Assembly: GCA_030066685.1 (NCBI GenBank)
Contig: JASJBF010000020.1
Span: 1-64,000 of the forward strand
Source of the DNA: Kiloniellales bacterium
Lineage (GTDB): Bacteria > Pseudomonadota > Alphaproteobacteria > Kiloniellales > JAKSBE01
Direction: 5' to 3'
DNA length: 64,000 nt
The first letter of the stretch is position 1. The number at the start of each line of letters is the position of its first letter. A program made the translations under genes and the position numbers. Below are positions 1-64,000 of the stretch, piece by piece. The notes under the pieces are model-generated. The model did not search any database, was not told the DNA's origin, and worked only from the letters and a program-made list of their open reading frames with translations.

Positions 1-2
1 TC

Positions 3-86
3 GGCCGGGAGTACCTTTATGATCCGGGGCAGGCCGCGTTCCACATGACGGCCTTCGTCGGATCGAGCAGGGGCGGGACCGCGTGA
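3..86 (+). CDS. C-terminal end of an unidentified protein (partial)
   Basis: An open frame runs from the window edge to a TGA at 84-86. The last 27 residues include EYLYDPGQAAFHMTAF. The stop overlaps the GTG of the next gene (GTGA), an arrangement typical of translationally coupled genes in this window, so this is probably the end of a real upstream gene in one operon with the amidotransferase. Too little is visible to name a family. Confidence 0.45.
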   Translation, partial: GREYLYDPGQAAFHMTAFVGSSRGGTA

Positions 87-775
87 GCAGGAAAATCATC
101 ATCGTCGACCATCCGGTCGGCAAGCGCGACGACCGGGCGTCCAGGATGCTGGAAGAGCGGGGCTACACCATCGACTGGCGCCGACCGGCCGCCGGCGACG
201 AACTGCCCGAGCCGGGCCCGGACTACGCCGGCGCGTTGGTCTTCGGCGGCGCGGAGGATCTCAGCAAGTCCCAGGAGGTCGACTACATCCGGCTGGAGAA
301 GGACTGGATGCGTCGTTGGGTCGATGCCGAGCAGCCGCTCCTCGGCCTTTGCCTCGGGGCCCAGATGCTCGCCGAGTGCTACGGCGGCCGGGTCGTCCCG
401 CACCCCGAGGGCCTGCACGAGATCGGCTATGTGGAGATCACGCCGACCCCATCCGCCGCGGGGTTCCTCGACGGACCGCTGCACGTCTTCCACTGGCACA
501 AGGAGGGCTTCTCGGCGCCGGCCGCCGCCGAGCTGCTGGCCACCGGCGAGGTCTTTCCTCATCAGGCCTTCCGGATCGGGGCGCGGGCCTACGGCCTGCA
601 GTTCCACCCGGAGGTGACCCCCGGCGTCTTCCAGCGCTGGATCCGAGAGGCCAGCCACATGCTGGCCGAGCCCGGCGCCCATTCCGGCGAGCGCCAGGTC
701 CGGGATGCCGAGCGCTTCGATCAGCCCCTGGCCGAGTGGCTGGCCGGGTTCATGGACTCCTGGCTGGACGCTTAG
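83..775 (+). CDS. class I glutamine amidotransferase domain protein
   Basis: A 230-residue cytoplasmic protein with a stand-alone class I glutamine amidotransferase fold (GMP-synthase-like). The nucleophile Cys90 sits in GLCLGAQML and the His175/Glu177 pair in FHPE, so the whole Cys-His-Glu triad is present. The family hydrolyses glutamine to supply ammonia, or acts as a gamma-glutamyl hydrolase; no synthetase partner is visible, so the substrate is unknown. The GTG start at 83 is chosen because it overlaps the upstream stop and leads directly into the first beta strand (KIIIVDHP). A terminator-like hairpin follows at 903-934. Confidence 0.8.
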   Translation: MSRKIIIVDHPVGKRDDRASRMLEERGYTIDWRRPAAGDELPEPGPDYAGALVFGGAEDLSKSQEVDYIRLEKDWMRRWVDAEQPLLGLCLGAQMLAECYGGRVVPHPEGLHEIGYVEITPTPSAAGFLDGPLHVFHWHKEGFSAPAAAELLATGEVFPHQAFRIGARAYGLQFHPEVTPGVFQRWIREASHMLAEPGAHSGERQVRDAERFDQPLAEWLAGFMDSWLDA

Positions 776-902
776 GCCCGGTCCGGCCGCGGCGGGGCCG
801 ACCCGGGGGCTCGGAGGTTTCGGCGGGGTGATCCAAGGTGCCGGGGGCGGCGTAAGGCACACCTAACGGAGACAACGACAATAACTCCGACGATTTGGGA
901 AA

Positions 903-934
903 GGGGCCGTCCGAGCGGGCGGTCCCTATTTTTT
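903..934 (+). terminator. hairpin with T-run in the leader of the fasciclin gene
   Basis: Arms at 903-912 and 917-926 pair over 10 bp (two G-U pairs) around the loop GAGC, followed within 2 bases by six T at 929-934. This is a good intrinsic terminator. It ends only about 31 bases before the fasciclin ATG at 966, so it either ends the upstream operon tightly or attenuates the fasciclin transcript. Confidence 0.6.
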
Positions 935-965
935 GTGTCAAGTTTCGAGAGAGGAAGCACTCATC

Positions 966-1475
966 ATGGGCATCAAGCGTCTTTTCCTGGCAGTCGCAGT
1001 CGTCGTCCCGGCCATCGGCCTGGCTGCCTGCGCGAACACCAAGACCGAGTCGGCGAGCGCGCCCAAGGCCGACATCGTCGACACCGCGGTCTCCGCGGGC
1101 AGCTTCAAGACCCTGGTCGCGGCGGTTCAGGCCGCCGACCTGGTCGATACGCTCAAGGCCGACGGCCCCTACACCGTCTTCGCGCCCACCGACGCGGCCT
1201 TCGCCAAGCTCCCGGAGGGCACGGTCGACAGCCTGCTGAAGCCGGAGAACAAGGACAAGCTGGTCCAGATTCTGACCTACCACGTGGTGCCCGGGAAGAT
1301 CATGTCGAGCGACATCGCCGGCAAGCAGCTCGCCGCGGCGACGGTCGAGGGGCAGTCGCTGAAGGTCGACGCCACCCAGGGCGTGAAGATCAACAACGCT
1401 TCGGTGACCACCGCCGACGTCGAGGCCTCGAACGGCGTGATCCACGTGATCGACACCGTTCTGCTGCCGCAATAA
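966..1475 (+). CDS. fasciclin (FAS1) domain lipoprotein
   Basis: A 169-residue exported protein. Residues 1-21 form a signal peptide ending in the lipobox LAAC (Cys22), so it should be a lipoprotein. The rest is one FAS1 domain, with family signatures such as [19 protein letters not shown] and the C-terminal [16 protein letters not shown]1 domains mediate adhesion or periplasmic/extracellular protein contacts; no enzymatic role is known. ATG 966 is chosen over the upstream in-frame TTG because it follows AGAGAGGAAG and starts the signal peptide. It is a single-gene unit with terminators on both sides. Confidence 0.88.
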
Positions 1476-1499
1476 CGGCAGGAAAGTTGAGTTGCCACT

Positions 1500-1528
1500 G
1501 GGCGCCGGCCTTGGCCGGCGCCCTTTTT
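1500..1528 (+). terminator. strong intrinsic terminator of the fasciclin gene
   Basis: Perfect 11-bp GC arms at 1500-1510 and 1513-1523 are followed by five T at 1524-1528, 24 bases after the fasciclin stop. The channel gene on the other strand ends at 1538, so the hairpin also separates the convergent genes, although there is no T-run on that side. Confidence 0.88.
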
Positions 1529-1537
1529 CTTGACCCG

Positions 1538-2374
1538 CTACTGCTGTTCTCGCGTGGACGCTCCGCCGCGCTCGCGCCGAAGCTCGGCGATCTCGCCCCG
1601 CAAAGCCTGAAGCTCGTCGAGGACCGGCTGCATGTTCGCCCCCTGCGCATCGGCTTCCTGCTCGGCAGCCTCGTGCATCGAGTTGACGATGATCGCGATG
1701 AAGAGGTTCAGGACCGCGAAGGTCGTCGACAGGATGAAGGCGACGAAGAAGACCCAGGCGTAGGGAAAGACGTCCATGACCGGCCGGACGATGCCCATCG
1801 ACCAGGACTCGAGGGTCATGATCTGGAACAGCGAGAAGAAGGAACGCCCGACGGTGCCGAACCAGGCGTCGAACTCCGCGCCGAAGAGCTTGGTCGCCAT
1901 CACAGCGAAGATATAGAAGACCAGCAGCAGCAGCCCGATCACCGAACTCAGGCCGGGAATCGCCCGCAGCAGGGCCTCGATCACCGTGCGCATCTTCGGG
2001 ACCATCGACAGCAGCCGCAGGGCGCGCAGGATGCGCAGGGCGCGCAGCACCGACATGCCCTCGCTCGCCGGCACCAGAGCGATGCCCACGATGACGAAGT
2101 CGAAGAGGTTCCAGGGGCTGCGGAAGAAGGACCAGCGGTAGACGAAGAGCTTGATCGCGATCTCGACCACGAAGATGCAGAGCGCGGCGACATCCAGGAA
2201 GATCAGCAGGGCGCCGACCCTGGCCATGATGCTCGGCGAGGTCTCCAGCCCAATGACGATCGCGTTGATGACGATAACGGCGATGATGAAGTTCTGGGTC
2301 GCCTGGGCCTCGATCAGGGCCTTCAGGCGTCCTGTCACGGTTCGCGCCGCCATCGATTCTTCCAAAGCACTCAT
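1538..2374 (-). CDS. bacterial voltage-gated sodium channel (BacNav/NaChBac family)
   Basis: A 278-residue single-domain 6-TM ion transport protein that assembles as a tetramer in family members. S1 is about residues 28-45, S2 55-78, S3 88-102. S4 carries arginines at 111, 114, 117 and 120 with the regular three-residue voltage-sensor spacing. The pore filter TLESWSM (187-193) closely matches the NaChBac Na+ filter TLESWAS. S6 is about 205-232, followed by a coiled-coil tail (about 249-268), as in BacNav tetramers. An in-frame start 24 codons upstream exists, but that extension is Arg/Pro-rich and out of family; ATG 2374 is preferred. Monocistronic, convergent with the fasciclin gene. Confidence 0.9.
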   Translation of the reverse strand: MSALEESMAARTVTGRLKALIEAQATQNFIIAVIVINAIVIGLETSPSIMARVGALLIFLDVAALCIFVVEIAIKLFVYRWSFFRSPWNLFDFVIVGIALVPASEGMSVLRALRILRALRLLSMVPKMRTVIEALLRAIPGLSSVIGLLLLVFYIFAVMATKLFGAEFDAWFGTVGRSFFSLFQIMTLESWSMGIVRPVMDVFPYAWVFFVAFILSTTFAVLNLFIAIIVNSMHEAAEQEADAQGANMQPVLDELQALRGEIAELRRERGGASTREQQ

Positions 2375-2737
2375 CGCTCGAACTCGAGTTCCACTCTGTT
2401 GCGCCGTCCTGCGCCGCGGCCGCCCGGAATCGGGCCGGATCGGCACAGCTTTGTCGGACAGGGTTGCCGTTTGCTTAATCCCCGTGGCCGGCCTGCGCGC
2501 CCAAGCCGTCGGCCGGCGGACCGAATGGTCTCCTAGATGGGGCGGCGGCGCGTCTTTTGAAGGGCTTGCGGCGCGCTTCGAGACCGGCTATGCGCAGCAG
2601 GGCCCGCGGGCGCTTCGGTTCGCCGGGCCCTCCGAGGGGGGTGGCGGCTTGACGAGGTCGAGCCGGAATCGGCCGAGCGTCGGGCAGCCGCATGGCGGCG
2701 CCCGGGCCCGACAAGGTAAGGCGGAGAGGGTGCAGGC
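2375..2737. other. 363-bp divergent spacer between channel gene and soxB
   Basis: No supported gene. It must hold the promoters of the channel gene and of the sox operon. A 10-bp palindrome AACTCGAGTT lies at 2381-2390. A purine-rich stretch (GGCGGAGAGGG) just before soxB serves as its ribosome-binding region. No recognisable riboswitch or operator was seen. Confidence 0.4.
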
Positions 2738-3976
2738 ATGGCCTGGGGGCTGCTCAAGTACGGCTTCAGCCGCCGCTACCCGGCGCGCCGGGACATCCCG
2801 CCGACGCCGGACCTGAAGCCGGCCTACGACGTCGTCATCATCGGCGGCGGCGGCCACGGGCTCGCCATCGCCTACTACCTGGCCTGCTATCACGACGTCC
2901 GGAAGGTCTGCGTGCTGGAGAAGGGCTACCTGGCGGGCGGCAACACGGCGCGCAACACGGCGGTGATCCGCTCCAACTACATCACCCCGGAATCGGTCCG
3001 CTTCTACAAGGAGGGGGTCGAGCTCTACGACCGGCTCTCAGGCGAGCTCGGCTTCAACCTGCTCTACAGCCGGCGCGGCCAGCTCACCCTGGCGCATTCC
3101 GATGCGACCCTGCGGACCTTCCGGCAGCGCGCCGAGGTCGGGCGCTTCTGCGGTACGCGGATCGAGATGGTCGATCGCAATCAGATCCGCGAGATCGTGC
3201 CCTGCCTCAACCTCGAGATGACGCGCTATCCGATCCTCGGCGGGCTCTGGCATCCCGACGGCGGCACCGGCCGCCACGACGCGGTCGCCTGGGGCTATGC
3301 CGCGCGCGCCGCTGAACTGGGCGTCGAGATCCACCAGCGCACGGAAGTGACCGGGATGACGGTCGACAACGGCCGGGTCACCGCGGTCCACACCAACCGC
3401 GGGATGACCCAGGGCGGCCAGGTGGTGCAGGCCGTAGCCGGGATGAGCTCGCAAGTCGCGGCGATGGCCGGGATCCGCCTGCCCATCCGCAGCTTCCCGC
3501 TGCAGGCCATGGTGACCGAGCCGCTCAAGCCCTTCCTCGATCCCCTGGTCTCCTCGGCCGGCCTCCACGCCTACGTCTCCCAGACCGCACGGGGCGAGCT
3601 GGTGATCGGCGGCGGCTCCGATCCCTATCCGCTCTACTCGACCCGCTCCACGCTCGACCTCAAGGAGAGCCTGATCGGCCACACCCTGGAGCTCTTCCCC
3701 TTCCTCGCCGAGGTGCGGCTGCTGCGGCAGTGGGCCGGGATCACCGACATGACGCCGGACTACAGCCCGATCCTGGGCGCGAGCCCGCTGAAGAACTACT
3801 GGCTCGACGCCGGCTGGGGCACCTGGGGCTTCAAGGCGACGCCGGTCGCCGGCAAGCGCCTGGCTGAAGCGGTGGCCACGGGCAAGCTGCCGGCCATCCT
3901 CGAGCCCTTCCGACTGGCGCGCTTCCGCAGCTTCGACCTGGTCAACGAGATGGGCGCCACGGCGGCCAGCCATTGA
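2738..3976 (+). CDS. soxB: sarcosine oxidase beta subunit
   Basis: A 412-residue catalytic subunit of heterotetrameric sarcosine oxidase, which oxidises N-methylglycine to glycine, H2O2 and a C1 unit (formaldehyde or 5,10-methylene-THF). The N-terminal Rossmann motif VVIIGGGGHGLA (about 32-43) binds FAD. His180 in GGTGRHDAVAWGY fits the position where family members hold FMN covalently. A C-terminal WAGITDMTPDYSPILG block is typical of the DAO/SoxB family. First gene of soxBDAG, which is the canonical order; the ATG follows a purine-rich leader. No serine hydroxymethyltransferase or folate gene, often found in sox operons, is linked here. Confidence 0.95.
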   Translation: MAWGLLKYGFSRRYPARRDIPPTPDLKPAYDVVIIGGGGHGLAIAYYLACYHDVRKVCVLEKGYLAGGNTARNTAVIRSNYITPESVRFYKEGVELYDRLSGELGFNLLYSRRGQLTLAHSDATLRTFRQRAEVGRFCGTRIEMVDRNQIREIVPCLNLEMTRYPILGGLWHPDGGTGRHDAVAWGYAARAAELGVEIHQRTEVTGMTVDNGRVTAVHTNRGMTQGGQVVQAVAGMSSQVAAMAGIRLPIRSFPLQAMVTEPLKPFLDPLVSSAGLHAYVSQTARGELVIGGGSDPYPLYSTRSTLDLKESLIGHTLELFPFLAEVRLLRQWAGITDMTPDYSPILGASPLKNYWLDAGWGTWGFKATPVAGKRLAEAVATGKLPAILEPFRLARFRSFDLVNEMGATAASH

Positions 3977-3989
3977 TGGGAGCGCCCGA

Positions 3990-4286
3990 ATGAAGATCCT
4001 CCGCTGCCCGCTCAACGGCCCGCGCAACATCTCGGAGTTTGCCTGCTTCGGCGAGGTGGTCGGGGTGCCCGAGCCGGCCGAAACCGATGACGCCGCCTGG
4101 GCCGACCATGTCTGGAACGAGAACAACACCGCGGGCGTGGTCCGCGAGTGGTGGTGCCACCTGCCGTCGAGCTTCTGGTTCATCGCCGAGCGCGACACCG
4201 TGACCGACGAGATCCTGCGGAGCTATCCGGCCGACGAGGTCTACGGGACGCGGCGCGACTTCAAGGCCGGGACGCCCTCGACGTGA
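3990..4286 (+). CDS. soxD: sarcosine oxidase delta subunit, atypical zinc site
   Basis: A 98-residue SoxD, the small zinc-binding subunit that packs against SoxA. Family signatures are GPRNISEF near the N terminus and the VREWWCHLPSSFWF block. The first zinc cysteine (Cys6) is present, but the usual second Cys of the CPxCG motif is Asn9, and the usual His-x3-Cys pair has become HLPSS. The zinc site therefore looks altered or lost. Its stop overlaps the soxA GTG by four bases (GTGA). Confidence 0.88.
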   Translation: MKILRCPLNGPRNISEFACFGEVVGVPEPAETDDAAWADHVWNENNTAGVVREWWCHLPSSFWFIAERDTVTDEILRSYPADEVYGTRRDFKAGTPST

Positions 4287-7201
4287 CCGCCCAGCCCAAC
4301 CGCCTGCCGTCGCCCTTCGGCCTGCTGATCGACCGCGACCGCCGGGTCGGCTTCTCCTTCGAGGGCCGGCGCTTCGAGGGCTTCGAGGGCGACAGCATCG
4401 CCTCGGCCCTGGCGGCCTGCGACCAGTGGGTGCTGTCGCGCTCCTTCAAGTACCACCGGCCGCGCGGGGTCATGAGCCTGGCCGGGCACGACGCCAACGG
4501 CCTGGTGCAGCTGCCGGGCGCTCCCAACGTGCCGGCCGAGCTGGCGCCGATCTCCGAGGGCCTGGCGGTGCGGGCGCAGAACGTCAGCGGCAGCCTGCGC
4601 TTCGACCGCGCCGCCTGGGTCCGCGCCTTCGCCCGCTTCCTGCCGGTCGGCTTCTACTACCGCGCCTTCTACCGGCCCGGCGGCGCCTGGCAGCGCTTCT
4701 GGGAGCCCTGGTTTCGCCGCAAGGCGGGACTGGGCGCGGTCGATCTCGCCGCCCGCCCCGGCGATTTCGACAAGGCTTATGCCTTCTGCGACGTCGCGGT
4801 GATCGGCGGCGGCCCGGCCGGCCTCGCCGCCGCCCTGGCCGCAGCCAGCCAGGGGGCCGAAGTCTGCCTGATCGAGCAGGCCCCGGTGCTGGGCGGCGCC
4901 CTGACCTACGCCCGCCTGGACCTGCAAGGCCACGCCGCCGCCGAGGCGCGCCGGGCCCTGCTGGGCGAGCTCGCATCGGCCTCCGGAATCACGGTTATGA
5001 CTTCAGCCTTCTGCAACGGCTGGTTCGCGGACAACTACCTGCCGGTCCTGCGCGGCAACCGCATGACCAAGCTGCGGGCCGGCGAGGTGGTCCTGGCGAC
5101 CGGCGAGATCGAGCAGCCCGCCGTGTTCCGCAACAACGACCTTCCGGGGGTGATGCTGGGCAGCGCCGCCCAGCGGCTGATCCGGCTCTACGGCGTGCGT
5201 CCGGGGCGGCGGGCCGTGGTGCTGGCCGGCAACCCGGACGGCTACGGCCTCGCCCTCGACCTGCTGGATGCCGGGGCCGAGGTCGCGGCCGTGATCGACC
5301 CCCGGCCCGCCGGCGACGCCTCGCGCTTGGCCGCGGCGGTCGCGGCCAAGGGCGTCAGGGTCCTGACCGGCCGGACGATCCGGGACGCGCGGCCCGGGCG
5401 TGGCGGGCGCCGGGTCGCCCGGGTCCGGCTGGCGGCGCTGCCGCCGGAGGGCGACGGCGGTCCGGCCGAAAGCCTCGACTGCGATCTGGTCTGCGTCTCG
5501 GCCGGGACCCTGCCGGCCTATCAGCTCGCCCTGCAGGCCGGCGCCCGGCTCGACGCAGAGGGTGCGGAGGCGCGGCTGCGGATCACCGGCCTGCCGGAGC
5601 GGGTCCGGCTGGCCGGCGGGTCGGCCGGCGGCTACGCCCTCGACGAGGTGATCACCCAGGGCTGGAATGCCGGCTGGACGGCGGCCGGCGGCGACGACAC
5701 GGCGGCCTCGCTGCCCCAGGTCCAGGTCCGCGACGACCGCAGCGCGCCGCAGACCGCAGCGGCCAGCCCCTTGCCGGCGGAGGCCCTCGGCGAGGACTTC
5801 GTTGACTTCGACGAGGACCTGCAGGTCGCCGACCTGGTCAACGCGGTGGCCGAGGGCTACGACGAGATCGAGCTGGTGAAGCGGTTCTCCACCGTCGGCA
5901 TGGGACCGAGCCAGGGCCGCCACGCCGCGCTCAACACGGCGCGGATCGTCGCCCGCGCGACCGGCCGCGACCTCGGGGCGGTCGGCGTCACCACGGCGCG
6001 TCCGCCGGTCATGCCCGAGCGCCTGGGCCTGCTCGCCGGGCGCCGCTTCGAGCCCGAACGCCTGACTCCCATGCACCACCGCCACCTGGCCGCCGGCGCG
6101 CGGATGATGACCGCGGGCTCCTGGTGGCGGCCCGCCTACTACGGCGCCGAGTCGGAGCGCCAAGCCTGCATCGACGCCGAGGTCCGATCGGTGCGCGAGG
6201 CCGCCGGCCTGATCGACGTCTCGACCCTGGGCGGGCTCGAGGTCCGTGGCCCGGACGCCGCCGAGTTCGTCGAGCGGCTCTACACCTTCGCCTACAAGAA
6301 GCAGCCGGTCGGGCGCTGCCGCTACCTGCTGATGACCAACGAGGCCGGCGGCATCGTCGACGACGGCGTCGCCTGCCGCTTCGCCGAGGACCACTTCTAC
6401 CTGACCGCGACCACCGGGGGGGTCGAGCGGGTCTACCGGACCATGCTCTGGTGGAACGCCCAGTGGCGGCTCGAGGTCGACGTCGCCAACGTCACGGCGG
6501 CCTATGCCGGGATCAACCTGGCCGGGCCGCGCGCGCGGGAGCTGCTGGCCGGCCTGGTCGAGGGCATCGACCTCTCGCCCCGGGCCTTTCCCTACATGGG
6601 CCTGCGCGAGGGCTACGTCGCCGGACTCCCGGCCCGCGTCCTGCGGGTCGGCTTCGTCGGCGAGCTGGGCTACGAGATCCACGTCCCGGCCTCCTACGGC
6701 GAGGCGCTCTGGGACCGCCTGATCGCGGCCGGCGGGGACGACGGCCCGCGGCCCTTCGGGGTCGAGGCCCAGCGCGTCCTGCGGCTGGAGAAGGGCCACA
6801 TCATCGTCGGCCAGGATACCGACGCCATGACCACGCTGGAGGAGGCGCAGCTGGCCTGGGCGGTGGCTGGCATGAAGGCCTTCTTCGTCGGCCAGCGCTC
6901 CCTGGCCCTGCGCGCGCGCCAGCCTTCGAAGCGCCGGCTGGTCGGCTTCGCCCTGCCGCCCGATGCGGCCCTGCCGCAGGAGGGCCAGCTCGTGGTCCGC
7001 AAGGAAGAGATGGTCGGCTTCGTCACCTCGGTGGTGCGCTCGCCGACGCTCGGCCAGATTATCGGTCTGGCCTACACCGCGGCCGAGGCGGCGCAGCCCG
7101 GCGACAGGCTCACGATCCGCCTGACCGACGGCGCCCTGGTCCAGGGCCAGGTGGTCACCTTGCCCTTCTACGACCCCGAGAACCGGCGCCAGGAGGGCTG
7201 A
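4283..7201 (+). CDS. soxA: sarcosine oxidase alpha subunit
   Basis: A 972-residue subunit, normal for the family. The N-terminal domain (about 5-100) resembles the 2Fe-2S-type domain of SoxA and includes SRSFKYHRPRG. A dinucleotide-binding domain begins at VIGGGPAGLAAA (about 172). MGPSQGRHAALN (about 540) precedes a GcvT/aminomethyltransferase domain from about 590 to the end, which takes the formaldehyde-level C1 unit to tetrahydrofolate. The GTG at 4283 is chosen because it overlaps the soxD stop and begins the conserved N terminus; earlier in-frame starts would run through soxD. Confidence 0.95.
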   Translation: MTAQPNRLPSPFGLLIDRDRRVGFSFEGRRFEGFEGDSIASALAACDQWVLSRSFKYHRPRGVMSLAGHDANGLVQLPGAPNVPAELAPISEGLAVRAQNVSGSLRFDRAAWVRAFARFLPVGFYYRAFYRPGGAWQRFWEPWFRRKAGLGAVDLAARPGDFDKAYAFCDVAVIGGGPAGLAAALAAASQGAEVCLIEQAPVLGGALTYARLDLQGHAAAEARRALLGELASASGITVMTSAFCNGWFADNYLPVLRGNRMTKLRAGEVVLATGEIEQPAVFRNNDLPGVMLGSAAQRLIRLYGVRPGRRAVVLAGNPDGYGLALDLLDAGAEVAAVIDPRPAGDASRLAAAVAAKGVRVLTGRTIRDARPGRGGRRVARVRLAALPPEGDGGPAESLDCDLVCVSAGTLPAYQLALQAGARLDAEGAEARLRITGLPERVRLAGGSAGGYALDEVITQGWNAGWTAAGGDDTAASLPQVQVRDDRSAPQTAAASPLPAEALGEDFVDFDEDLQVADLVNAVAEGYDEIELVKRFSTVGMGPSQGRHAALNTARIVARATGRDLGAVGVTTARPPVMPERLGLLAGRRFEPERLTPMHHRHLAAGARMMTAGSWWRPAYYGAESERQACIDAEVRSVREAAGLIDVSTLGGLEVRGPDAAEFVERLYTFAYKKQPVGRCRYLLMTNEAGGIVDDGVACRFAEDHFYLTATTGGVERVYRTMLWWNAQWRLEVDVANVTAAYAGINLAGPRARELLAGLVEGIDLSPRAFPYMGLREGYVAGLPARVLRVGFVGELGYEIHVPASYGEALWDRLIAAGGDDGPRPFGVEAQRVLRLEKGHIIVGQDTDAMTTLEEAQLAWAVAGMKAFFVGQRSLALRARQPSKRRLVGFALPPDAALPQEGQLVVRKEEMVGFVTSVVRSPTLGQIIGLAYTAAEAAQPGDRLTIRLTDGALVQGQVVTLPFYDPENRRQEG

Positions 7202-7205
7202 GGCC

Positions 7206-7919
7206 GTGGCCGAGCCGAAACTGACGGACTATCCCCGGCGCAGCTTCGTGCACCGCAAGCTGGAGGCGGCCGGTGCCAGCTTCGTCGCCCTGGGCGACGC
7301 GGCCATCGCCGCCGACTTCGGCGATGCGGCGGCCGAGGCGGCCATGGCCAGCCAGCTCGGCCTGAGCGACCTCTCGGTGGTCGCCCGCAGCGGCTTCAAA
7401 GGCCCGGGCGCGCTGGACTGGCTCGCAGGGCAGGGGCTCGCGGTCCCGGAAGCGAACAACCTTGCGTCGCGCCAGGCCGACGGCGGCCTTCTGGCGCGCC
7501 TCTCGCCCAACGAGGCCCTGTTCCTCGGGGCTCTGGAGGATGGCGAGGCCAAGCTTGCTGCGCTCGACGAGGCCTGGCACGCCGGCCGCGAGACGGGCGC
7601 GGGGCCGCAGGGCTATCCCTTGCCGCGCCGGGACAGCCACGCCTGGTTCCGGCTGACCGGCGAGAAATGGCCGGCGACGCTGGCCAAGCTCTGCGCGGTC
7701 GACCTGCGGCCGGCCAGGTTCGCCGACGCTACCGTCGCCCAGACGATGGCGGCGCGGGTCGCCGTGGTCGCGATCCGAGACGACATCGCCGACCTCCCGG
7801 CCTTCCACCTCCTGGTCGACAGCGCCTCGGCGGCCTACCTCTGGGACTGCCTGCTGGACGCCATGGCCGAGTTCGGCGGGCGGCCGGTCGGGCTCTCGGC
7901 CCTGAAGAGCCTGGGCTGA
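7206..7919 (+). CDS. soxG: sarcosine oxidase gamma subunit
   Basis: A 237-residue SoxG, the GcvT-like fourth subunit of the tetramer. It is recognised by position (directly after soxA, 4 bases apart), size and family patterns such as GLSDLSVVARSGFKGPGA near the N terminus and a C-terminal half with PLPRRDSHAWFRLTG. The subunit has no known independent activity and completes the folate-binding half of the enzyme. GTG start at 7206. Last gene of the operon; the convergent esterase gene ends 19 bases further on and no clear intrinsic terminator separates them. Confidence 0.88.
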   Translation: MAEPKLTDYPRRSFVHRKLEAAGASFVALGDAAIAADFGDAAAEAAMASQLGLSDLSVVARSGFKGPGALDWLAGQGLAVPEANNLASRQADGGLLARLSPNEALFLGALEDGEAKLAALDEAWHAGRETGAGPQGYPLPRRDSHAWFRLTGEKWPATLAKLCAVDLRPARFADATVAQTMAARVAVVAIRDDIADLPAFHLLVDSASAAYLWDCLLDAMAEFGGRPVGLSALKSLG

Positions 7920-7938
7920 GCGGCCGCCCGCGCAGCGG

Positions 7939-8910
7939 TCAGCGGGCCGAGGCCAGACCCGGCAGCCGAAGGGCGCGGTTCTGCAAGGCCGTGATCGCGG
8001 CATGCGCCGAGATAGCGATATTGCGGTGGGCGGCCTCGGTCGGGTGAACCAGATCCCAAAACAGGGTCCCGGTCGAATCGAAGGTCTCGCCCTCGGGCGG
8101 GCACACGCCCGTCGGTTGAGCGGCGCCGTCGAGGTCCGGCGTCAGGCAGGGCAGGGTTATGTTCTCGAAGCCGAAGACCTCCGGGTTCCGGCGCAGGGCC
8201 CGGAAGGTCGCGTTGACGTCGAAGAGCGCGACCTCGAGGCGGCTGAAGAGGCGAAAGCCGGCGACCTTGGCTTCGAGCAGCGCGTTGTGCGTCGCGGTCG
8301 CGAGGTTCAGGACCTCGGTGGTCCGGGTTACGATTCCGAGCGGCGTGTCACCGAGATCGGGCAGGTTGACGATGAAAAAGCGGCGCCCGCCCAGGTCGGT
8401 GAGGCGCCGGATCGCGGTGACGATGTTGCCGACCACGTCGACCGGGTTGGCGTTGACGACCGAGAAGTAGTCATTGGCGCCGATCCAGATGATCACGAGG
8501 TCGTCGCGCTCGAAGCCGCCGCCGGCGGCGGCAAAGCTCTCGACCTGAGACAGCAGGCCGATCGGCGCGCCCGAATTGCTCCCGAAGCCCGACTGGGCGC
8601 TCCCGTAGGCCTGGCCGTTGGCGAGCGGATCTTCGGTGACCTTGATTCCGAAGTCGATGTCCAGATCGAGCAGGGGCGCCAGGCTCTCGACCCAAACCGG
8701 GCCGTCCGAGAAGCGGCCTTCGAAGTAGGGCGGGCTCTCCGGCTGGTCGCCGGTCACGGCGAAGAGGTTGCCGCTGTCCGACAAGCTGTCGCCGAAGACG
8801 TAGAGGTTGGTGAAGGGGCGGGCGGAAAGGTCCCGGGCTTCGGCCCAGCCGCTGACGGCAAAGGCCATGGGCAGGGCCAGACCGAGGACCTTGAGGGGGT
8901 GAGGTGACAT
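7939..8910 (-). CDS. secreted SGNH/GDSL hydrolase (esterase/lipase)
   Basis: A 323-residue exported protein with a signal peptide (1-25, cleavage near AEA). The GDSL block FGDSLSDSGN gives catalytic Ser42; IGANDYF is block III, and DLVHP gives Asp286/His289 of the triad. The family hydrolyses esters of lipids or short acyl chains; the closest type is the plant-like/thermolabile-hemolysin GDSL group, with no autotransporter domain. The ATG at 8910 is chosen because GGAGGCCTCC lies just before it and the signal peptide starts there. Likely expressed alone; possible operator-like repeats lie about 220 bases upstream. Confidence 0.85.
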   Translation of the reverse strand: MSPHPLKVLGLALPMAFAVSGWAEARDLSARPFTNLYVFGDSLSDSGNLFAVTGDQPESPPYFEGRFSDGPVWVESLAPLLDLDIDFGIKVTEDPLANGQAYGSAQSGFGSNSGAPIGLLSQVESFAAAGGGFERDDLVIIWIGANDYFSVVNANPVDVVGNIVTAIRRLTDLGGRRFFIVNLPDLGDTPLGIVTRTTEVLNLATATHNALLEAKVAGFRLFSRLEVALFDVNATFRALRRNPEVFGFENITLPCLTPDLDGAAQPTGVCPPEGETFDSTGTLFWDLVHPTEAAHRNIAISAHAAITALQNRALRLPGLASAR

Positions 8911-9124
8911 GGAGGCCTCCCAGGCAAGACGAGATCCGCGGGGGCTTCTTGCCGAAGCCCTTTGCGGATCGTCATGCCCTGACCCCTTAGGTGATCTGCC
9001 GATCAATGCGGCGGGTCGAGGTTAGGACGGGCGGCCTGTCGTGGGAAGTCCCTGGTGAACGGCCTTCTGTCTACCTTGATCGGAGCGTGATGCGGATGGC
9101 CGAGGTCGCCTAGATCAAACTGCG

Positions 9125-9145
9125 CTCAATTGGACTCAATTGAGT
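9125..9145. promoter_or_regulatory. direct repeats and 12-bp palindrome upstream of the esterase gene
   Basis: CTCAATTG occurs at 9125-9132 and again at 9135-9142, 10 bases apart (one helical turn). The second copy is inside a perfect palindrome, ACTCAATTGAGT (9134-9145). AT-rich sequence (ATAATTTGATCC) follows. This looks like a regulator-binding site or tandem half-sites; no matching regulator is identified. Confidence 0.4.
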
Positions 9146-9174
9146 GCAGATAATTTGATCCATTCCATATAGAT

Positions 9175-9214
9175 AGAGCAGCTCATCTGCGTTCGAACGA
9201 ACGCAGGCTGCTCT
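9175..9214 (-). terminator. 40-nt hairpin at the 3' end of the spermidine synthase-like gene
   Basis: Outer arms AGAGCAGC (9175-9182) and GCTGCTCT (9207-9214) enclose inner arms CTGCGTTCG (9187-9195) and CGAACGCAG (9198-9206), with one TCAT bulge. The hairpin overlaps the stop codon of the gene on the minus strand. There is no T-run after it, so it may be a stabilising or Rho-assisted 3' structure rather than a classic terminator. Confidence 0.55.
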
Positions 9215-11552
9215 AGCGGAAGAGGGCGAGCCAGGTCTTGCGGTTCATGTCGGGATTCTCTTGGACCTGATCCGGCACCCATTCGGTTGCCATGTTGTCG
9301 TCGGTCGCGATCTCGAACTGAGCAGTCCTGTCCAGGATGGAGGACTTGCTTTCCAGGCTGGGCTGCCCGCGCGTCTCGAAGGTATAGGGGCGATCGGTCT
9401 GCAGAGAGGTGATGACTTGCTCAAGGCGCTCCCGGTCCCGCTGACGCTTCAAGTCCAGTATCGCTCGTCCGTCGATGCGATAATGCAGGAGGGTCTCTCG
9501 AAGGCGCGACGGGTCGGGCCGGATCGGCGAATCGCTTGCGACGATCATGCTGCCAAAGCGAAGGGCGTGGGGGAAGGCGGTTGCTGCCGTTCTCTGTGCG
9601 ATGGCCGAATGGGTCGTATTGAAGTAGTAGATGCCGCCGTCCTTGAGGTTTGCCCGGACAATCTCGAAGAACTCGCGGGACAGGAGGTTTGCCGCATAGG
9701 CGCGCCAGTGGAAGGTGGTGTTCGCAACGATGACGTCAAAACGTCGATCCGGATTTGCCGCCAGCCAGCGCCGCCCGTCGTCGACGATGAACTCGACCTT
9801 TGGGTTGTCGAGCAGCGATCGCGTTTCCTGGTAATGCCCGAGCAACTCGATATAGCCGGAATTGATCTCGATGATCGTCAGCTTCTCCACATCCGGATGA
9901 TGTGCCAAGACCTGGGCCCAAGAGCCCGACCCAATCCCGATCGAGAGCACGTGGCGTGGAGCCGGATGAAAGGCGGAGAGCGCGTAGGGCCGGAACAGCT
10001 GGTTCTGGTCCTTGACGAAGCCGGTGCTTATGACCCCGTCGTAGACCCCTCCGCCAAGGACTGTACCCTTCTTCGTGACCACGACAACGCCGCTCCGGTT
10101 CTCGAACCGATGGGCCAACGCAGCTTCGGGGCGTTCGGCATAGGCCCTGAAGTGCAAGCGTTCGTAGAAGAGGCTGAAAAGGGGAGCAGACAGGGCGATC
10201 ATGGCCAGGGCGCAGGCCGAGACGGCCGTCATGCGGGGCAGCAGAACGCGGGCCTTGGTCCCAAGGGTGATGAGGATGCCTGCGCAGAGCAACAGCCCGG
10301 TCAGGCCCAAGGACAGGTTGATTTCCTCGGCAGACCAGAATTCCATCAGAACGAAACCGGTCACCAGGCTGCCGCTGGCGGAGCCGATGATGTTCGCCAG
10401 GTAGAGGAGGCTGACGCGGCTGCCGGCCCGATCGTCCGCGTTTACGGCGTAGTGGCTCAAGAGGGGCAGGGCGGCCCCAAGCATCGCCGAGGCCGCGGCG
10501 ACCCAAAGCAGCGTCGCAGCCATCGGCAGGCCCCAGGACAAGGTCCAGGAGAGAGCCGGCAGGACAAGGAACCCGACGACGTTCGCCGCCAGGAGGAACT
10601 TGGCGACGAGGTAGAGCTCATGGTGGCGGTCGCCTCGGTCGTCTCTGCGGCAATGGCGGTGCGCTAACAGGGCGCCGTAGGCGATGCCGGCGAGATAAAA
10701 GCCGAGGAAGATCGGAAAGGTCTTCGGATGGCCCCCCGCTGCGACGAGAAAGTAGCGGGCCCAGAGGATCTCATAGGAAAGCGAGACGAAACCGGCCAGG
10801 CCGACCAGCAAAAGAGCCAGGGCAAGGCGTCGGAGCTGCAAGGGCCGCTGGTTCCCATCCCGCTCGGCGGGCCGCGCCTCGAGGGCTGCGGCGACACGAT
10901 CCCCTTGTGCCGCCTTGCCCCATTGGACATGGACGAGGACCGCGCCGGCGGCGATCAGCAAGTTCAGGGTTGCCGCCGAGGCCACGGTACCCGACAGCCC
11001 TGCAAGCGCGAAGATGAAGAACCCGGTCAGGATGCAGGCGGCGGCGGCCCCAAGGGTGTTGACGAAATAGAGCATGCCGACGGACTGACCCACGCTGTTG
11101 TTCTGTCGGATCAGAAAGCCGACCAGCACGGGCAGGGTCGCACCCATGAGAAGGGTGGGCAGCAAGACCAGCCCGAAGGTGATCAGGAAGACGTAGAGCG
11201 GCGTGGCCCCCAGGGTATGCGCCGCCACGAGGTCGAAGATCCGAAGCGAACCGAAGCCGAAGAGCCCGATGCCCAGCTCGAGGCCCGCGAAGATGATGAG
11301 CGGCGGCCACTTGCCCAGTCTCGACAAGGCCCCGCCGAGCAGCGCGCCGAAGCCGAGCCCGAGCATGAAGGCCGTGACAACGACCGTGATCGACTCGATA
11401 TTGACACCGTAGATCGTGAACAGCTTGCGTTGCCAGACGAGCTGGTAAAGCAGCGCCGGAAATCCAGAGAAGAAAAAGACACCGTAGAGCAGCTTTGGGC
11501 TCCACGGCGAGGACGAGGCTGTGCTGAGGGTCATCGTTCGCTCGGTCGTCAT
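9213..11552 (-). CDS. membrane protein fused to a spermidine synthase-like domain
   Basis: A 779-residue protein. The N-terminal ~450 residues hold many transmembrane helices (about 10-12) with transporter-like loops, beginning FFFSGFPALLYQLVWQRKLF. The C-terminal ~300 residues are a Rossmann methyltransferase-like domain of the polyamine aminopropyltransferase family: SIGIGSGSWAQVL near residue 540, then IIEIN, VDDGRRWL and FDVIVANTTFHWRA. Proteins of this architecture are annotated as fused spermidine synthase; their substrate and direction are not established. Alternative start ATG 11534 is possible; neither start has a clear ribosome-binding site. Confidence 0.82.
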   Translation of the reverse strand: MTTERTMTLSTASSSPWSPKLLYGVFFFSGFPALLYQLVWQRKLFTIYGVNIESITVVVTAFMLGLGFGALLGGALSRLGKWPPLIIFAGLELGIGLFGFGSLRIFDLVAAHTLGATPLYVFLITFGLVLLPTLLMGATLPVLVGFLIRQNNSVGQSVGMLYFVNTLGAAAACILTGFFIFALAGLSGTVASAATLNLLIAAGAVLVHVQWGKAAQGDRVAAALEARPAERDGNQRPLQLRRLALALLLVGLAGFVSLSYEILWARYFLVAAGGHPKTFPIFLGFYLAGIAYGALLAHRHCRRDDRGDRHHELYLVAKFLLAANVVGFLVLPALSWTLSWGLPMAATLLWVAAASAMLGAALPLLSHYAVNADDRAGSRVSLLYLANIIGSASGSLVTGFVLMEFWSAEEINLSLGLTGLLLCAGILITLGTKARVLLPRMTAVSACALAMIALSAPLFSLFYERLHFRAYAERPEAALAHRFENRSGVVVVTKKGTVLGGGVYDGVISTGFVKDQNQLFRPYALSAFHPAPRHVLSIGIGSGSWAQVLAHHPDVEKLTIIEINSGYIELLGHYQETRSLLDNPKVEFIVDDGRRWLAANPDRRFDVIVANTTFHWRAYAANLLSREFFEIVRANLKDGGIYYFNTTHSAIAQRTAATAFPHALRFGSMIVASDSPIRPDPSRLRETLLHYRIDGRAILDLKRQRDRERLEQVITSLQTDRPYTFETRGQPSLESKSSILDRTAQFEIATDDNMATEWVPDQVQENPDMNRKTWLALFR

Positions 11553-11756
11553 TGGTGCCGGGCGAGTATTGAAGGAAGACCTTTGAAAAACCGTTACAAA
11601 TTTCGACTGCGTTGACGGGGACCGGCTGCAAGCGAAGTCATATGCGCCTCCCGAGCCGCGGCTCGTTCTCGGCGAAGAGCCCGGCTTTGGGTGAGCTGGT
11701 GCGTGCCGACCACCACACTAGCGACCTTCGGCGCCGGCTTGGGCTCGGCAAGCGGC

Positions 11757-12161
11757 TCAATAGCAGCGAGTCCGCTCGCCCCACTGGATGCGTCCATCCG
11801 GCAGGTAGCGGTAGACGTCGTCGACGACGCAATGGGGCTGGCGCGGCGGCGGCGCGTAGTAGGTCTGCGCGGGCGCCGGCGCGGCGTAGCGCGGCTGCGA
11901 GAGGATCGAGCCGAGGATCACGGCGCCGCCGACGATGCCCGCCGCCGCCAGGAGGTCGTCGCCGTCGATGTCGTTGTGCTTGTGGCGGCGGTGGTGCCTG
12001 TGGCGATGGTGGTGCCTGTACTTGTGGCGGTACTTGCGCTTGTGATGGTGCTTGTAGTGGTAGTGCTTGTTGTAGCCGTGGCCGCGGTGGTCGGCCGAGG
12101 CCGGCTGCCCGGTCAGCAAGACCGCGATGCCGACGACTGCAACGGTGAGCAGCTTCTTCAT
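11757..12161 (-). CDS. secreted His/Lys/Arg/Tyr-rich protein
   Basis: A 134-residue exported protein of unknown function. Residues 1-23 form a clear signal peptide (cleavage after ASA). Residues 24-62 are a low-complexity stretch built almost only of His, Lys, Arg and Tyr, with about twenty histidines. Next comes a Gly/Ala hydrophobic segment (70-88), a Pro-rich linker, and a short C-terminal module with two cysteines (111, 133) ending in GRIQWGERTRCY. The His cluster suggests binding of a transition metal or an anionic polymer (inference). No metal transporter is adjacent. Confidence 0.72.
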   Translation of the reverse strand: MKKLLTVAVVGIAVLLTGQPASADHRGHGYNKHYHYKHHHKRKYRHKYRHHHRHRHHRRHKHNDIDGDDLLAAAGIVGGAVILGSILSQPRYAAPAPAQTYYAPPPRQPHCVVDDVYRYLPDGRIQWGERTRCY

Positions 12162-12333
12162 CGTCCACTGGCTCCTTGCGCCGAAGAGTTCTGCCGCCAG
12201 CTTGGCTGGGCGGCTTTCGTCTTATGTGATGGTTATACGCCCGCTCATCGCCTTCCATCCCTCGATGGCAGCGCAAGGAAAAGTGCCTAGCGGCAAAGAG
12301 TTAGGTGAGATAACCTGTCGGCCCACTACAATC

Positions 12334-12882
12334 ATGGCGGGCGTGGGTTTGGTTGAGGCGACGGGATCGGCGGAACCGCAGGGAAAAGCGGCCTTGTGTG
12401 CGAAGGCGCGCTTCACGGTCGACGAAGACTACCTGCAGAGGTACTGGGCTGACTGGATCCGCAGCAGAAGCCGCTTTGGGCGGTTCTCTTTCCCGGTCGA
12501 TTGCGTGATTGTCGTGGGAAGCCTTCTCTTTGCGGTCATACTCCGAGATAGCATCTGGGCGCTGTTCTTTGTCTTGATGCTTGTGCTGGGCCTATTGGGG
12601 ATGGCCTGGGACGTTTTTCTAAAGAAGCGCTGGTTTCGAAGGCGACGTCTGGCGCGCCAATTTGGCGCCGAGGTCGAAATAACTTTCACAGACGATCATG
12701 TCGTGTTGAAGGGCCCTCTATCCGTTAGCACCTGCGCCTGGGCTTACTTCGCAGGGATAAAGAGTGGTCTTGATGGCATATACTTGTTGGTTCCGGAGAA
12801 GGGCTTCACAGTATACGTGCCCCATGGCGCTATCAGTCCAAAGAATGCCATTGCCGAGATCTTGGCGAAGGACAAAACCTGA
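12334..12882 (+). CDS. YcxB-like membrane protein
   Basis: A 182-residue protein resembling the YcxB-like family: an N-terminal ARFTVDEDYLQRYWADWI segment, two transmembrane helices (about 54-70 and 75-93), then a cytoplasmic beta-rich tail (VEITFTDDHVVLKGP) ending near VYVPHGAIS. Function of the family is unknown. ATG 12334 is chosen; the longer frame upstream overlaps the divergent His-rich gene and lacks family sequence. The surrounding 12.2-12.9 kb is visibly less GC-rich, with more A/T at third codon positions, than its neighbours, suggesting recent acquisition. Confidence 0.68.
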   Translation: MAGVGLVEATGSAEPQGKAALCAKARFTVDEDYLQRYWADWIRSRSRFGRFSFPVDCVIVVGSLLFAVILRDSIWALFFVLMLVLGLLGMAWDVFLKKRWFRRRRLARQFGAEVEITFTDDHVVLKGPLSVSTCAWAYFAGIKSGLDGIYLLVPEKGFTVYVPHGAISPKNAIAEILAKDKT

Positions 12883-12945
12883 CAGTGTTCAAAGTGCGGA
12901 GTCTTCGCCGGCCAGCGGCCGATGGGCCTGCTACTGGTCGCGACA

Positions 12946-14619
12946 TCACTCCACCATCGGCAGCTTCAGGCCGTGCTCCCGGGCGCAGTCGCGGGCGAGG
13001 TCGTAGCCGGCGTCGGCGTGGCGCATGACGCCCGAGGCCGGGTCGTTGGTCAGGACCCGCGCGATGCGCCGGGCGGCCTCCTCGCTGCCGTCGCAGCAGA
13101 TCACCATGCCGGCGTGCTGGGAGAAGCCCATGCCGACCCCGCCGCCGTGGTGCAGGGAGACCCAGGTCGCGCCGCTGGCGCAGTTCAGCAGGGCGTTGAG
13201 CAGCGGCCAGTCGGAGACCGCGTCGGAGCCGTCCTGCATGCCCTCGGTCTCGCGGTTGGGGCTGGCGACCGAGCCGGAGTCCAGGTGGTCGCGGCCGATC
13301 ACGACGGGCGCGGAAAGCTCGCCCCTGGCGACCATCTCGTTGAAGGCCAGGCCGAGCCTGGCCCGCTCGCCCAGGCCGACCCAGCAGATCCGCGCCGGCA
13401 GGCCCTGGAAGGAGATCCGCTCCTTGGCCATGTCGAGCCAGGTGTGCAGGTGCGGATCGTCGGGGATCAGCTCCTTGACCTTGGCGTCGGTCTTGAAGAT
13501 GTCCTCCGGCTCGCCCGAGAGCGCGGCCCAGCGGAAGGGCCCGACACCGCGGCAGAACAGCGGCCGGATGTAGGCCGGCACGAATCCGGGGAAGTCGAAG
13601 GCCTCGGCGACCCCCTGGTCCAGGGCGACTTGGCGGATGTTGTTGCCGTAGTCGAAGGTCGGGATGCCTTGGCGCTGGAAGTCGAGCATGGCCCGGACGT
13701 GGACGGCCATGGACTCGCTGGCGGCCTTGACCACGGCCTCGGGGTCGCGCTCGATCCGGGTCTCCCACTCCTCCAGGGTCCAGCCGGCGGGCAGGTAGCC
13801 GTTGAGTGGGTCGTGGGCCGAGGTCTGGTCGGTCACGGCGTCGGGCTTGACCCCGCGCCGGACCAGCTCCGGCAGGACCTCGGCGCAGTTCCCGACCAGG
13901 CCGACCGAGCGGGCCTTGCCCGCAGCGCAGGAATCCGCGATAAGGGCCAGGGCCTTGTCCAGGTCGTCGGTCATGACGTCGAGGTAGCGGGTCTCGAGGC
14001 GCCGCTCGATCCGGCTCGGCCGACACTCGACCGCCAGCATGGAGGCGCCGGCCATGGTCGCGGCCAGGGGCTGGGCGCCGCCCATGCCGCCCAGGCCGCC
14101 GGTCAGGATCCACTTGCCGCGCCAGTCGCCGCCGAAGTGCTGGCGGCCGCATTCGACGAAGGTCTCGTAGGTGCCCTGGACGATGCCCTGGCTGCCGATG
14201 TAGATCCAGGACCCGGCGGTCATCTGGCCGTACATCATCAGGCCCTTCTGATCGAGCTGGTTGAAATGCTCCCAGTCGGCCCAGTGCGGCACCAGGTTGG
14301 AGTTGGCGATCAGAACCCGGGGCGCGTCTGCGTGGGTGCGGAAGACGCCGACCGGCTTGCCGGACTGGACCAGCAGGGTCTCGTCGGCCTCCAGGTCCTT
14401 CAGGCAGTCGACGATCCTGTCGTAGCAGGCCCAGTTCCGGGCGGCCCGGCCGATGCCGCCGTAGACCACCAGCTCCTCCGGCTTCTCGGCGACCTCCGGG
14501 TCGAGGTTGTTCATCAGCATCCGGAGCGGCGCCTCGGTCAGCCAGGACTTGGCATTGAGCTGCGTCCCGCGCGGCGCGCGGATCCTGCGGGTGTTGTCGA
14601 AGCGCGGGTTCTGGGTCAT
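12946..14619 (-). CDS. hutU: urocanate hydratase
   Basis: A 557-residue cytosolic urocanase, converting urocanate to 4-imidazolone-5-propionate (second step of histidine degradation) with NAD+ as electrophile. Family blocks are [35 protein letters not shown] and [17 protein letters not shown], the last holding the active-site region. ATG 14619 begins the conserved [16 protein letters not shown]; an upstream in-frame start adds 18 unrelated residues. Divergent from hutG, with 88 bases between them for both promoters. No HutC repressor gene is in the window. Confidence 0.97.
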
Positions 14620-14707
14620 CGTCGGTCCTCGGCGTGCCGTGCGGGTCCCGCACAACCTACAACGACAGGCCAAGGCCGTGGCAGGGAAATCAGAGCCTTC
14701 CGAAGCG

Positions 14708-15517
14708 ATGCCGCCCTACCGTTTCAAGCCCGGAAGCCTGCCGCTGCTGGTCTCGGTGCCCCATGCCGGGACCGAGGTCCCGGCCGAGCTGCGCGGCCGC
14801 ATGACCGAGGCGGCCCTGGCCCTGCCGGACACCGACTGGCATGTGGACCGCTTGTACGATTTCCTTGACGACCTGGGCGCCTCGACGATCGTCGCCCGCC
14901 AGTCGCGCTACGTCATCGACCTGAACCGGGCGCCGGACAGCCGGCCGCTCTATCCCGGCGCCAGCAACACGGAGCTTTGCCCAACCTCTACCTTCGACGA
15001 GGCGCCGATATATCGCGCGGAGGAGGGGCCGAGCCCGGAAGAGATCGAAGCCCGGCTGGATGCGGTTTGGCGGCCCTATCACGCGAAGATGCGGGAAGAG
15101 CTGGCGCGCATCAGGGCGGCGCACGGCATCGCCGTGCTCTGGGACGCCCATTCGATCCGAAGCCAAGTGCCGCGCTTCTTCGAGGGCCGGCTGCCCGATT
15201 TGAACCTGGGCACCGCGGACGGCCAGTCGGCCTGGGCGGAGCTGACCGGCCTGCTGGGCGCCGTGGCCCGCGAGGCCGAGGCGCTGGGCTACAGCCACGC
15301 CGTCAACGGCCGCTTCAAGGGCGGCTACATCACCCGCAGCTTCGGCGCCCCCGGCCAGGGCATCCACGCGGTCCAGCTCGAGCTCTCCCAGATCACCTAC
15401 ATGGACGAGGATCCGCCCTACGACTTCCGCGACGATCTGGCGGAGAAGGTGCGGCCGGTCCTGCAGGGCCTGCTCGACGCGGCACTGGCCTGGGCCGAGC
15501 TCGAGGCTAGCGGCTGA
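14708..15517 (+). CDS. hutG: N-formylglutamate deformylase
   Basis: A 269-residue member of the N-formylglutamate amidohydrolase family, releasing formate and glutamate in the last step of the five-step Hut pathway. Conserved blocks are [42 protein letters not shown] and [11 protein letters not shown]. The presence of HutF nearby supports this branch rather than direct formimidoylglutamase. ATG 14708 (MPPYRFKPG) is chosen as the family N terminus. The 3' end overlaps the convergent hutI by 11 bases. Confidence 0.92.
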
Positions 15518-16718
15518 CGCCGGCCTTGATCCTCTGAAAGAGCGGGTTGAAGCCGATGCGGTAGGCGAGTTCCGCCGGGCTCTCGATGTCCCAGATGCAG
15601 AGGTCGGCGATCTTGCCGGCCTCAAGGGTGCCGTGGCTCTCGGCCAGGCCCAGCGCCTTAGCGGCGTTGCGGGTGATCCCGGCCAGGGCCTCCTCCGGGG
15701 TCAGGCCGAAGAGCGTGCAGCCCATGTTGAGCATCAGCAGCAGGGAGGTGACCGGGGCGCTGCCGGGGTTGCAGTCGGTCGCGAGCGCGATGGGCACGCC
15801 GTGGCGCCGCAAAGCCTCGACCGGCGGCAGCTTGGTCTCCTTCAGCACGTAGAAGGCGCCGGGCAGCAGCACCGCCACGGTCCCGGCCTCGGCCATGGCC
15901 TCGACGCCGGCCTCGCCGGTGTACTCAAGGTGGTCGGCCGAGAGCGCGCGGAAGCGGGCGGCGAGGGCCGCGCCGCCGAGGTCGGAGAGCTGGTCGGCAT
16001 GGAGCTTGACCGGCAGGCCGTGGTCACGGGCCGCCTGGAAGACGCGGGCGGTCTGCTCGGGGCTGAAGCCGATGCCCTCACAGAAGGCGTCGACCGCGTC
16101 GGCGAGGCCCGACTCGGCGACCTTTGGCAGCATCGCGACCACGGCGTCGGTGTAGGCCTCGGCGTCGCCTTCGGACTCCGGTGGGACGGCGTGGGCGCCG
16201 AGGAAGCTCGTTCGGACCGTAACGGGGTGGGTCTCGCCGAGGCGGCGGGCGACCCGGAGCTGCTTCAGCTCGGCCTCGATTTCTAGGCCATACCCCGATT
16301 TAATTTCAATGGTTGTTACGCCTTCTTGAAGTAACGTCTGAAGTCGGGCCTCAGCCGTCGTGTAAAGATCTTCTTCCGCCGCCGTCCGGGTCGCGGCCAC
16401 GGTCGAGCGGATGCCGCCGCCGGCGCGGGCGATTTCCTCGTAGCTGGCACCCTCAAGGCGCAGCTCGAACTCCCGGGCACGGTCGCCGCCGTAGACCAGG
16501 TGGGTGTGGCAGTCGATCAGCCCCGGCGTGATCCAGCGGCCCTCCAGGTCGGTGACCTGCCTGGCGAGCGAGCCGACCGGGCCGGGCGCCTCGCCCAGCG
16601 GGCCGAGCCAGACGATGCGGCCGTCCTCGATGCCCAGGGCGGCGTTCTCGATCGCGCCGTAGGGCGCCGCGCCAACGAAGCTCGCGAGGCGGGCCTTGAC
16701 GAACAGCTGATCCCACAT
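15507..16718 (-). CDS. hutI: imidazolonepropionase
   Basis: A 403-residue amidohydrolase-superfamily enzyme that hydrolyses 4-imidazolone-5-propionate to N-formimidoyl-L-glutamate. Metal-binding HTH ([11 protein letters not shown]), [16 protein letters not shown] and the ATDCNPGS active-site block are all present. The start begins the usual [11 protein letters not shown]. Its 3' end overlaps hutG; its start is 75 bases from the divergent hutF start, so each of the two hut gene pairs shares a short bidirectional promoter region. Confidence 0.95.
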
Positions 16719-16793
16719 GACCGGCTCCCCATTGTGGCCGCTCGAAGGATCGTCTTAGAGTGCATCCGCAGGGGAGACAACTCCGGGGATGCC

Positions 16794-18161
16794 GTGAAGC
16801 TATTCGCCGAAAGCGCCCTGCTGCCCGCGGGCTGGCGCCGTGACGTGCGCTTCGAGATCGACGCCGAGGGCAGCCTTGCCGCCGTGGAACCGCAGGCCAG
16901 CGCCGAGGGTGCCATGCGCCTGGCAGGCCCGGCGCTGCCGGGCCTGCCCAACCTTCACAGCCATGCCTTCCAGCGGGCCATGGCCGGCCTGGCCGAGCGG
17001 GCCGGGCCGGGGGACGACAGCTTCTGGACCTGGCGCGAGGTCATGTACGGCTTCCTCGAGCGGCTCGAACCGGGTCAGATCGAGGCCATCGCCGCCCAGC
17101 TCTACGTCGAGATGCTGGAGGCCGGCTACACCGCGGTCGGCGAGTTCCACTACCTGCACCACGACCCCCGAGGCGAGCCCTACGCCGACCTGGCGGAGAC
17201 CTCGCGGCGCGTGATCGCCGCCGCCGCCCGGACCGGGATCGGGATCACCCAACTGCCGGTGCTCTACCGCCACGGCGACTTCGGCGGCGGCGCGGCCGGC
17301 CCGGGGCAGCGCCGCTTCCTCAACGATCCGGAACGCTTGCTGCGCCTGGTCGAGTCCCTGGCGGCGGACCATCGGGACGATCCGCAGGTCCGGGTAGGCG
17401 CGGCGCCGCATTCCCTGCGTGCGGTGACCGAGGCCGAGCTGACGGAACTGCTGGCGGGGCTCGCGGCGCTCGACGCCCAGGCGCCGGTCCACCTCCACAT
17501 CGCCGAGCAGCAGAAGGAGGTGCAGGACTGCATCGCCCGGTCCGGCCAGCGGCCGGTCGAATGGCTGCTGGGCCGCTTCGAGGTCGACGCGCGCTGGTGC
17601 CTGGTGCACGCCACCCACGTGACCGAGGAGGAGACCCGCCGCCTCGCCGAGACCGGGGCGGTCGCCGGGGTCTGCCCGACCACCGAGGCGAACCTGGGCG
17701 ACGGGATCTTTCCGGCCCGCGCCTTCCTCGAGGCCGGCGGCCGCCTGGGCATCGGCTCCGACAGCCACATCTCGGTCAGCCCGATCGAAGAGCTGCGCTG
17801 GCTGGAGTACGCCCAGCGCCTAACCGCCCGGGCCCGGAACCTGCTCGTCGGAGAGGGCGCGTCGGTGGGCGGGTCCCTCTATCGCTGGGCTCTGAAAGGC
17901 GGGGCGCAGGCGCTGGGCCGGCCGATCGGCCGCCTGGCGCCCGGCTGCCGCGCCGACCTGGTGGTCCTGGATCCGAAGGTGCCGGTGCTGCTGGGCAAGC
18001 AAGAGGACGGCCTGCTCGACGCCCTGGTCTTCGCCGGGAACGTCAATCCGGTGCGCGACGTCATGGTCGGCGGCCGCTGGCGGGTCGAGCAGGGCCGTCA
18101 CCGCGAACGAGACGCCGTCTTCGAAAACTACCGCAAGGCTCTGAAATTCCTGGAAGCCTGA
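16794..18161 (+). CDS. hutF: formimidoylglutamate deiminase
   Basis: A 455-residue amidohydrolase-superfamily enzyme that converts N-formimidoyl-L-glutamate to N-formyl-L-glutamate plus ammonia, feeding HutG. Visible are NLHSHAFQRAMAGLAE (metal ligands HxH), VHLHIAEQQKEV, HATHVTEEE and GSDSHISVSPIEELRWLEY. GTG 16794 is chosen because it starts the family N terminus (KLFAESALLPAGW); the frame is open further upstream only as antisense to hutI. It is followed 10 bases later by the cyclodeaminase-family gene, probably in the same transcript. Confidence 0.94.
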   Translation: MKLFAESALLPAGWRRDVRFEIDAEGSLAAVEPQASAEGAMRLAGPALPGLPNLHSHAFQRAMAGLAERAGPGDDSFWTWREVMYGFLERLEPGQIEAIAAQLYVEMLEAGYTAVGEFHYLHHDPRGEPYADLAETSRRVIAAAARTGIGITQLPVLYRHGDFGGGAAGPGQRRFLNDPERLLRLVESLAADHRDDPQVRVGAAPHSLRAVTEAELTELLAGLAALDAQAPVHLHIAEQQKEVQDCIARSGQRPVEWLLGRFEVDARWCLVHATHVTEEETRRLAETGAVAGVCPTTEANLGDGIFPARAFLEAGGRLGIGSDSHISVSPIEELRWLEYAQRLTARARNLLVGEGASVGGSLYRWALKGGAQALGRPIGRLAPGCRADLVVLDPKVPVLLGKQEDGLLDALVFAGNVNPVRDVMVGGRWRVEQGRHRERDAVFENYRKALKFLEA

Positions 18162-18171
18162 GGGTTGGCGC

Positions 18172-19173
18172 GTGACCGAAATCAGCTTCACCTACCTCTC
18201 GGGCCCGGACATCGCCGCCCTGGAGATGACCGACGACGAGATCCTGGATGCGGTCGAGGCGGGCCTGCGCGCCCAGGGCCGTGGCGAGACCGTGATCGAG
18301 CCGCGGGTGCACCTGGAGCCGGACCCGGCCTTCCGCGGCCACTTCAACGTGCTGCGCGGCTACGTCGCGCCTCTCGACCTGGCCGGGGTCAAGATCGTCG
18401 GCGACTACCTCGACAACTACAGGCAGGGCCTGCCTTCGGAGATGGCCCTGCTCAACCTCTTCGATCCCCGGACCGGGATGCCGGTGGCGCTGCTCGACGC
18501 CACGGCGATCACCGAGATGCGCACCGGGGCGATCACCGCCCTGGGCGCCAAGCACCTGGCCCGGCGCGACGCGAAGGTTCTGGGGCACATCGGTGCGCGC
18601 GGCTCCTCCTACTGGAACGTCCGGCTGATCGCCCGGCTCTTCGAGCTGGAAGAGGTGCGGGTCCATTCCCGCCGGCCGGAGAGCCGCAGGCCCTTCGCGG
18701 CGCGTCTGACCGAGGAGCTGGGCATCCCGGTGCGGGCCGTGGACAGCTGGGAGGCGGCGCTGGCCGGCGCCGACATCCAGGTCGAGGCCTCGCGCCTGGC
18801 GGCGCCGGAGCCGCTGTTCAAGACCGCCTGGGTCAGGCCGGGCAACCTGGTGATCCCCTACGGCACCATGAGCGCGGTCGAGCTCTCGCTGACCGAGGTG
18901 ATGGACAAGGTGGTGATCGACGACCGCGGCCAGATGCGCGCCGGCAAGCTCGGTGCCCTGCGCGCCCATGTCGACGGCGGCAAGATCAGCGAGGCGACGG
19001 TGCACGCGGAGCTTGGCGAGATCGTCGCCGGCGACCGCCCGGGCCGGGAAGGCGACGACGAGACGATCCTGTTCTGGCACCGCGGCCTGTCGCTCTCGGA
19101 CATCGCCCTGGGTGCCGCCATGCTGCGCAAGGCGGCGGCGCGGGGCCTGGGGCAGCGCCTGCGCTATGCGTAA
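18172..19173 (+). CDS. ornithine cyclodeaminase / mu-crystallin family protein
   Basis: A 333-residue NAD(P)-dependent family member. Family marks are the N-terminal dimerisation part, TEMRTGAITALGAKHLARRDAKVLGHIGARG (Rossmann glycines around residue 140-145) and a C-terminal helix. The family includes ornithine cyclodeaminase, which makes proline and ammonia, and alanine, lysine or ketimine reductases, so the substrate cannot be assigned. Position right after hutF suggests linkage to amino-acid catabolism. GTG start. It overlaps the methyltransferase gene by 8 bases. Confidence 0.83.
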   Translation: MTEISFTYLSGPDIAALEMTDDEILDAVEAGLRAQGRGETVIEPRVHLEPDPAFRGHFNVLRGYVAPLDLAGVKIVGDYLDNYRQGLPSEMALLNLFDPRTGMPVALLDATAITEMRTGAITALGAKHLARRDAKVLGHIGARGSSYWNVRLIARLFELEEVRVHSRRPESRRPFAARLTEELGIPVRAVDSWEAALAGADIQVEASRLAAPEPLFKTAWVRPGNLVIPYGTMSAVELSLTEVMDKVVIDDRGQMRAGKLGALRAHVDGGKISEATVHAELGEIVAGDRPGREGDDETILFWHRGLSLSDIALGAAMLRKAAARGLGQRLRYA

Positions 19174-19933
19174 AACGGACAAGTTCTACAATGACTTGGC
19201 GCCGTATTATCACCTGATGTTCGAGGACTGGAACGCGGTGGTCAGGCGGCAGGCCGAGGCCCTCGGCCCTCTGATCGCCAGGCTGGCGGGCCCCGGCCCG
19301 AAGCGCATCCTGGACGCCAGCTGCGGGATCGGCACCCAGGCCATTGGCCTGGCCCTCAAGGGTCACGCGGTCACCGCCACCGACCTCTCGGCCTCGGCGG
19401 TCGCGCGGGCCCGACGGGAGGCCGCGCGCTTCGGTGTCGAGATGACCTTCGGAACGGCGGATTTGCGCGAAGTGGATCGCAGCGTCCCGGGCCCCTTCGA
19501 CCTCGTGGTCTCGCTCGACAACGCACTGCCGCACCTGGAGAGCGACCGGGATCTGCGCCGGGCCCTGGCCGCCGTTCGGACGCTGCTAGGCGCGGACGGT
19601 TTCTTCCTCGCCTCGGTGCGGGACTACGACCACCTGCGTCAGGAGCGCCCCGAGGGAACGCCGCTCGCCGTCTACCCGGAGGCGGACGGCGAGCGCCGGG
19701 TGCGGCAGACCTGGGATTGGTGGCCGGACGGCGAGGGCTACGACTTCACGCTGCGCATCGAGAGGCGGCGGGTCGGAAAGCCCGAGACCATGGTCTTTAC
19801 CGGCCGCTATCGCGCGCTGAGGCGGGCGGAGCTGAACGCGGCGCTGGAAGCTTCGGGCTTCCCGGATCCTACCTGGCTGGCGCCCGCGGAGACCGGCTTC
19901 TTCCAGCCCATCGTCGCCGCGCGGCCGGGCTAA
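19166..19933 (+). CDS. class I SAM-dependent methyltransferase
   Basis: A 255-residue cytosolic methyltransferase. Motif I, LDASCGIGTQAIGLA (49-63), binds S-adenosylmethionine; TATDLSASAV is the acidic loop after beta 2 and FDLVVSLDNALPHL is motif IV. The motif I form and N-terminal FYNDLAPYYHLMFEDW resemble glycine/sarcosine N-methyltransferase-type proteins, but the acceptor cannot be assigned from sequence alone. ATG 19166 lies inside the end of the upstream gene (8-base overlap), pointing to translational coupling. Its TAA shares four bases with the convergent hutH-like stop. Confidence 0.8.
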   Translation: MRKTDKFYNDLAPYYHLMFEDWNAVVRRQAEALGPLIARLAGPGPKRILDASCGIGTQAIGLALKGHAVTATDLSASAVARARREAARFGVEMTFGTADLREVDRSVPGPFDLVVSLDNALPHLESDRDLRRALAAVRTLLGADGFFLASVRDYDHLRQERPEGTPLAVYPEADGERRVRQTWDWWPDGEGYDFTLRIERRRVGKPETMVFTGRYRALRRAELNAALEASGFPDPTWLAPAETGFFQPIVAARPG

Positions 19934-21453
19934 TCGACCGTCTGTCGGACCGCGGCGAGAAGGCGGCCGGAGGCCAGCAGCTCCGCATCCAAGGCTTCCA
20001 CGTCGGGGGCCAGGGCGCGGTCCTCGTCCAGGGTGTCGACCACCCCGCGGACGAGGTCGTGGGCGACCTCGGTGCCGCGGCCCAGGCTGGGCGGCTCGGC
20101 CAGGTCGACGGCCTGGGCTGCGACCATCAGCTCGATCGCCAGGATCTGGCGCAGGCGCCAGACGATATCGCCGGCCTTGCGCGCCGCCAGGGGCGCGTTG
20201 GTGATGTCGTCCTCGACCCCGTCGGCCGGCCAGCGCAGGTCGTGCGGGACCGGCTGGGCGAGGTGCCGGACCTCGGCCAGCAGGGCCTCGCCGGTCTTCA
20301 GGAGCGGCGCCATGCCGGAGCGCGAGATGCCCTGGGGCGAGAGGGTGCCCGGCAGGCCGCTCAGACGTTCGACCAGCAAGGCGACCGCCCGGCTGACCGA
20401 GAGCGCGGCGACCTGGGCCAGGGCCATGGCCAGGGTGTCGAGGCCGAGGGTCAGGGCCGGCGTGTGGAAGTTGCCAGTGGAGACGATCCGCTCCTCCTCG
20501 AAGAGCACCAGGGGGTTGTCGGCGCTGCCGTTGAGGTCGGCGTCGAGAATCGGATCCAGAAAGTCCAGGGCCGCCTTGAGGCTGCCGTGGACCGCGGCGA
20601 CGCAGCGCAGGGAGATCGGATCCTGCAGGCGCCGCGCCGCGCCCGGGTCGAGCAGGGCGCCGCCGTCGAGCAGGCGGCGCAGGCCCGCGGCGGCGTATTC
20701 CTGGCCGGGCTGCGGCCGGGCGGCGGCGGCCTCGGGCGAGATCGGCGAAGTGTTGGCGCGGAAGCCCTCCATCGACAGGGCGGCCGCGACCTGGGCGAGA
20801 TCGAGCAGATCGCCGGCATCGTGCAGGACCAGGGCGGCGCGGCCCGCGGTGGCCGAGGAGGCGTTGCAGATCGCGATGCCGTCCTTCGGCGCCAGCAGCA
20901 GGGGCTCGAGCTCGGCCTCGCGCAGCGCGTCGCGGGCCGGCAGACGGCGGCCGGCGACCTCCATCTCGCCCTGGCCGAGCAAGGCAAGGCCGAGGTGCGC
21001 CATCTGGCAGAGATCGCTGGCCCCGACCGAGCCGACCGAGGGGATCACCGGGTGGACCCGCGCGTTCAACAGGCGGGCGATGGCATCGGCGATCTCCAGT
21101 GAGGCGCCGGCGCCACCGGCGAGCAGGCCGTTGAGCCGGACCAGCAGCAGGGCCCGGGTCTGGTCCCGGGGCAGGGGTGGGCCGAGGGCGGTGCTGCGGG
21201 CCAGGACGGTGAGCTCGGAGAACTCAGCCATCTCCTCGCGCGTCAGGCGGTGCGTGACCCGCGGACCGAGCCCGGTCGTCAAACCGTAGACCGGGATGTT
21301 CTCGTCGACGTGGGTCTCGACCACGGCGCGGCTCAGCGCCATCCGCTCCAGCGCCTCCGGCGCCAGGGCCACCCGAGCGTCGTCGCGCGCGACTCCGGCC
21401 AGGGTCGCCGGCTCGAGATCGAATCCGGTCAGGACTAGGGTTTCTCGATCCAC
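19930..21453 (-). CDS. HAL/PAL-family ammonia-lyase, divergent HutH
   Basis: A 507-residue aromatic amino acid lyase-family protein in the hut cluster, where histidine ammonia-lyase (histidine to urocanate) is expected. Tyr56 in YGLTTGLGP, NGSADNPLV-like DLNGSADNP, GNFHTPA and VEDDITNAPLAARK match the fold. However, the MIO cofactor triad Ala-Ser-Gly is replaced: the sequence reads GSVGASDLCQMAH, giving Ala145-Ser146-Asp147, and the usual QDxYS tyrosine is Ile280 (QDPISLRC). Reading frame and flanks are intact. It may still be the histidase, or a related lyase or isomerase with a modified cofactor; no canonical hutH lies in the window. Confidence 0.8.
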   Translation of the reverse strand: MDRETLVLTGFDLEPATLAGVARDDARVALAPEALERMALSRAVVETHVDENIPVYGLTTGLGPRVTHRLTREEMAEFSELTVLARSTALGPPLPRDQTRALLLVRLNGLLAGGAGASLEIADAIARLLNARVHPVIPSVGSVGASDLCQMAHLGLALLGQGEMEVAGRRLPARDALREAELEPLLLAPKDGIAICNASSATAGRAALVLHDAGDLLDLAQVAAALSMEGFRANTSPISPEAAAARPQPGQEYAAAGLRRLLDGGALLDPGAARRLQDPISLRCVAAVHGSLKAALDFLDPILDADLNGSADNPLVLFEEERIVSTGNFHTPALTLGLDTLAMALAQVAALSVSRAVALLVERLSGLPGTLSPQGISRSGMAPLLKTGEALLAEVRHLAQPVPHDLRWPADGVEDDITNAPLAARKAGDIVWRLRQILAIELMVAAQAVDLAEPPSLGRGTEVAHDLVRGVVDTLDEDRALAPDVEALDAELLASGRLLAAVRQTVD

Positions 21454-21654
21454 CTTGACGCCCCCTCAGGTTGCCGATCCGGCCCTTTGTTCTCTCTGCG
21501 GCGAAGCCGTCGCTTATCGCATACTGCCGGCAGAAGCGCGCTTGTAGTCTCACTCCGCCCCGGTGCAGGACTCTGCCACAGCCGATCGCCGGCGGGCCAA
21601 CCTTTCGGCCGGCCCGGCCGGGGTGCAGGATGGACAGGCGAGCGGGAGGACCCC
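21454..21654. other. 201-bp spacer between hutH-like gene and mttB-family gene
   Basis: No gene is supported. It is the divergent promoter region of the two flanking genes. A strong ribosome-binding sequence GGGAGGA (21644-21650) lies 4 bases before the TTG at 21655 and decides that start. Confidence 0.45.
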
Positions 21655-23181
21655 TTGGCGAGAGATCGAACGAGACGGCGCGCGCGGCGCGACGCGGGCG
21701 GCTTCAAGCAGCCGGACTGGGCGCTGCTGCGCAATCCCTACCGACCGCTGGAGATCCTGGATCCGGAGCAGATCGAGGCGATCCACGACGCCTCGATGAC
21801 GATTCTCGAGGAGATCGGCATGGACTTCCTGCTGCCGGAGGCGCGGGAGATTCTCAAGGCTGCCGGCGCCGAGGTCGAGACAGGCTCCGAGCGGGTCCGC
21901 TTCGACCGGGGGCTGGTTTCGGAGGCCGTGGCCAAGGCGCCGTCCAGCTTCACCCTGCACGCCCGCAACCCGGCGCGGAACCTGAGTATCGGCGAGAACC
22001 ACCTGAACTTCATCCTGATCGCAAGCGCGCCCAACGTCTCTGACCTGGAGGGCGGGCGGCGGCCGGGCAACTTCCCCGACTACTGCGACCTGCTGCGCCT
22101 CGGCCAGAGCCTCAACATCATCCACCTCTACGGCGGCTATCCGGTCGAGCCGGTGGACCTGCCGCCGGAGACCCGGCACCTGGACTGCATCCAGGCCTTC
22201 GTCGAGCTGGGCGACAAGGTCTTCCACGGCTACTCCCTGGGCCGGACCCGGATCCTGGACGCCATCGAGATGACCCGGATCGCCCATGGGATCGACCTCG
22301 AGACGCTGAAGACGCGGCCAAGCCTCTATTCGATCATCAACTCCAGCTCGCCGCTGCGCCTGGACGGCCCGATGCTGGAGGGCATCATCGAGCTGGCCCG
22401 GCACAACCAGGTGGTGGTGCTGACCCCCTTCACCCTGGCCGGCGCGATGAGCCCGGTGACCCTGGCCGGGGCGCTCGCCCAGCAGAACGCCGAAGCCCTG
22501 GCCGGCCTGGCCTTCACGCAGATCGTTAACCCCGGGGCGCCGGTGGTCTACGGCGGCTTTACCTCGAACGTCGACATGAAGTCGGGGGCGCCGGCCTTCG
22601 GCACGCCGGAGTACAGCCGCGCCGCCCTGGTCGGCGGCCAGCTGGCGCGGCGCTACGGGCTGCCCTACCGCTCGTCCAACGCCAACGCCTCCAACGTGGT
22701 CGACGCCCAGGCGGCCTATGAATCCGAGATGTCGCTCTGGGGCGCGGTCATGGGCCACGCCAACCTGGTCAAGCACGCCGCCGGCTGGATGGAAGGCGGG
22801 CTCTGCGCTTCCTTCGAGAAAGTGGTCCTGGACGCCGAGCTGCTGCAGATGATGGCCGAGTTCCTGAAGCCGATCGAGGTCAGCGAGGCGACCCTGGGCC
22901 TGGACGCCATCGCCGAGGTCGGCCCCGGCGGACACTTCTTCGGCGCGGCCCACACCATGGCCCGCTACGAGACCGCCTTCTACGCGCCGATCCTCTCGGA
23001 CTGGCGCAACTACGAGACCTGGGAGGAGGCGGGGGCGGAGACCGCGACCCTGCGGGCCAACCGACTCTACAAGAGGCTGCTGGCCGAATACGAGCCGCCG
23101 CCGCTCGACCCCGGAATCCGCGAGGAACTGGCCGCCTTCGTCGCCCGCCGCAAGGCGGAGGGCGGCGCGGCGGCGGCCTGA
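21655..23181 (+). CDS. trimethylamine/glycine betaine methyltransferase-family protein (non-pyrrolysine)
   Basis: A 508-residue MttB-superfamily protein. Its frame has no in-frame amber, so it belongs to the non-pyrrolysine branch, which in characterised cases demethylates glycine betaine or other quaternary amines to a corrinoid protein. Family sequence includes HDASMTILEEIGMDF near the N terminus, VVYGGFTSNVDMKSGAPAFG in the barrel, and GPGGHFFGAAHTM near the end. No corrinoid protein or methylcorrinoid:THF methyltransferase gene is adjacent, so the acceptor must be elsewhere. TTG 21655 is chosen for its GGGAGGA. A link to soxBDAG through betaine-dimethylglycine-sarcosine is plausible inference. 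Confidence 0.82.
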   Translation: MARDRTRRRARRDAGGFKQPDWALLRNPYRPLEILDPEQIEAIHDASMTILEEIGMDFLLPEAREILKAAGAEVETGSERVRFDRGLVSEAVAKAPSSFTLHARNPARNLSIGENHLNFILIASAPNVSDLEGGRRPGNFPDYCDLLRLGQSLNIIHLYGGYPVEPVDLPPETRHLDCIQAFVELGDKVFHGYSLGRTRILDAIEMTRIAHGIDLETLKTRPSLYSIINSSSPLRLDGPMLEGIIELARHNQVVVLTPFTLAGAMSPVTLAGALAQQNAEALAGLAFTQIVNPGAPVVYGGFTSNVDMKSGAPAFGTPEYSRAALVGGQLARRYGLPYRSSNANASNVVDAQAAYESEMSLWGAVMGHANLVKHAAGWMEGGLCASFEKVVLDAELLQMMAEFLKPIEVSEATLGLDAIAEVGPGGHFFGAAHTMARYETAFYAPILSDWRNYETWEEAGAETATLRANRLYKRLLAEYEPPPLDPGIREELAAFVARRKAEGGAAAA

Positions 23182-23197
23182 CGGCGCGCCTTGCCGC

Positions 23198-24235
23198 TCA
23201 GCCGGTTTCGGCCTGGCCGGCCGTGGGATGCAGGACGGGTTCCTTGGGCCGCAGGAAATGCCGCCGCAACACCTCCCAGTAGCTTCGGTAGTGATAGCCG
23301 CCGTTGGTGGCGAGGATCTGGTCGCGGCGATGCCGCCAGACCCTGGGCAGGCGGTACCAGGGCAGGGCCGGCGCGGCGTGGTGCACGGCGTGCAGGTTGT
23401 TGTTGAGGAACAGCAGGGAGAGCAGGGGGCCGCTTTCAACGATCGCGGTCCGCGCCGCCACCGCCTCGGCAGCCCGGTGCTCCAGGAAGGAGCGCAGGAG
23501 GGTGAGGGCGAGCCCCGGATAGACGAAGAGCAGGAGGTAGGCGTCCAAGGGGATCTCGCAGACCCCGACCACCCAGACCAGGACCAGGGCGACCGCGGGC
23601 AGGTGCAGGAACCAGGCGCCGAGATGCGAGCGGTCGCCCCGCAGCAGCCGCCGTGTCTCGCCGCAGAGGAGCCGCAGGACGGCGACCGGCGGGCCGAGGA
23701 CAAGGCGGCCCGAGGCGGTGTTGTGGGCCGCAAGGAGACGCCGTTTCAAGGGGCCGCTGGCCTGCCATTCTTCCAGGCTCAGGTAGAAGGATTCGGGATC
23801 GCTCTGCGGGTCGGTCAGGCGGCTGTTGTCGTGGTGCGCGAGGTGGCTCAAGCGGTAGATCTGGAAGGGCAGCCAGAGCCAGAGGCTGGGATAGATGATC
23901 AGCTCGTCCAGGAAAGGCTTGCCGGTCGGGTGTCCATGAACCACTTCATGCTGAAGCGAGCCGTGCCAGGCGACGAGATAGCCGCCGAGCGGCAGGACCA
24001 GCCACCAGGGGAGCGCGTGATAGTTCCAGGTCAAAGCCAGGAAGCCGGCGTAGACGGCGAGGGCGACCAGAAGGCTGGGCCATTCGAGGCCCCAGGGATG
24101 TTGCTGCGCCGTCGGCGCCGCTCGGCTGCCGCCGTCTTCCGACGCCGGCGCGCTCGGCGTTGGCGCCTCGGGCGCCGCCGCGTAGACTCGATCCGGCTGT
24201 CCCGGCTTGTGTGGGTTGAATGAGCGTTTGATCAT
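23198..24235 (-). CDS. membrane fatty acid desaturase-family protein
   Basis: A 345-residue integral membrane di-iron enzyme family member. Three histidine boxes are visible: HEVVHGH (96-102), HLAHH (131-135) and HAVHH (about 290), with four or so membrane helices between. The family includes acyl-lipid desaturases and hydroxylases or ketolases, so the lipid substrate is undetermined. ATG 24235 is chosen; an upstream in-frame TTG would extend it into the operator-like region. Divergent from the HTH regulator gene (103 bases between starts) and convergent with the mttB-family gene, 16 bases from its stop. Confidence 0.85.
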   Translation of the reverse strand: MIKRSFNPHKPGQPDRVYAAAPEAPTPSAPASEDGGSRAAPTAQQHPWGLEWPSLLVALAVYAGFLALTWNYHALPWWLVLPLGGYLVAWHGSLQHEVVHGHPTGKPFLDELIIYPSLWLWLPFQIYRLSHLAHHDNSRLTDPQSDPESFYLSLEEWQASGPLKRRLLAAHNTASGRLVLGPPVAVLRLLCGETRRLLRGDRSHLGAWFLHLPAVALVLVWVVGVCEIPLDAYLLLFVYPGLALTLLRSFLEHRAAEAVAARTAIVESGPLLSLLFLNNNLHAVHHAAPALPWYRLPRVWRHRRDQILATNGGYHYRSYWEVLRRHFLRPKEPVLHPTAGQAETG

Positions 24236-24253
24236 ATAAACCAAAAGTCGATA

Positions 24254-24304
24254 CGTTGTCGCCAATATGTTGATTATATACAACGGATGTTAATTTTCCA
24301 CAAC
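24254..24304. promoter_or_regulatory. GTTG/CAAC half-sites between desaturase and HTH regulator genes
   Basis: CGTTG at 24254-24258 is inverted as CAACG at 24281-24285; GTTG at 24269-24272 is also inverted to that CAAC, and another CAAC occurs at 24301-24304. The region is unusually AT-rich (TGATTATATA, TTAATTTT) for this genome and sits between two divergent starts, as expected for overlapping promoters with an operator of the adjacent regulator. Confidence 0.45.
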
Positions 24305-24338
24305 AGACTGGCCCGAGCCACGACCGGGGAGGCGGGTT

Positions 24339-25238
24339 GTGAACCGTGAAGAAGCCGTTGAGAAGTTCCAGAAGCGCTTGAGCGAGGTGATCGAGCGGAG
24401 CGGCCTGAGCCGCTCGGCCTTTGCCGCCCAGCTGAGCCTCGACCGTTCGACCCTGTCGCAGCTGCTGTCCAGCGGCAACGACCGGCTGCCGCGAGCCGAG
24501 ACCATCGTGGCTATCGCCTCGATGGCGCAGGTCAGCGTCGACTGGCTGCTGGGTCTCTCCGAGGACGAGCCGAGCAGCGAGTTGGTCGCCAGCGACCTGG
24601 AGATCGAGGCCAACGCGGGGCTGCCGATGGACGAGCGCCTGCAGCGCTGGCACGCGGAGGCGGTCGGCTACAAGATCCGCTACGTGCCGACGACCCTGCC
24701 GGACCTGCTGAAGACCAAGGAGGTCATCGGCTACGAGTACCAGGAGTACGGCGATCCGGTGCACGAGGCGCGGATCGAGGAGGCCGAGCGGCGCCTGGCC
24801 TACAGCCGCCGTCCGGAGACCGACATCGAGGCCTGCTCCTCCTACCATTCCCTGGATTCCTTCGCCCAGGGCGAGGGGATCTGGCGCAACCTGTCGCTCG
24901 ATGACCGGATCGCGCAGCTCGACTGGATGATCGAGTTGACCGAGGAGCTCTATCCGACCTTCCGCTGGTTTCTCTACGACGGGCTGCAGAGGTTTTCCGC
25001 GCCCTACACGATCTTCGGCCCGACCCGGGCGGCGGTCTACGTTGGCAGCATGTTCTTCGTTTTCAACGCGACCGAGCAGATCCGCGCCCTGACCCGGCAT
25101 TTCGACGACCTGATCCGTGCCGCCGTGGTTCAACCGCCCGACGTGGCGGACTACCTCAAGGGACTGAGGCGCAAAGCGGCCGACGGCAAGGCGAAACCCG
25201 TCCGGGCGCTGACGAAGGCCAAGGCGGCCGGCAAGTGA
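24339..25238 (+). CDS. XRE-type helix-turn-helix transcriptional regulator
   Basis: A 299-residue cytoplasmic regulator. An N-terminal XRE/Cro-type HTH covers about residues 8-70 (SGLSRSAFAAQLSLDRSTLSQ). The C-terminal ~200 residues form a domain of unknown ligand, including RWFLYDGLQRFSAPYTIFG and an FVFNATEQIRALTRHFDDL segment. A basic tail (RRKAADGKAKP, ALTKAKAAGK) follows. GTG 24339 is supported by GGGGAGG about 7 bases upstream. It lies divergent to the desaturase and upstream of the PhnD-like gene, so those are the likely targets, together with its own promoter. Confidence 0.85.
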   Translation: MNREEAVEKFQKRLSEVIERSGLSRSAFAAQLSLDRSTLSQLLSSGNDRLPRAETIVAIASMAQVSVDWLLGLSEDEPSSELVASDLEIEANAGLPMDERLQRWHAEAVGYKIRYVPTTLPDLLKTKEVIGYEYQEYGDPVHEARIEEAERRLAYSRRPETDIEACSSYHSLDSFAQGEGIWRNLSLDDRIAQLDWMIELTEELYPTFRWFLYDGLQRFSAPYTIFGPTRAAVYVGSMFFVFNATEQIRALTRHFDDLIRAAVVQPPDVADYLKGLRRKAADGKAKPVRALTKAKAAGK

Positions 25239-25278
25239 GCCGGCCTCGCGCGGCCGCAGACCCTGCGGACGCCTGCCG

Positions 25279-26091
25279 ATGAAGCTGGCCGAACTGCCGA
25301 TGTACGACCTGCCCGAGCTGCGCGCGGCGACCGATGCCTGGTGGAAAGGCCTCGCGAGCGCCTTTCGGCGACAGGGAATCGAGGAGGTTCCCGAGGCCCT
25401 GGACCGCTCCGGCCGGCTCGGCGGCCGGCCCGAAGGGAACCGGCTGTTGTTCGGCCAGTGCTGCGGCTACGACCTGGTCCGCAGCCCGGAGCAGCTGACC
25501 CTCGTGGCGACCCCGGCCTACCGCAGCCCGCATTGCCGCGGCGCCCTCTACCGGAGCCTCGTCGTGGTCGGCGACTCCAACCCGGCAGCCCGCTTCGAGG
25601 ACCTCAGGGGCCAGCGCTGCGTGATCAACGCGGCCTGTTCCCATTCCGGCTACACCGCGCTGGGCTACATGATCGCAGCGCTCGGCACCCCTCCGGCCAA
25701 TCGGGAAGAGCGGTTCTTCTCGCGGACCGAGGTCTCCGGCTCGCATGCGGAGTCGCTGGACCGGCTGCGCGAGGGACGGGCGGATTGCACCTCGGTCGAC
25801 TGCGTCACCTTCGCGTTGCTGGCGCGGCACCGGGCGCCGGCCCTCCGCGGCCTGCGCGTGCTTGCGGAGAGCGCCCGGGCGCCCGGTCTGCCCTACGTCA
25901 CGGCCGCCGCAGCCGGCGCCGATCTCGTGGCACGCCTTCGCGACGGGCTCCGCCTGGCGCTGGCGGATCCCGCCCTGGCCACGGCCCGCGACGCGCTCCT
26001 GATCGAGGGTATCGAGATCCTTCCTCCGTCCGCCTACCGGCGGATAACGGCGATGGAGGCCGAGGCCGTCGCGCTGCCCCTCGAAGCCTGA
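25279..26091 (+). CDS. PhnD/SsuA-type substrate-binding protein without signal peptide
   Basis: A 270-residue periplasmic-binding-fold protein similar to phosphonate/phosphite ABC transporter binding proteins: NRLLFGQCCGYDLV, VATPAYRSPHC, FEDLRGQRCVINAACSHSGY and a SVDCVTFALLARH segment. No N-terminal signal peptide or lipobox is visible (it starts MKLAELPMYDLPELR), so it may be cytoplasmic or a ligand-sensing protein rather than a transport component. No permease or ATPase gene is next to it. It follows the HTH regulator by 40 bases and could act with it. Confidence 0.75.
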   Translation: MKLAELPMYDLPELRAATDAWWKGLASAFRRQGIEEVPEALDRSGRLGGRPEGNRLLFGQCCGYDLVRSPEQLTLVATPAYRSPHCRGALYRSLVVVGDSNPAARFEDLRGQRCVINAACSHSGYTALGYMIAALGTPPANREERFFSRTEVSGSHAESLDRLREGRADCTSVDCVTFALLARHRAPALRGLRVLAESARAPGLPYVTAAAAGADLVARLRDGLRLALADPALATARDALLIEGIEILPPSAYRRITAMEAEAVALPLEA

Positions 26092-26341
26092 ACGCGGGTC
26101 GTGACCCGACCGCAACGTGGTTAAGCCCGGCAGGCTCCCGGTAGCGCGGGTCGGCCCGGATTCCCAGGCCCAAAGGCGGCTCGCGCGGGCCGGCAAAGGG
26201 TTAATCTAAAGGGTCTCGTAATCATTATCTGGTCTTCTCCCCTGACGGTGCCGGGTCGGTTGCGACGATCCCCGTCGCCCGACTTGGCAGCCCGGCCTTC
26301 CGCGGGCCGGCGACACCGCCTTTTCACGAGGAGACGACCCC

Positions 26342-27070
26342 ATGAGGCGGGGCAAAGCATCGGGTCTTGGTGCGCTTGCGGGCCTTGCGCTCGCCTGCAT
26401 GGTCTGGCATCCGGCGGGCGCCGACGAGGCGGTCCCGACCCAACTGGCAGAAGGTTTCATCCAGTCAATCGGCGACCGCGCGGTCAGGATTCTCAAGGCC
26501 TGCGGCGAGGACAAGCTGCAGCTCGACCGAGATGCCCTCGAAGCGCTGATCCGCTCCGGCTTCAACATCGAGCTGATCGGACGCTTCGTCCTGGGCAAGT
26601 ACGCCCGCAAGGCGACCCCGGTTCAGCTTGGCGAATACAAGAGCCTGTACCGGGACTTCTTCGTCGGCAGCTTTTCCCGGCAGCTCTGCATCTTCCGCGG
26701 CGACGTGGTGACGGTGCTCGGCAGCCAGCCGGTCGGGAAGCGCGACACCATGGTCGAAACGCGGGTCGACCGCGAAGGCCAATCGCTGAATGCCTCCTGG
26801 CGGGTGCGGCGCAGTAGGGGCGACTACAAGATCATCGATCTGGTCATCGATGGGGTCAGCATCGCGCTCAGCCAACGCCAGGAGTTCTCGTCGATCCTCG
26901 TCAACGGCGGTATGGATCGGCTGCTCGAAGTCCTTCGCAACAAGCTGAAGGCCAACGCGGAGGCCGGGAATCAGGGACCGGCTGCCGAGGAGTCCTCGAC
27001 GGCAGGGCGTCTGGGGAGCCTGATCGGTCCGTCCGAGCGCGCGGTGGGAACCGCGCCCGCGGGCAGATAG
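26342..27070 (+). CDS. MlaC-like periplasmic phospholipid-binding protein
   Basis: A 242-residue exported protein of the MlaC/Ttg2D family, which shuttles phospholipids between outer and inner membrane. Signal peptide 1-27 (AGA cleavage); family sequences are FNIELIGRFVLGKY, YKSLYRDFFVGSF and YKIIDLVIDGVSIALSQRQEFSSIL. A 30-40 residue polar tail after about 200 is extra. It stands without mlaA, B, D, E or F genes, so either the transporter is encoded elsewhere or this copy works with another system. ATG 26342 follows AGGAGACGACCCC. The 250-base spacer upstream holds no supported gene and probably the promoter. Confidence 0.85.
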   Translation: MRRGKASGLGALAGLALACMVWHPAGADEAVPTQLAEGFIQSIGDRAVRILKACGEDKLQLDRDALEALIRSGFNIELIGRFVLGKYARKATPVQLGEYKSLYRDFFVGSFSRQLCIFRGDVVTVLGSQPVGKRDTMVETRVDREGQSLNASWRVRRSRGDYKIIDLVIDGVSIALSQRQEFSSILVNGGMDRLLEVLRNKLKANAEAGNQGPAAEESSTAGRLGSLIGPSERAVGTAPAGR

Positions 27071-27081
27071 GGCGGGCGGAC

Positions 27082-27825
27082 ATGGCGAACAGCCTCATCT
27101 TCGGGTTACTCGGGGGCCTGGTCGTCGCCGGGATCGTGGCATTCCTGGCCTACAGATCCTCGGGCCGCGACGAGGACCAGGACGACTTCGACGATCTCGA
27201 AGACGATGTGCGCCCGGCCGGTCGGAAGCCGAAGCGCAGCCTGTTCGGCGGCTTCAGCTTCAGCTTCGGGTTCGGAAGGCGGAAGTCCGCGCCCCAGGTC
27301 GAAAGGCGAAGCGAGAAGGTCGCCGGTTGGCGCAAGGAGATCGAAGAGGCCTGCGATGCCACCGGCCTGATCAAATCGGAGGCCGTCTCCTGGATCGCCC
27401 CCCTGATCATCGACGGACACAAGAGGGGCAGCGACGATCACACGATCGCCACCAAGATTTCCGGCTGGGGCAATGCGCTCTGCGAGGACGACAAGTCCAG
27501 GCTCGGGGTGCGCGCCGACGCCAAGCTCGGGCGCGAGTACGTCGATGCCCTGACCCGCAAGGGGCGGAAGCGGCCGCTGGCCGCGGCCTACTTCGTGGTC
27601 CAGCGGGCGACCCACGCCCACTCACAATCGGAGCGGCTGAAGCACCTCTGCGGCGACGACCACATCGAGGGCATCGAGATTATCGCGACCGAAGGCGCCT
27701 TGACCTGCCTCGCCGCCCAGGACATCGAAGGCAAGGTTTTCGAGCCGAAGAAGGCACCCTCGCTGCCGCTGCGGCGCTGCGATGCCGAGTCCTGCCGCTG
27801 CGTCTATCAGGGAATCGAGGCTTAA
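27082..27825 (+). CDS. membrane-anchored hypothetical protein
   Basis: A 247-residue protein of unknown function. One N-terminal membrane helix (about 3-24) is followed by an acidic run (29-42, mostly Asp/Glu), a Phe/Gly-rich basic patch (FGGFSFSFGFGRRK), then a soluble mostly helical domain. The C terminus carries a small cysteine group (Cys233, Cys238, Cys240 in RCDAESCRCVYQ) that could bind a metal. It starts 11 bases after the MlaC-like gene, so the two are likely cotranscribed; a role near the envelope is only suggested by this. Confidence 0.68.
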   Translation: MANSLIFGLLGGLVVAGIVAFLAYRSSGRDEDQDDFDDLEDDVRPAGRKPKRSLFGGFSFSFGFGRRKSAPQVERRSEKVAGWRKEIEEACDATGLIKSEAVSWIAPLIIDGHKRGSDDHTIATKISGWGNALCEDDKSRLGVRADAKLGREYVDALTRKGRKRPLAAAYFVVQRATHAHSQSERLKHLCGDDHIEGIEIIATEGALTCLAAQDIEGKVFEPKKAPSLPLRRCDAESCRCVYQGIEA

Positions 27826-27909
27826 GATCAAGATCCGCCCACGCCGGGCCGGCCCGAGGCGCGAATCCCGACCCGCCTCGGCGCCAGGCCGAGTCCGGCA
27901 GGCCTGCGT

Positions 27910-27934
27910 CGGGCCGTCGCGGATCGACGGCCCG
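27910..27934. terminator. hairpin between convergent genes
   Basis: Ten-base arms at 27910-27919 and 27925-27934 (CGGGCCGTCG and its complement) with a five-base loop lie between the convergent hypothetical and OmpA-domain genes. There is no T-run on either side, so it is a probable but not classic bidirectional terminator. Confidence 0.55.
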
Positions 27935-27947
27935 CAGCAGGGGACTG

Positions 27948-28637
27948 CTAGTTGGCTTGCGGTAGAGTCTGCTTTCGTTTCTCCACGCAGACCGGTGCCG
28001 CACGGCCGCCAGACCAGATGTAGGCGAGGTCGCAGCCCGCGGCCGCGTCCGATGCCGCGTCAGAGTCGGCGGGCGTAGCAGTAGCGATCGTCTTCACCAG
28101 GCGTATTTCGGCACGCCGGTTCATGGCGGCGCTCTGGCCGTCGGGCGTGATGACCAGTGGGCGCTCCTCGCCGAAGACCCGCAGTTCGATCTTCGAAAGC
28201 GGCAGACCGGAATCGACGAATTCGGCCGCCACGGTCGTGACCCTGGCCTCCGAGAGCCGCCGGTTGTAGTCGGCCGTGCCGGCACTGTCGCTATGGCCGC
28301 TGATGACGACCTTGTTCAGATTCGCCGCCTTTGCGGCGGCGACCGCCTCGGCGACCACGGCCCGGGCATCGTCGTCCAGCCGGTCGCTGTCGAAGGCGAA
28401 GTAGGTGGTGTAGGCCTCTTCCGTCACAGTCCGCTCGGCCTGCCGGGCCGGCGGGGCGGTTTCGGGTCCGGACCTGGGCATCGGCGCACAGGCCGTCGCC
28501 GACAGCAACGCCGCGCCGAGAATCGTGCCCAGGAGACGGACCCCGGTGCACGGACCTGCCGGATCTTGGTCCGCTGTCGAACGTTCCGGCGTCTTGTCTT
28601 GCGTCCTGGCTCTTAGACAAAGTGATGCAGTGGTCAT
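27948..28637 (-). CDS. OmpA-domain (peptidoglycan-binding) lipoprotein
   Basis: A 229-residue envelope protein. A hydrophobic segment (about 34-49) ends at Cys50 in a loose lipobox (SATAC), followed by a Pro-rich linker and an OmpA-like domain (about 75-185) with FAFDSDRLDDDARAVV, GHSDSAGTADYNRRLSEARV and NRRAEIRLV, which binds meso-diaminopimelate in peptidoglycan. A short tail has two cysteines. The ATG at 28637 is supported by a strong AGGGGGAGG ribosome-binding site, but gives an unusually long 33-residue polar n-region before the hydrophobic stretch; a shorter real start cannot be found with a standard codon. Confidence 0.78.
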   Translation of the reverse strand: MTTASLCLRARTQDKTPERSTADQDPAGPCTGVRLLGTILGAALLSATACAPMPRSGPETAPPARQAERTVTEEAYTTYFAFDSDRLDDDARAVVAEAVAAAKAANLNKVVISGHSDSAGTADYNRRLSEARVTTVAAEFVDSGLPLSKIELRVFGEERPLVITPDGQSAAMNRRAEIRLVKTIATATPADSDAASDAAAGCDLAYIWSGGRAAPVCVEKRKQTLPQAN

Positions 28638-28829
28638 GGCTGCCTCCCCCTCGAATCGATCTGCGATCGAGCCGTCCAGCCGCCCCTCATCAAGTGGTCC
28701 GGAAGTAACCGGGAGGGATCCAAAAACCTCTGGCGGCCGCCCCCGTCAGGCCGCCAGATTGGGCGCAGATTATACCCTCCTTTGCCGGCCAGGGGGAGCC
28801 GCCAGTTATGGTTAAGACCTGGGTCCGGA

Positions 28830-30068
28830 TTAACCCTGCAGCAGATCGAAGAGCGCCAGGGCGACGACCTCCGTCGCTTGGTGGAGCGCCGCCAGCGGCA
28901 GGCGTTCGTCGGCCCGGTGGGCATTGGCCTCCTCGATCGAGCGCGGCCCGGCGCCATAGAGCACGCTGGGAACACCGGCGGCCGCGTAGTGCCGGGCATC
29001 GGTGTAGAGAGGTACGCCCTTGGATACGATCTTCTCGCCCAGGACCTCGCTGGCGCGCCCGCAGAGCAGATCGGTCAGGCGGGCACCGCCTTCAGCCGGA
29101 ACCAGTGGCTCGGCGAGCAGGATTCGGCGCTGGGCCACAGTGACGCCGGGGAAGGCGCGCGCGGCCTCTTCGATCAGCGCCCGCAGCTCGGATTCGACCG
29201 CCTCGGGCTGCTCCTCGGGGATCAGGCGCCGGTCCAGGCGGAAGGTCACCCGGTCGGGCACGACGTTGGTGTTGATGCCGCCGTCGATCAGGCCGACGGT
29301 GAGCTGCGGGCTGCCGATGCCGGCGATCTCGGAGACCCGCGCCCCGAGGCCCTTGCGCCAGGCGTAGAGCGCCGAGAGGATGCCATTCGCGGCTTCCAGG
29401 GCGTCGGCCCCGGTCGCCGGCATGGCGGCGTGGGCGGAGCGGCCCCGGACCTCGACCTCCAGGTGCAGGCAGCCGTTGTGCGCGGTGACCACGGCATAGG
29501 AGAAGCCGGCGCCGATGGCGAGATCGGGCTTGGAGATGCCCTCCTCGATCAGCCAGCGCGGACCGATCTCTCCACCGGCCTCCTCGTCGTAGGTGAAGTG
29601 CAGCTCGACCGTGCCCGCCAGCTCGGCGCCGGCCGCGACGGCCGCGTCGAGGGCCAGCAGGGCGAAGGCGTAGGTCGCGAAGTCCGACTTCGAGACCGCC
29701 ACGCCGCGGCCGTACATCCAGCCGTCCTCGATCTCCGCGCCGTAGGGGTCCTTGGTCCAGCCTTCGCCCGGCGGCACCACGTCGCCGTGGGCGTTGAGCG
29801 CAACCACCGGTCCCTCGCCGAAGCGCCGCCGGACCACGAGGTTGGTCGCGGCGATCATGCCGTTGCTGCGCACGAGTTCCTCGGGGACGGGATGGCGCTC
29901 GACGCGGAAGCCGAGGCCTTCCAGCAAGGCCGCGGCGGCCTCGGCATGGGCGCGGCAGTCGCCGGGTGGATTGTCGGAAGGGACCTTGACCAGCTCGGCG
30001 AGGAAGCGGGTCGCGGCCTCCCGCTGGCCGGCGAGGAAGCTGCGGATGGTCTCCGGTCCGGTGCTCAT
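28830..30068 (-). CDS. M20-family metallopeptidase (ArgE/DapE type)
   Basis: A 412-residue zinc-dependent amidohydrolase or peptidase. Metal ligand blocks are ALNAHGDVVPPG (HxD), YGRGVAVSKSD and FTYDEEAGGE (catalytic Glu pair), with a dimerisation domain in the middle (GRSAHAAMPATGADALEAANG) and a C-terminal HYAAAGVPSVLYGAGP ligand region. It is the first reading frame downstream of uraD in the puuE-uraD direction (22 bases), so it may act late in purine breakdown, but its motifs are not those of allantoate amidohydrolase (AllC). The substrate is unknown. Confidence 0.83.
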   Translation of the reverse strand: MSTGPETIRSFLAGQREAATRFLAELVKVPSDNPPGDCRAHAEAAAALLEGLGFRVERHPVPEELVRSNGMIAATNLVVRRRFGEGPVVALNAHGDVVPPGEGWTKDPYGAEIEDGWMYGRGVAVSKSDFATYAFALLALDAAVAAGAELAGTVELHFTYDEEAGGEIGPRWLIEEGISKPDLAIGAGFSYAVVTAHNGCLHLEVEVRGRSAHAAMPATGADALEAANGILSALYAWRKGLGARVSEIAGIGSPQLTVGLIDGGINTNVVPDRVTFRLDRRLIPEEQPEAVESELRALIEEAARAFPGVTVAQRRILLAEPLVPAEGGARLTDLLCGRASEVLGEKIVSKGVPLYTDARHYAAAGVPSVLYGAGPRSIEEANAHRADERLPLAALHQATEVVALALFDLLQG

Positions 30069-30090
30069 GGGCTGGGCTCCCTCTCGACGG

Positions 30091-30606
30091 TCATGGCAGG
30101 AGATCCTTCAGACGCAGCAAGGCGATCCGCTCGATCTGGGCCAGGGCCTCGGCGAACTCGGCCTCGGCGTCGTTTTCGAGCCGGCGCTCGAAGGCGGCCA
30201 GGATCTCCGTCTTGCCGCGGCCCTTGACCGCCATGATGAAGGGGAAGCCGAACTTGGCCTTGTAGGCATCGTTAAGATCGGTGAAGCGGGCGAGCTCATC
30301 CTCGGTCAGGCTGTCCAGGCCCGCCGAGCTCTGCTCCTTGCTGGATTGCGCAGTGAGCCGCCCGGCCAGGGCCAGGCGTCCGGCCAGGTCCGGATGGGCC
30401 TCGATCAGCGCCAACTTGCGCGCTCGGGGCGCGCTGCGGAGCACGGCGCAGAGCGCCCGGTGCAGGACCTCTGCGCTCTCCGCCTCTGCCGGCAGACTGG
30501 CGTCGAAGGCCGCTTCGGCGATCCAGGGCGAATGCTCGAAGATCCCCCCGAAGGCCGCGACGAAGTCAGCGCGCGACAGCGCTCGCGGATCGAGCCGCCC
30601 GGTCAC
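30091..30606 (-). CDS. uraD: OHCU decarboxylase
   Basis: A 171-residue 2-oxo-4-hydroxy-4-carboxy-5-ureidoimidazoline decarboxylase, converting OHCU to S-allantoin. The catalytic His71 is in EAHPDLAG and Glu91 in SSKEQSSAGLD, followed by FPFIMAVKGRGKTEIL, all typical. Length is usual for the stand-alone enzyme. GTG start overlapping the puuE stop by four bases, so it is translationally coupled to puuE. Confidence 0.95.
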   Translation of the reverse strand: MTGRLDPRALSRADFVAAFGGIFEHSPWIAEAAFDASLPAEAESAEVLHRALCAVLRSAPRARKLALIEAHPDLAGRLALAGRLTAQSSKEQSSAGLDSLTEDELARFTDLNDAYKAKFGFPFIMAVKGRGKTEILAAFERRLENDAEAEFAEALAQIERIALLRLKDLLP

Positions 30607-31517
30607 GCCGCACCACCGTGCCGGGCGTGCCAGTGGCGGGCGATGTCGATCCGGCGGGTGATCCAGACCCCGTCATGGCCGGCGGCGTGGTCGAGGAAGC
30701 GCGCCAGGGCGGCGGCGCGCCCGGGCCGTCCGGCCAGCCGGCAGTGCAGGCCGACCGACATCATCTTGGGCGCACCCCGGCGGCCTTCCTCCAAGAGCAG
30801 GTCGAAGCTGTCCCGCAGGTAGGCGAAGAACTGGTCGCCGGAGTTGAAGCCCTGGACGGTGGCGAAGCGCATGTCGTTGGCGTCCAGGGTGTAGGGGACG
30901 ATCAGGTGCGGGCCCTTCGGGCCCTTCACCCAATAGGGCAGATCATCGGCGTAGGAGTCTGAGGAATATAGAAAACCTCCGTCCTCCATCACCAGCTTCA
31001 GGGTGTTGACCGAACAGCGGCCGGTGTACCAGCCGAGCGGCCGCTCGCCTACGGTGTCCGTGTGGATCCGGATCGCCTCGACCATGTGGCGGCGCTCCTC
31101 GGCTTCCGGCAGGTCGCGGTAATCGATCCACTTGAGGCCGTGGGAGGCGATCTCCCACCCGGCCTCGCGCATCGCGGCGACCGCGTCAGGGTTGCGCGCG
31201 AGGGCGGTTGCCACGCCGTAGACGGAGACCGTCAGGCCGCGCTCGGTGAAGAGACGCCAGAGCCGCCAGAAGCCGGCCCGGCTGCCGTACTCGTAGATCG
31301 ATTCCATGTTCATGTGGCGCTGGCCGGGCCAGGGCTCGGCGCCGACGATCTCGCTGAGGAAGGCCTCGGACGCCGGATCGCCGTGGAGGATGCAGTTCTC
31401 GCCGCCCTCCTCGTAGTTGATCACGAACTGCAGCGCCAGCTTGGCGCCGCCCGGCCACTCGGGATCCGGCGGCCGGCGGCCGTAGCCGATCAGATCCCGG
31501 GGGTAGGCTTCCGTCAT
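30603..31517 (-). CDS. puuE: allantoinase, polysaccharide deacetylase-type
   Basis: A 304-residue PuuE allantoinase, hydrolysing allantoin to allantoate without the amidohydrolase-type di-metal site. Family blocks: LQFVINYEEGGENCILHGDPASE, EYGSRAGFWRLWRLF, EIASHGLKWIDY, and RWYTGR-like GWYTGRCSVNT. First gene of the leftward puuE-uraD-M20 operon; divergent from hiuH, with a 238-base region (31518-31755) that holds both promoters and no supported gene. Confidence 0.95.
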   Translation of the reverse strand: MTEAYPRDLIGYGRRPPDPEWPGGAKLALQFVINYEEGGENCILHGDPASEAFLSEIVGAEPWPGQRHMNMESIYEYGSRAGFWRLWRLFTERGLTVSVYGVATALARNPDAVAAMREAGWEIASHGLKWIDYRDLPEAEERRHMVEAIRIHTDTVGERPLGWYTGRCSVNTLKLVMEDGGFLYSSDSYADDLPYWVKGPKGPHLIVPYTLDANDMRFATVQGFNSGDQFFAYLRDSFDLLLEEGRRGAPKMMSVGLHCRLAGRPGRAAALARFLDHAAGHDGVWITRRIDIARHWHARHGGAA

Positions 31518-31755
31518 CGCTCCTCGCTTCCGCTCGTCCTGCCGGGCGAGGCCATTTCACTACGTCCCGTGGATCGGAGTAAACTGCCAGGGCACGATCC
31601 GATCGGATGGAATCGCTTCGCGATCCATCTGGCCGGATGTCATGCCCTGACTCTAGAGTGTTTGCGCACCACTCCCGGCCAGACGCAACTGCGTCTGATC
31701 GGGAAGTGCGCTAGGCTATCGCCAGGCGACTCGATTGGATGGAAGAGGCGAAGGC

Positions 31756-32133
31756 ATGACTCAATCCGGGGCCGAAGGGAAGGGGCGGCTGACGACCCAC
31801 GTGCTGGACACCGCGCAGGGCCGGCCGGCGGCCGGCATCCGGATCGAGCTCTATCGCGACGAGGCCGCTGGGCGCCGCCGGCTGGGCGAGGCGGTGACCG
31901 ACGCCGACGGCCGCTGCGAGGCGCCGCTGCTGTCCGGCGCCGACTTCGAGACCGGCTGTTATGAGCTGGTGTTCCACGTCGGCGCCTATTTCCGGGCCCA
32001 GGAGATCGCGCTGCCGACGCCGCCATTCCTGGACCGGGTGCCGCTCCGCTTCGGCATCGCCGAGGCCGGCGGGCACTATCACGTCCCCTTGCTGATCTCG
32101 CCCTACGGCTACAGCACCTACCGAGGCAGCTGA
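31756..32133 (+). CDS. hiuH: 5-hydroxyisourate hydrolase (transthyretin-like)
   Basis: A 125-residue HIU hydrolase, converting 5-hydroxyisourate to [20 protein letters not shown] (His15) and the C-terminal [19 protein letters not shown], including the family-defining YRGS end, are present. ATG 31756 (MTQSGAEG) is preferred to an upstream in-frame ATG for its spacing after GAAGAGGCGAAGG. It begins the rightward hiuH-xdhA-xdhB transporter operon. Confidence 0.95.
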
Positions 32134-32152
32134 GGAGCGGGCGGGAGCCAAG

Positions 32153-33625
32153 ATGCGCGAGGAGATCCGCTTCCTGCTCGGCCACGAAGCCCGCGTTGTC
32201 AGGGCGCTGGATCCGACCATGACCGTGCTCGACTACCTCCGCCAGGAGGAGGGCCTGGTCGGCACCAAGGAAGGCTGCAACGAGGGCGACTGCGGCGCCT
32301 GCACGGTGGTCAGAGTCCGGCCCCGGGACGGCCGGCTGCACTACGAGGCGCTGAACGCCTGCATCCAGTTCCTGCCGACCCTGGACGGCTGCCAGCTGCT
32401 GACCGTGGAGCATCTCGCCGCGGCCGACGGAACCCTGCATCCGGTGCAGCAGGCCATGGTCGATTGCCACGGCTCCCAGTGCGGCTTCTGCACGCCCGGT
32501 TTCGTGATGTCGCTCTTCGCCATGAGCCGCAACCTCGATGCGGTGCCCTCGGACTCCGAGATCGACGACGCCCTGGCCGGAAACCTCTGCCGCTGCACGG
32601 GCTACGCGCCCATCGCCCGTGCCGCGACGCGCCTTTACGAGAACGAACCGCGGCAGGACCATGTTTCGGCAAGGGAGGCGGAGACGCAGGAGGCACTGGC
32701 ATCGCTGCGCGACCACGTGACCTTGGCCTTCGGACAGGGTCCGCGGCGCTTCTTCGCGCCGGCGACGGCCGACGCTCTGGCCGACTTGCTGACCGCCCAT
32801 CCCGAGGCCACCATAGTCGCCGGCTCGACCGACGTCGGGCTCTGGGTCACCAAGGCGCTGCGCCGCCTCGGCATGATCGTCTGGCTAGGCCGCATCGACG
32901 AGCTGGCGCAGGTCGAGGAGACCGAGCATTCGATTGAGATCGGTGCCGGGGCCAGCTATGCCGATGCGATGGACGTCCTGGCCCGCCACTACCCGGACAT
33001 GGGCGAGGTCATCCGCCGCCTGGGCTCGGTCCAGATCCGCAATCTCGGCACCATCGGCGGCAACATCGCGAACGGCTCGCCGATCGGGGACTCACCGCCC
33101 CTGCTGATCGCCGCCGGCGCCACCCTGCAGCTGCGCCAGGGCGCCAAGCGGCGCAGCCTGCCGCTGGAGGACTTCTTTCTCGACTACGGCAAGCAGGACC
33201 GCTTGCCCGGCGAGTTCGTCGAGAAGGTATCCGTCCCGCTGCCGCCGGCCGGGAGCACCTTTCGGGCCTACAAGATCTCCAAGCGCTTCGACCAGGACAT
33301 ATCCGCCGTGCTGGGCGCCTTCCGGCTACGCTTCGAGGGCACGCGGGTCGCCGAGGCGCGGATCGCCTACGGCGGCATGGCGGCGACGCCGAAGCGGGCC
33401 GCCGCGGTCGAAGCCTGCCTCACCGGCGCCGAGTGGGAGGCGGCCACGGTCGAGCGCGCCATTGCGGCGCTGGAGCAGGACTTCGCGCCGATCACGGACT
33501 GGCGGGCCAGCGCCGGCTATCGCCTGCAGGTGGCCAAGAACCTGCTGCGGCGCCTCCACATCGAGACCAGCGATCCGGTGGCCGACACCCGGCTGGTCGG
33601 CGACCGGAGCCTGGCCCATGCCTGA
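32153..33625 (+). CDS. xdhA: xanthine dehydrogenase small subunit (2Fe-2S, FAD)
   Basis: A 490-residue subunit that passes electrons from the molybdenum site to NAD+. The plant-type 2Fe-2S domain has Cys42, 47, 50 in GCNEGDCGACTVV; the second 2Fe-2S cluster uses CGFCTPGFVM and CRCTGYAPIARA. The FAD domain includes VAGSTDVGLWVTK and SVQIRNLGTIGGNIANGSP. A C-terminal CO-dehydrogenase flavoprotein domain follows. Starts 19 bases after hiuH; ends with an 8-base overlap with xdhB. Confidence 0.96.
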   Translation: MREEIRFLLGHEARVVRALDPTMTVLDYLRQEEGLVGTKEGCNEGDCGACTVVRVRPRDGRLHYEALNACIQFLPTLDGCQLLTVEHLAAADGTLHPVQQAMVDCHGSQCGFCTPGFVMSLFAMSRNLDAVPSDSEIDDALAGNLCRCTGYAPIARAATRLYENEPRQDHVSAREAETQEALASLRDHVTLAFGQGPRRFFAPATADALADLLTAHPEATIVAGSTDVGLWVTKALRRLGMIVWLGRIDELAQVEETEHSIEIGAGASYADAMDVLARHYPDMGEVIRRLGSVQIRNLGTIGGNIANGSPIGDSPPLLIAAGATLQLRQGAKRRSLPLEDFFLDYGKQDRLPGEFVEKVSVPLPPAGSTFRAYKISKRFDQDISAVLGAFRLRFEGTRVAEARIAYGGMAATPKRAAAVEACLTGAEWEAATVERAIAALEQDFAPITDWRASAGYRLQVAKNLLRRLHIETSDPVADTRLVGDRSLAHA

Positions 33626-35948
33626 TGCGCGGGCGCCCGAGCGGATCACCGGCGCGGTGCACGAAGCGCGGCATCACGACAGCGCCCGGAAGCACGTCTC
33701 GGGTGCGGCCGCCTACATTGACGACCTGCGCGAGCCCACCGGCCTGCTGCACGTCTGCCTGGGCGTCGGCGGCGAGGCCCATGCCCGGATCACCGGCCTC
33801 GACCTCGGGCCGGTGCGCGCGGCCGAGGGCGTGGTCGCGGTCTTCACCGCGGCCGACATCCCCGGGACCAACGACATCAGCCCGACCCACCGCGACGACG
33901 AGCCGGTCTTCGCGAGCGACCGGCTGCTCTTCGCCGGCCAGCCGGTCTTCGCGGTCGCGGCCGAGACCCGGGACCAGGCACGCCGCGCGGCCCGCCTCGC
34001 CGTCGTCGAGACCGAGGCCTTGGACCCCGTGATCACCCTGGAGGCCGCCAAGGCCGAGGGCACCCTGGTCACCGAGCCCCTCACCCTGGCGCGCGGCGAT
34101 GCGGCCGCGGCCCTGAAGCAGGCGCCGAAGCGCATCACCGGCCGCATGGCGATCGGCGGCCAGGACCACTTCTACCTCGAGGGCCAGATCGCCATGGCCC
34201 TGCCGGGCGAGGACGACGAGGTCACGGTCTTCTCCTCGACACAGCACCCCAGCGAGATCCAGCACATGGTGGCCAAGGTTCTGGGGGTGGCCTCGGGCGC
34301 GGTCACGGTCGAGGTGCGGCGCATGGGCGGGGCCTTCGGCGGCAAGGAGACCCAGGGCAACCTCTTCGCCGTGGTCGCGGCGCTGGTCGCTAAGGCGACG
34401 GGCCGGGCGGCGAAGCTCAGGCCCGACCGCGACGACGACATGATCATCACCGGCAAGCGCCACGACTTCCTGGTCGACTACGAGGTCGGTTTCGACGAGG
34501 AGGGGGCGATCCAGGCGGTCGAGATGACCTATGCTGCGCGCTGCGGCTGGTCCGCCGACCTGTCGGGACCGGTCGCCGACCGGGCGCTGTTCCACGCCGA
34601 CAACTGCTACTTCTACCCTGCGGTCCGCCTGACCTCGGAGCCGCTGAAGACCAACACGGTCTCCAACACCGCCTTTCGCGGCTTCGGCGGGCCTCAGGGC
34701 ATGCTCGGCGGCGAGCGCCTGATCGAGGAGATCGCCTTCGCCACCGGCAAGGACCCGCTGGAGATCCGCAAGCGCAACCTCTACGGCAAGGCCGAGCGCA
34801 ACGTCACGCCCTATCACCAGGAGGTCGAGGACAACGTCGCCCTGGAGATCATCGAGGCCCTGGAGGCCTCGGCCGACTACTGGGCGCGCCGCGAGGCGCT
34901 GCGTGCGGCCAACGCGGGGTCCAGGGTGATTCTGCGGGGCCTGGCCCTGACCCCGGTCAAGTTCGGGATCTCCTTCACCGCGACCCATTACAACCAGGCC
35001 GGGGCGCTGGTCCACGTCTACAACGACGGCAGCATCCACCTGAACCACGGCGGCACCGAGATGGGGCAGGGGCTCTACGTCAAGGTCGCCCAGGTCGTCG
35101 CCGAGGAGTTCCAGGTCGACATCGAGCAGGTGCGGATCTCGGCCACGACCACGGGCAAGGTGCCCAACACCTCGGCCACGGCGGCCTCGGCGGGATCCGA
35201 CCTGAACGGCATGGCGGCCCAGGCCGCGGCCCGCACGATCAAGGGGCGCCTGATCGACTTCGCGGTGGACCACTGGGGCGTGCCGCGTGAGCAGGTGGTC
35301 TTCCTGCCGGGCCGGGTCCGGGTGGGCAATAGGGAGATAGCCTTCGCCGAGCTGGTGAAGCAGGCCTACATGGCGCGGGTCTCCCTGTCCTCGACGGGCT
35401 TCTACAAGACGCCCAAGATCCACTGGGACCGGGCCAAGGGGCGCGGCCGGCCCTTCTACTACTACGGCTACGGGGCGGCCTGCTCCGAGGTCGCGGTCGA
35501 TACACTGACCGGGGAGTACCGCGTCGAAAGGGTCGACATCCTCCACGATGTCGGCAAGTCTCTGAACCCGGCGATCGACCTGGGCCAGATCGAAGGGGGA
35601 TTCGTGCAGGGCATGGGCTGGCTGACCACCGAGGAGCTCTGGTGGGACGATGCGGGGCGGCTGCGCACCCACGCGCCCAGCACCTACAAGATCCCGGCCT
35701 GCGGCGACCGGCCGCGAGTCTTCAACGTCGAGATCCTGAAAAACGCCGAGAACCGCGAGGAGACCATCTACCGCTCCAAGGCGGTCGGCGAGCCGCCGCT
35801 GATGCTCGCGATCTCGGTGCTCCATGCGCTCTCCGACGCGGTCGCCAGCGTCGCCGGGCACACCCTCTGCCCGCGTCTGGACCCGCCGGCGACGCCGGAG
35901 CGGGTCCTGGCGGCGGTCGAGCGCCTGCGCGCGGCGGGAGCGGCCTGA
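33618..35948 (+). CDS. xdhB: xanthine dehydrogenase large (molybdopterin) subunit
   Basis: A 776-residue catalytic subunit carrying the molybdopterin. Family blocks: GQDHFYLEGQIAMALP, RMGGAFGGKETQ, RDDDMIITGKRHDF, NTAFRGFGGPQG, HLNHGGTEMGQGLYVK and SKAVGEPPLMLAISV, whose Glu is the catalytic base position. ATG 33618 lies in the end of xdhA. No xdhC chaperone gene follows, unlike most bacterial xdhABC operons; the next gene, 2 bases on, is the ABC transporter ATPase. Confidence 0.96.
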   Translation: MPDARAPERITGAVHEARHHDSARKHVSGAAAYIDDLREPTGLLHVCLGVGGEAHARITGLDLGPVRAAEGVVAVFTAADIPGTNDISPTHRDDEPVFASDRLLFAGQPVFAVAAETRDQARRAARLAVVETEALDPVITLEAAKAEGTLVTEPLTLARGDAAAALKQAPKRITGRMAIGGQDHFYLEGQIAMALPGEDDEVTVFSSTQHPSEIQHMVAKVLGVASGAVTVEVRRMGGAFGGKETQGNLFAVVAALVAKATGRAAKLRPDRDDDMIITGKRHDFLVDYEVGFDEEGAIQAVEMTYAARCGWSADLSGPVADRALFHADNCYFYPAVRLTSEPLKTNTVSNTAFRGFGGPQGMLGGERLIEEIAFATGKDPLEIRKRNLYGKAERNVTPYHQEVEDNVALEIIEALEASADYWARREALRAANAGSRVILRGLALTPVKFGISFTATHYNQAGALVHVYNDGSIHLNHGGTEMGQGLYVKVAQVVAEEFQVDIEQVRISATTTGKVPNTSATAASAGSDLNGMAAQAAARTIKGRLIDFAVDHWGVPREQVVFLPGRVRVGNREIAFAELVKQAYMARVSLSSTGFYKTPKIHWDRAKGRGRPFYYYGYGAACSEVAVDTLTGEYRVERVDILHDVGKSLNPAIDLGQIEGGFVQGMGWLTTEELWWDDAGRLRTHAPSTYKIPACGDRPRVFNVEILKNAENREETIYRSKAVGEPPLMLAISVLHALSDAVASVAGHTLCPRLDPPATPERVLAAVERLRAAGAA

Positions 35949-35950
35949 GC

Positions 35951-37555
35951 GTGGCGGCAGGGCAGGGCCCGAACGGCGAGCCGCCTCCGCGCCTGGAGGT
36001 CCGGGCAGCGACGAAGCGCTTTCCCGGTGTGCTCGCCAACGACCGGGTGAGCTTCGCGGTCCAGCCCGGCGAGATCCACGCCCTGCTCGGCGAGAACGGC
36101 GCCGGCAAGAGCACCCTGGTCAAGATGATCTATGGCGTCCTGCATCCCGACGAGGGGGAGTTGCTCTGGGACGGCGCGCCGGTCACGGTCGCCGACCCGC
36201 GGGCCGCGCGGGCCCTGGGCATCGGCATGGTGTTCCAACACTTCTCGCTCTTCGAGGCCATGACAGTGCTGGAGAACGTCGCCCTGGGCATGGACCGGCC
36301 CGGCGACCTGCGGGCGCTCTCGGACCGGGTCGAGGCGGTCTCGCGCACTTACGGGCTGCCGCTCGATCCGCTGCGCGAGGTGCATACGCTCTCGGTCGGC
36401 GAGCGCCAGCGGATCGAGATCGTCCGCTGCCTGCTGCAGAACCCGAAGCTGCTGATCATGGACGAGCCGACCTCGGTCTTGACCCCGCAAGAGGTGGAGC
36501 GGCTCTTCGAGACCCTGCGCAAGCTCGCCTCCGAGGGTTGCTCGATCCTCTACATCAGCCACAAGCTGCAGGAGATCAAGGCGCTCTGCGACCGGGCGAC
36601 GATCCTGCGCGGCGGCAAGGTCGTCGCGGAGTGCGATCCCGAGGCCGAGACCGCGACCTCCCTGGCGCAGATGATGATCGGCGCCGAGCTCAAGTCCCTC
36701 GACCGGCGCAGCGGGACCGGGGCCGGCGAGGTGCGGCTGACCGTCGAGGGCCTGGACCTGCCCTCCGACGATGCCCACGGCACCGACCTGCACAACATCT
36801 CGCTGGAGGTGCGCGGCGGCGAGGTCTTCGGCATCGCCGGGGTCGCCGGCAACGGCCAGAACGAGCTGTTGCAGGCCCTCTCGGGGGAGGTCCTGGCGGA
36901 GCGCCCCGAGGTGATCCGCATCGACAACCATGCCGTCGGCTTTCTCGACGCCGGCGAGCGGCGCCGCCAGGGGCTCTGCTGCGTCCCGGAGGAGCGGCTG
37001 GGGCACGGCGCGGTGCCGGCCATGGACCTGGTCGAGAACGCAGTGCTCAGCGGCCATCACCGCATGGGCCTGCTGACGGCGCTCTTCATCCGCGCCCTGG
37101 CGGCCGGCCGCTTCGCCGAGCAGATCGTCGGCGACTTCGACGTCCGGACGCCGGGAGTCGCGGCCTCGGCCGGCAGCCTTTCGGGGGGCAACCTGCAGAA
37201 GTTCATCGTCGGCCGGGAGATCCTCCAGGCGCCGGGCGTCCTGGTCGCCTCGCAGCCGACCTGGGGCGTCGACGCCGGGGCCGCGGCGGCGATCCACCAG
37301 GCGCTCTTCGACCTGGCGGGCCAGGGCACCGCGGTCCTGGTGATCTCCCAGGACCTGGACGAGCTGCTGGCGATCACCGACCGCCTGGCGGTGATCAACG
37401 TCGGCGTGCTGTCCAACGCCCTGGTCACGGCCGAGGCCTCGGTGGAGGAGATCGGCCTCCTGATGGGCGGCATCCACGGCCTGGACGCGCATCCGGCGCC
37501 GGAACCAACGCAGGCGGGGCCCCAGATGGAACAGGGGGCCGGCGATGGCGATTAA
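35951..37555 (+). CDS. BMP-type ABC transporter ATP-binding protein (double ATPase)
   Basis: A 534-residue protein with two ABC domains, as in RbsA and nucleoside (BMP) importers. Domain 1 has GENGAGKSTLVKM, LSVGERQRIEIV and DEPTSVLTP. Domain 2 has GVAGNGQNELLQAL and LSGGNLQKFIVGREI, with the degenerate Walker B region (VASQPTWGVD) common in this family. Located directly after xdhB and before its two permeases and binding protein; substrate is most likely a purine nucleoside or base (inference). GTG start, 2 bases after xdhB. Overlaps the first permease by 11 bases. Confidence 0.92.
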   Translation: MAAGQGPNGEPPPRLEVRAATKRFPGVLANDRVSFAVQPGEIHALLGENGAGKSTLVKMIYGVLHPDEGELLWDGAPVTVADPRAARALGIGMVFQHFSLFEAMTVLENVALGMDRPGDLRALSDRVEAVSRTYGLPLDPLREVHTLSVGERQRIEIVRCLLQNPKLLIMDEPTSVLTPQEVERLFETLRKLASEGCSILYISHKLQEIKALCDRATILRGGKVVAECDPEAETATSLAQMMIGAELKSLDRRSGTGAGEVRLTVEGLDLPSDDAHGTDLHNISLEVRGGEVFGIAGVAGNGQNELLQALSGEVLAERPEVIRIDNHAVGFLDAGERRRQGLCCVPEERLGHGAVPAMDLVENAVLSGHHRMGLLTALFIRALAAGRFAEQIVGDFDVRTPGVAASAGSLSGGNLQKFIVGREILQAPGVLVASQPTWGVDAGAAAAIHQALFDLAGQGTAVLVISQDLDELLAITDRLAVINVGVLSNALVTAEASVEEIGLLMGGIHGLDAHPAPEPTQAGPQMEQGAGDGD

Positions 37556-38618
37556 GGTCGAGCCCAGGCGCGAGATCTCGCGGCGGCTGCTCTATCTGAC
37601 GCCGCTGCTGGCCTTCCTGCTGACGGTCATCACCGGCTTCTTCCTCTTCGCCCTCATGGGCAGCGATCCCTTCCTGGCGCTCTATCACTTCTTCGTCTCG
37701 CCGCTCCTGAGCCTCTACGGCCTGAGCGAGCTGCTGGTGAAGGGCGCGCCGCTGATCATGATCGGGGTCGGCCTGGCGATCGGCTTCCGGGCCAACGTCT
37801 GGAACATCGGCGCCGAGGGCCAGCTGACCCTGGGCGCGGTCGCCGGCGGCGGCCTGGGCCTGCTGTTCTGGAACGAGACCGGGTTCTGGATCCTGCCGCT
37901 GATGTGCCTGGCCGGGATCCTGGGCGGCATGGCCTATGCCGCGATCCCGGCCTTCCTCAAGACCCGCTTCGGGGTCAACGAGATCCTGACCAGCCTGATG
38001 CTGACCTACGTGGCGACCCTGTTCCTCAGCACCCTGGTCTACGGTCCCTGGAAGGATCCCGAGGGCTTCAACTTCCCGCAGTCGCGGATGTTCACCGACT
38101 CCGCGCTGCTGCCGATCATCCTGGAGGGCACGCGGCTCAACCTCGGCGCCGTGGTCGCGATCCTGGTTGCGGTCGCCGGCTGGGTGCTGATGACCTTCAC
38201 CATCGTCGGCTTCCAGGTCCGAGTCGTCGGCCTGGCGCCGGCGGCCGCGCGCTTCGCCGGCTTCAGCCGCAAGCGGGTGATCTGGCTGAGCCTGCTGATC
38301 GGCGGCGGCCTGGCCGGGCTGGCCGGGACCTTCGAGGTCGCCGGGCCGATCGGCCAGCTGGTGCCGGTGATCACCCCGGGCTACGGCTTCACCGCGATCA
38401 TCGTCGCTTTCCTCGGCCGGCTGCATCCGCTGGGGATCATCCTCTCGGGCCTGCTGATGGCGCTGTCCTACATCGGCGGCGAGAACGCCCAGGTCGAGGT
38501 CGGGCTGCCCCAGGCGGTGACCGGCGTCTTCCAGGGGCTTCTGCTGTTCTTCCTTCTGGCCTCGGACTTCCTGGTCCGCTACCGGATCCGGGTCCTCAAG
38601 CCCGCGACGGAGGGCTAG
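37545..38618 (+). CDS. BMP-type ABC transporter permease
   Basis: A 357-residue inner-membrane protein with about 8-10 helices. The conserved cytoplasmic loop GFRANVWNIGAEGQLTLGA is typical of the purine/nucleoside BMP permease family, and FGVNEILTSLMLTYVATLF follows. It pairs with the next permease to form the channel. ATG 37545 overlaps the ATPase gene, as is usual in this operon. Confidence 0.92.
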   Translation: MAIKVEPRREISRRLLYLTPLLAFLLTVITGFFLFALMGSDPFLALYHFFVSPLLSLYGLSELLVKGAPLIMIGVGLAIGFRANVWNIGAEGQLTLGAVAGGGLGLLFWNETGFWILPLMCLAGILGGMAYAAIPAFLKTRFGVNEILTSLMLTYVATLFLSTLVYGPWKDPEGFNFPQSRMFTDSALLPIILEGTRLNLGAVVAILVAVAGWVLMTFTIVGFQVRVVGLAPAAARFAGFSRKRVIWLSLLIGGGLAGLAGTFEVAGPIGQLVPVITPGYGFTAIIVAFLGRLHPLGIILSGLLMALSYIGGENAQVEVGLPQAVTGVFQGLLLFFLLASDFLVRYRIRVLKPATEG

Positions 38619-38621
38619 GCC

Positions 38622-39551
38622 GTGTCCGCCGAAGCCAGCGTTCTCGTCTTGCTGACCATCATCTCCGCGGCCACGCCCCTGCTCTTCGCCGCCCTGGGCG
38701 AACTGGTGGTGGAGAAGTCCGGGGTCCTGAACCTCGGGGTCGAGGGCATGATGCTGGCCGGCGCCGTCACCGGCTTCGCGGTCGCGGTCACCACCGGCAG
38801 CGGTACGCTCGGCGTCCTGGCCGGCGCCCTGGCCGGGGCCGGCATGGCCCTTATCTTCGGCGTCCTGACCCTGACCCTGGCCGCCAACCAGGTCGCCACC
38901 GGGCTGGCGCTGACCATCTTCGGGATCGGTCTCTCGGCCTTGCTCGGCGCCGGCTTCGTCGGCGTGCCGGTGACCGCGCTGCCCAAGCTGGACCTGCCCG
39001 GCCTCAGCGACCTGACCCTCATCGGACCGCTGCTCTTCGGCCACGACGCCCTGGTCTACCTCTCGATCCTGGCGACCCTGGGCGTTGCCTGGTTCCTCAG
39101 ACGGAGCCGCGGCGGTATGATCCTGCGCGCGGTCGGCGAATCCGACATCGCGGCCCATTCGATCGGCTACGATGTCATCGCCGTGCGCTATCGGGCGGTT
39201 CTGTTCGGAGGGGCTATGTCCGGCATCGGCGGCGCCTATCTGTCGCTGTCCTATACCCCGATGTGGGCGGAGGAGATGACCGCCGGGCGCGGCTGGATCG
39301 CCCTGGCGCTGGTGGTCTTCGCCTCCTGGCGTCCCTGGCGCCTGCTGCTCGGCGCCTACCTCTTCGGCGGCGTCACCATCCTGCAGCTCTACGCCCAAGG
39401 GGCCGGCGGCTTCGGCATCCCGGCGCAGGTGATGTCGATGCTGCCCTACCTCGCGACCATCCTGGTCCTGACGGTGATCGCCGCCGGGCCGTGGAAGGGC
39501 CGGCTCGACGCGCCGGCCTGCCTGGGCAAGCCGTTCCGACCCTCGACCTGA
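38622..39551 (+). CDS. BMP-type ABC transporter permease
   Basis: A 309-residue permease with about 8 helices. ELVVEKSGVLNLGVEGMMLAG is the conserved EAA-like loop, and LGVTAGRGWIALALVVFASW-like sequence (TAGRGWIALALVVFASW) near the end is typical of the second BMP-family permease. GTG start at 38622, three bases after the first permease's stop. Confidence 0.92.
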   Translation: MSAEASVLVLLTIISAATPLLFAALGELVVEKSGVLNLGVEGMMLAGAVTGFAVAVTTGSGTLGVLAGALAGAGMALIFGVLTLTLAANQVATGLALTIFGIGLSALLGAGFVGVPVTALPKLDLPGLSDLTLIGPLLFGHDALVYLSILATLGVAWFLRRSRGGMILRAVGESDIAAHSIGYDVIAVRYRAVLFGGAMSGIGGAYLSLSYTPMWAEEMTAGRGWIALALVVFASWRPWRLLLGAYLFGGVTILQLYAQGAGGFGIPAQVMSMLPYLATILVLTVIAAGPWKGRLDAPACLGKPFRPST

Positions 39552-39585
39552 GACAGATCAGAAGAACAACACGGGAGGAGTGATT

Positions 39586-40668
39586 ATGAACAACCGTTTC
39601 ACACGCCGGGGCTTCCTGGCCGGATCGGCGGCCGCGGCCGGGACCCTGTCGCTGGTCGGCCCGCAGGCCCTCGCGGCCGAGCCGCTGAAGGTGGGCTTCG
39701 TCTACGTCGGCCCGATCGGCGACTTCGGCTGGACCCACGGCCACGACCTCGGCCGCAAGGCCATCGAGCAGGAGTTTGGCGACAAGGTGAAGACCTCCTA
39801 CGTCGAGAACGTCGCCGAAGGCCCGGATGCCGAACGGGTGATCCGCCAGCTGGCCAGCTCCGGCCACGGGCTGATCTTCACCACCTCTTTCGGCTTCATG
39901 AACTCGACGATCAAGGTGGCGCAGCAGTTCCCCAAGGTGAAGTTCGAGCACGCCACGGGCTACAAGACCGCGGCCAACGTCTCGGCCTACAACGCCAAGT
40001 TCCACGAGGGCCGAACCGTCTGCGGCCGGATCGCCGGCCACGTGACCAAGTCCGGGATCGTCGGCTACATCGGCTCCTTCCCGATCCCCGAGGTGGTGAT
40101 GGGCATCAACGCCTTCACCTTGGCGGCCCAGAAGATCCGGCCGGACATCAAGGTCAAGGTGGTCTGGGTCAACTCCTGGTACGACCCGGGCAAGGAAGGC
40201 GACGGCGCCAAGGCCCTGATCGACCAGGGCGCCGACATCATCTGCCAGCACACCGACAGCCCGGCGCCGCTGCAGGTCGCCGAGGCGCGCGGCGTGCACG
40301 GCTTCGGCCAGGCCTCGGACATGAAGTCCTTCGCGCCCAAGGGCCAGCTGACCGCGATCATCGACGACTGGACCAACTACTACGTCCAGCGCACCCAGGA
40401 CGTGCTGGAGGGTACCTGGGCTTCGCAGTCGATCTGGTGGGGCATGAAGGAAGGCCTGGTGGTCATGGCGCCCTACGGCGAGGCGGTGCCGGAAAACGTC
40501 CGGGCCGAGGCCGACGCGGTGCAGAAGGGCATCGTGGACGGCTCGCTGCACCCCTTCACCGGCCCGATCAAGAACCAGGCCGGCGAGGTCAAGGTCGCCG
40601 ACGGCAAGACCATGTCCGACGAAGAGCTCCTGAAGATGGACTGGTACGTCCAGGGCGTGGAGGCGTAG
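39586..40668 (+). CDS. BMP-family substrate-binding protein with Tat-type signal
   Basis: A 360-residue exported binding protein of the BMP/purine-nucleoside-binding family. The signal peptide has twin arginines in TRRGFLAGS, suggesting folded export through Tat, and is processed near AAEPLKVG. Ligand-binding sequence includes VYVGPIGDFGWTHGHD, IFTTSFGFMN and HTDSPAPLQVAEARG. ATG 39586 is chosen because GGGAGGAG ends 5 bases upstream; the GTG six bases earlier overlaps that site. Last gene of the hiuH-xdh-ABC operon, followed by palindromic repeats. Confidence 0.93.
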   Translation: MNNRFTRRGFLAGSAAAAGTLSLVGPQALAAEPLKVGFVYVGPIGDFGWTHGHDLGRKAIEQEFGDKVKTSYVENVAEGPDAERVIRQLASSGHGLIFTTSFGFMNSTIKVAQQFPKVKFEHATGYKTAANVSAYNAKFHEGRTVCGRIAGHVTKSGIVGYIGSFPIPEVVMGINAFTLAAQKIRPDIKVKVVWVNSWYDPGKEGDGAKALIDQGADIICQHTDSPAPLQVAEARGVHGFGQASDMKSFAPKGQLTAIIDDWTNYYVQRTQDVLEGTWASQSIWWGMKEGLVVMAPYGEAVPENVRAEADAVQKGIVDGSLHPFTGPIKNQAGEVKVADGKTMSDEELLKMDWYVQGVEA

Positions 40669-40717
40669 GGCGCGGCTTTGATTTGTATCAGGCAATGGGA
40701 CGTTCGAGTCCACAAAG

Positions 40718-40846
40718 CCCTCCCCCTTGAGGGGGAGGGATTGGGTAGGGGGTGAGCCCGAGGCCGCGCGTCGGCAGCAAGGCCTTCAATCGACTTGCCC
40801 TGACGGCCATCACCTCCCCCTCGATCCTCCACCCTCAAGGGGGAGG
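40718..40846. repeat. GC-rich palindromic intergenic repeat (two degenerate units)
   Basis: CCCTCCCCC (40718-40726) and GGGGGAGGG (40731-40739) form a compact hairpin, then a G-rich run follows. A second unit pairs CCTCCCCC (40813-40820) with GGGGGAGG (40839-40846) around an 18-base loop. The sequence is a relative of the larger perfect palindrome at 45179-45229, so it is a dispersed repeat family. It can also end transcription of the transporter operon before puuD. Confidence 0.65.
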
Positions 40847-40905
40847 AAGATTCCGTCGCTGATCGTCGACAGTCCGCTTGGCAAGCGCGGCGCGGGAAGG
40901 GACCC

Positions 40906-42096
40906 ATGTTCGAGGTGGTTCTCTGGGAATGGCTGGATCTCGCGGTCCGGTGGCTGCACGTGATCGCCGGCATCGCTTGGATCGGCAGCTCCTTCTACTT
41001 CGTCCACCTGGATCTGAGCCTGAAGCAGCGCGAGGGCCTGCCCGAGGGCGCCCACGGCGAGGCCTGGCAGGTCCACGGCGGCGGCTTCTACAACATGGTC
41101 AAGTACCTGGTCGCCCCGGCCCGCATGCCGGACCGGCTGACCTGGTTCAAGTGGGAGGCCTATACGACCTGGCTCAGCGGCATGGCCCTGCTGGTCCTGG
41201 TCTACTACCTCCAGGCCGAGCTCTATATGATCGACCGCGGCGTGCAGGACCTCGCGCCCTGGCAGGCGGTGGCGGTCAGCCTGGTCGGGATCGCCCTGGG
41301 CTGGATCGTCTACGACCTGCTCTGCCGTTCGCTGCTCGGCCGCAACGACAACGCCCTGGCTTTGGTCGGACTGGTCTTTCTCACGTTGCTGGCCTGGGGC
41401 TGCGCACAGGTCTTCAGCGGCCGCGGCGCGATGATGCAGATGGGCGCCCTGATCGGCACGATCATGGTCGCCAACGTCTTCTTCGTGATCATCCCCGGCC
41501 AGCGCAAGGTGGTGGACGCGCTGATCGCCGGCGAGGATCCCGACCCCGAGCTGGGCCGCCGCGGCAAGCAGCGCTCCCTGCACAACAACTACCTGACCCT
41601 GCCGGTGATCTTCGTGATGATCGGCAACCACTATCCCCTGGCCTTCGCCGGCCGCTGGTCCTGGCTGATCCTGGCCTTCGTCCTGATCATCGGGGCGGTC
41701 ATCCGGCATTTCTTCAACCAGCAGCACAAGGGCGAGGCGAGTCCCTGGTGGACCTGGGGCGTGGCCCTGGCCGGCCTGGCGGCGATCGTCTGGCTGAGCG
41801 CCACGCCGGCCACGGAGACCGACGAGGCGGCACTGGCCGATCCGGCCGCGGTCGAGGAGATCGTCCTGTCCCGCTGCAGCATGTGCCACGCCGCCGAGCC
41901 GGTCTGGGAGGGCATCGCCCTGCCGCCCAAGGGCGTGGTCCTGGAGACGCCGGCGGAGATCCGCCGCCAGGCCCGGGCGATCGATCTCCAGGTGGTCCGG
42001 ACCCACGCCATGCCGCCCGGCAACATCACCGAGATCTCCGAAGAGGAGCGCCGGATCCTCGCCGCCTGGATCGCCGACGGCGCGCCCGCCTGGTAG
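40906..42096 (+). CDS. puuD: membrane urate hydroxylase with cytochrome c domain
   Basis: A 396-residue PuuD, oxidising urate to 5-hydroxyisourate at the membrane and passing electrons to a c-type heme rather than making H2O2. The membrane part (1 to about 300) has eight or so helices, starting with VRWLHVIAGIAWIGSSFYFV and including WFKWEAYTTWLSG and NHYPLAFAGRWSW. The C-terminal class I cytochrome c domain has CSMCH (near 324-328) and the axial Met probably in THAMPPGNITEI. It completes the urate step between XdhAB and HiuH, and is followed four bases later by guaD. Confidence 0.95.
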   Translation: MFEVVLWEWLDLAVRWLHVIAGIAWIGSSFYFVHLDLSLKQREGLPEGAHGEAWQVHGGGFYNMVKYLVAPARMPDRLTWFKWEAYTTWLSGMALLVLVYYLQAELYMIDRGVQDLAPWQAVAVSLVGIALGWIVYDLLCRSLLGRNDNALALVGLVFLTLLAWGCAQVFSGRGAMMQMGALIGTIMVANVFFVIIPGQRKVVDALIAGEDPDPELGRRGKQRSLHNNYLTLPVIFVMIGNHYPLAFAGRWSWLILAFVLIIGAVIRHFFNQQHKGEASPWWTWGVALAGLAAIVWLSATPATETDEAALADPAAVEEIVLSRCSMCHAAEPVWEGIALPPKGVVLETPAEIRRQARAIDLQVVRTHAMPPGNITEISEEERRILAAWIADGAPAW

Positions 42097-42100
42097 ACGC

Positions 42101-43417
42101 ATGCCCGCCAAAGCCGACCGAGCCCTCCGCGGCCGCCTGCTGAGCTTCCTCGAGGATCCGGCGACCGCCGGCGCCGAGGCGAGCCACCGCTACATCGAGG
42201 ACGGGCTCCTGGTGATCGCCGGGGGCCGCATCGCCCGGCTCGGCGAGGCGACAGCGCTGCTGGGCAAGCTGCCGAAGGACCTGGCGGTCGACCACTATCC
42301 GGACGACCTGATTCTGCCCGGCTTCATCGACCCGCATATCCACTATCCCCAGACCCAGGTCATCGCCTCCTACGGGACCCAGCTGCTCGATTGGCTGGAG
42401 CGCTATGCCTTCGTCGAGGAGCTCAAGTTTGCCGAGCCCGCCCATGCCGCCCGGGTCGCAAGCTTTTTCCTGGACGAGCTGCTGCGCAACGGCACCACGA
42501 CGGCGGCGGTCTACTGCACGGTCCACGCGGCCTCGGTGGAGGCCTTCTTCGCGGAGTCAGAGCGGCGGAACACCCGCATGCTGGCGGGCAAGGTCCTGAT
42601 GGACCGTGGTGCGCCTGCGGGCCTGCTGGACAGGGCGCGCTCCGGCTACGACGACAGCAAGGCCCTGATCGCGCGCTGGCAGGGGCGGGGGCGGCAGCAC
42701 TATGCCGTGACCCCGCGCTTCGCCGTCACCTCCAGCCCGGAGCAGCTCGAGGCCGCCGGCGCGCTGCTGCGCGAGCATCCCGAAGTCTTCCTGCAGACCC
42801 ACTTGGCTGAGAACCGACGGGAGATCGACGCCGTGAAGGCGCTCTTCCCGGAGGCCAAGAGCTACACCGAGGTCTACGACCGCTTCGGCCTTCTGGGCCC
42901 GCGTTCGCTCTTCGGTCACTGCCTGCACCTGGAAGAGGCGGAGCGGCGGCGGCTCAGCGAGAGCGGCTCGGTCGCGGTCTTCTGCCCGACCTCGAACCTC
43001 TTCATCGGCAGCGGCCTCTTCGACCTTGCTGCGGCCCGCGATTCGCGCTTTCCGCTGCGCTGCGCGCTGGCCACCGACGTCGGCGGCGGCACCAGCTATT
43101 CCCTGCTGCGCACCCTGGGCGAGGCCTACAAGGTCCAGCAGCTTCAGGGCCGGAACCTGCCAGCGCTAGAGGCCTTCTACCTGATCACCCTGGGCAACGC
43201 CCGGGCGCTCGGCCTGGAGTCTCAACTCGGCAGCCTGGCCCCGGGCCGCGATGCCGACCTGGTGGTCCTCGACGCCGGCGCCACCCCGGCCATGGCCCAC
43301 CGGCGGGAGACCATCGGCGACCTCGCCGAGGAGCTCTTCCTGCTGATGACCCTGGGCGACGACCGCGCGGTGCGCGCGACCTACGTCGCCGGGGAACGGC
43401 TCCACCGCCGGGATTAG
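42101..43417 (+). CDS. guaD: guanine deaminase
   Basis: A 438-residue amidohydrolase-superfamily guanine deaminase, making xanthine and ammonia. PGFIDPHIHYPQTQ carries the HxH zinc ligands; LQTHLAENRREIDAV, FGHCLHLEEAE and LATDVGGGTSYS give the remaining metal and active-site positions. With puuD it forms a two-gene unit four bases apart, and it feeds XdhAB. Confidence 0.95.
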   Translation: MPAKADRALRGRLLSFLEDPATAGAEASHRYIEDGLLVIAGGRIARLGEATALLGKLPKDLAVDHYPDDLILPGFIDPHIHYPQTQVIASYGTQLLDWLERYAFVEELKFAEPAHAARVASFFLDELLRNGTTTAAVYCTVHAASVEAFFAESERRNTRMLAGKVLMDRGAPAGLLDRARSGYDDSKALIARWQGRGRQHYAVTPRFAVTSSPEQLEAAGALLREHPEVFLQTHLAENRREIDAVKALFPEAKSYTEVYDRFGLLGPRSLFGHCLHLEEAERRRLSESGSVAVFCPTSNLFIGSGLFDLAAARDSRFPLRCALATDVGGGTSYSLLRTLGEAYKVQQLQGRNLPALEAFYLITLGNARALGLESQLGSLAPGRDADLVVLDAGATPAMAHRRETIGDLAEELFLLMTLGDDRAVRATYVAGERLHRRD

Positions 43418-43496
43418 CCCCTGCGGACGCGGTGCTTCTCGTGTTGCCTCCGCCTCCCGGCGGTCACTAAACTCGCGCGACTCAGCGAGGCGGGAC

Positions 43497-45152
43497 ATGC
43501 CGGAACGAGAGCAGGATCTGCGGCCGGAAATCGAAGCGGTCTGGCGCCTCGCCAATGCAGGCAGGCTGGCGGAGGCGCGCGCGGCCTCGGCGCGGCTCGT
43601 GCAGAAGGCGCCGCAGGACCCGGAAGCCGGATTCGCCCACGGCGTCACCTTGCTGCAAAGCGGTTCGATCGATGACGGGATCGCGGTCCTTCAGGGCGTC
43701 GTGTCTACGGCGCCGCATCACGCCGGCGCGCGGCTCAACCTGGCGCGCGCCTTGGTCCACGCCGGACGGCGCGAGGAGGCCGAAACGGTCCTGCGGGCCC
43801 TGATCGCGGCGCAGCCCGCACTGTCGGCCGCGGCGATGGACCTGGCGGCCCTGCTGGCCAGGCGCGAGGCCGCCGGAGAGGCGGTCGAAGTGCTGGAGGA
43901 GGCCCGCAGGCATGCGCCGCGCGACGCCAGCCTGCTGATCAACCTCGGCGGTCTCCAGGCCGGGCAGGGCGACCTGGAGGGCGCGCGCCGCAACCTGGAC
44001 GCCGCCGTCGCGCTGGACCCGCAGCAGCCGCTGGCCCACTACAACCTGGGCCGGGTGCAGCGGGACCTCGGCGCCGACGAGGCGGCGGCGCGCTGCTTCC
44101 GTCGAGCCGTGGAGCTCGACCCGCGGCTCGACCAGGCCTGGCGGAACCTCGGGAACGCGCTGCTCGATCTGGGCCGGGTCAAGGAGGCCTTCCAGGCCTT
44201 CAACGAGGGCGCCAAGGCCAGGCGCACGCCGGGCGGGACGCCGAGCCGCGACCCCCTGTCTTACCAGACCAGCGCCTCGAAACTGACCCACGACATCGAG
44301 CAGTTCCGCTACCTCAGGGCGCGCGGCAAGCTGCCGGAGTCCTTCGACGCGACGATCCGGGCCTACGAGGACACCCTCGCGGCCCTGCCCACGGTCGGCG
44401 ATCTGTCCCACGTCGTCGACATACCGAGAGACCGGCTGCCCGCGCTGCAGGCCAGCTACAACCGCCTCGTCGTCTGCGAGCGCTCGCCGGCGGTCTCGCC
44501 CTGCGCGGTCAATCCGACGCTCGACGCCGAGGCGATCGAAGCCGACTACGCCCGCAACGCGCCGGGCATCACCTTTGCCGACGGCTTCCTCACCGCCGAG
44601 GCCCTGGAGGAACTGCGGCGCTTCTGCCTGGAGTCCACGTTCTGGTTCGAGTACCGCTACGGCAACGGCTATCTCGGCGCCTTCTTCGACGACGGCTTCG
44701 CCTCGCCCTTGCTCTATCAGATCTCCGAGGAGCTGCGGCTCAAGCTGCCGGGGATCTTCCGCGACCACACCCTGCGCAAGCTCTGGGCCTTCAAGTACGA
44801 CAGCCGGCTGTCGGGCATCCCAATGCACGCCGACTTCGCCGCAGTGAACGTCAACTTCTGGATCACCCCGGATGACAGCAACCTCGAGCCCGAGACCGGC
44901 GGCCTCGAAGTCTGGGACAAGGAGGCCCCGGCCGACTGGGACTTCACCAAGTACAACAAGGACGAGGCGGCGATGCGCAGCTTCCTGGCCGAACAGAAGG
45001 CCCGCTGCCTCAAGGTGCCGCACCGCCAGAACCGCATCGTCGTCTTCAACTCCGACCTCTTCCACGCCACCGGACCGCTGCACTTCCGCGCCGGCTACGA
45101 GCACCGTCGGGTCAACATCACCATGCTCTACGGCAAACGCGAGGACGCCTAG
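43497..45152 (+). CDS. TPR protein fused to a 2OG-Fe(II) oxygenase-like domain
   Basis: A 551-residue protein. Residues ~10-240 form six or so TPR units (for example PLAHYNLGRVQRDLGADEAA). After a linker, the C-terminal ~200 residues resemble the 2-oxoglutarate/Fe(II) oxygenase fold: the HxD of IPMHADFAAVNVNFWITP (near residue 444), a distal His in LFHATGPLHF, and Arg in RRVNITMLYGK. No signal peptide, so it should act in the cytoplasm, perhaps hydroxylating a protein or sugar brought by the TPRs (inference). It stands 79 bases after guaD in a group of modification genes. Confidence 0.78.
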   Translation: MPEREQDLRPEIEAVWRLANAGRLAEARAASARLVQKAPQDPEAGFAHGVTLLQSGSIDDGIAVLQGVVSTAPHHAGARLNLARALVHAGRREEAETVLRALIAAQPALSAAAMDLAALLARREAAGEAVEVLEEARRHAPRDASLLINLGGLQAGQGDLEGARRNLDAAVALDPQQPLAHYNLGRVQRDLGADEAAARCFRRAVELDPRLDQAWRNLGNALLDLGRVKEAFQAFNEGAKARRTPGGTPSRDPLSYQTSASKLTHDIEQFRYLRARGKLPESFDATIRAYEDTLAALPTVGDLSHVVDIPRDRLPALQASYNRLVVCERSPAVSPCAVNPTLDAEAIEADYARNAPGITFADGFLTAEALEELRRFCLESTFWFEYRYGNGYLGAFFDDGFASPLLYQISEELRLKLPGIFRDHTLRKLWAFKYDSRLSGIPMHADFAAVNVNFWITPDDSNLEPETGGLEVWDKEAPADWDFTKYNKDEAAMRSFLAEQKARCLKVPHRQNRIVVFNSDLFHATGPLHFRAGYEHRRVNITMLYGKREDA

Positions 45153-45178
45153 GCCTTGGTTGTTGCAGTTTGTGGCTT

Positions 45179-45229
45179 CACCCCCACCCCAACCCTCCCC
45201 CATCAAGGGGGAGGGTTGGGGTGGGGGTG
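45179..45229. repeat. perfect 23-bp inverted repeat (hairpin)
   Basis: Arms at 45179-45201 and 45207-45229 are perfectly complementary around the loop ATCAA, made of C-runs on one side and G-runs on the other. The inner part (CCCTCCCCC/GGGGGAGGG) matches the repeat at 40718-40739. It lies between convergent genes and probably stops transcription from both. Confidence 0.85.
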
Positions 45230-45295
45230 ACTCGCCGAAGTGTGTTGACGGGCCCAAAGGCGACGGCTGCTCTCCGCCTTGGGCCGGGGTCAGGC

Positions 45296-46051
45296 TCAGT
45301 CCAGGATCTCGAGGCCCTGGGCGCGGATCGCCGCCTCGGCGCGGGGGATGTCGTCGGGCGTGTCGACCGCGACCGAGCTGTCGGAGAGCGGGATCATCCG
45401 GACCTCGTAACCCATCTCTAGGAAGCGGAGGATCTCGATGTCCTCCACGGCCTCCAGGGTCGACTTGGACGTGGCCGCGGCGAAGGCCGCCAGGGCTTCC
45501 GGGGGGAAGGCGTAGATGCAGATCTGCCGCCAGGCGGTCTTGAAGAGGTAGCGCTTGGTCGTCGGGATGGAGGCGCGGCTCATGTAGAGCAGCCGCCCGT
45601 CGGGGCGGGTCACTAGCTTGGGGATCGAGGGGTTGCGGAACAGCGCTTCGTCGGTGATCTCGCACATGCCGTTGATGATCTCGCCGGGCCGCTCGCGGGC
45701 GGTGGCGAGCACGCGGGTGATGTCCTCGGGATCGATCACCGGCTCGTCGCCCTGGACGTTGATGTAGAGGTCGGCCGGGTGGTCCTCGGCGAAGGCCGCG
45801 ATCCGGTCGGTGCCGGTCAAGCAGTCGTCGGGGGTCATGGCGACCTGGATGCCGACCTCGGCGCAGTAGTCGAAGATGCGCCGGTCGTCGGTCGCAACGT
45901 AGATGCACTCGGCCGGCACCGCCTTGGTGCAGCGATGCCAGGTGCGATGCACGAGCGGCACGCCGAGCAGGTCGATCAGGGGCTTGCCGGGCAGGCGGCC
46001 GGATTCGTAGCGGGCCGGGATGGCGACGAGATAGTCGGCTTTCGATGACAT
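45296..46051 (-). CDS. KdsB-family CMP-sugar (3-deoxy-manno-octulosonate) cytidylyltransferase
   Basis: A 252-residue nucleotidyltransferase that activates a 2-keto-3-deoxy sugar acid with CTP. AIPARYESGRLPGKPL is the CTP-binding signature, LYINVQGDEPVIDPEDI the metal/sugar site, and VEDIEILRFLEMGYEVRMI replaces the usual LExxEQLRxLE of KdsB. The sequence departs from standard KdsB in the SRASIPTTKR loop and C terminus, so the sugar could be Kdo or a related ulosonic acid. ATG 46051 (MSSKADYLV) is preferred to ATG 46105 because family sequence starts there; neither has a clear ribosome-binding site. Confidence 0.8.
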   Translation of the reverse strand: MSSKADYLVAIPARYESGRLPGKPLIDLLGVPLVHRTWHRCTKAVPAECIYVATDDRRIFDYCAEVGIQVAMTPDDCLTGTDRIAAFAEDHPADLYINVQGDEPVIDPEDITRVLATARERPGEIINGMCEITDEALFRNPSIPKLVTRPDGRLLYMSRASIPTTKRYLFKTAWRQICIYAFPPEALAAFAAATSKSTLEAVEDIEILRFLEMGYEVRMIPLSDSSVAVDTPDDIPRAEAAIRAQGLEILD

Positions 46052-46222
46052 GCGAGGCTTCGTTGCGACCTGCGACTCGGTCAGGAGCGCGCCATTGTCC
46101 GCCATCGGCGAAGCGCGGGCAAGCGGGACCCGGATCGGGCCGGGGACCTTGGCCGATCCCGGCCGCGCCTCTATAAGGAACCCGGGCCGTCACGCCGGAT
46201 TTCGGAGGGGAGTCATCGCCAC

Positions 46223-47743
46223 ATGGCCGCGCAGGAGTCGCCGCAATCCTTGATCCTCGGGGCGCAGCAACAGGCTGAGGCCGGCGATTTCGCGGGCGCG
46301 GAGAAGACCTTGGGCGAGCTCCTGGCGGCCCGGCCCGAGGAGCCGAGCGCGAACGCCCTGCTCGGCCTGGTGCGGGTGAAGGCGGGCCGTTTCGGCGCGG
46401 CGACCGGTCCCCTGAGATTGGCGCTGAAAGGCCGGCCGGAGGACGCGCAGCTCTGGAACGCCCTCGGCGTCGCCTGTGGCCAGGTCTTCGACGCCGAGCA
46501 GGCGCGCCAGGCCTTCGCGCGCGTCGCGGCCTTGCAGCCGGAGTCGCCGCAAGCACACTTCAACTTCGCGCTCGCTGCCCGGCGCTGCGGCGATGCCGCC
46601 GGCGCGGTCGCCGCCTATCGAGAGGCCCTCAGGCTCAAGCCTGGCTGGCCGGCGGGCTTGAGCAACCTCTCCAGCGCCCACCGCGAGGGCGGGGACTTCG
46701 ACGCCGCGGTCGCGGCCTGCGAGGAGGCGATCGAGCTCGACCCCGACTATGCGCCGGCCTGGCACAACCTGGCCCTGGCGCTCTTCCTGAAGGGCGACCT
46801 GCCGCGTGCCTGGGAGGCGCACCGCTGGCGCTTCAAGAACCCCAACGTGGTCAGCGTCAAGCAACGCCCCTTCACCCAGAAGCCCTGGCACGGCGAAGAC
46901 CTGACCGGCCGCCGCCTTCTGGTCTGGGGCGAGGAGGCGGTCGGCGAGGAAGTCATGTTCGCCAGCATGATCCCGGACGCCATCGCCCGGGCCGGGCAGT
47001 GCATCCTGGAATGCGAGCCCCGGCTGGTGCCGCTCTATGAGCGCAGCTTTCCGGGCGCGACGGTGGTCGCTCGCAGGGATCCGCCGGACCCCCGGGCCGA
47101 CGACCCCGGGATCGACTACCAGGTGGGGATCGCCGATCTCGCCGGGCCCCTGCGCGGGCGCTGGGAGGATTTTCCGAGCCCGCCCGCCTTCCTCGCGGTC
47201 GACGAAGCGCTCCGGGACCGCCTGCGGCAGCGCTACCTGGCCCGAGGTGGCGGGCCCCTGATCGGACTGTCCTGGTACAGCGCCAACCCGCGGGTCGGCC
47301 TGCCGCGCTCCCTGGGCTTGCGGCAGTGGATCCCGATCCTCCAGGCGATCCCGGCGACCTTCGTCAATCTGCAGTACGGCGATTGCAGCGAGGGCCTGGC
47401 CGACGTCAAGGCGCGGAGCGGCATCGAGATCCTCCACGATCCCGAGATCGACCAGCTCGAGAACATGGACGACTTCGCGGCGCAGACCGCGGCGCTCGAT
47501 CTCGTGATCTCGATCTCGAACACGACCTGCATGGTCAGCGCCGCCGTCGGCACCGAGACCTGGACCCTGCTGCCGCGCGGCTTCGGGCTCTACTGGTACT
47601 GGTTCGAAGGCCGCGACACCTCGCCCTGGTTTCCCGGGATGACCCTGTTTCGCCAGGACCGCCCCGGCGACTGGCAGGGGGTCATCGAGCGCATCGCGGG
47701 GGCGCTGGCCACCTGGACTCCGCCGGCGGCGGGCACGGCGTGA
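46223..47743 (+). CDS. TPR protein with GT9/GT41-like glycosyltransferase domain
   Basis: A 506-residue protein. TPR repeats fill about 5-195 (including WPAGLSNLSSAHREGGDFDAA and YAPAWHNLALALFLKGDL). The remaining ~300 residues resemble heptosyltransferase/O-GlcNAc-transferase-like C-terminal domains: LTGRRLLVWGEEAVGEEVMF, IGLSWYSANPRVGL, LQYGDC and DLVISISNTTCMVSAAVGT, which matches the nucleotide-sugar pocket. Such TPR-coupled enzymes often glycosylate proteins, such as flagellins, in alphaproteobacteria (family knowledge; the target here is unknown). Ends in a TGATG overlap with the next gene. Confidence 0.78.
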   Translation: MAAQESPQSLILGAQQQAEAGDFAGAEKTLGELLAARPEEPSANALLGLVRVKAGRFGAATGPLRLALKGRPEDAQLWNALGVACGQVFDAEQARQAFARVAALQPESPQAHFNFALAARRCGDAAGAVAAYREALRLKPGWPAGLSNLSSAHREGGDFDAAVAACEEAIELDPDYAPAWHNLALALFLKGDLPRAWEAHRWRFKNPNVVSVKQRPFTQKPWHGEDLTGRRLLVWGEEAVGEEVMFASMIPDAIARAGQCILECEPRLVPLYERSFPGATVVARRDPPDPRADDPGIDYQVGIADLAGPLRGRWEDFPSPPAFLAVDEALRDRLRQRYLARGGGPLIGLSWYSANPRVGLPRSLGLRQWIPILQAIPATFVNLQYGDCSEGLADVKARSGIEILHDPEIDQLENMDDFAAQTAALDLVISISNTTCMVSAAVGTETWTLLPRGFGLYWYWFEGRDTSPWFPGMTLFRQDRPGDWQGVIERIAGALATWTPPAAGTA

Positions 47744-48534
47744 TGCAGCCGGCGGAGATCCCGCGCCCCGAGGTCCGGCTTCCGGCACGGCTGGAGGACA
47801 GCGACCTCTTTCTCCACGATCCGATAGCCATCTTCGAGGTCGAGAACTTCCTGCCGCCGCGCCTCTATGCGGGCTTGGCGCGGACCTTCCCGGAGGCTGC
47901 GCAGTTCGGCCGCCGTTACGAGCGGGGCGGGAAGCTGTTCTTCAACCAGGGCCACCCGGAGTTCCGGCAGTTCGTCGGGCGCTATCCGGCCTGGTATGCC
48001 CTCTACGCCTGGTTCGCCTCGGCCGAGACCCTGGCGCAGCTCAAGCGGCTGGTGGACCCCTATCTCCTGCACCGCCCGGAAGAGGAGCGGCGGCGCTGGG
48101 TCTATCCCGCGCCTCCGGGACCCGCGGAGCGAAGCTCGGATGCCGATGCGACGCCCGTGCGCCCGGGCTTCGAGTTCTCGGCCCTCACGACCGGCGATTC
48201 GATTCCGCCCCACACCGACCTGCCGAAGAAGCTGCTGTCGCTGATGGTCTACTTTCCCGACCCCGACCTGGTGGCCCTGGAGGGCTGCGGCACGTCCTTC
48301 TACCGCGCCAAGCCCGGCGGCAAGACGCGGGTCGACTGGGACCCAAAGATGATGAGCGAGGCGGAGAGCGCCGAGTTCCTCGCCGGCCACGAGCCCTACT
48401 TCCGCTCGGCCTTCACGCCGAACAAGCTGGTCGGCTTCCTCAAGTCGGAAGTCTCCTGGCATGCCGTGCCGCCCCTGGACCTGCCCCCGGGCCGCGCCCG
48501 CAAGTCGATCAACCTGAACATCTATCTGCGCTGA
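47743..48534 (+). CDS. stand-alone 2OG-Fe(II) oxygenase-like protein
   Basis: A 263-residue protein translationally coupled (TGATG) to the TPR-glycosyltransferase. The oxygenase core has IPPHTDLPKKLLSLMVYF (HxD), a distal His in SWHAVPPLDL, and Arg in GRARKSINLNIYLR. The N-terminal ~100 residues (HDPIAIFEVENFLPPRLYAGL) are typical of this prolyl/sugar hydroxylase-like group. Coupling to the glycosyltransferase suggests the two modify one product or target. An upstream in-frame open stretch is only antisense to the glycosyltransferase frame. Confidence 0.78.
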   Translation: MQPAEIPRPEVRLPARLEDSDLFLHDPIAIFEVENFLPPRLYAGLARTFPEAAQFGRRYERGGKLFFNQGHPEFRQFVGRYPAWYALYAWFASAETLAQLKRLVDPYLLHRPEEERRRWVYPAPPGPAERSSDADATPVRPGFEFSALTTGDSIPPHTDLPKKLLSLMVYFPDPDLVALEGCGTSFYRAKPGGKTRVDWDPKMMSEAESAEFLAGHEPYFRSAFTPNKLVGFLKSEVSWHAVPPLDLPPGRARKSINLNIYLR

Positions 48535-48572
48535 GTTGGGCGTGTCCGACGCCGGGCGGCAGGCCGATCGGC

Positions 48573-48622
48573 TGGTGCCCCGAGCAGGACTTCAACCCGC
48601 AACGCCCTGATTGCAAATCAAG
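48573..48622 (-). other. degenerate 3'-half tRNA sequence with CCA (candidate att site)
   Basis: On the minus strand the segment reads as the 3' half of a tRNA: an anticodon arm with loop TTTGCAA (48606-48622), a 5-base variable loop, a T arm GCGGG-TTGAAGT-CCTGC (48584-48600), an acceptor strand TCGGGGC, discriminator A and CCA (48573-48583). The T loop has G where the invariant C56 should be, and no D arm or 5' acceptor strand follows. This is what an integrative element leaves at its far end after inserting at a tRNA 3' end. The CCA side faces the purine genes; the open side faces the hydrogenase locus. Confidence 0.55.
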
Positions 48623-48672
48623 TGAGACACGTTGTCCAAGGCTTTGATAACGATGCAGTTTTTCTTCCCTTG

Positions 48673-48811
48673 GTATAAGCGTCCGGTGAGGCCCACGTTG
48701 CGCGGGGCGGCGACTGGTCATAGGACTGGTCGTATGACTGACAGTGAGTTTCAGCGTGTCGAGGTGATCACGGGTGTGGGGCGCCGGCGGCGCTGGAGCG
48801 TTGAGGAGAGC
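48673..48811 (+). mobile_element. IS66-family left-end remnant with truncated orf1
   Basis: GTATAAGCGTCCGGTGA at 48673-48689 resembles the terminal repeat of IS66-type elements. A 26-codon fragment starting at ATG 48734 (MTDSEFQRVEVITGVGRRRR) matches the N terminus of the IS66 orf1 (TnpA) protein, then the frame joins unrelated sequence after VEES. The rest of the element is gone. A truncated element here is consistent with a boundary of acquired DNA. Confidence 0.65.
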
Positions 48812-49057
48812 TTTGACTGGATTTGGGTGCAACTCCAACTTTCGGTCAGGCGTGCCGTTCCTGACAGTCGCTCATAAGGTCTATTCGATGATCAGAAAGC
48901 GGTCGTTCATCAGCCAGGACGTGGAACGGGGAAAAGTGATCGTCATCCCTCGCCCAACAGACTGACGAGCGAGCATCGTGTGAGGGCAGTGCGGCTGGCG
49001 GTTTCTGTTGCCTCGATATCCGTATCAACCCTGCCCAATCGCGGGGCCCTTTCGCGG
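48812..49057. other. spacer with no recognisable gene
   Basis: Only short, unsupported open frames are present and none resembles a known family. It lies between the IS66 remnant and the promoter of the hydrogenase accessory operon and may be degraded mobile DNA. Confidence 0.4.
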
Positions 49058-49071
49058 TTGACTCAAATCAA
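49058..49071. promoter_or_regulatory. FnrN/FixK anaerobox upstream of the hyp operon
   Basis: TTGACTCAAATCAA matches the FNR-family consensus TTGAY-N4-RTCAA exactly. Its centre is about 69 bases before the hupK-like ATG. An activating site centred 41.5 bases before transcription would start the mRNA near 49106, about 28 bases before the ATG, so positive control of the operon fits. Confidence 0.7.
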
Positions 49072-49133
49072 GGACACCGGTTCGGCCCGGCTCCAAGCTT
49101 GACTTCGCAAACTTAGCAGAAGCGGGCTTGGTC

Positions 49134-50162
49134 ATGGTGATGCGGCAGGCGTCGCAACCCGACCCCCGAGACAGGGCGGCAACTGAGACCGGTGGATGGT
49201 TCACGAGCAGGTCCGCGGATCGCGATACCGCAGCGGCCAAGTTCGTGCCACCGTCCTTAGAAGCGATCGACATTGCCCTCCAGCCCGCGCCGGACGGCTG
49301 GCAGCCGCACATCACCTATCGCCGTCCTGACATCGGTGGCCTTCTTTCCGGTCTCCCGCTGTCCGTCGCTCGGGAGCAGCTCGGACGCATCCATACGGCC
49401 TGCGGATACGCCCACGAGACGGCGTTTACCAGGGCCGTCGAATCTGCCTTCGGCACTTCGACCGAGAGTGCAGCCCGCTATGCGGCGCGCGAACTGCATC
49501 TGCTGATCGAGGCTGCTATCGCGTACGCCCGCCGAGCGGCGTTGGAATTGGCACCAGCTTGTGGGGAGGAGCCGTGTGTCGCGCAATTGAAGGCTGTACT
49601 CGCGGCCGCGGGCGCAGCAAAGGCGACGATCGGCCTAGACCATCTCGACGAAGAAATAGTGCCAGACAGGCAGCCGCTGGCCGTGGCGATCGGTCGGTTG
49701 TGTGACGAACAGGCCCGCCTGCTTCAAGCGGTGCCGGCTGAACCGCCGGGCGTGATCATCGACCGCTTGCCGACGCCCCTGCGCAACCTGGCACGCGAGG
49801 GTTGGCGCAGACCTTGGCGGTTCTTCCGGACCATCGGCTCCACTGCCAGGGGGCTTGTCGACCGACTCGATCAGGAACCTACGCGGCCATTCTGTCCGAG
49901 TTCCAATACGGCCGGGAGCGGCAGCGCGACGACGTCACGTGGCCGGCTCAGATACGTTGTGCGAAGCAAGCAGGGGCGGCTCGTATCCCTTCGGGCGTCG
50001 ACTCCGACCAAGCGGCTGGTTGCGCCGGGCGGCGCCCTCGCCCGGCAACTAAGTCTGCTGCCCTTGGCCAACGATGTTGCCGACTTGGCACGGTTCGTCG
50101 TCCTCGCCGCCGATCCCTGCGCGCCGGCAACCATTCGGGTCAGCGAGGCAGCGCATGCATGA
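49134..50162 (+). CDS. hupK: HupK/HoxV-like hydrogenase maturation protein
   Basis: A 342-residue protein recognised mainly by context and by weak similarity to the hydrogenase large subunit. HTACGYAHETAFTRAVE recalls the N-terminal RICGVC region with only one Cys, and AADPCAPATIR near the end recalls the C-terminal DPCxxC, also reduced to one Cys. HupK/HoxV proteins are scaffolds for building or inserting the Fe(CN)2CO unit (family knowledge). ATG 49134 is chosen; ATG 49140 is equally possible. Overlaps hypA by 8 bases. First gene of the accessory operon. Confidence 0.65.
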   Translation: MVMRQASQPDPRDRAATETGGWFTSRSADRDTAAAKFVPPSLEAIDIALQPAPDGWQPHITYRRPDIGGLLSGLPLSVAREQLGRIHTACGYAHETAFTRAVESAFGTSTESAARYAARELHLLIEAAIAYARRAALELAPACGEEPCVAQLKAVLAAAGAAKATIGLDHLDEEIVPDRQPLAVAIGRLCDEQARLLQAVPAEPPGVIIDRLPTPLRNLAREGWRRPWRFFRTIGSTARGLVDRLDQEPTRPFCPSSNTAGSGSATTSRGRLRYVVRSKQGRLVSLRASTPTKRLVAPGGALARQLSLLPLANDVADLARFVVLAADPCAPATIRVSEAAHA

Positions 50163-50496
50163 GATGGCCCTGAGTCAGAGCCTGATCGAGGTGATCGAGG
50201 AGCAGGCCCGCCTGCAGGATTTCGCCAGGGTCAGGAGCGTGACAGTCGAACTCGGTTGCCTGGGGCATGTGGACGCCCATGCGCTGCGCTTTTGCTTCGA
50301 CGTCGTCACGCGCCGCACGATCGCGGCAGGCTCCAGGCTGATCATCGTCGATCGGCCGGGAAGGGTCGCGTGCCTCGACTGCGGCGCAATCGGCGATGTC
50401 GCCGAGCGGATCCTTGTCTGTCCGGACTGTGGCAGCGAGCGCGTGATGGTCGACGGCGGCGATCAGATCAGACTGACCGAATTGGAGGTAAACTGA
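50155..50496 (+). CDS. hypA: hydrogenase nickel chaperone HypA
   Basis: A 113-residue cytosolic protein delivering Ni2+ to the hydrogenase large subunit with HypB. The N-terminal [10 protein letters not shown] holds the nickel ligand His2; the zinc site is two CxxC pairs (Cys73/76 and Cys89/92). The start is fixed by this conserved N terminus. Ends in a TGATG overlap with hypB. Confidence 0.96.
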
Positions 50497-51281
50497 TGTG
50501 CGGGACCTGCGGCTGCGACGGCGCCGGCGCGACGATCGAGCGACCGACGGCCTCACACCATCACCAACATGGCCTGGGCGGGCATGCGCACAACCATGCC
50601 CATCTGGAGGCGGATCCACGCGTCCTCTCGCTGGAGATCGACCTGCTGGCAAAGAACGACGCGATCGCGGCGCGCAATCGGGCCCTTTTCGCCGAGCGGG
50701 GGATCGTTGCCGTCAACCTGATGTCGAGCCCGGGGGCAGGCAAGACGAGCCTGCTGGTGCGAAGCCTGGAAAGGCTCGCCGGCATCTATCCGGTCGCCGT
50801 GATCGAGGGCGACCAAGCCACCGCACAAGACGCTGAACGCATCCGCGCCTGCGGTGTTCCTGCGGTCCAAATCAACACCGGCAAGGGATGCCATCTCGAC
50901 GCCGAGATGATCGAACAGGCCCTGCCCGAACTGAACCTCCCGGACGGCGGCATCCTGTTCATCGAGAATGTCGGCAACTTGGTCTGTCCAGCCGGCTTCG
51001 ACCTTGGGGAACGCTGGAAGGTGGTGATCGCCTCTGTCACCGAGGGCGAGGACAAGCCCTTGAAGTATCCAGGGATGTTCGCGGCCTGCGGCCTGATGCT
51101 GGTGAGCAAGTGCGACCTGCTCCCGGCACTGCGCTTCGACGTCGACCGGCTCGAAGCGAACGCCCGGAGGGTCAAGCCCGAGATCGATATCCTGCGAGTC
51201 AGCGTCGAGACGCCGGACGGTCTTGCCCCCTGGCTCGACTGGCTCGAGGCGGCTGGCGTCGCCGTGTCCCCTGCCGCTTAG
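50496..51281 (+). CDS. hypB: hydrogenase nickel-insertion GTPase HypB
   Basis: A 261-residue GTPase. It starts MCGTCGCDG (Cys2, 5, 7: the high-affinity N-terminal nickel motif), then a short His-rich stretch ([16 protein letters not shown]) for nickel storage, and a GTPase domain with P-loop [22 protein letters not shown] and VSKCDLLP. The start is the conserved MCGTCG, overlapping hypA. Partner of HypA in nickel transfer. Confidence 0.97.
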
Positions 51282-51291
51282 GACCTCCGAC

Positions 51292-53562
51292 ATGCAGCCG
51301 CTCGCGACCGAACGGACTCAGTCAGGCGACCAAGAGCGCCTGCGGGTGCGTGTGCGCGGCCGGGTGCAGGGCGTCGGATTTCGGCCCTTCGTCTTCGGCC
51401 TTGCGGACGAACATGGCTTGAGCGGTTGGGTCCGGAATGACAACGAAGGCGTCCTGGTCGAGGTCGAAGGCGCGTCCTGCACGGCGTTCCTGCAGGACCT
51501 CGAGGCCCGACCGCCCGAACTCGCGCGGATCGACCGGATCGAAGTCGACCGGCTGTCTCCGACCGGCGGCGCGGCCTTCGAGATCCGGACCAGTGTGACC
51601 GACGCGGCAGCCGCAACGATGATCGGCCCGGATACGGCGACCTGCGAGGCTTGTCTGACCGAGATGTTCGATCCGACGGATCGCCGCTACCGCTATCCCT
51701 TCGTCAACTGCACCCATTGCGGGCCGCGCTATACAATCACCCGGGCGCTGCCCTATGACCGACCCCAGACCTCGATGGCCGGATTCCCATTGTGCCCGGC
51801 CTGCGCCTGCGAGTATGCCGATCCCGCCGACCGGCGATTCCATGCCCAGCCGCTTGCCTGCCCTGTCTGCGGCCCGCGGCTTTCGGAGCCGGTCGAGCGA
51901 ATTCTCGCTCGCCTGCGGCGCGGTGAGATCGTCGCGCTCAAGGGCATCGGCGGCTATCACCTGGCCTGCGACGCAAGGAATGCCCGGAGCGTTGCCCGGC
52001 TGCGCGCGCGAAAGGACAGAGAGGCGAAGCCGTTTGCCGTGATGGTCGCGGGCCTGTCCTCGGCTCGGCGGATTGCCCGTCTTTGCGACGCCGACGCCGA
52101 TCTGCTGCGCGACCGCGGCCGGCCGATCGTGGTCCTGCCGCGCCGGGCGGACGCGGACCTCGCGGCGGGGATCGCGCCGGACCTGGCTTCGGTCGGCATC
52201 ATGCTGCCCTATGCGCCGCTCCATTTCCTGCTGTTCCACGAAGCGGCGGGCCGGCCGCAAGGCACGGCGTGGCTCGAGCAGGCGCCGCCGGACCTGGCCC
52301 TGGTGATGACCAGCGCGAACCCCGGCGGCGAACCCCTGATCACCGACGACGCCGAAGCCCGGACCCGTCTTGCGGGGATCGCAGATGCGGTGGTCGGTCA
52401 CGACCGGCCGATCGTGGTCCGGGCCGACGACAGCGTGATCCAGGGCGGCGCCGCGCCCACGGTGATCCGTCGTGGCCGCGGCATGACCCCAAACCCGATC
52501 CCGCTTGCCCGAGCGGTCCCGAGCGTTCTGGCGGTCGGAGGCCATCTCAAGGCCACGGTCTGCCTCACCCGGGACCGGCAGGCCTTCCTGTCCCAGCATG
52601 TCGGCGACCTGGACAGCGTCGAGGCGCGCCGGTTCCTGCTCGAGACCATCGAGCACCTCCTGTCGATCCTCCAGGTGCGCCCGGAGGCCGTCGCCCACGA
52701 CCTGCACCCCGACTTCTTCACGACCCGCTATGCCCGGGGGCTCGGACTGCCGAGCGTTCCGGTGCAGCACCATCACGCCCACATCGCCGCGGTGTCCGCC
52801 GAGCACGGCCGGAGGGGCCCGCTGCTCGGCCTCGCCCTCGACGGCATGGGCTTTGGGCCGGATGGCACGGTTTGGGGCGGCGAACTGCTGTTGCTCGAGG
52901 GCACAGAGGTCACCCGGCTCGGTCACCTGCGTCAGCTACAGCAGCCGGGCGGCGACATCGCCGCGCGGGAGCCCTGGCGCATGGCGGCCGCCGCACTGCA
53001 CCTGCTTGACCGGGACGAGGAAACCCTGGGCCGCTTCGGCCGGATCGGGCCGGCCTCGGCGGTGCGCAGCTTGCTCCGGTCCGGCACCGCGGTGACCCCG
53101 ACCTCGAGCCTCGGGCGGTGGTTCGACGCGGCCGCGGCCCTGCTCGGTGTCGTCCCGGTCGCGGCCTACGAGGGGCACGCGGCGATGGTGCTGGAATCGC
53201 TTGTCGAGACGCCACGGACCATGCCGGAGGGCTGGACCCTTGCACCCGATGGCACCCTGGATCTGCTGCCGCTGTTGGACAAGCTGGCAGGAATGGCGCC
53301 GCGACCAGGAGCCGAGCTGTGGCACGGGACGCTGGCCGCCGGACTCTCGGCGTGGGCAGCGCAGGCGGTCGACAGCACCGGGGTCCGGACGGTCGCCCTG
53401 TCTGGGGGCTGCCTGTTGAACCGGGTGCTGCGTATCCATCTGGCCGCTGACCTCGAAGCACGCGGCATCGAGGTCTTGCTTCCCCGCGCCGCCCCGCCGG
53501 GTGATGGCGGGATCAGCCTGGGTCAAGCCTGGATCGCCGCTCAGACCATGGAAAGGACCTGA
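51292..53562 (+). CDS. hypF: carbamoyltransferase HypF
   Basis: A 756-residue enzyme that makes the thiocyanate precursor of the active-site CN ligands from carbamoyl phosphate and ATP. Domain order: acylphosphatase (VRGRVQGVGFRPFVFGLADE), two zinc fingers (CEACLTEM, NCTHCGPRY, CPACACEY, CPVCGPR), a YrdC-like domain (VALKGIGGYHLACDA) and a Kae1-like domain (VQHHHAHIAAVSAEHG). ATG 51292 follows GGACCTCC and begins the family sequence. Confidence 0.96.
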   Translation: MQPLATERTQSGDQERLRVRVRGRVQGVGFRPFVFGLADEHGLSGWVRNDNEGVLVEVEGASCTAFLQDLEARPPELARIDRIEVDRLSPTGGAAFEIRTSVTDAAAATMIGPDTATCEACLTEMFDPTDRRYRYPFVNCTHCGPRYTITRALPYDRPQTSMAGFPLCPACACEYADPADRRFHAQPLACPVCGPRLSEPVERILARLRRGEIVALKGIGGYHLACDARNARSVARLRARKDREAKPFAVMVAGLSSARRIARLCDADADLLRDRGRPIVVLPRRADADLAAGIAPDLASVGIMLPYAPLHFLLFHEAAGRPQGTAWLEQAPPDLALVMTSANPGGEPLITDDAEARTRLAGIADAVVGHDRPIVVRADDSVIQGGAAPTVIRRGRGMTPNPIPLARAVPSVLAVGGHLKATVCLTRDRQAFLSQHVGDLDSVEARRFLLETIEHLLSILQVRPEAVAHDLHPDFFTTRYARGLGLPSVPVQHHHAHIAAVSAEHGRRGPLLGLALDGMGFGPDGTVWGGELLLLEGTEVTRLGHLRQLQQPGGDIAAREPWRMAAAALHLLDRDEETLGRFGRIGPASAVRSLLRSGTAVTPTSSLGRWFDAAAALLGVVPVAAYEGHAAMVLESLVETPRTMPEGWTLAPDGTLDLLPLLDKLAGMAPRPGAELWHGTLAAGLSAWAAQAVDSTGVRTVALSGGCLLNRVLRIHLAADLEARGIEVLLPRAAPPGDGGISLGQAWIAAQTMERT

Positions 53563-53565
53563 ACC

Positions 53566-53799
53566 ATGTGCCTTGCGGTGCCCGCCGAGGTGATCGAGAT
53601 CGTCGACGAAAACCATTGCCGCGTCTCGCTGGGCGGCGTTCGGCAGGTGATCGCGACGGATCTGGTCGAGGACGTGGCGGTCGGCGAATACCTCATCGTC
53701 CATGTCGGCTTCGCGCTGGGCCGTGTCTCGCCGGAGGAGGCCGAGGCGACCCTGGCTCTGATGGCGCAGGCCGGCATCGTCCCGGAGGCCGCGTCATGA
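53566..53799 (+). CDS. hypC: hydrogenase maturation chaperone HypC
   Basis: A 77-residue chaperone that carries the Fe(CN)2CO unit with HypD. MCLAVPAEVIEI holds the essential Cys2 at the N terminus, which is exposed after Met removal. Normal length for HypC. It sits 3 bases after hypF and overlaps hypD by four bases. Confidence 0.96.
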   Translation: MCLAVPAEVIEIVDENHCRVSLGGVRQVIATDLVEDVAVGEYLIVHVGFALGRVSPEEAEATLALMAQAGIVPEAAS

Positions 53800-54929
53800 A
53801 ATACATCGAGGAGTTTCGGGACGGCCGCCTGGCCCGGCAGCTCGCCGGCGCGATCGCCGGCGAGGTCGCCCCGGACCGGCGCTACCGGCTGATGGAGTTC
53901 TGCGGCGGGCACACGCACGCGATCTTCCGCTACGGCATCCGGGACCTGCTTCCGGATGGAGTGGAGATGGTCCATGGGCCCGGCTGCCCGGTCTGCGTGC
54001 TGCCGATCGGCCGGCTGGACATGGCGATTCGAATGGCCCGGCGGCCGGAGGTGATCCTTTGCTCCTATGGCGACATGCTGCGGGTGCCGGGTTCGAAGCG
54101 GACGAGCCTTCTGAAGGCAAAGGCCGAAGGCGCCGACGTGCGTATGGTCTATTCGGCCGCGGACGCCCTCCGTGTCGCGCAGGCCAATCCGGACCGGGAG
54201 GTCGTGTTCTTCGCCATCGGATTCGAGACCACGACGCCGCCCACGGCCGTCGCCCTGAAGCAGGCCCGCGATCTCGACCTGCCGAACTTCAGCGTGTTCT
54301 GCAATCACGTCCTGACGCCCGCGGCGATCACCAACATCCTGGAGAGCCCCGACGTGCGGGAGATCGGGACCGTCCCGATCGACGGCTTTCTGGGTCCCGC
54401 CCATGTCAGCGTGGTGATCGGGAGTCAGCCCTACGCCTTCTTCGCAGAGGAGTACCGCAAGCCCGTGGTGATCACCGGTTTCGAGCCGCTCGACGTGATG
54501 CAGTCGATCCTCATGCTGGTCCGGCAGCTGAACGAGGGCCGGGCGGAAGTCGAGAACCAGTACATCCGGGCCGTCACCCCCGAGGGTAACGCGCGCGCCA
54601 AGGCCTTGGTCGCGGAAGTCTTCGAGTTGCGCCGCAGCTTCGAGTGGCGCGGGCTCGGCCGGGTGCCCTACAGCGCTTTGCGGATAAAGCGGGACTACGC
54701 CCGCTTCGACGCGGAGGCGCGCTTCGACGAGCCCTTTATCCCGGCGCGCGAGACCCGGGCGTGCAAATGCCCGATGATCCTACGCGGGGCCGCGAAGCCG
54801 ATGGACTGCAAGCTGTTCGGCACTGTTTGCACGCCGGAGACTCCCTTCGGATCCTGCATGGTCTCCGCCGAAGGTGCCTGCGCCGCCTATTACAGCTACG
54901 GCCGGCGGGCGGAAGCGCGAATGGCATGA
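53796..54929 (+). CDS. hypD: Fe-S scaffold HypD
   Basis: A 377-residue [4Fe-4S] protein on which the Fe(CN)2CO group is assembled. Conserved blocks are MEFCGGHTHAIFRYG (active Cys), HGPGCPVCVLP, and a C-terminal cluster with CKCPMILRG, CKLFG and CTPETPFGSCMVS. ATG 53796 overlaps the hypC stop; it ends overlapping the hypE start by four bases. Confidence 0.97.
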   Translation: MKYIEEFRDGRLARQLAGAIAGEVAPDRRYRLMEFCGGHTHAIFRYGIRDLLPDGVEMVHGPGCPVCVLPIGRLDMAIRMARRPEVILCSYGDMLRVPGSKRTSLLKAKAEGADVRMVYSAADALRVAQANPDREVVFFAIGFETTTPPTAVALKQARDLDLPNFSVFCNHVLTPAAITNILESPDVREIGTVPIDGFLGPAHVSVVIGSQPYAFFAEEYRKPVVITGFEPLDVMQSILMLVRQLNEGRAEVENQYIRAVTPEGNARAKALVAEVFELRRSFEWRGLGRVPYSALRIKRDYARFDAEARFDEPFIPARETRACKCPMILRGAAKPMDCKLFGTVCTPETPFGSCMVSAEGACAAYYSYGRRAEARMA

Positions 54930-55933
54930 CCGAGCTGATCGAAATGGCCCATGGCGCCGGCGGCCGCACGATGGCCGGGTTGATTGACAGCGTGTTCCGG
55001 CCCGCCTTCGACAACCAGTGGCTCGCCCGGGCCGAGGATCATGCCGCCCTTGCGGCACCGGACGGCCGGCTGGCGATGACCACCGATACCTATGTGATCT
55101 CGCCCCTGTTCTTTCCGGGCGGGGACATCGGGTCGCTGGCGGTGCACGGCACGATCAACGATCTCGCCACCGCCGGCGCCCGGCCCTTGTACCTCAGCGC
55201 CGGTTTCGTGCTCGAGGAGGGATTCCCGATCCAGGACCTGCAGCGGGTCGTCGCGTCGATGGCAGACGCCGCCAAGGCCGCCGGGGTCGCAATCGTCACC
55301 GGTGACACCAAGGTGGTAGAGCGCGGCAAGGGCGACGGGCTGTTCATCAACACCACCGGTCTGGGTCTCGTGCCCGACGGGGTCGAGCTCTCGACGACAC
55401 GGGTCCGCCCGGGTGACGCCGTGCTGGTTAGCGGATCGCTCGGCGACCACGGCGTCGCGGTGATGTCCAAGCGATCCGGGCTCAGCTTCGAAACGGAGAT
55501 CGAGTCGGACAGCGCGGCCCTGCACGACCTGGTTGCCGTGATGGCCGGCGCCGCTGCCGGCCTGCGGGCCCTGCGCGATCCGACCCGGGGCGGCCTCTCC
55601 GCCGTGCTCAACGAGATCGCCCAGGCGGCCGGGGTCGGCATGCGGATCCGCGAGGTGGACCTGCCGGTCAAGGACTCGGTTCGGGGGGCCTGCGAGCTGC
55701 TCGGGCTGGACCCCCTGAACGTGGCGAACGAGGGCAAGATGGTCGCCTTTTGCGACCCGGCCGATGCGCAAAGGCTGCTCGACGCCATGCGTGCGCACCC
55801 TTTGGGCCGGGACGCCTCGGTGATCGGGGTGGTCACGGACGATCCCGACCGCTTCATCGAACTCGAGACCGCGTTCGGCGGCCGCCGCGTCGTCGACTGG
55901 TTGGCGGGCGAACAGCTTCCCCGCATCTGCTGA
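54926..55933 (+). CDS. hypE: carbamoyl dehydratase HypE
   Basis: A 335-residue AIR-synthase-fold enzyme that dehydrates the HypE thiocarboxamide to thiocyanate. The ATP-binding N-terminal half has MAHGAGGRTMAGLI and TTDTYVISPLFFPGGDIG, and the chain ends PRIC, with the catalytic C-terminal Cys that accepts the carbamoyl group from HypF. Overlaps hypD by four bases. Confidence 0.97.
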   Translation: MTELIEMAHGAGGRTMAGLIDSVFRPAFDNQWLARAEDHAALAAPDGRLAMTTDTYVISPLFFPGGDIGSLAVHGTINDLATAGARPLYLSAGFVLEEGFPIQDLQRVVASMADAAKAAGVAIVTGDTKVVERGKGDGLFINTTGLGLVPDGVELSTTRVRPGDAVLVSGSLGDHGVAVMSKRSGLSFETEIESDSAALHDLVAVMAGAAAGLRALRDPTRGGLSAVLNEIAQAAGVGMRIREVDLPVKDSVRGACELLGLDPLNVANEGKMVAFCDPADAQRLLDAMRAHPLGRDASVIGVVTDDPDRFIELETAFGGRRVVDWLAGEQLPRIC

Positions 55934-55944
55934 GGAGAGGGGCG

Positions 55945-57651
55945 ATGCGCATCCTGCTGCTGACCCGCAGCTTCAACAGCTTGACCCAGCGCCTTCATGT
56001 CGAGCTTGCCGAGCGTGGGCACGATCTTTCGGTCGAGTTCGACATCAACGACGCGGTCAGTCTCGAGGCCGTCGATCTCTTCCGGCCCGATCTGGTCATC
56101 GCTCCCTACCTGACCCGGCGCATCCCGGAGGCGATCTGGCGGCGGGTGACGACACTCGTCGTCCACCCGGGACCGCTTGGCGACCGTGGTCCCTCCGCGC
56201 TCGATTGGGCAATCCTCGATGGCCAGGAAAGCTGGGGCGTTACCCTGCTACAGGCCGAAGCCGAGCTCGACGCCGGACCGGTCTGGGCGACCCGTCGGTT
56301 CCAGATGCGCGCGGGCACGAAGAGCAGCCTGTACCGCAACGAGGTGACCGAAGCCGCGGTCGCCTGCGTGCTGGAGGCCATCGAGGCGCTCCAGGGCGGC
56401 CGGTCGCGGAGGGACACGCGCCAATCCGCGGAGATCCGCACGGCCGGCTGGCGGCGGCGGGTGACTCAGCCGGACCGGGCAATCGACTGGCGCTGCGACG
56501 ACACCGAGACCGTGATCCGCAAAATCCGCGCGGCCGACGGGCAGCCTGGCGTTCTCGACAGCCTCGCAGGCCGGCCGTTCCACCTCTACGACGCCCATCC
56601 CGAGCCGGAGCTCGCGGGGCGACCCGGCGCGCTGCTGGCCCGCCGCGCGGAGGCGGTCTGCCGGGCGACCGCCGACGCTGCGGTCTGGATCGGCCATCTG
56701 CGCCCGGTGCCGGACGGCGAGCCGAGCTTCAAGCGGCCGGCGACCCTGGCGCTTGGCCCCGAGGCGAGCCGCCTGCCCGAACGGCCGCCGGTGGTCGGCA
56801 TGGACGGGGTGGGCTGGCAGCCCATCCGCTACCGGGAGGAAGGCGCGGTCGGCTACCTGTCTTTCGATTTCTACAACGGGGCGATGTCGACCGCCGGGTG
56901 CCGGCGGCTGCTGCTCGCTTACCGCCAGGCCGCGGCCCGTCCGACCCGGGTGCTGGTCCTGATCGGCGGACGGGAGTTCTGGTCGAACGGCCTCGACCTC
57001 GCGACGATCGAGGCTGCGGAAAGCCCGGCCGACGAAAGCTGGCGCAACATCAACGCCATGGACGACCTGACCGAGGCTGTGATCGGCACCACCGACAAGC
57101 TGACGGTCGCCGCGATGCGGGGCAATGCCGGCGCGGGCGGCGTCTTCCTGGCGCTTGCGGCGGATCTGGTTCTGGCGCGCGCCGGAATCGTGCTCAACCC
57201 GCACTACAAGAACATGGGCAATCTCTATGGGTCCGAGTACTGGACCTATCTCTTGCCGCGCCGTCGTCCGGACGGCGGATTGGACGGCGTGATGGATCGC
57301 CGGCTTCCCATCGGCGCCGAGGCGGCGCGGACACTCGGGCTGATCGACGACGTCCTGCCGAACGATCGGAGGGCCTGCGAGGCGGCGATCGAGGATACCG
57401 CCGGGCGGATCGCGGACGATCCGGCAATCGTCACCCGGCTTGCCGACAAGGCGCGCCGGCGCGCCGCCGACGAGGCCGCCAAGCCGCTGGCCGAATACCG
57501 GCGCGCGGAACTCGAGCGGATGACCCTGAACTTCTACGGCTTCGATCCGAGCTATCACGTCGCCCGCTATCACTTCATCGCAAAGCTCCCCCTCGCGCGG
57601 ACGCCGGTCCACCTGGCGCGTCATCGGGAGCTGCGGCGCAGCAGCGCTTAA
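55945..57651 (+). CDS. hypX: HypX, CO-ligand synthesis enzyme for aerobic hydrogenase maturation
   Basis: A 568-residue two-domain protein. The N-terminal half resembles formyl-THF hydrolase/transferases, with VVHPGPLGDRGPSALDWAIL. The C-terminal half resembles enoyl-CoA hydratase/isomerase, with RGNAGAGGVFLALAADLVLA and NPHYKNMGNLYGSEYWTY. In characterised HypX, N10-formyl-THF is turned via formyl-CoA into CO for the active site, allowing maturation in air. ATG 55945 follows GAGGAGAGG. Last clear gene of the hup/hyp operon. Confidence 0.93.
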   Translation: MRILLLTRSFNSLTQRLHVELAERGHDLSVEFDINDAVSLEAVDLFRPDLVIAPYLTRRIPEAIWRRVTTLVVHPGPLGDRGPSALDWAILDGQESWGVTLLQAEAELDAGPVWATRRFQMRAGTKSSLYRNEVTEAAVACVLEAIEALQGGRSRRDTRQSAEIRTAGWRRRVTQPDRAIDWRCDDTETVIRKIRAADGQPGVLDSLAGRPFHLYDAHPEPELAGRPGALLARRAEAVCRATADAAVWIGHLRPVPDGEPSFKRPATLALGPEASRLPERPPVVGMDGVGWQPIRYREEGAVGYLSFDFYNGAMSTAGCRRLLLAYRQAAARPTRVLVLIGGREFWSNGLDLATIEAAESPADESWRNINAMDDLTEAVIGTTDKLTVAAMRGNAGAGGVFLALAADLVLARAGIVLNPHYKNMGNLYGSEYWTYLLPRRRPDGGLDGVMDRRLPIGAEAARTLGLIDDVLPNDRRACEAAIEDTAGRIADDPAIVTRLADKARRRAADEAAKPLAEYRRAELERMTLNFYGFDPSYHVARYHFIAKLPLARTPVHLARHRELRRSSA

Positions 57652-57678
57652 CTCGCAACTCGAGAGGAGGAGCCAGGC

Positions 57679-57837
57679 ATGATCCGATCATTCACCCGAA
57701 TGGCCATGCTTGCCGCGTTGTCGACCGGCCCCGGCCTCCGGTCGCCCATCCCAGGCACGGAACGGCAGCCAGTGGGTTCGCAGCCCGCCGGCTGCGCTCC
57801 CGCTCCGGCCGGGGCCGGAGCCAGGTCGACACCGTGA
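57679..57837 (+). CDS. small hypothetical protein or remnant, 52 residues
   Basis: A short frame with a strong GAGAGGAGG site 8 bases before its ATG, starting MIRSFTRMAMLAALSTG like the beginning of a signal peptide, then a Pro/Ala/Gly-rich tail that fits no family. It lies 27 bases after hypX in the same direction. It may be a real small exported protein, or the ruined start of a lost gene (for example a cytochrome or periplasmic protein). Confidence 0.3.
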   Translation: MIRSFTRMAMLAALSTGPGLRSPIPGTERQPVGSQPAGCAPAPAGAGARSTP

Positions 57838-57854
57838 GGTCGCTCGGGTTCCGA

Positions 57855-58319
57855 TCAGCTTCCAGAGGTGGCCTTCAGCGCCTCGATGATCTCGGCCCGC
57901 TCGTCAGCGTCCGGGATGCCGACGATCGTCTTTTTCGTGCCCGGCAGGAAGGTCGGCGGATGGGTCAAGTACTTGTCCAGGTCGGGCTCGCTCCAGGTTC
58001 CGCCCGCCGAGCGCAAGGCCTCGGAATAGTTGAACCAGGGCGATCGCGCCTTCGGAGCGCCGACCACGCCGTCCAAATCCGGCGCGGCGCGCGAGGCGTC
58101 TGCCGGGTCGACGCTGTGACAGACCACGCAATCGCGCAGGGCCGTGTCGGCTCCCGCCGCGCGCACCGGGATGACCGTCTCTCCGAACGCCGGTGTCGTC
58201 GGCGGGGCGGGCAGCAGCCCCGCGACCGAGCGGCCTTCCGTTCCGACTCCCCAGATCACGGCGATCACCAGGACACCGGCGACTCCGGCCGCACATACGT
58301 AGGATCCGAAGCGAGGCAT
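57855..58319 (-). CDS. membrane-anchored class I cytochrome c lacking the axial Met
   Basis: A 154-residue c-type cytochrome with an uncleaved N-terminal helix (about 7-24) and a periplasmic heme domain. CVVCH (Cys64, Cys67, His68) binds heme. The C-terminal segment THPPTFLPGTKKTIVGI matches the PGTKM block of class I cytochromes, but the Met is Lys130, and no Met exists anywhere after the signal region. Lys129/130 or His120 must supply the sixth ligand, or the iron is five-coordinate. Divergent from the FNR-family gene, with an anaerobox placed well for activation. ATG 58319 begins the anchor helix. Confidence 0.8.
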   Translation of the reverse strand: MPRFGSYVCAAGVAGVLVIAVIWGVGTEGRSVAGLLPAPPTTPAFGETVIPVRAAGADTALRDCVVCHSVDPADASRAAPDLDGVVGAPKARSPWFNYSEALRSAGGTWSEPDLDKYLTHPPTFLPGTKKTIVGIPDADERAEIIEALKATSGS

Positions 58320-58404
58320 CGTCAGCCGTACTCCAACGGTTCGGGCCCTTGGAAGGGCTTCGGGGCATTCCGGAAGACGATACGGAGCGGATCGCCGGAT
58401 CGCG

Positions 58405-58418
58405 TTGACGATCGTCAA
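58405..58418. promoter_or_regulatory. anaerobox between cytochrome c and fnr-type genes
   Basis: TTGACGATCGTCAA is a perfect 14-bp palindrome matching TTGAY-N4-RTCAA. Its centre is 92 bases from the cytochrome ATG, so an activating geometry would start that mRNA about 51 bases before the ATG. It is only 38 bases before the regulator ATG, too close for activation and suited to autorepression. Confidence 0.72.
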
Positions 58419-58449
58419 ATTCGAGATCGCGAAACCCGAGGATTGATCG

Positions 58450-59187
58450 ATGTTGCGCAGCAACGGTAACGGCTCATGTCCCAGCGATCCGACGGCGCCT
58501 TGCAGCCGATGCGAACGCTTCACCGATACGGAGTGGAACGAATTGGACGCGGAGGATCTGTGCCTTCTGTCGCGGGCCAAAGTGCGGCGCCGCTATGCAT
58601 CGGGCCAGTCCCTGTTCTGCCAGGGCGATGCGAATTCGGGCCTCTATTGCCTGAGCGCCGGGACGGTGGCGCTGCGGCAGCTCGACGAGGCCGGCAACTC
58701 GGTGCTGCTTGGCCTCGCCTATCCCGGTGACGTGCTGGGATACCGCTCGCTCGTGTCGGGCGTGGAGCACAAGACGAGCGCCGAGGCGCTCGGACCCTGC
58801 CGGGCGTGCAAGATCGGCCGCAAGACGGCGCTGGATCTGATCCAGCGGCGTCCGCAGCTTGGAATGGCCTTCCTGCGCCGGTCCAGCCGAGAGATCGAAC
58901 GGATGCATAAGTCGATTCTCCGGTCGGCCGCGCTCAGCAATCGCGGCCGGCTGTTGCAGATCATGGTTTCGATGATGGAGCATCACGGACGCCCAACCGG
59001 TGACGGCACCTACGCCATCGATCTTCCGGTCTCGCGCCGGGACCTCGCCTCGATGATCGGCGCCCGGCACGAGACCCTGTCCCGCGTCATGAGCCGGCTC
59101 GAAGAGGAACAGCTGGCAGAATTCTCCGGCCGCCGGGTTGTCATTCCCAACCTCGATGCCTTCGTCGGGGCGGCCAACGGCGGCTAG
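58450..59187 (+). CDS. FNR/CRP-family regulator (FnrN/FixK type)
   Basis: A 245-residue transcription factor. Cys10, Cys18 and Cys21 near the N terminus and Cys117/Cys120 (GPCRACKIGR) offer a cluster ligand set like that of oxygen-sensing FNR proteins, with altered spacing. A cNMP-type beta barrel (GQSLFCQGDANSGLYCLSAG), dimer helix and a C-terminal HTH (LASMIGARHETLSRVMSRL) follow; Glu208, Ser211 and Arg212 form the ETLSR set that reads TTGA half-sites. It therefore fits the three anaeroboxes in this locus and is probably the local hydrogenase regulator. Confidence 0.87.
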   Translation: MLRSNGNGSCPSDPTAPCSRCERFTDTEWNELDAEDLCLLSRAKVRRRYASGQSLFCQGDANSGLYCLSAGTVALRQLDEAGNSVLLGLAYPGDVLGYRSLVSGVEHKTSAEALGPCRACKIGRKTALDLIQRRPQLGMAFLRRSSREIERMHKSILRSAALSNRGRLLQIMVSMMEHHGRPTGDGTYAIDLPVSRRDLASMIGARHETLSRVMSRLEEEQLAEFSGRRVVIPNLDAFVGAANGG

Positions 59188-59210
59188 GGCATCGTCCGGC
59201 CCGGCAAAAA

Positions 59211-59224
59211 TTGACGATCGTCAT
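59211..59224. promoter_or_regulatory. anaerobox upstream of hybO
   Basis: TTGACGATCGTCAT repeats the 58405 site with one base changed at the end. Its centre lies about 59 bases before the hybO ATG, so an activating position would start transcription near 59259. The sequence GAGGAG at 59267-59272 follows as ribosome-binding site. Confidence 0.72.
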
Positions 59225-59276
59225 CGCGCGACCGAGGCAGCGGATCGACCATGGGTCCCAGCCCTCGAGGAGTGGG

Positions 59277-60446
59277 ATGACCATGCGCGAGAAACATCGA
59301 GACGAACTCGATCTGGAGGCGGCGCTCGGGCCGGCGCCGGACGAGCCGATGCATCTGTTGGGCGGGCTGACCCGCCGGCAGATGCTGCAGTTCTGCGCCG
59401 GGGTGGCTGCGACGATGGGGCTGCCGGCGATCGCTGGACGGCAGATGGCCGACGCCGCGACCGCGCCGGGCCGGCCGCCGGTCATCTGGCTGCACGGTCA
59501 GGAATGCACGGGCTGCACGGAATCGCTGCTGCGTTCCTACCATCCGACCCTCGAGCAGCTGATCCTCGAAGTCATCTCGCTCGATTATCACGACACGCTC
59601 TGCGTCGGCGCCGGCCGCCAGGCGCTGGACTACAAGCACAAGATCATGGAGGAGCACAAGGGCGCCTACGTCCTGGTGACCGAAGGCGGGACGCCGATGA
59701 AGGACGGCGGGGTGTACTGCAAGGTCGGCGGCGAGACCCAGGTCGACCTGGTCCGCAAGGCTGCGGACGGGGCGGCGGCGATCATCGCCATCGGATCCTG
59801 CGCCTCCTGGGGCGGCATCCAGTCGGCCGATCCGAACCCGACCGGCGCCGTCGGCACGCACGAAGTCATCCCAGACAAGACGGTGATCAACGTCCCGGGC
59901 TGTCCGCCCAACCCTTACAACTTCCTGTCGACCGTCCTCTACCTCTTGACCTTCGGCAAGCCGCCGGAACTCGATGGCCTGAACCGGCCGAAGTTCGCTT
60001 ACGGCCGCCTGGTGCACGAGAACTGCGAGCGTCGCCCGCATTTCGATGCCGGCCGCTTCGCCCTCGAATTCGGCGACGAGGGCCATCGCCAGGGTTTCTG
60101 TCTCTACAAGGTCGGCTGCAAGGGCCCGGAAACCTATGCCAACTGTCCGGCGATCGGGTTCGGGGACGTCGGCCACGGCGCCTGGCCGGTTGGGACCGGC
60201 CATCCGTGCTTCGGTTGCACCGAAAAGGGGATCGGTTTCCACAAGCCGATCCATGCGCTTGCCACCGTCAAGAGCCAGACGCCGCCGACCTCCTATCCCG
60301 ACATAGATCTGACCAAGGGAACCGGCGTCTCGCCCGGCGCGGCAGCGTTGGTCGCCGGCATTGCCGGCATCGTCGTCGGGGCCGGGGCGATGCTGCTGAA
60401 GCAGATGGGCGACAAGCCCGGAAGCCGCGACGCGACGGAGGGCTAG
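59277..60446 (+). CDS. hybO: [NiFe]-hydrogenase small subunit, Hyb type
   Basis: A 389-residue Fe-S subunit. A long n-region leads into the Tat motif TRRQMLQF (Arg33/34), so the folded dimer should leave by Tat. HGQECTGCTES (Cys77, Cys80) and GSCASWGGIQ ligate the proximal cluster; CPPNPYNF and the CKGPETYANCP, PCFGCTEKG blocks hold the others. The positions of the two extra cysteines of oxygen-tolerant enzymes are Gly here (CTGC and WGG), so a standard [4Fe-4S] proximal cluster is expected. A C-terminal helix (GAAALVAGIAGIVVGAGAML) anchors it to the inner membrane. ATG 59283 is an alternative start. Confidence 0.94.
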   Translation: MTMREKHRDELDLEAALGPAPDEPMHLLGGLTRRQMLQFCAGVAATMGLPAIAGRQMADAATAPGRPPVIWLHGQECTGCTESLLRSYHPTLEQLILEVISLDYHDTLCVGAGRQALDYKHKIMEEHKGAYVLVTEGGTPMKDGGVYCKVGGETQVDLVRKAADGAAAIIAIGSCASWGGIQSADPNPTGAVGTHEVIPDKTVINVPGCPPNPYNFLSTVLYLLTFGKPPELDGLNRPKFAYGRLVHENCERRPHFDAGRFALEFGDEGHRQGFCLYKVGCKGPETYANCPAIGFGDVGHGAWPVGTGHPCFGCTEKGIGFHKPIHALATVKSQTPPTSYPDIDLTKGTGVSPGAAALVAGIAGIVVGAGAMLLKQMGDKPGSRDATEG

Positions 60447-60449
60447 GCC

Positions 60450-61469
60450 ATGTCCGTAAGCCGGCGCGACTTCCTGTGCAACGTGGGTGGCGGTGCCGTG
60501 GCGGCGACCGCCGCCCCTGCCGCCGCCGAGGCCGCGCCGCTGCTGGCCCGGCCGAACCTGCCGCTGCCGCCGAAGGCGGTCGGGATGCTCTACGATTCGA
60601 CCATCTGCATCGGCTGCAAGGCCTGCGTCGACGCCTGCAAGTCCGCGAACGGCATGCCCGACGAAATCCCGCTGGAGCATAGCGGCTGGAATTTCGGCCA
60701 GTGGGATACGCCGCAGGACCTTTCGGGCAAGACGCTCAACGTCATCAAGGCCTATCGCCAGGGCGACATGAGCAAGAAGGACGTGGAGGAAGACGGCTTC
60801 GCCTTCATGAAGCGGCACTGCCTGCACTGTGTCGACCCCTCGTGCATCTCGGTGTGCCCGGTCTCGGCGATGCTGAAGGATCCCGAGACCGGCATCGTCA
60901 CGCACGATCCGGACGCCTGCATCGGATGCCGCTATTGCGTCTATGGCTGCCCCTTCGGCGTGCCGCAATACGACTTCGATTCCCCCTTCGGCGAGATCCA
61001 GAAGTGCGAGATGTGCGAACATCTGCAGGCCAAGGGCGAGATCCCGGCCTGCTGCGACGTCTGTCCGACCGGCGCCTCGCTCTTCGGCCTGGTCGAAGAG
61101 CTGCAGGCCGAAGCGGACCGCCGTCTCGCCGCGGCGCCCGGCAGCCCCTACCAATTCCCGCGCGGCCGTTTGGGGGACGGCCGGCCGACCCACGAGGGCA
61201 AGATCGCGACCTATCAGCCGGCGGTCTACGGCGTCGATGACGGCGGCGGCACCCAGGTCCGCTATCTCTCGGGCGTGGCCTTCGCCAAGCTCGGCCTGCC
61301 CGATCTGCCGAAGTACTCCTTCGCCTCGGTCGGCGAGGGCATCCAGCACACCATCTACAAGTGGTTTATCGCGCCGCTGGTCGGCTTCGGAGTCCTGGCG
61401 GTGTTCGCCCGCCGCCACCTGCGGCGCAAAGCGGACCGGGGCGATCTTGGGCAGGGAGGCGAGGCATGA
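60450..61469 (+). CDS. hybA: hydrogenase 4Fe-4S electron-transfer subunit, HybA type
   Basis: A 339-residue periplasmic ferredoxin-like subunit with a Tat signal (SRRDFLCNVGGG). Four cysteine groups for 4Fe-4S clusters are visible: CIGCKACVDAC, CLHCVDPSCISVCP, CIGCRYCVYGCP and CEMC with CCDVCP. A C-terminal helix (WFIAPLVGFGVLAVFA) anchors it. It links HybO to HybB. Three bases after hybO; overlaps hybB by four bases. Confidence 0.93.
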   Translation: MSVSRRDFLCNVGGGAVAATAAPAAAEAAPLLARPNLPLPPKAVGMLYDSTICIGCKACVDACKSANGMPDEIPLEHSGWNFGQWDTPQDLSGKTLNVIKAYRQGDMSKKDVEEDGFAFMKRHCLHCVDPSCISVCPVSAMLKDPETGIVTHDPDACIGCRYCVYGCPFGVPQYDFDSPFGEIQKCEMCEHLQAKGEIPACCDVCPTGASLFGLVEELQAEADRRLAAAPGSPYQFPRGRLGDGRPTHEGKIATYQPAVYGVDDGGGTQVRYLSGVAFAKLGLPDLPKYSFASVGEGIQHTIYKWFIAPLVGFGVLAVFARRHLRRKADRGDLGQGGEA

Positions 61470-62626
61470 GTCACGCCCCCCTTCGCAGGACTCTTTTCAC
61501 CCCGGTGACGCTGGTGCTGGCGGTGCTGGTTGCGATCGCCGCCTACTACGTCGCGATCCGGTTCATCTTCGGGCTCGGCGCCGTCACCAACCTGAACCCG
61601 GGCTATCCCTGGGGCATCTGGGTGGTGGTCGACATCGTCATCGGCACGGCCCTGGGCTGCGGCGGCTTCGCCATGGCCTTGCTGGTCTACATCTTCAACC
61701 GCGGCGACTATCACCCCTTGGTCCGGCCGGCGCTCCTGGGCGGGCTATTCGGCTACACCTTGGCCGGCATGGCCGTCATCATCGATCTCGGCCGGTACTG
61801 GCAGGCCTACAATCTGATGCTGCCCTGGTACGCCCAGCCCAACTCGGTGATGTTCGAGGTGGCGCTCTGCGTGATGGCCTACGTCATCGTGCTCTGGGTC
61901 GAGTTCTCGCCGGCCTTCTTCGAACGCTTCGGCCTGACCGGCCTGCGCCGGCTGGTCCAGCGCTACATGTTTCTGTTCATCGCCCTGGGCGTGCTGCTGC
62001 CCAGCATGCACCAGAGCTCGCTCGGCACGCTGCTGCTGGTCATGGAATCCCAGCTGTCACCCCTGTGGTACAGCCTTTGGCTGCCGCTGCTGTTCGTCAT
62101 CTCGGCGCTGGCCATGGGCTATGCGATCGTCGCCTTCGAGGCGACCGTGGTGTCCGAGACCTTCGACACGCCCTCCGAGCACCATCTGCTGTCCAGGCTG
62201 TCGATCGTCGTCGGCTGCGTTCTGGTGGCCTTCATGGCGATCCGTTGGATCGACCTGCTCGACCGCGGCGTGCTCGCGCTCGCCCTTGCCGGCGATTTGG
62301 ACGCCTGGATGTTCTGGATCGAGAACGGGCTCTTCGCCTGTGCCATCCTGGCCTTCCTGCTGCCGGCCGGTCGGGCGTCGAAACGCGTGACCTTCTTGGG
62401 CGCCGCCGCCCTGTTGCTGGGCGGCTCGCTGTACCGGCTCAACGCCTATCTGATCGCTTACGATCCCCCGGGCAACTGGACCTACTTCCCCTCGGTGCCG
62501 GAGCTGATGGTGACGATCGGCGTCTTCGCCCTGGAAGTCCTGCTCTACCTGATCTTCGTCAAGACCCTACCGGTACTTGCGGCCCACGCCTCGGCGCCGG
62601 CCGCCAAGGCCCAACCTGCCGAATAG
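61466..62626 (+). CDS. hybB: hydrogenase membrane quinone-reducing subunit, HybB type
   Basis: A 386-residue NrfD/HybB-family membrane protein with about ten helices, which passes electrons from HybA to the quinone pool without heme. Family blocks are NPGYPWGIWVVVDIVIGTALGCGGFA, LGRYWQAYNLMLPWY and LPSMHQSSLGTLLLVM. ATG 61466 overlaps the hybA stop (ATGA). In Escherichia coli the same hybOABC set is hydrogenase 2. Confidence 0.93.
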   Translation: MSHAPLRRTLFTPVTLVLAVLVAIAAYYVAIRFIFGLGAVTNLNPGYPWGIWVVVDIVIGTALGCGGFAMALLVYIFNRGDYHPLVRPALLGGLFGYTLAGMAVIIDLGRYWQAYNLMLPWYAQPNSVMFEVALCVMAYVIVLWVEFSPAFFERFGLTGLRRLVQRYMFLFIALGVLLPSMHQSSLGTLLLVMESQLSPLWYSLWLPLLFVISALAMGYAIVAFEATVVSETFDTPSEHHLLSRLSIVVGCVLVAFMAIRWIDLLDRGVLALALAGDLDAWMFWIENGLFACAILAFLLPAGRASKRVTFLGAAALLLGGSLYRLNAYLIAYDPPGNWTYFPSVPELMVTIGVFALEVLLYLIFVKTLPVLAAHASAPAAKAQPAE

Positions 62627-62636
62627 GAGCCGTCCC

Positions 62637-64000
62637 GTGGCACGTATCACCATCGATCCGATCACCCGCATCGAAGGTCACCTGCGGATCGACTGCGAGG
62701 TCGATCAAGGGCAGGTCGGCAAGGCCTGGTCGTCCGGCACCATGTGGCGCGGCATCGAGCTGATCCTCAAGGATCGCGACCCGCGCGACGCCTGGATCTA
62801 TGCCCAGCGGATCTGCGGCGTCTGCACAACCGTGCATGCCGTGACCTCGGTCCGGGCGGTCGAGAACGCGCTCGATCTGCCGGTCCCGCTGAACGCTCAA
62901 TACATCCGCAACCTGATCGTCGCCGCCCACGGCATCCACGATCACATCGTGCATTTCTACCACTTGGCCGCTCTCGACTGGGTCGACATCGTCTCGGCGC
63001 TGAGCGGCGATCCCAAGTCGACGGCCAAGCTCGGGGCACAGCTCTCGGACTACAAGGGCAACAGCGAGCCGGAGATCCGGGCGGTGCGCGACCGGCTCGC
63101 GAAGTTCGTCGACAGCGGCCAGCTCGGCGTCTTTGCCTCGGGCTATTGGGGTCACCCGGCGATGAAGCTGCCGCCGGACGTCAACCTGCTGGCGGCGACC
63201 CACTACATGCAGGCGCTGGAAGTGCAGCGCGCCTGCAACCAGATCGTCACCATTCTGGGATCGAAGTCGCCGCACATCCAGAACCTGGCCGTCGGCGGCG
63301 TGGCGAACCCGATCAATCCGGAGAGCCAGTCGACCCTGACCCTGGAGCGCTTGTACGCCATCAAGGCGCTGATCGACCAGGTCGGCGACTTCGTCAACAA
63401 CGCCATGATGACCGACACCGCGGCGGTCGGCGCGCTCTACGCCGATTGGACCGGGTATGGCGCCGGTGTCACCAACTACCTGTCGGTTCCCGATCTGCCG
63501 CTGGACGAGATGGGCGAGCAGTTCGAACTGCCCGGCGGCTTCATCCCGAATGCCGACGTCGACGCCTTCAAGCCGATCACCAGCTACAAGGACGACTACT
63601 TCCGGGACGGGGTGAAGGAGGCGGTCAAGCACTCCTGGTACGACTATTCGAACGGCGGCGCCGCGTTGCATCCCTTCGACGGCGAGACCAGCCCGAACTA
63701 CACCGACTTCCAGGACGACGGAAAGTACTCCTGGATCAAGGCGCCGACCTTCCACGACGAGCGCGCCCAGGTCGGGCCGCTGGCGCATGTGCTTTCCATG
63801 TACGTCGCCGGGCACGAGCCGACCCGGCGACACCTCGGCAGGCTGCTGGACGTCGCCGGCAAGCTCGCCGGCAGCGAGATCCCACTCTCGGCGCTGCACT
63901 CGACGATCGGAAGAATTGCCGCGCGCACGGTCCGCTGCGCGGTGCTGCTCGAATCCCTGAACAACCAGTGGCAGCTGTTGATGGAGAACATCGGCAAGGG
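62637..64000 (+). CDS. hybC: [NiFe]-hydrogenase large subunit, HybC type (partial, 5' 454 codons)
   Basis: The frame opens at GTG 62637 (MARITIDPITRIEGH, the family start) and remains open to the window end. RICGVC (Cys60, Cys63) supplies the first two nickel ligands; GNSEPEIRAV, FASGYWGHPAM and SKSPHIQNLAVGGV are typical. The C-terminal DPCxxC pair and the cleaved tail lie beyond the window. Preceded by GAATAGGAGCC. It catalyses H2 splitting with HybO. Confidence 0.95.
   Translation, partial: MARITIDPITRIEGHLRIDCEVDQGQVGKAWSSGTMWRGIELILKDRDPRDAWIYAQRICGVCTTVHAVTSVRAVENALDLPVPLNAQYIRNLIVAAHGIHDHIVHFYHLAALDWVDIVSALSGDPKSTAKLGAQLSDYKGNSEPEIRAVRDRLAKFVDSGQLGVFASGYWGHPAMKLPPDVNLLAATHYMQALEVQRACNQIVTILGSKSPHIQNLAVGGVANPINPESQSTLTLERLYAIKALIDQVGDFVNNAMMTDTAAVGALYADWTGYGAGVTNYLSVPDLPLDEMGEQFELPGGFIPNADVDAFKPITSYKDDYFRDGVKEAVKHSWYDYSNGGAALHPFDGETSPNYTDFQDDGKYSWIKAPTFHDERAQVGPLAHVLSMYVAGHEPTRRHLGRLLDVAGKLAGSEIPLSALHSTIGRIAARTVRCAVLLESLNNQWQLLMENIGK

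Follow-up and report, generated by a model that had tools for sequence, protein, structure and literature searches.

The sixth heme ligand of class I cytochromes c is, by textbook account, Met80, and ligation by Lys is known in them chiefly from alkaline conditions or engineering. Lys-ligated class I hemes have been described in the alkaline form and in engineered variants of mitochondrial cytochrome c (PMC12188557). A natural His/Lys c-type heme is heme 2 of TsdA from Allochromatium vinosum (PMC6879331). Among the open-access papers searched, no report was found of a natural class I cytochrome with Met80 changed to Lys, nor of a natural monoheme one with a His/Lys ligand set. The window analysed here, a stretch of 64,000 nucleotides from a Kiloniellales bacterium, carries a cytochrome c gene with Lys in this position.

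The cytochrome and its fold

The cytochrome gene (57855..58319, minus strand) encodes a protein of 154 aa with a class I fold. An upstream TTG would give a longer open reading frame (58580), but the N-termini of the relatives fit the ATG at 58319, from which the positions of the heme motif and of the Lys130 codon are computed. The only CXXCH of the protein is the heme attachment motif CVVCH (residues 64-68, with C64, C67 and H68; 58116..58130, minus strand). Residue numbers equal those of horse cytochrome c plus 50, so that H68 corresponds to His18, P80 to Pro30, W109 to Trp59, T128 to Thr78 and K130 to Met80. Where class I cytochromes show PGTKM, this protein reads PGTKKTIVGI, the codon of Lys130 being AAG (57930..57932, minus strand), and phmmer/HMMER alignments place K130 on Met80 of cytochrome cy (E 1e-16), c552 and mitochondrial cytochrome c. 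Residue 1 is the only Met. The original prediction, made from this DNA before any alignment, had claimed Lys in place of the axial Met and a mature domain free of Met, and both statements stand.

A Pfam scan of the window cytochrome gave no match at E 0.001, and two of its relatives reach PF00034 at Pfam's own threshold. The AlphaFold model, which is heme-free, predicts a hydrophobic helix at residues 5-25 and a heme domain at about residues 54-152, which is a class I cytochrome core with pLDDT 86-96 across most blocks. The helix is likely to be a membrane anchor, and a candidate for the uncleaved one of the CycM/cytochrome cy type. When residues 58-152 of the model are superposed on solved structures, the best match is 1ql4, the soluble domain of P. 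denitrificans c552 (Z 14.9, rmsd 1.4, 93 residues).

With respect to the class I of Ambler, the CXXCH near the N-terminus of the heme domain and the class I fold are present, and the sixth-ligand Met is absent; the axial Met that defines the CycM/cytochrome cy type is likewise replaced by Lys. Because the strict Ambler definition requires the Met ligand, the protein is a variant of the class I fold and not a plain member. As modelled, it is most likely a CycM/c552-like periplasmic monoheme cytochrome c, tethered to the membrane by its N-terminus.

Relatives with Lys and the choice of ligand

Four relatives also carry Lys: one comes from a MAG, one from a genome that belongs to the same class but to a different order, and two from genomes of another class. 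The closest relative (locus L035), detected when bacterial and archaeal genomes were scanned, is 54% identical and reads PGTSK. A profile built from these two sequences gave the third member, in genome G239, the one from the different order (PGTKK), and a profile built from three sequences gave G892 (PGTAK) and G909 (PGSTK), both of another class of the phylum. No further Lys-type members were found among the 61 genomes of the order to which the window genome belongs, in the order of G239 or among 398 genomes of the phylum, and the four matches inspected in a search of plasmids (Tistrella, Methylobacterium, Sinorhizobium and Sulfitobacter) all have Met. The Lys-type set comprises five sequences, most of which come from draft genomes.

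In an alignment of 82 sequences, the Met80 column contains Lys in all five members and Met in the other 77 homologues. Two other positions follow this division: horse position 29 is Ala in 5/5 Lys-type and Gly in 77/77 Met-type sequences, and position 82 is Ile or Leu in all Lys-type proteins and Phe in most of the Met-type ones. As judged from the alignment, the changes at positions 29 and 82 alter both sides of the heme. The five proteins form one clade (support 99/85) even when the Lys column is masked, and this clade appears in 99% of the bootstrap trees, although the bootstrap is not fully converged. The backbone of the tree, based on this short alignment, is not resolved. The dN/dS ratio lies at about 0.3-0.5, dS being nearly saturated, and the Lys-type cytochrome appears to be under purifying selection.

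That the protein is a normal cytochrome c whose Met codon was misread or misassembled, an objection that the original prediction raised against itself, found no support and is excluded, since AAG occupies this column in three independent genomes, with proteins that share 44-54% identity, and Lys is present in two more. The fact that four relatives, two of them from another class, keep Lys suggests that the exchange is a lasting retuning rather than a mutation or a sequencing error.

Lys129, Lys130 and His120 had all been put forward as possible ligands. Only Lys130 retains this status: position 129 is K, S, K, A and T, and position 120 is H, S, K, A and N in the five members, so that Lys129 and His120 were discarded and Lys130 is left as the only conserved candidate. 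No conserved second His was found in any of the five proteins. The ligand switch that had also been proposed, if understood as the Lys/Met switch of TsdA, is excluded, because the five heme domains are devoid of Met. In view of the absence of other conserved distal ligands, coordination by the Lys130 amine would be the simplest reading.

A different explanation is that Met was lost and Lys130 does not coordinate, the heme being five-coordinate or water-bound and the Lys serving surface charge or partner docking. In class I cytochromes the Met80 loop is close to the side that docks partners, and residues 79 and 81-83, which flank the Met80 column, vary too. However, drift should diversify the residues, yet Lys is kept in five of five proteins over two classes while position 129 varies freely, and position 29 of the heme pocket has changed alongside. 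We consider this explanation improbable. Lys-ligated cytochrome c variants are folded, and some water-ligated form is present in them (PMC12188557).

The hydrogenase locus and its putative control

Genes that we take to be hypA, hypB, hypF, hypC, hypD and hypE (50155..55933, plus strand), maturation genes named from sequence and family knowledge without a library scan, are followed by a gene for a HypX/HoxX-like maturation protein with formyltransferase and enoyl-CoA hydratase domains (55948..57651, plus strand). Beyond the cytochrome gene, and divergent from it, is the gene of a CRP/FNR-family regulator (58450..59187, plus strand). Then come, all on the plus strand, the genes of HybO, the small subunit of a hydrogenase-2-type [NiFe] hydrogenase (59211..60446), the ferredoxin-like subunit HybA (60450..61469), the NrfD-like membrane subunit HybB (61466..62626) and the large subunit HybC (62643..64000, extending beyond the window to contig position 64343). 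HybA and HybB are above their equivalog cutoffs; HybO and HybC find their best matches in the hydrogenase 2 models, yet fall under those equivalog cutoffs. The four genes are adjacent, as in a HybOABC locus.

The open reading frame that precedes hypA (49128-50162) has no Pfam match, and its place resembles that of a HupK-like gene in G239 (L065, 8686-9894). The latter lies between hypA and the cytochrome and encodes a degenerate protein similar to the C-terminal portion of a hydrogenase large subunit. Contig C2 of the window genome (L085, 2231-3100) carries a second frame that distantly resembles a hydrogenase small subunit and contains one in-frame TAA. Outside the window, at about 70771-73135 of contig C20 (L066, 14771-17135), two adjacent genes encode Met-Gly-Pro-Tyr repeat proteins (GMYGMPGM) whose sole match is a collagen repeat model; a cytochrome c' gene is close by.

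The hallmark of FNR, the oxygen-sensing [4Fe-4S] regulator, is a set of three N-terminal Cys and one central Cys. The Cys residues common to three orthologues of the window regulator are C18, C21, C67 and C120; the CRP/FNR fold and the central Cys are kept, and C18 and C21 are the only common Cys of the N-terminal cluster. Between the divergent cytochrome and FNR-like genes there is an anaerobox-like palindrome, TTGACGATCGTCAA (58405..58418, plus strand). It is the single exact occurrence of the pattern TTGAC-N4-GTCAA in the window, where 0 are expected, and it bears out, together with the adjoining HybOABC genes, the hydrogenase context and the anaerobox named in the original prediction. A palindrome of this pattern also stands between the two genes in L035 and G239. 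A second box, TTGACGATCGTCAT (59211..59224, plus strand), is situated at the hybO start, and a box before HybO, sometimes with one mismatch, is found in the window, L035, L065 and L088 (G892). These sequence elements are consistent with an FNR-type anaerobic control shared by the cytochrome and hydrogenase genes. Since a third box-like site, TTGACTCAAATCAA (49058-49071), is located just 5' of the open reading frame at 49128, ahead of the hyp maturation genes, the whole hyp-cytochrome-hyb region may be under one common regulator.

The gene order cytochrome / FNR-like / HybO / HybA / HybB is common to the window, L035 and G892. G239 shows the order cytochrome / FNR-like / HybO-HybA-HybB with a bacteriohemerythrin gene (L065, 10400-10837) inserted beside the cytochrome gene, whose start it overlaps. 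An FNR-like regulator and a HybOABC operon adjoin the Lys-type cytochrome in four of the five members. Lys is conserved in all four hydrogenase-linked proteins of the clade, that of the window included, and this was the check that the original prediction had called for.

The hemerythrin overlap suggests an oxygen-related partner. The main rival to electron carriage is a sensor or gas-reactive heme, in which a labile Lys130 cap would leave the iron upon reduction, protonation or arrival of a ligand (O2, NO, CO, peroxide), and the protein would act in redox or gas sensing or scavenge oxidants near the oxygen-sensitive hydrogenase. It draws on the hemerythrin gene, on the adjoining FNR-like regulator and on the lability common among the few known His/Lys hemes (PMC6879331). 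However, the fold is that of an ordinary electron carrier without fusion to a signalling domain, the cytochrome lies outside the cytoplasm and the FNR protein within it, and the hemerythrin is present at one locus only. Such a role is considered unlikely.

A strict linkage of Lys-type cytochromes to hydrogenases is ruled out by G909, whose cytochrome has no adjacent hydrogenase; the ligand change is thus not strictly tied to this enzyme. In that genome (L089, 8408-8923) a signal-peptide-like N-terminus replaces the anchor and a CoA-transferase gene adjoins, which therefore points to a partner other than hydrogenase.

The HybO proteins of the window, L035 and G239 share 76-79% identity with one another and 57-63% with those of the other loci. 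HybO homologues at E below 1e-140 are present in 6 of the 385 genomes of the same class. No close HybO was found in the two congeners of the window genome, and G001 has only a distant homologue (32% identical). In the related hydrogenase loci of G099 and G107, the stretches read contain no cytochrome c. Related hydrogenase loci in genomes of another family, f23, have a small cytochrome c gene in the matching place, directly 5' of HybO (G204, G381, G822, G825 and, probably, G824), but these cytochromes keep Met (PGTAM, PGTRM or PGNAM) and form a separate clade. Hence, the hydrogenase-linked cytochrome is not always of the Lys type. No FNR gene was found in the stretches read of these loci. A common origin of the Lys clade and the f23 Met-type cytochromes is not rejected by AU tests (p 0.39 and 0.447); an earlier AU test that omitted close relatives (p 0.0005) was discarded as badly posed.

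A putative electron carrier and its known counterparts

The reading that we favour, at slightly better than an even chance, is that of a membrane-tethered cytochrome with constitutive His/Lys ligation and a low potential, serving the HybOABC hydrogenase as electron carrier; its coordination and potential we infer. The lower potential and the role of electron acceptor or redox sensor put forward in the original prediction are likewise hypotheses. The heme iron would be bound by His68 and the Lys130 amine, which replaces Met80. For comparison, heme 2 of TsdA has a potential of -129 mV with His/Lys and of +266 mV with His/Met (PMC6879331). In the window cytochrome, the exchange of Met for Lys would lower the midpoint potential by several hundred millivolts. 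A potential of the order of the His/Lys value falls between the H2 couple and ubiquinone, and would suit a carrier beside a hydrogenase 2-type complex. The cytochrome would then link the HybOABC complex to a low-potential partner by passing electrons at low potential, and FNR-type anaerobic control would act on it together with the hydrogenase.

Different facts argue against this carrier. HybA and HybB already provide a route to quinone, so that the cytochrome is not required. Related loci lack a cytochrome in the stretches read (G099, G107), the G909 cytochrome has no hydrogenase as neighbour, and there are five sequences only. In addition, Lys130 could face away from the iron or be protonated, which would give a water-bound or five-coordinate heme. 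The wider proposal, a natural monoheme family of class I fold in which Met has permanently become Lys, both sides of the heme have changed to match and the protein, a constitutive His/Lys low-potential carrier, is the periplasmic electron outlet of a hydrogenase-2-type enzyme, is plausible, although we place it somewhat below even. If true, hydrogenase 2-type enzymes would gain an unexpected electron partner. The Lys-at-80 clade, with its linked change of Gly29 to Ala, offers a ready system to test the evolutionary shift from high to low potential.

The window cytochrome shares with CycM, cytochrome cy and Paracoccus c552 the fold, the N-terminal hydrophobic helix, the CXXCH, Pro30, Trp59, Thr78 and the PGT loop, but it has Lys for Met80, Ala for Gly29 and Ile for Phe82, and its gene adjoins hydrogenase genes. 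In TsdA, Lys208 is the residue before Met209 and alternates with it as ligand, whereas here Lys is at the Met position itself in a Met-free domain; the two hemes of that enzyme, with a Cys-ligated catalytic one, contrast with a single CXXCH in 154 aa. In mitochondrial cytochrome c, Met80 gives way to Lys73 or Lys79 at high pH or after engineering, while in the window protein Lys is itself encoded at position 80. Finally, the locus resembles E. coli hydrogenase 2 (HybOABC) in HybA and HybB, which exceed the equivalog cutoffs, and in HybO and HybC, whose best matches are its models; it differs in that these last two stay under the cutoffs and in the addition of a cytochrome c gene and an FNR-like gene.
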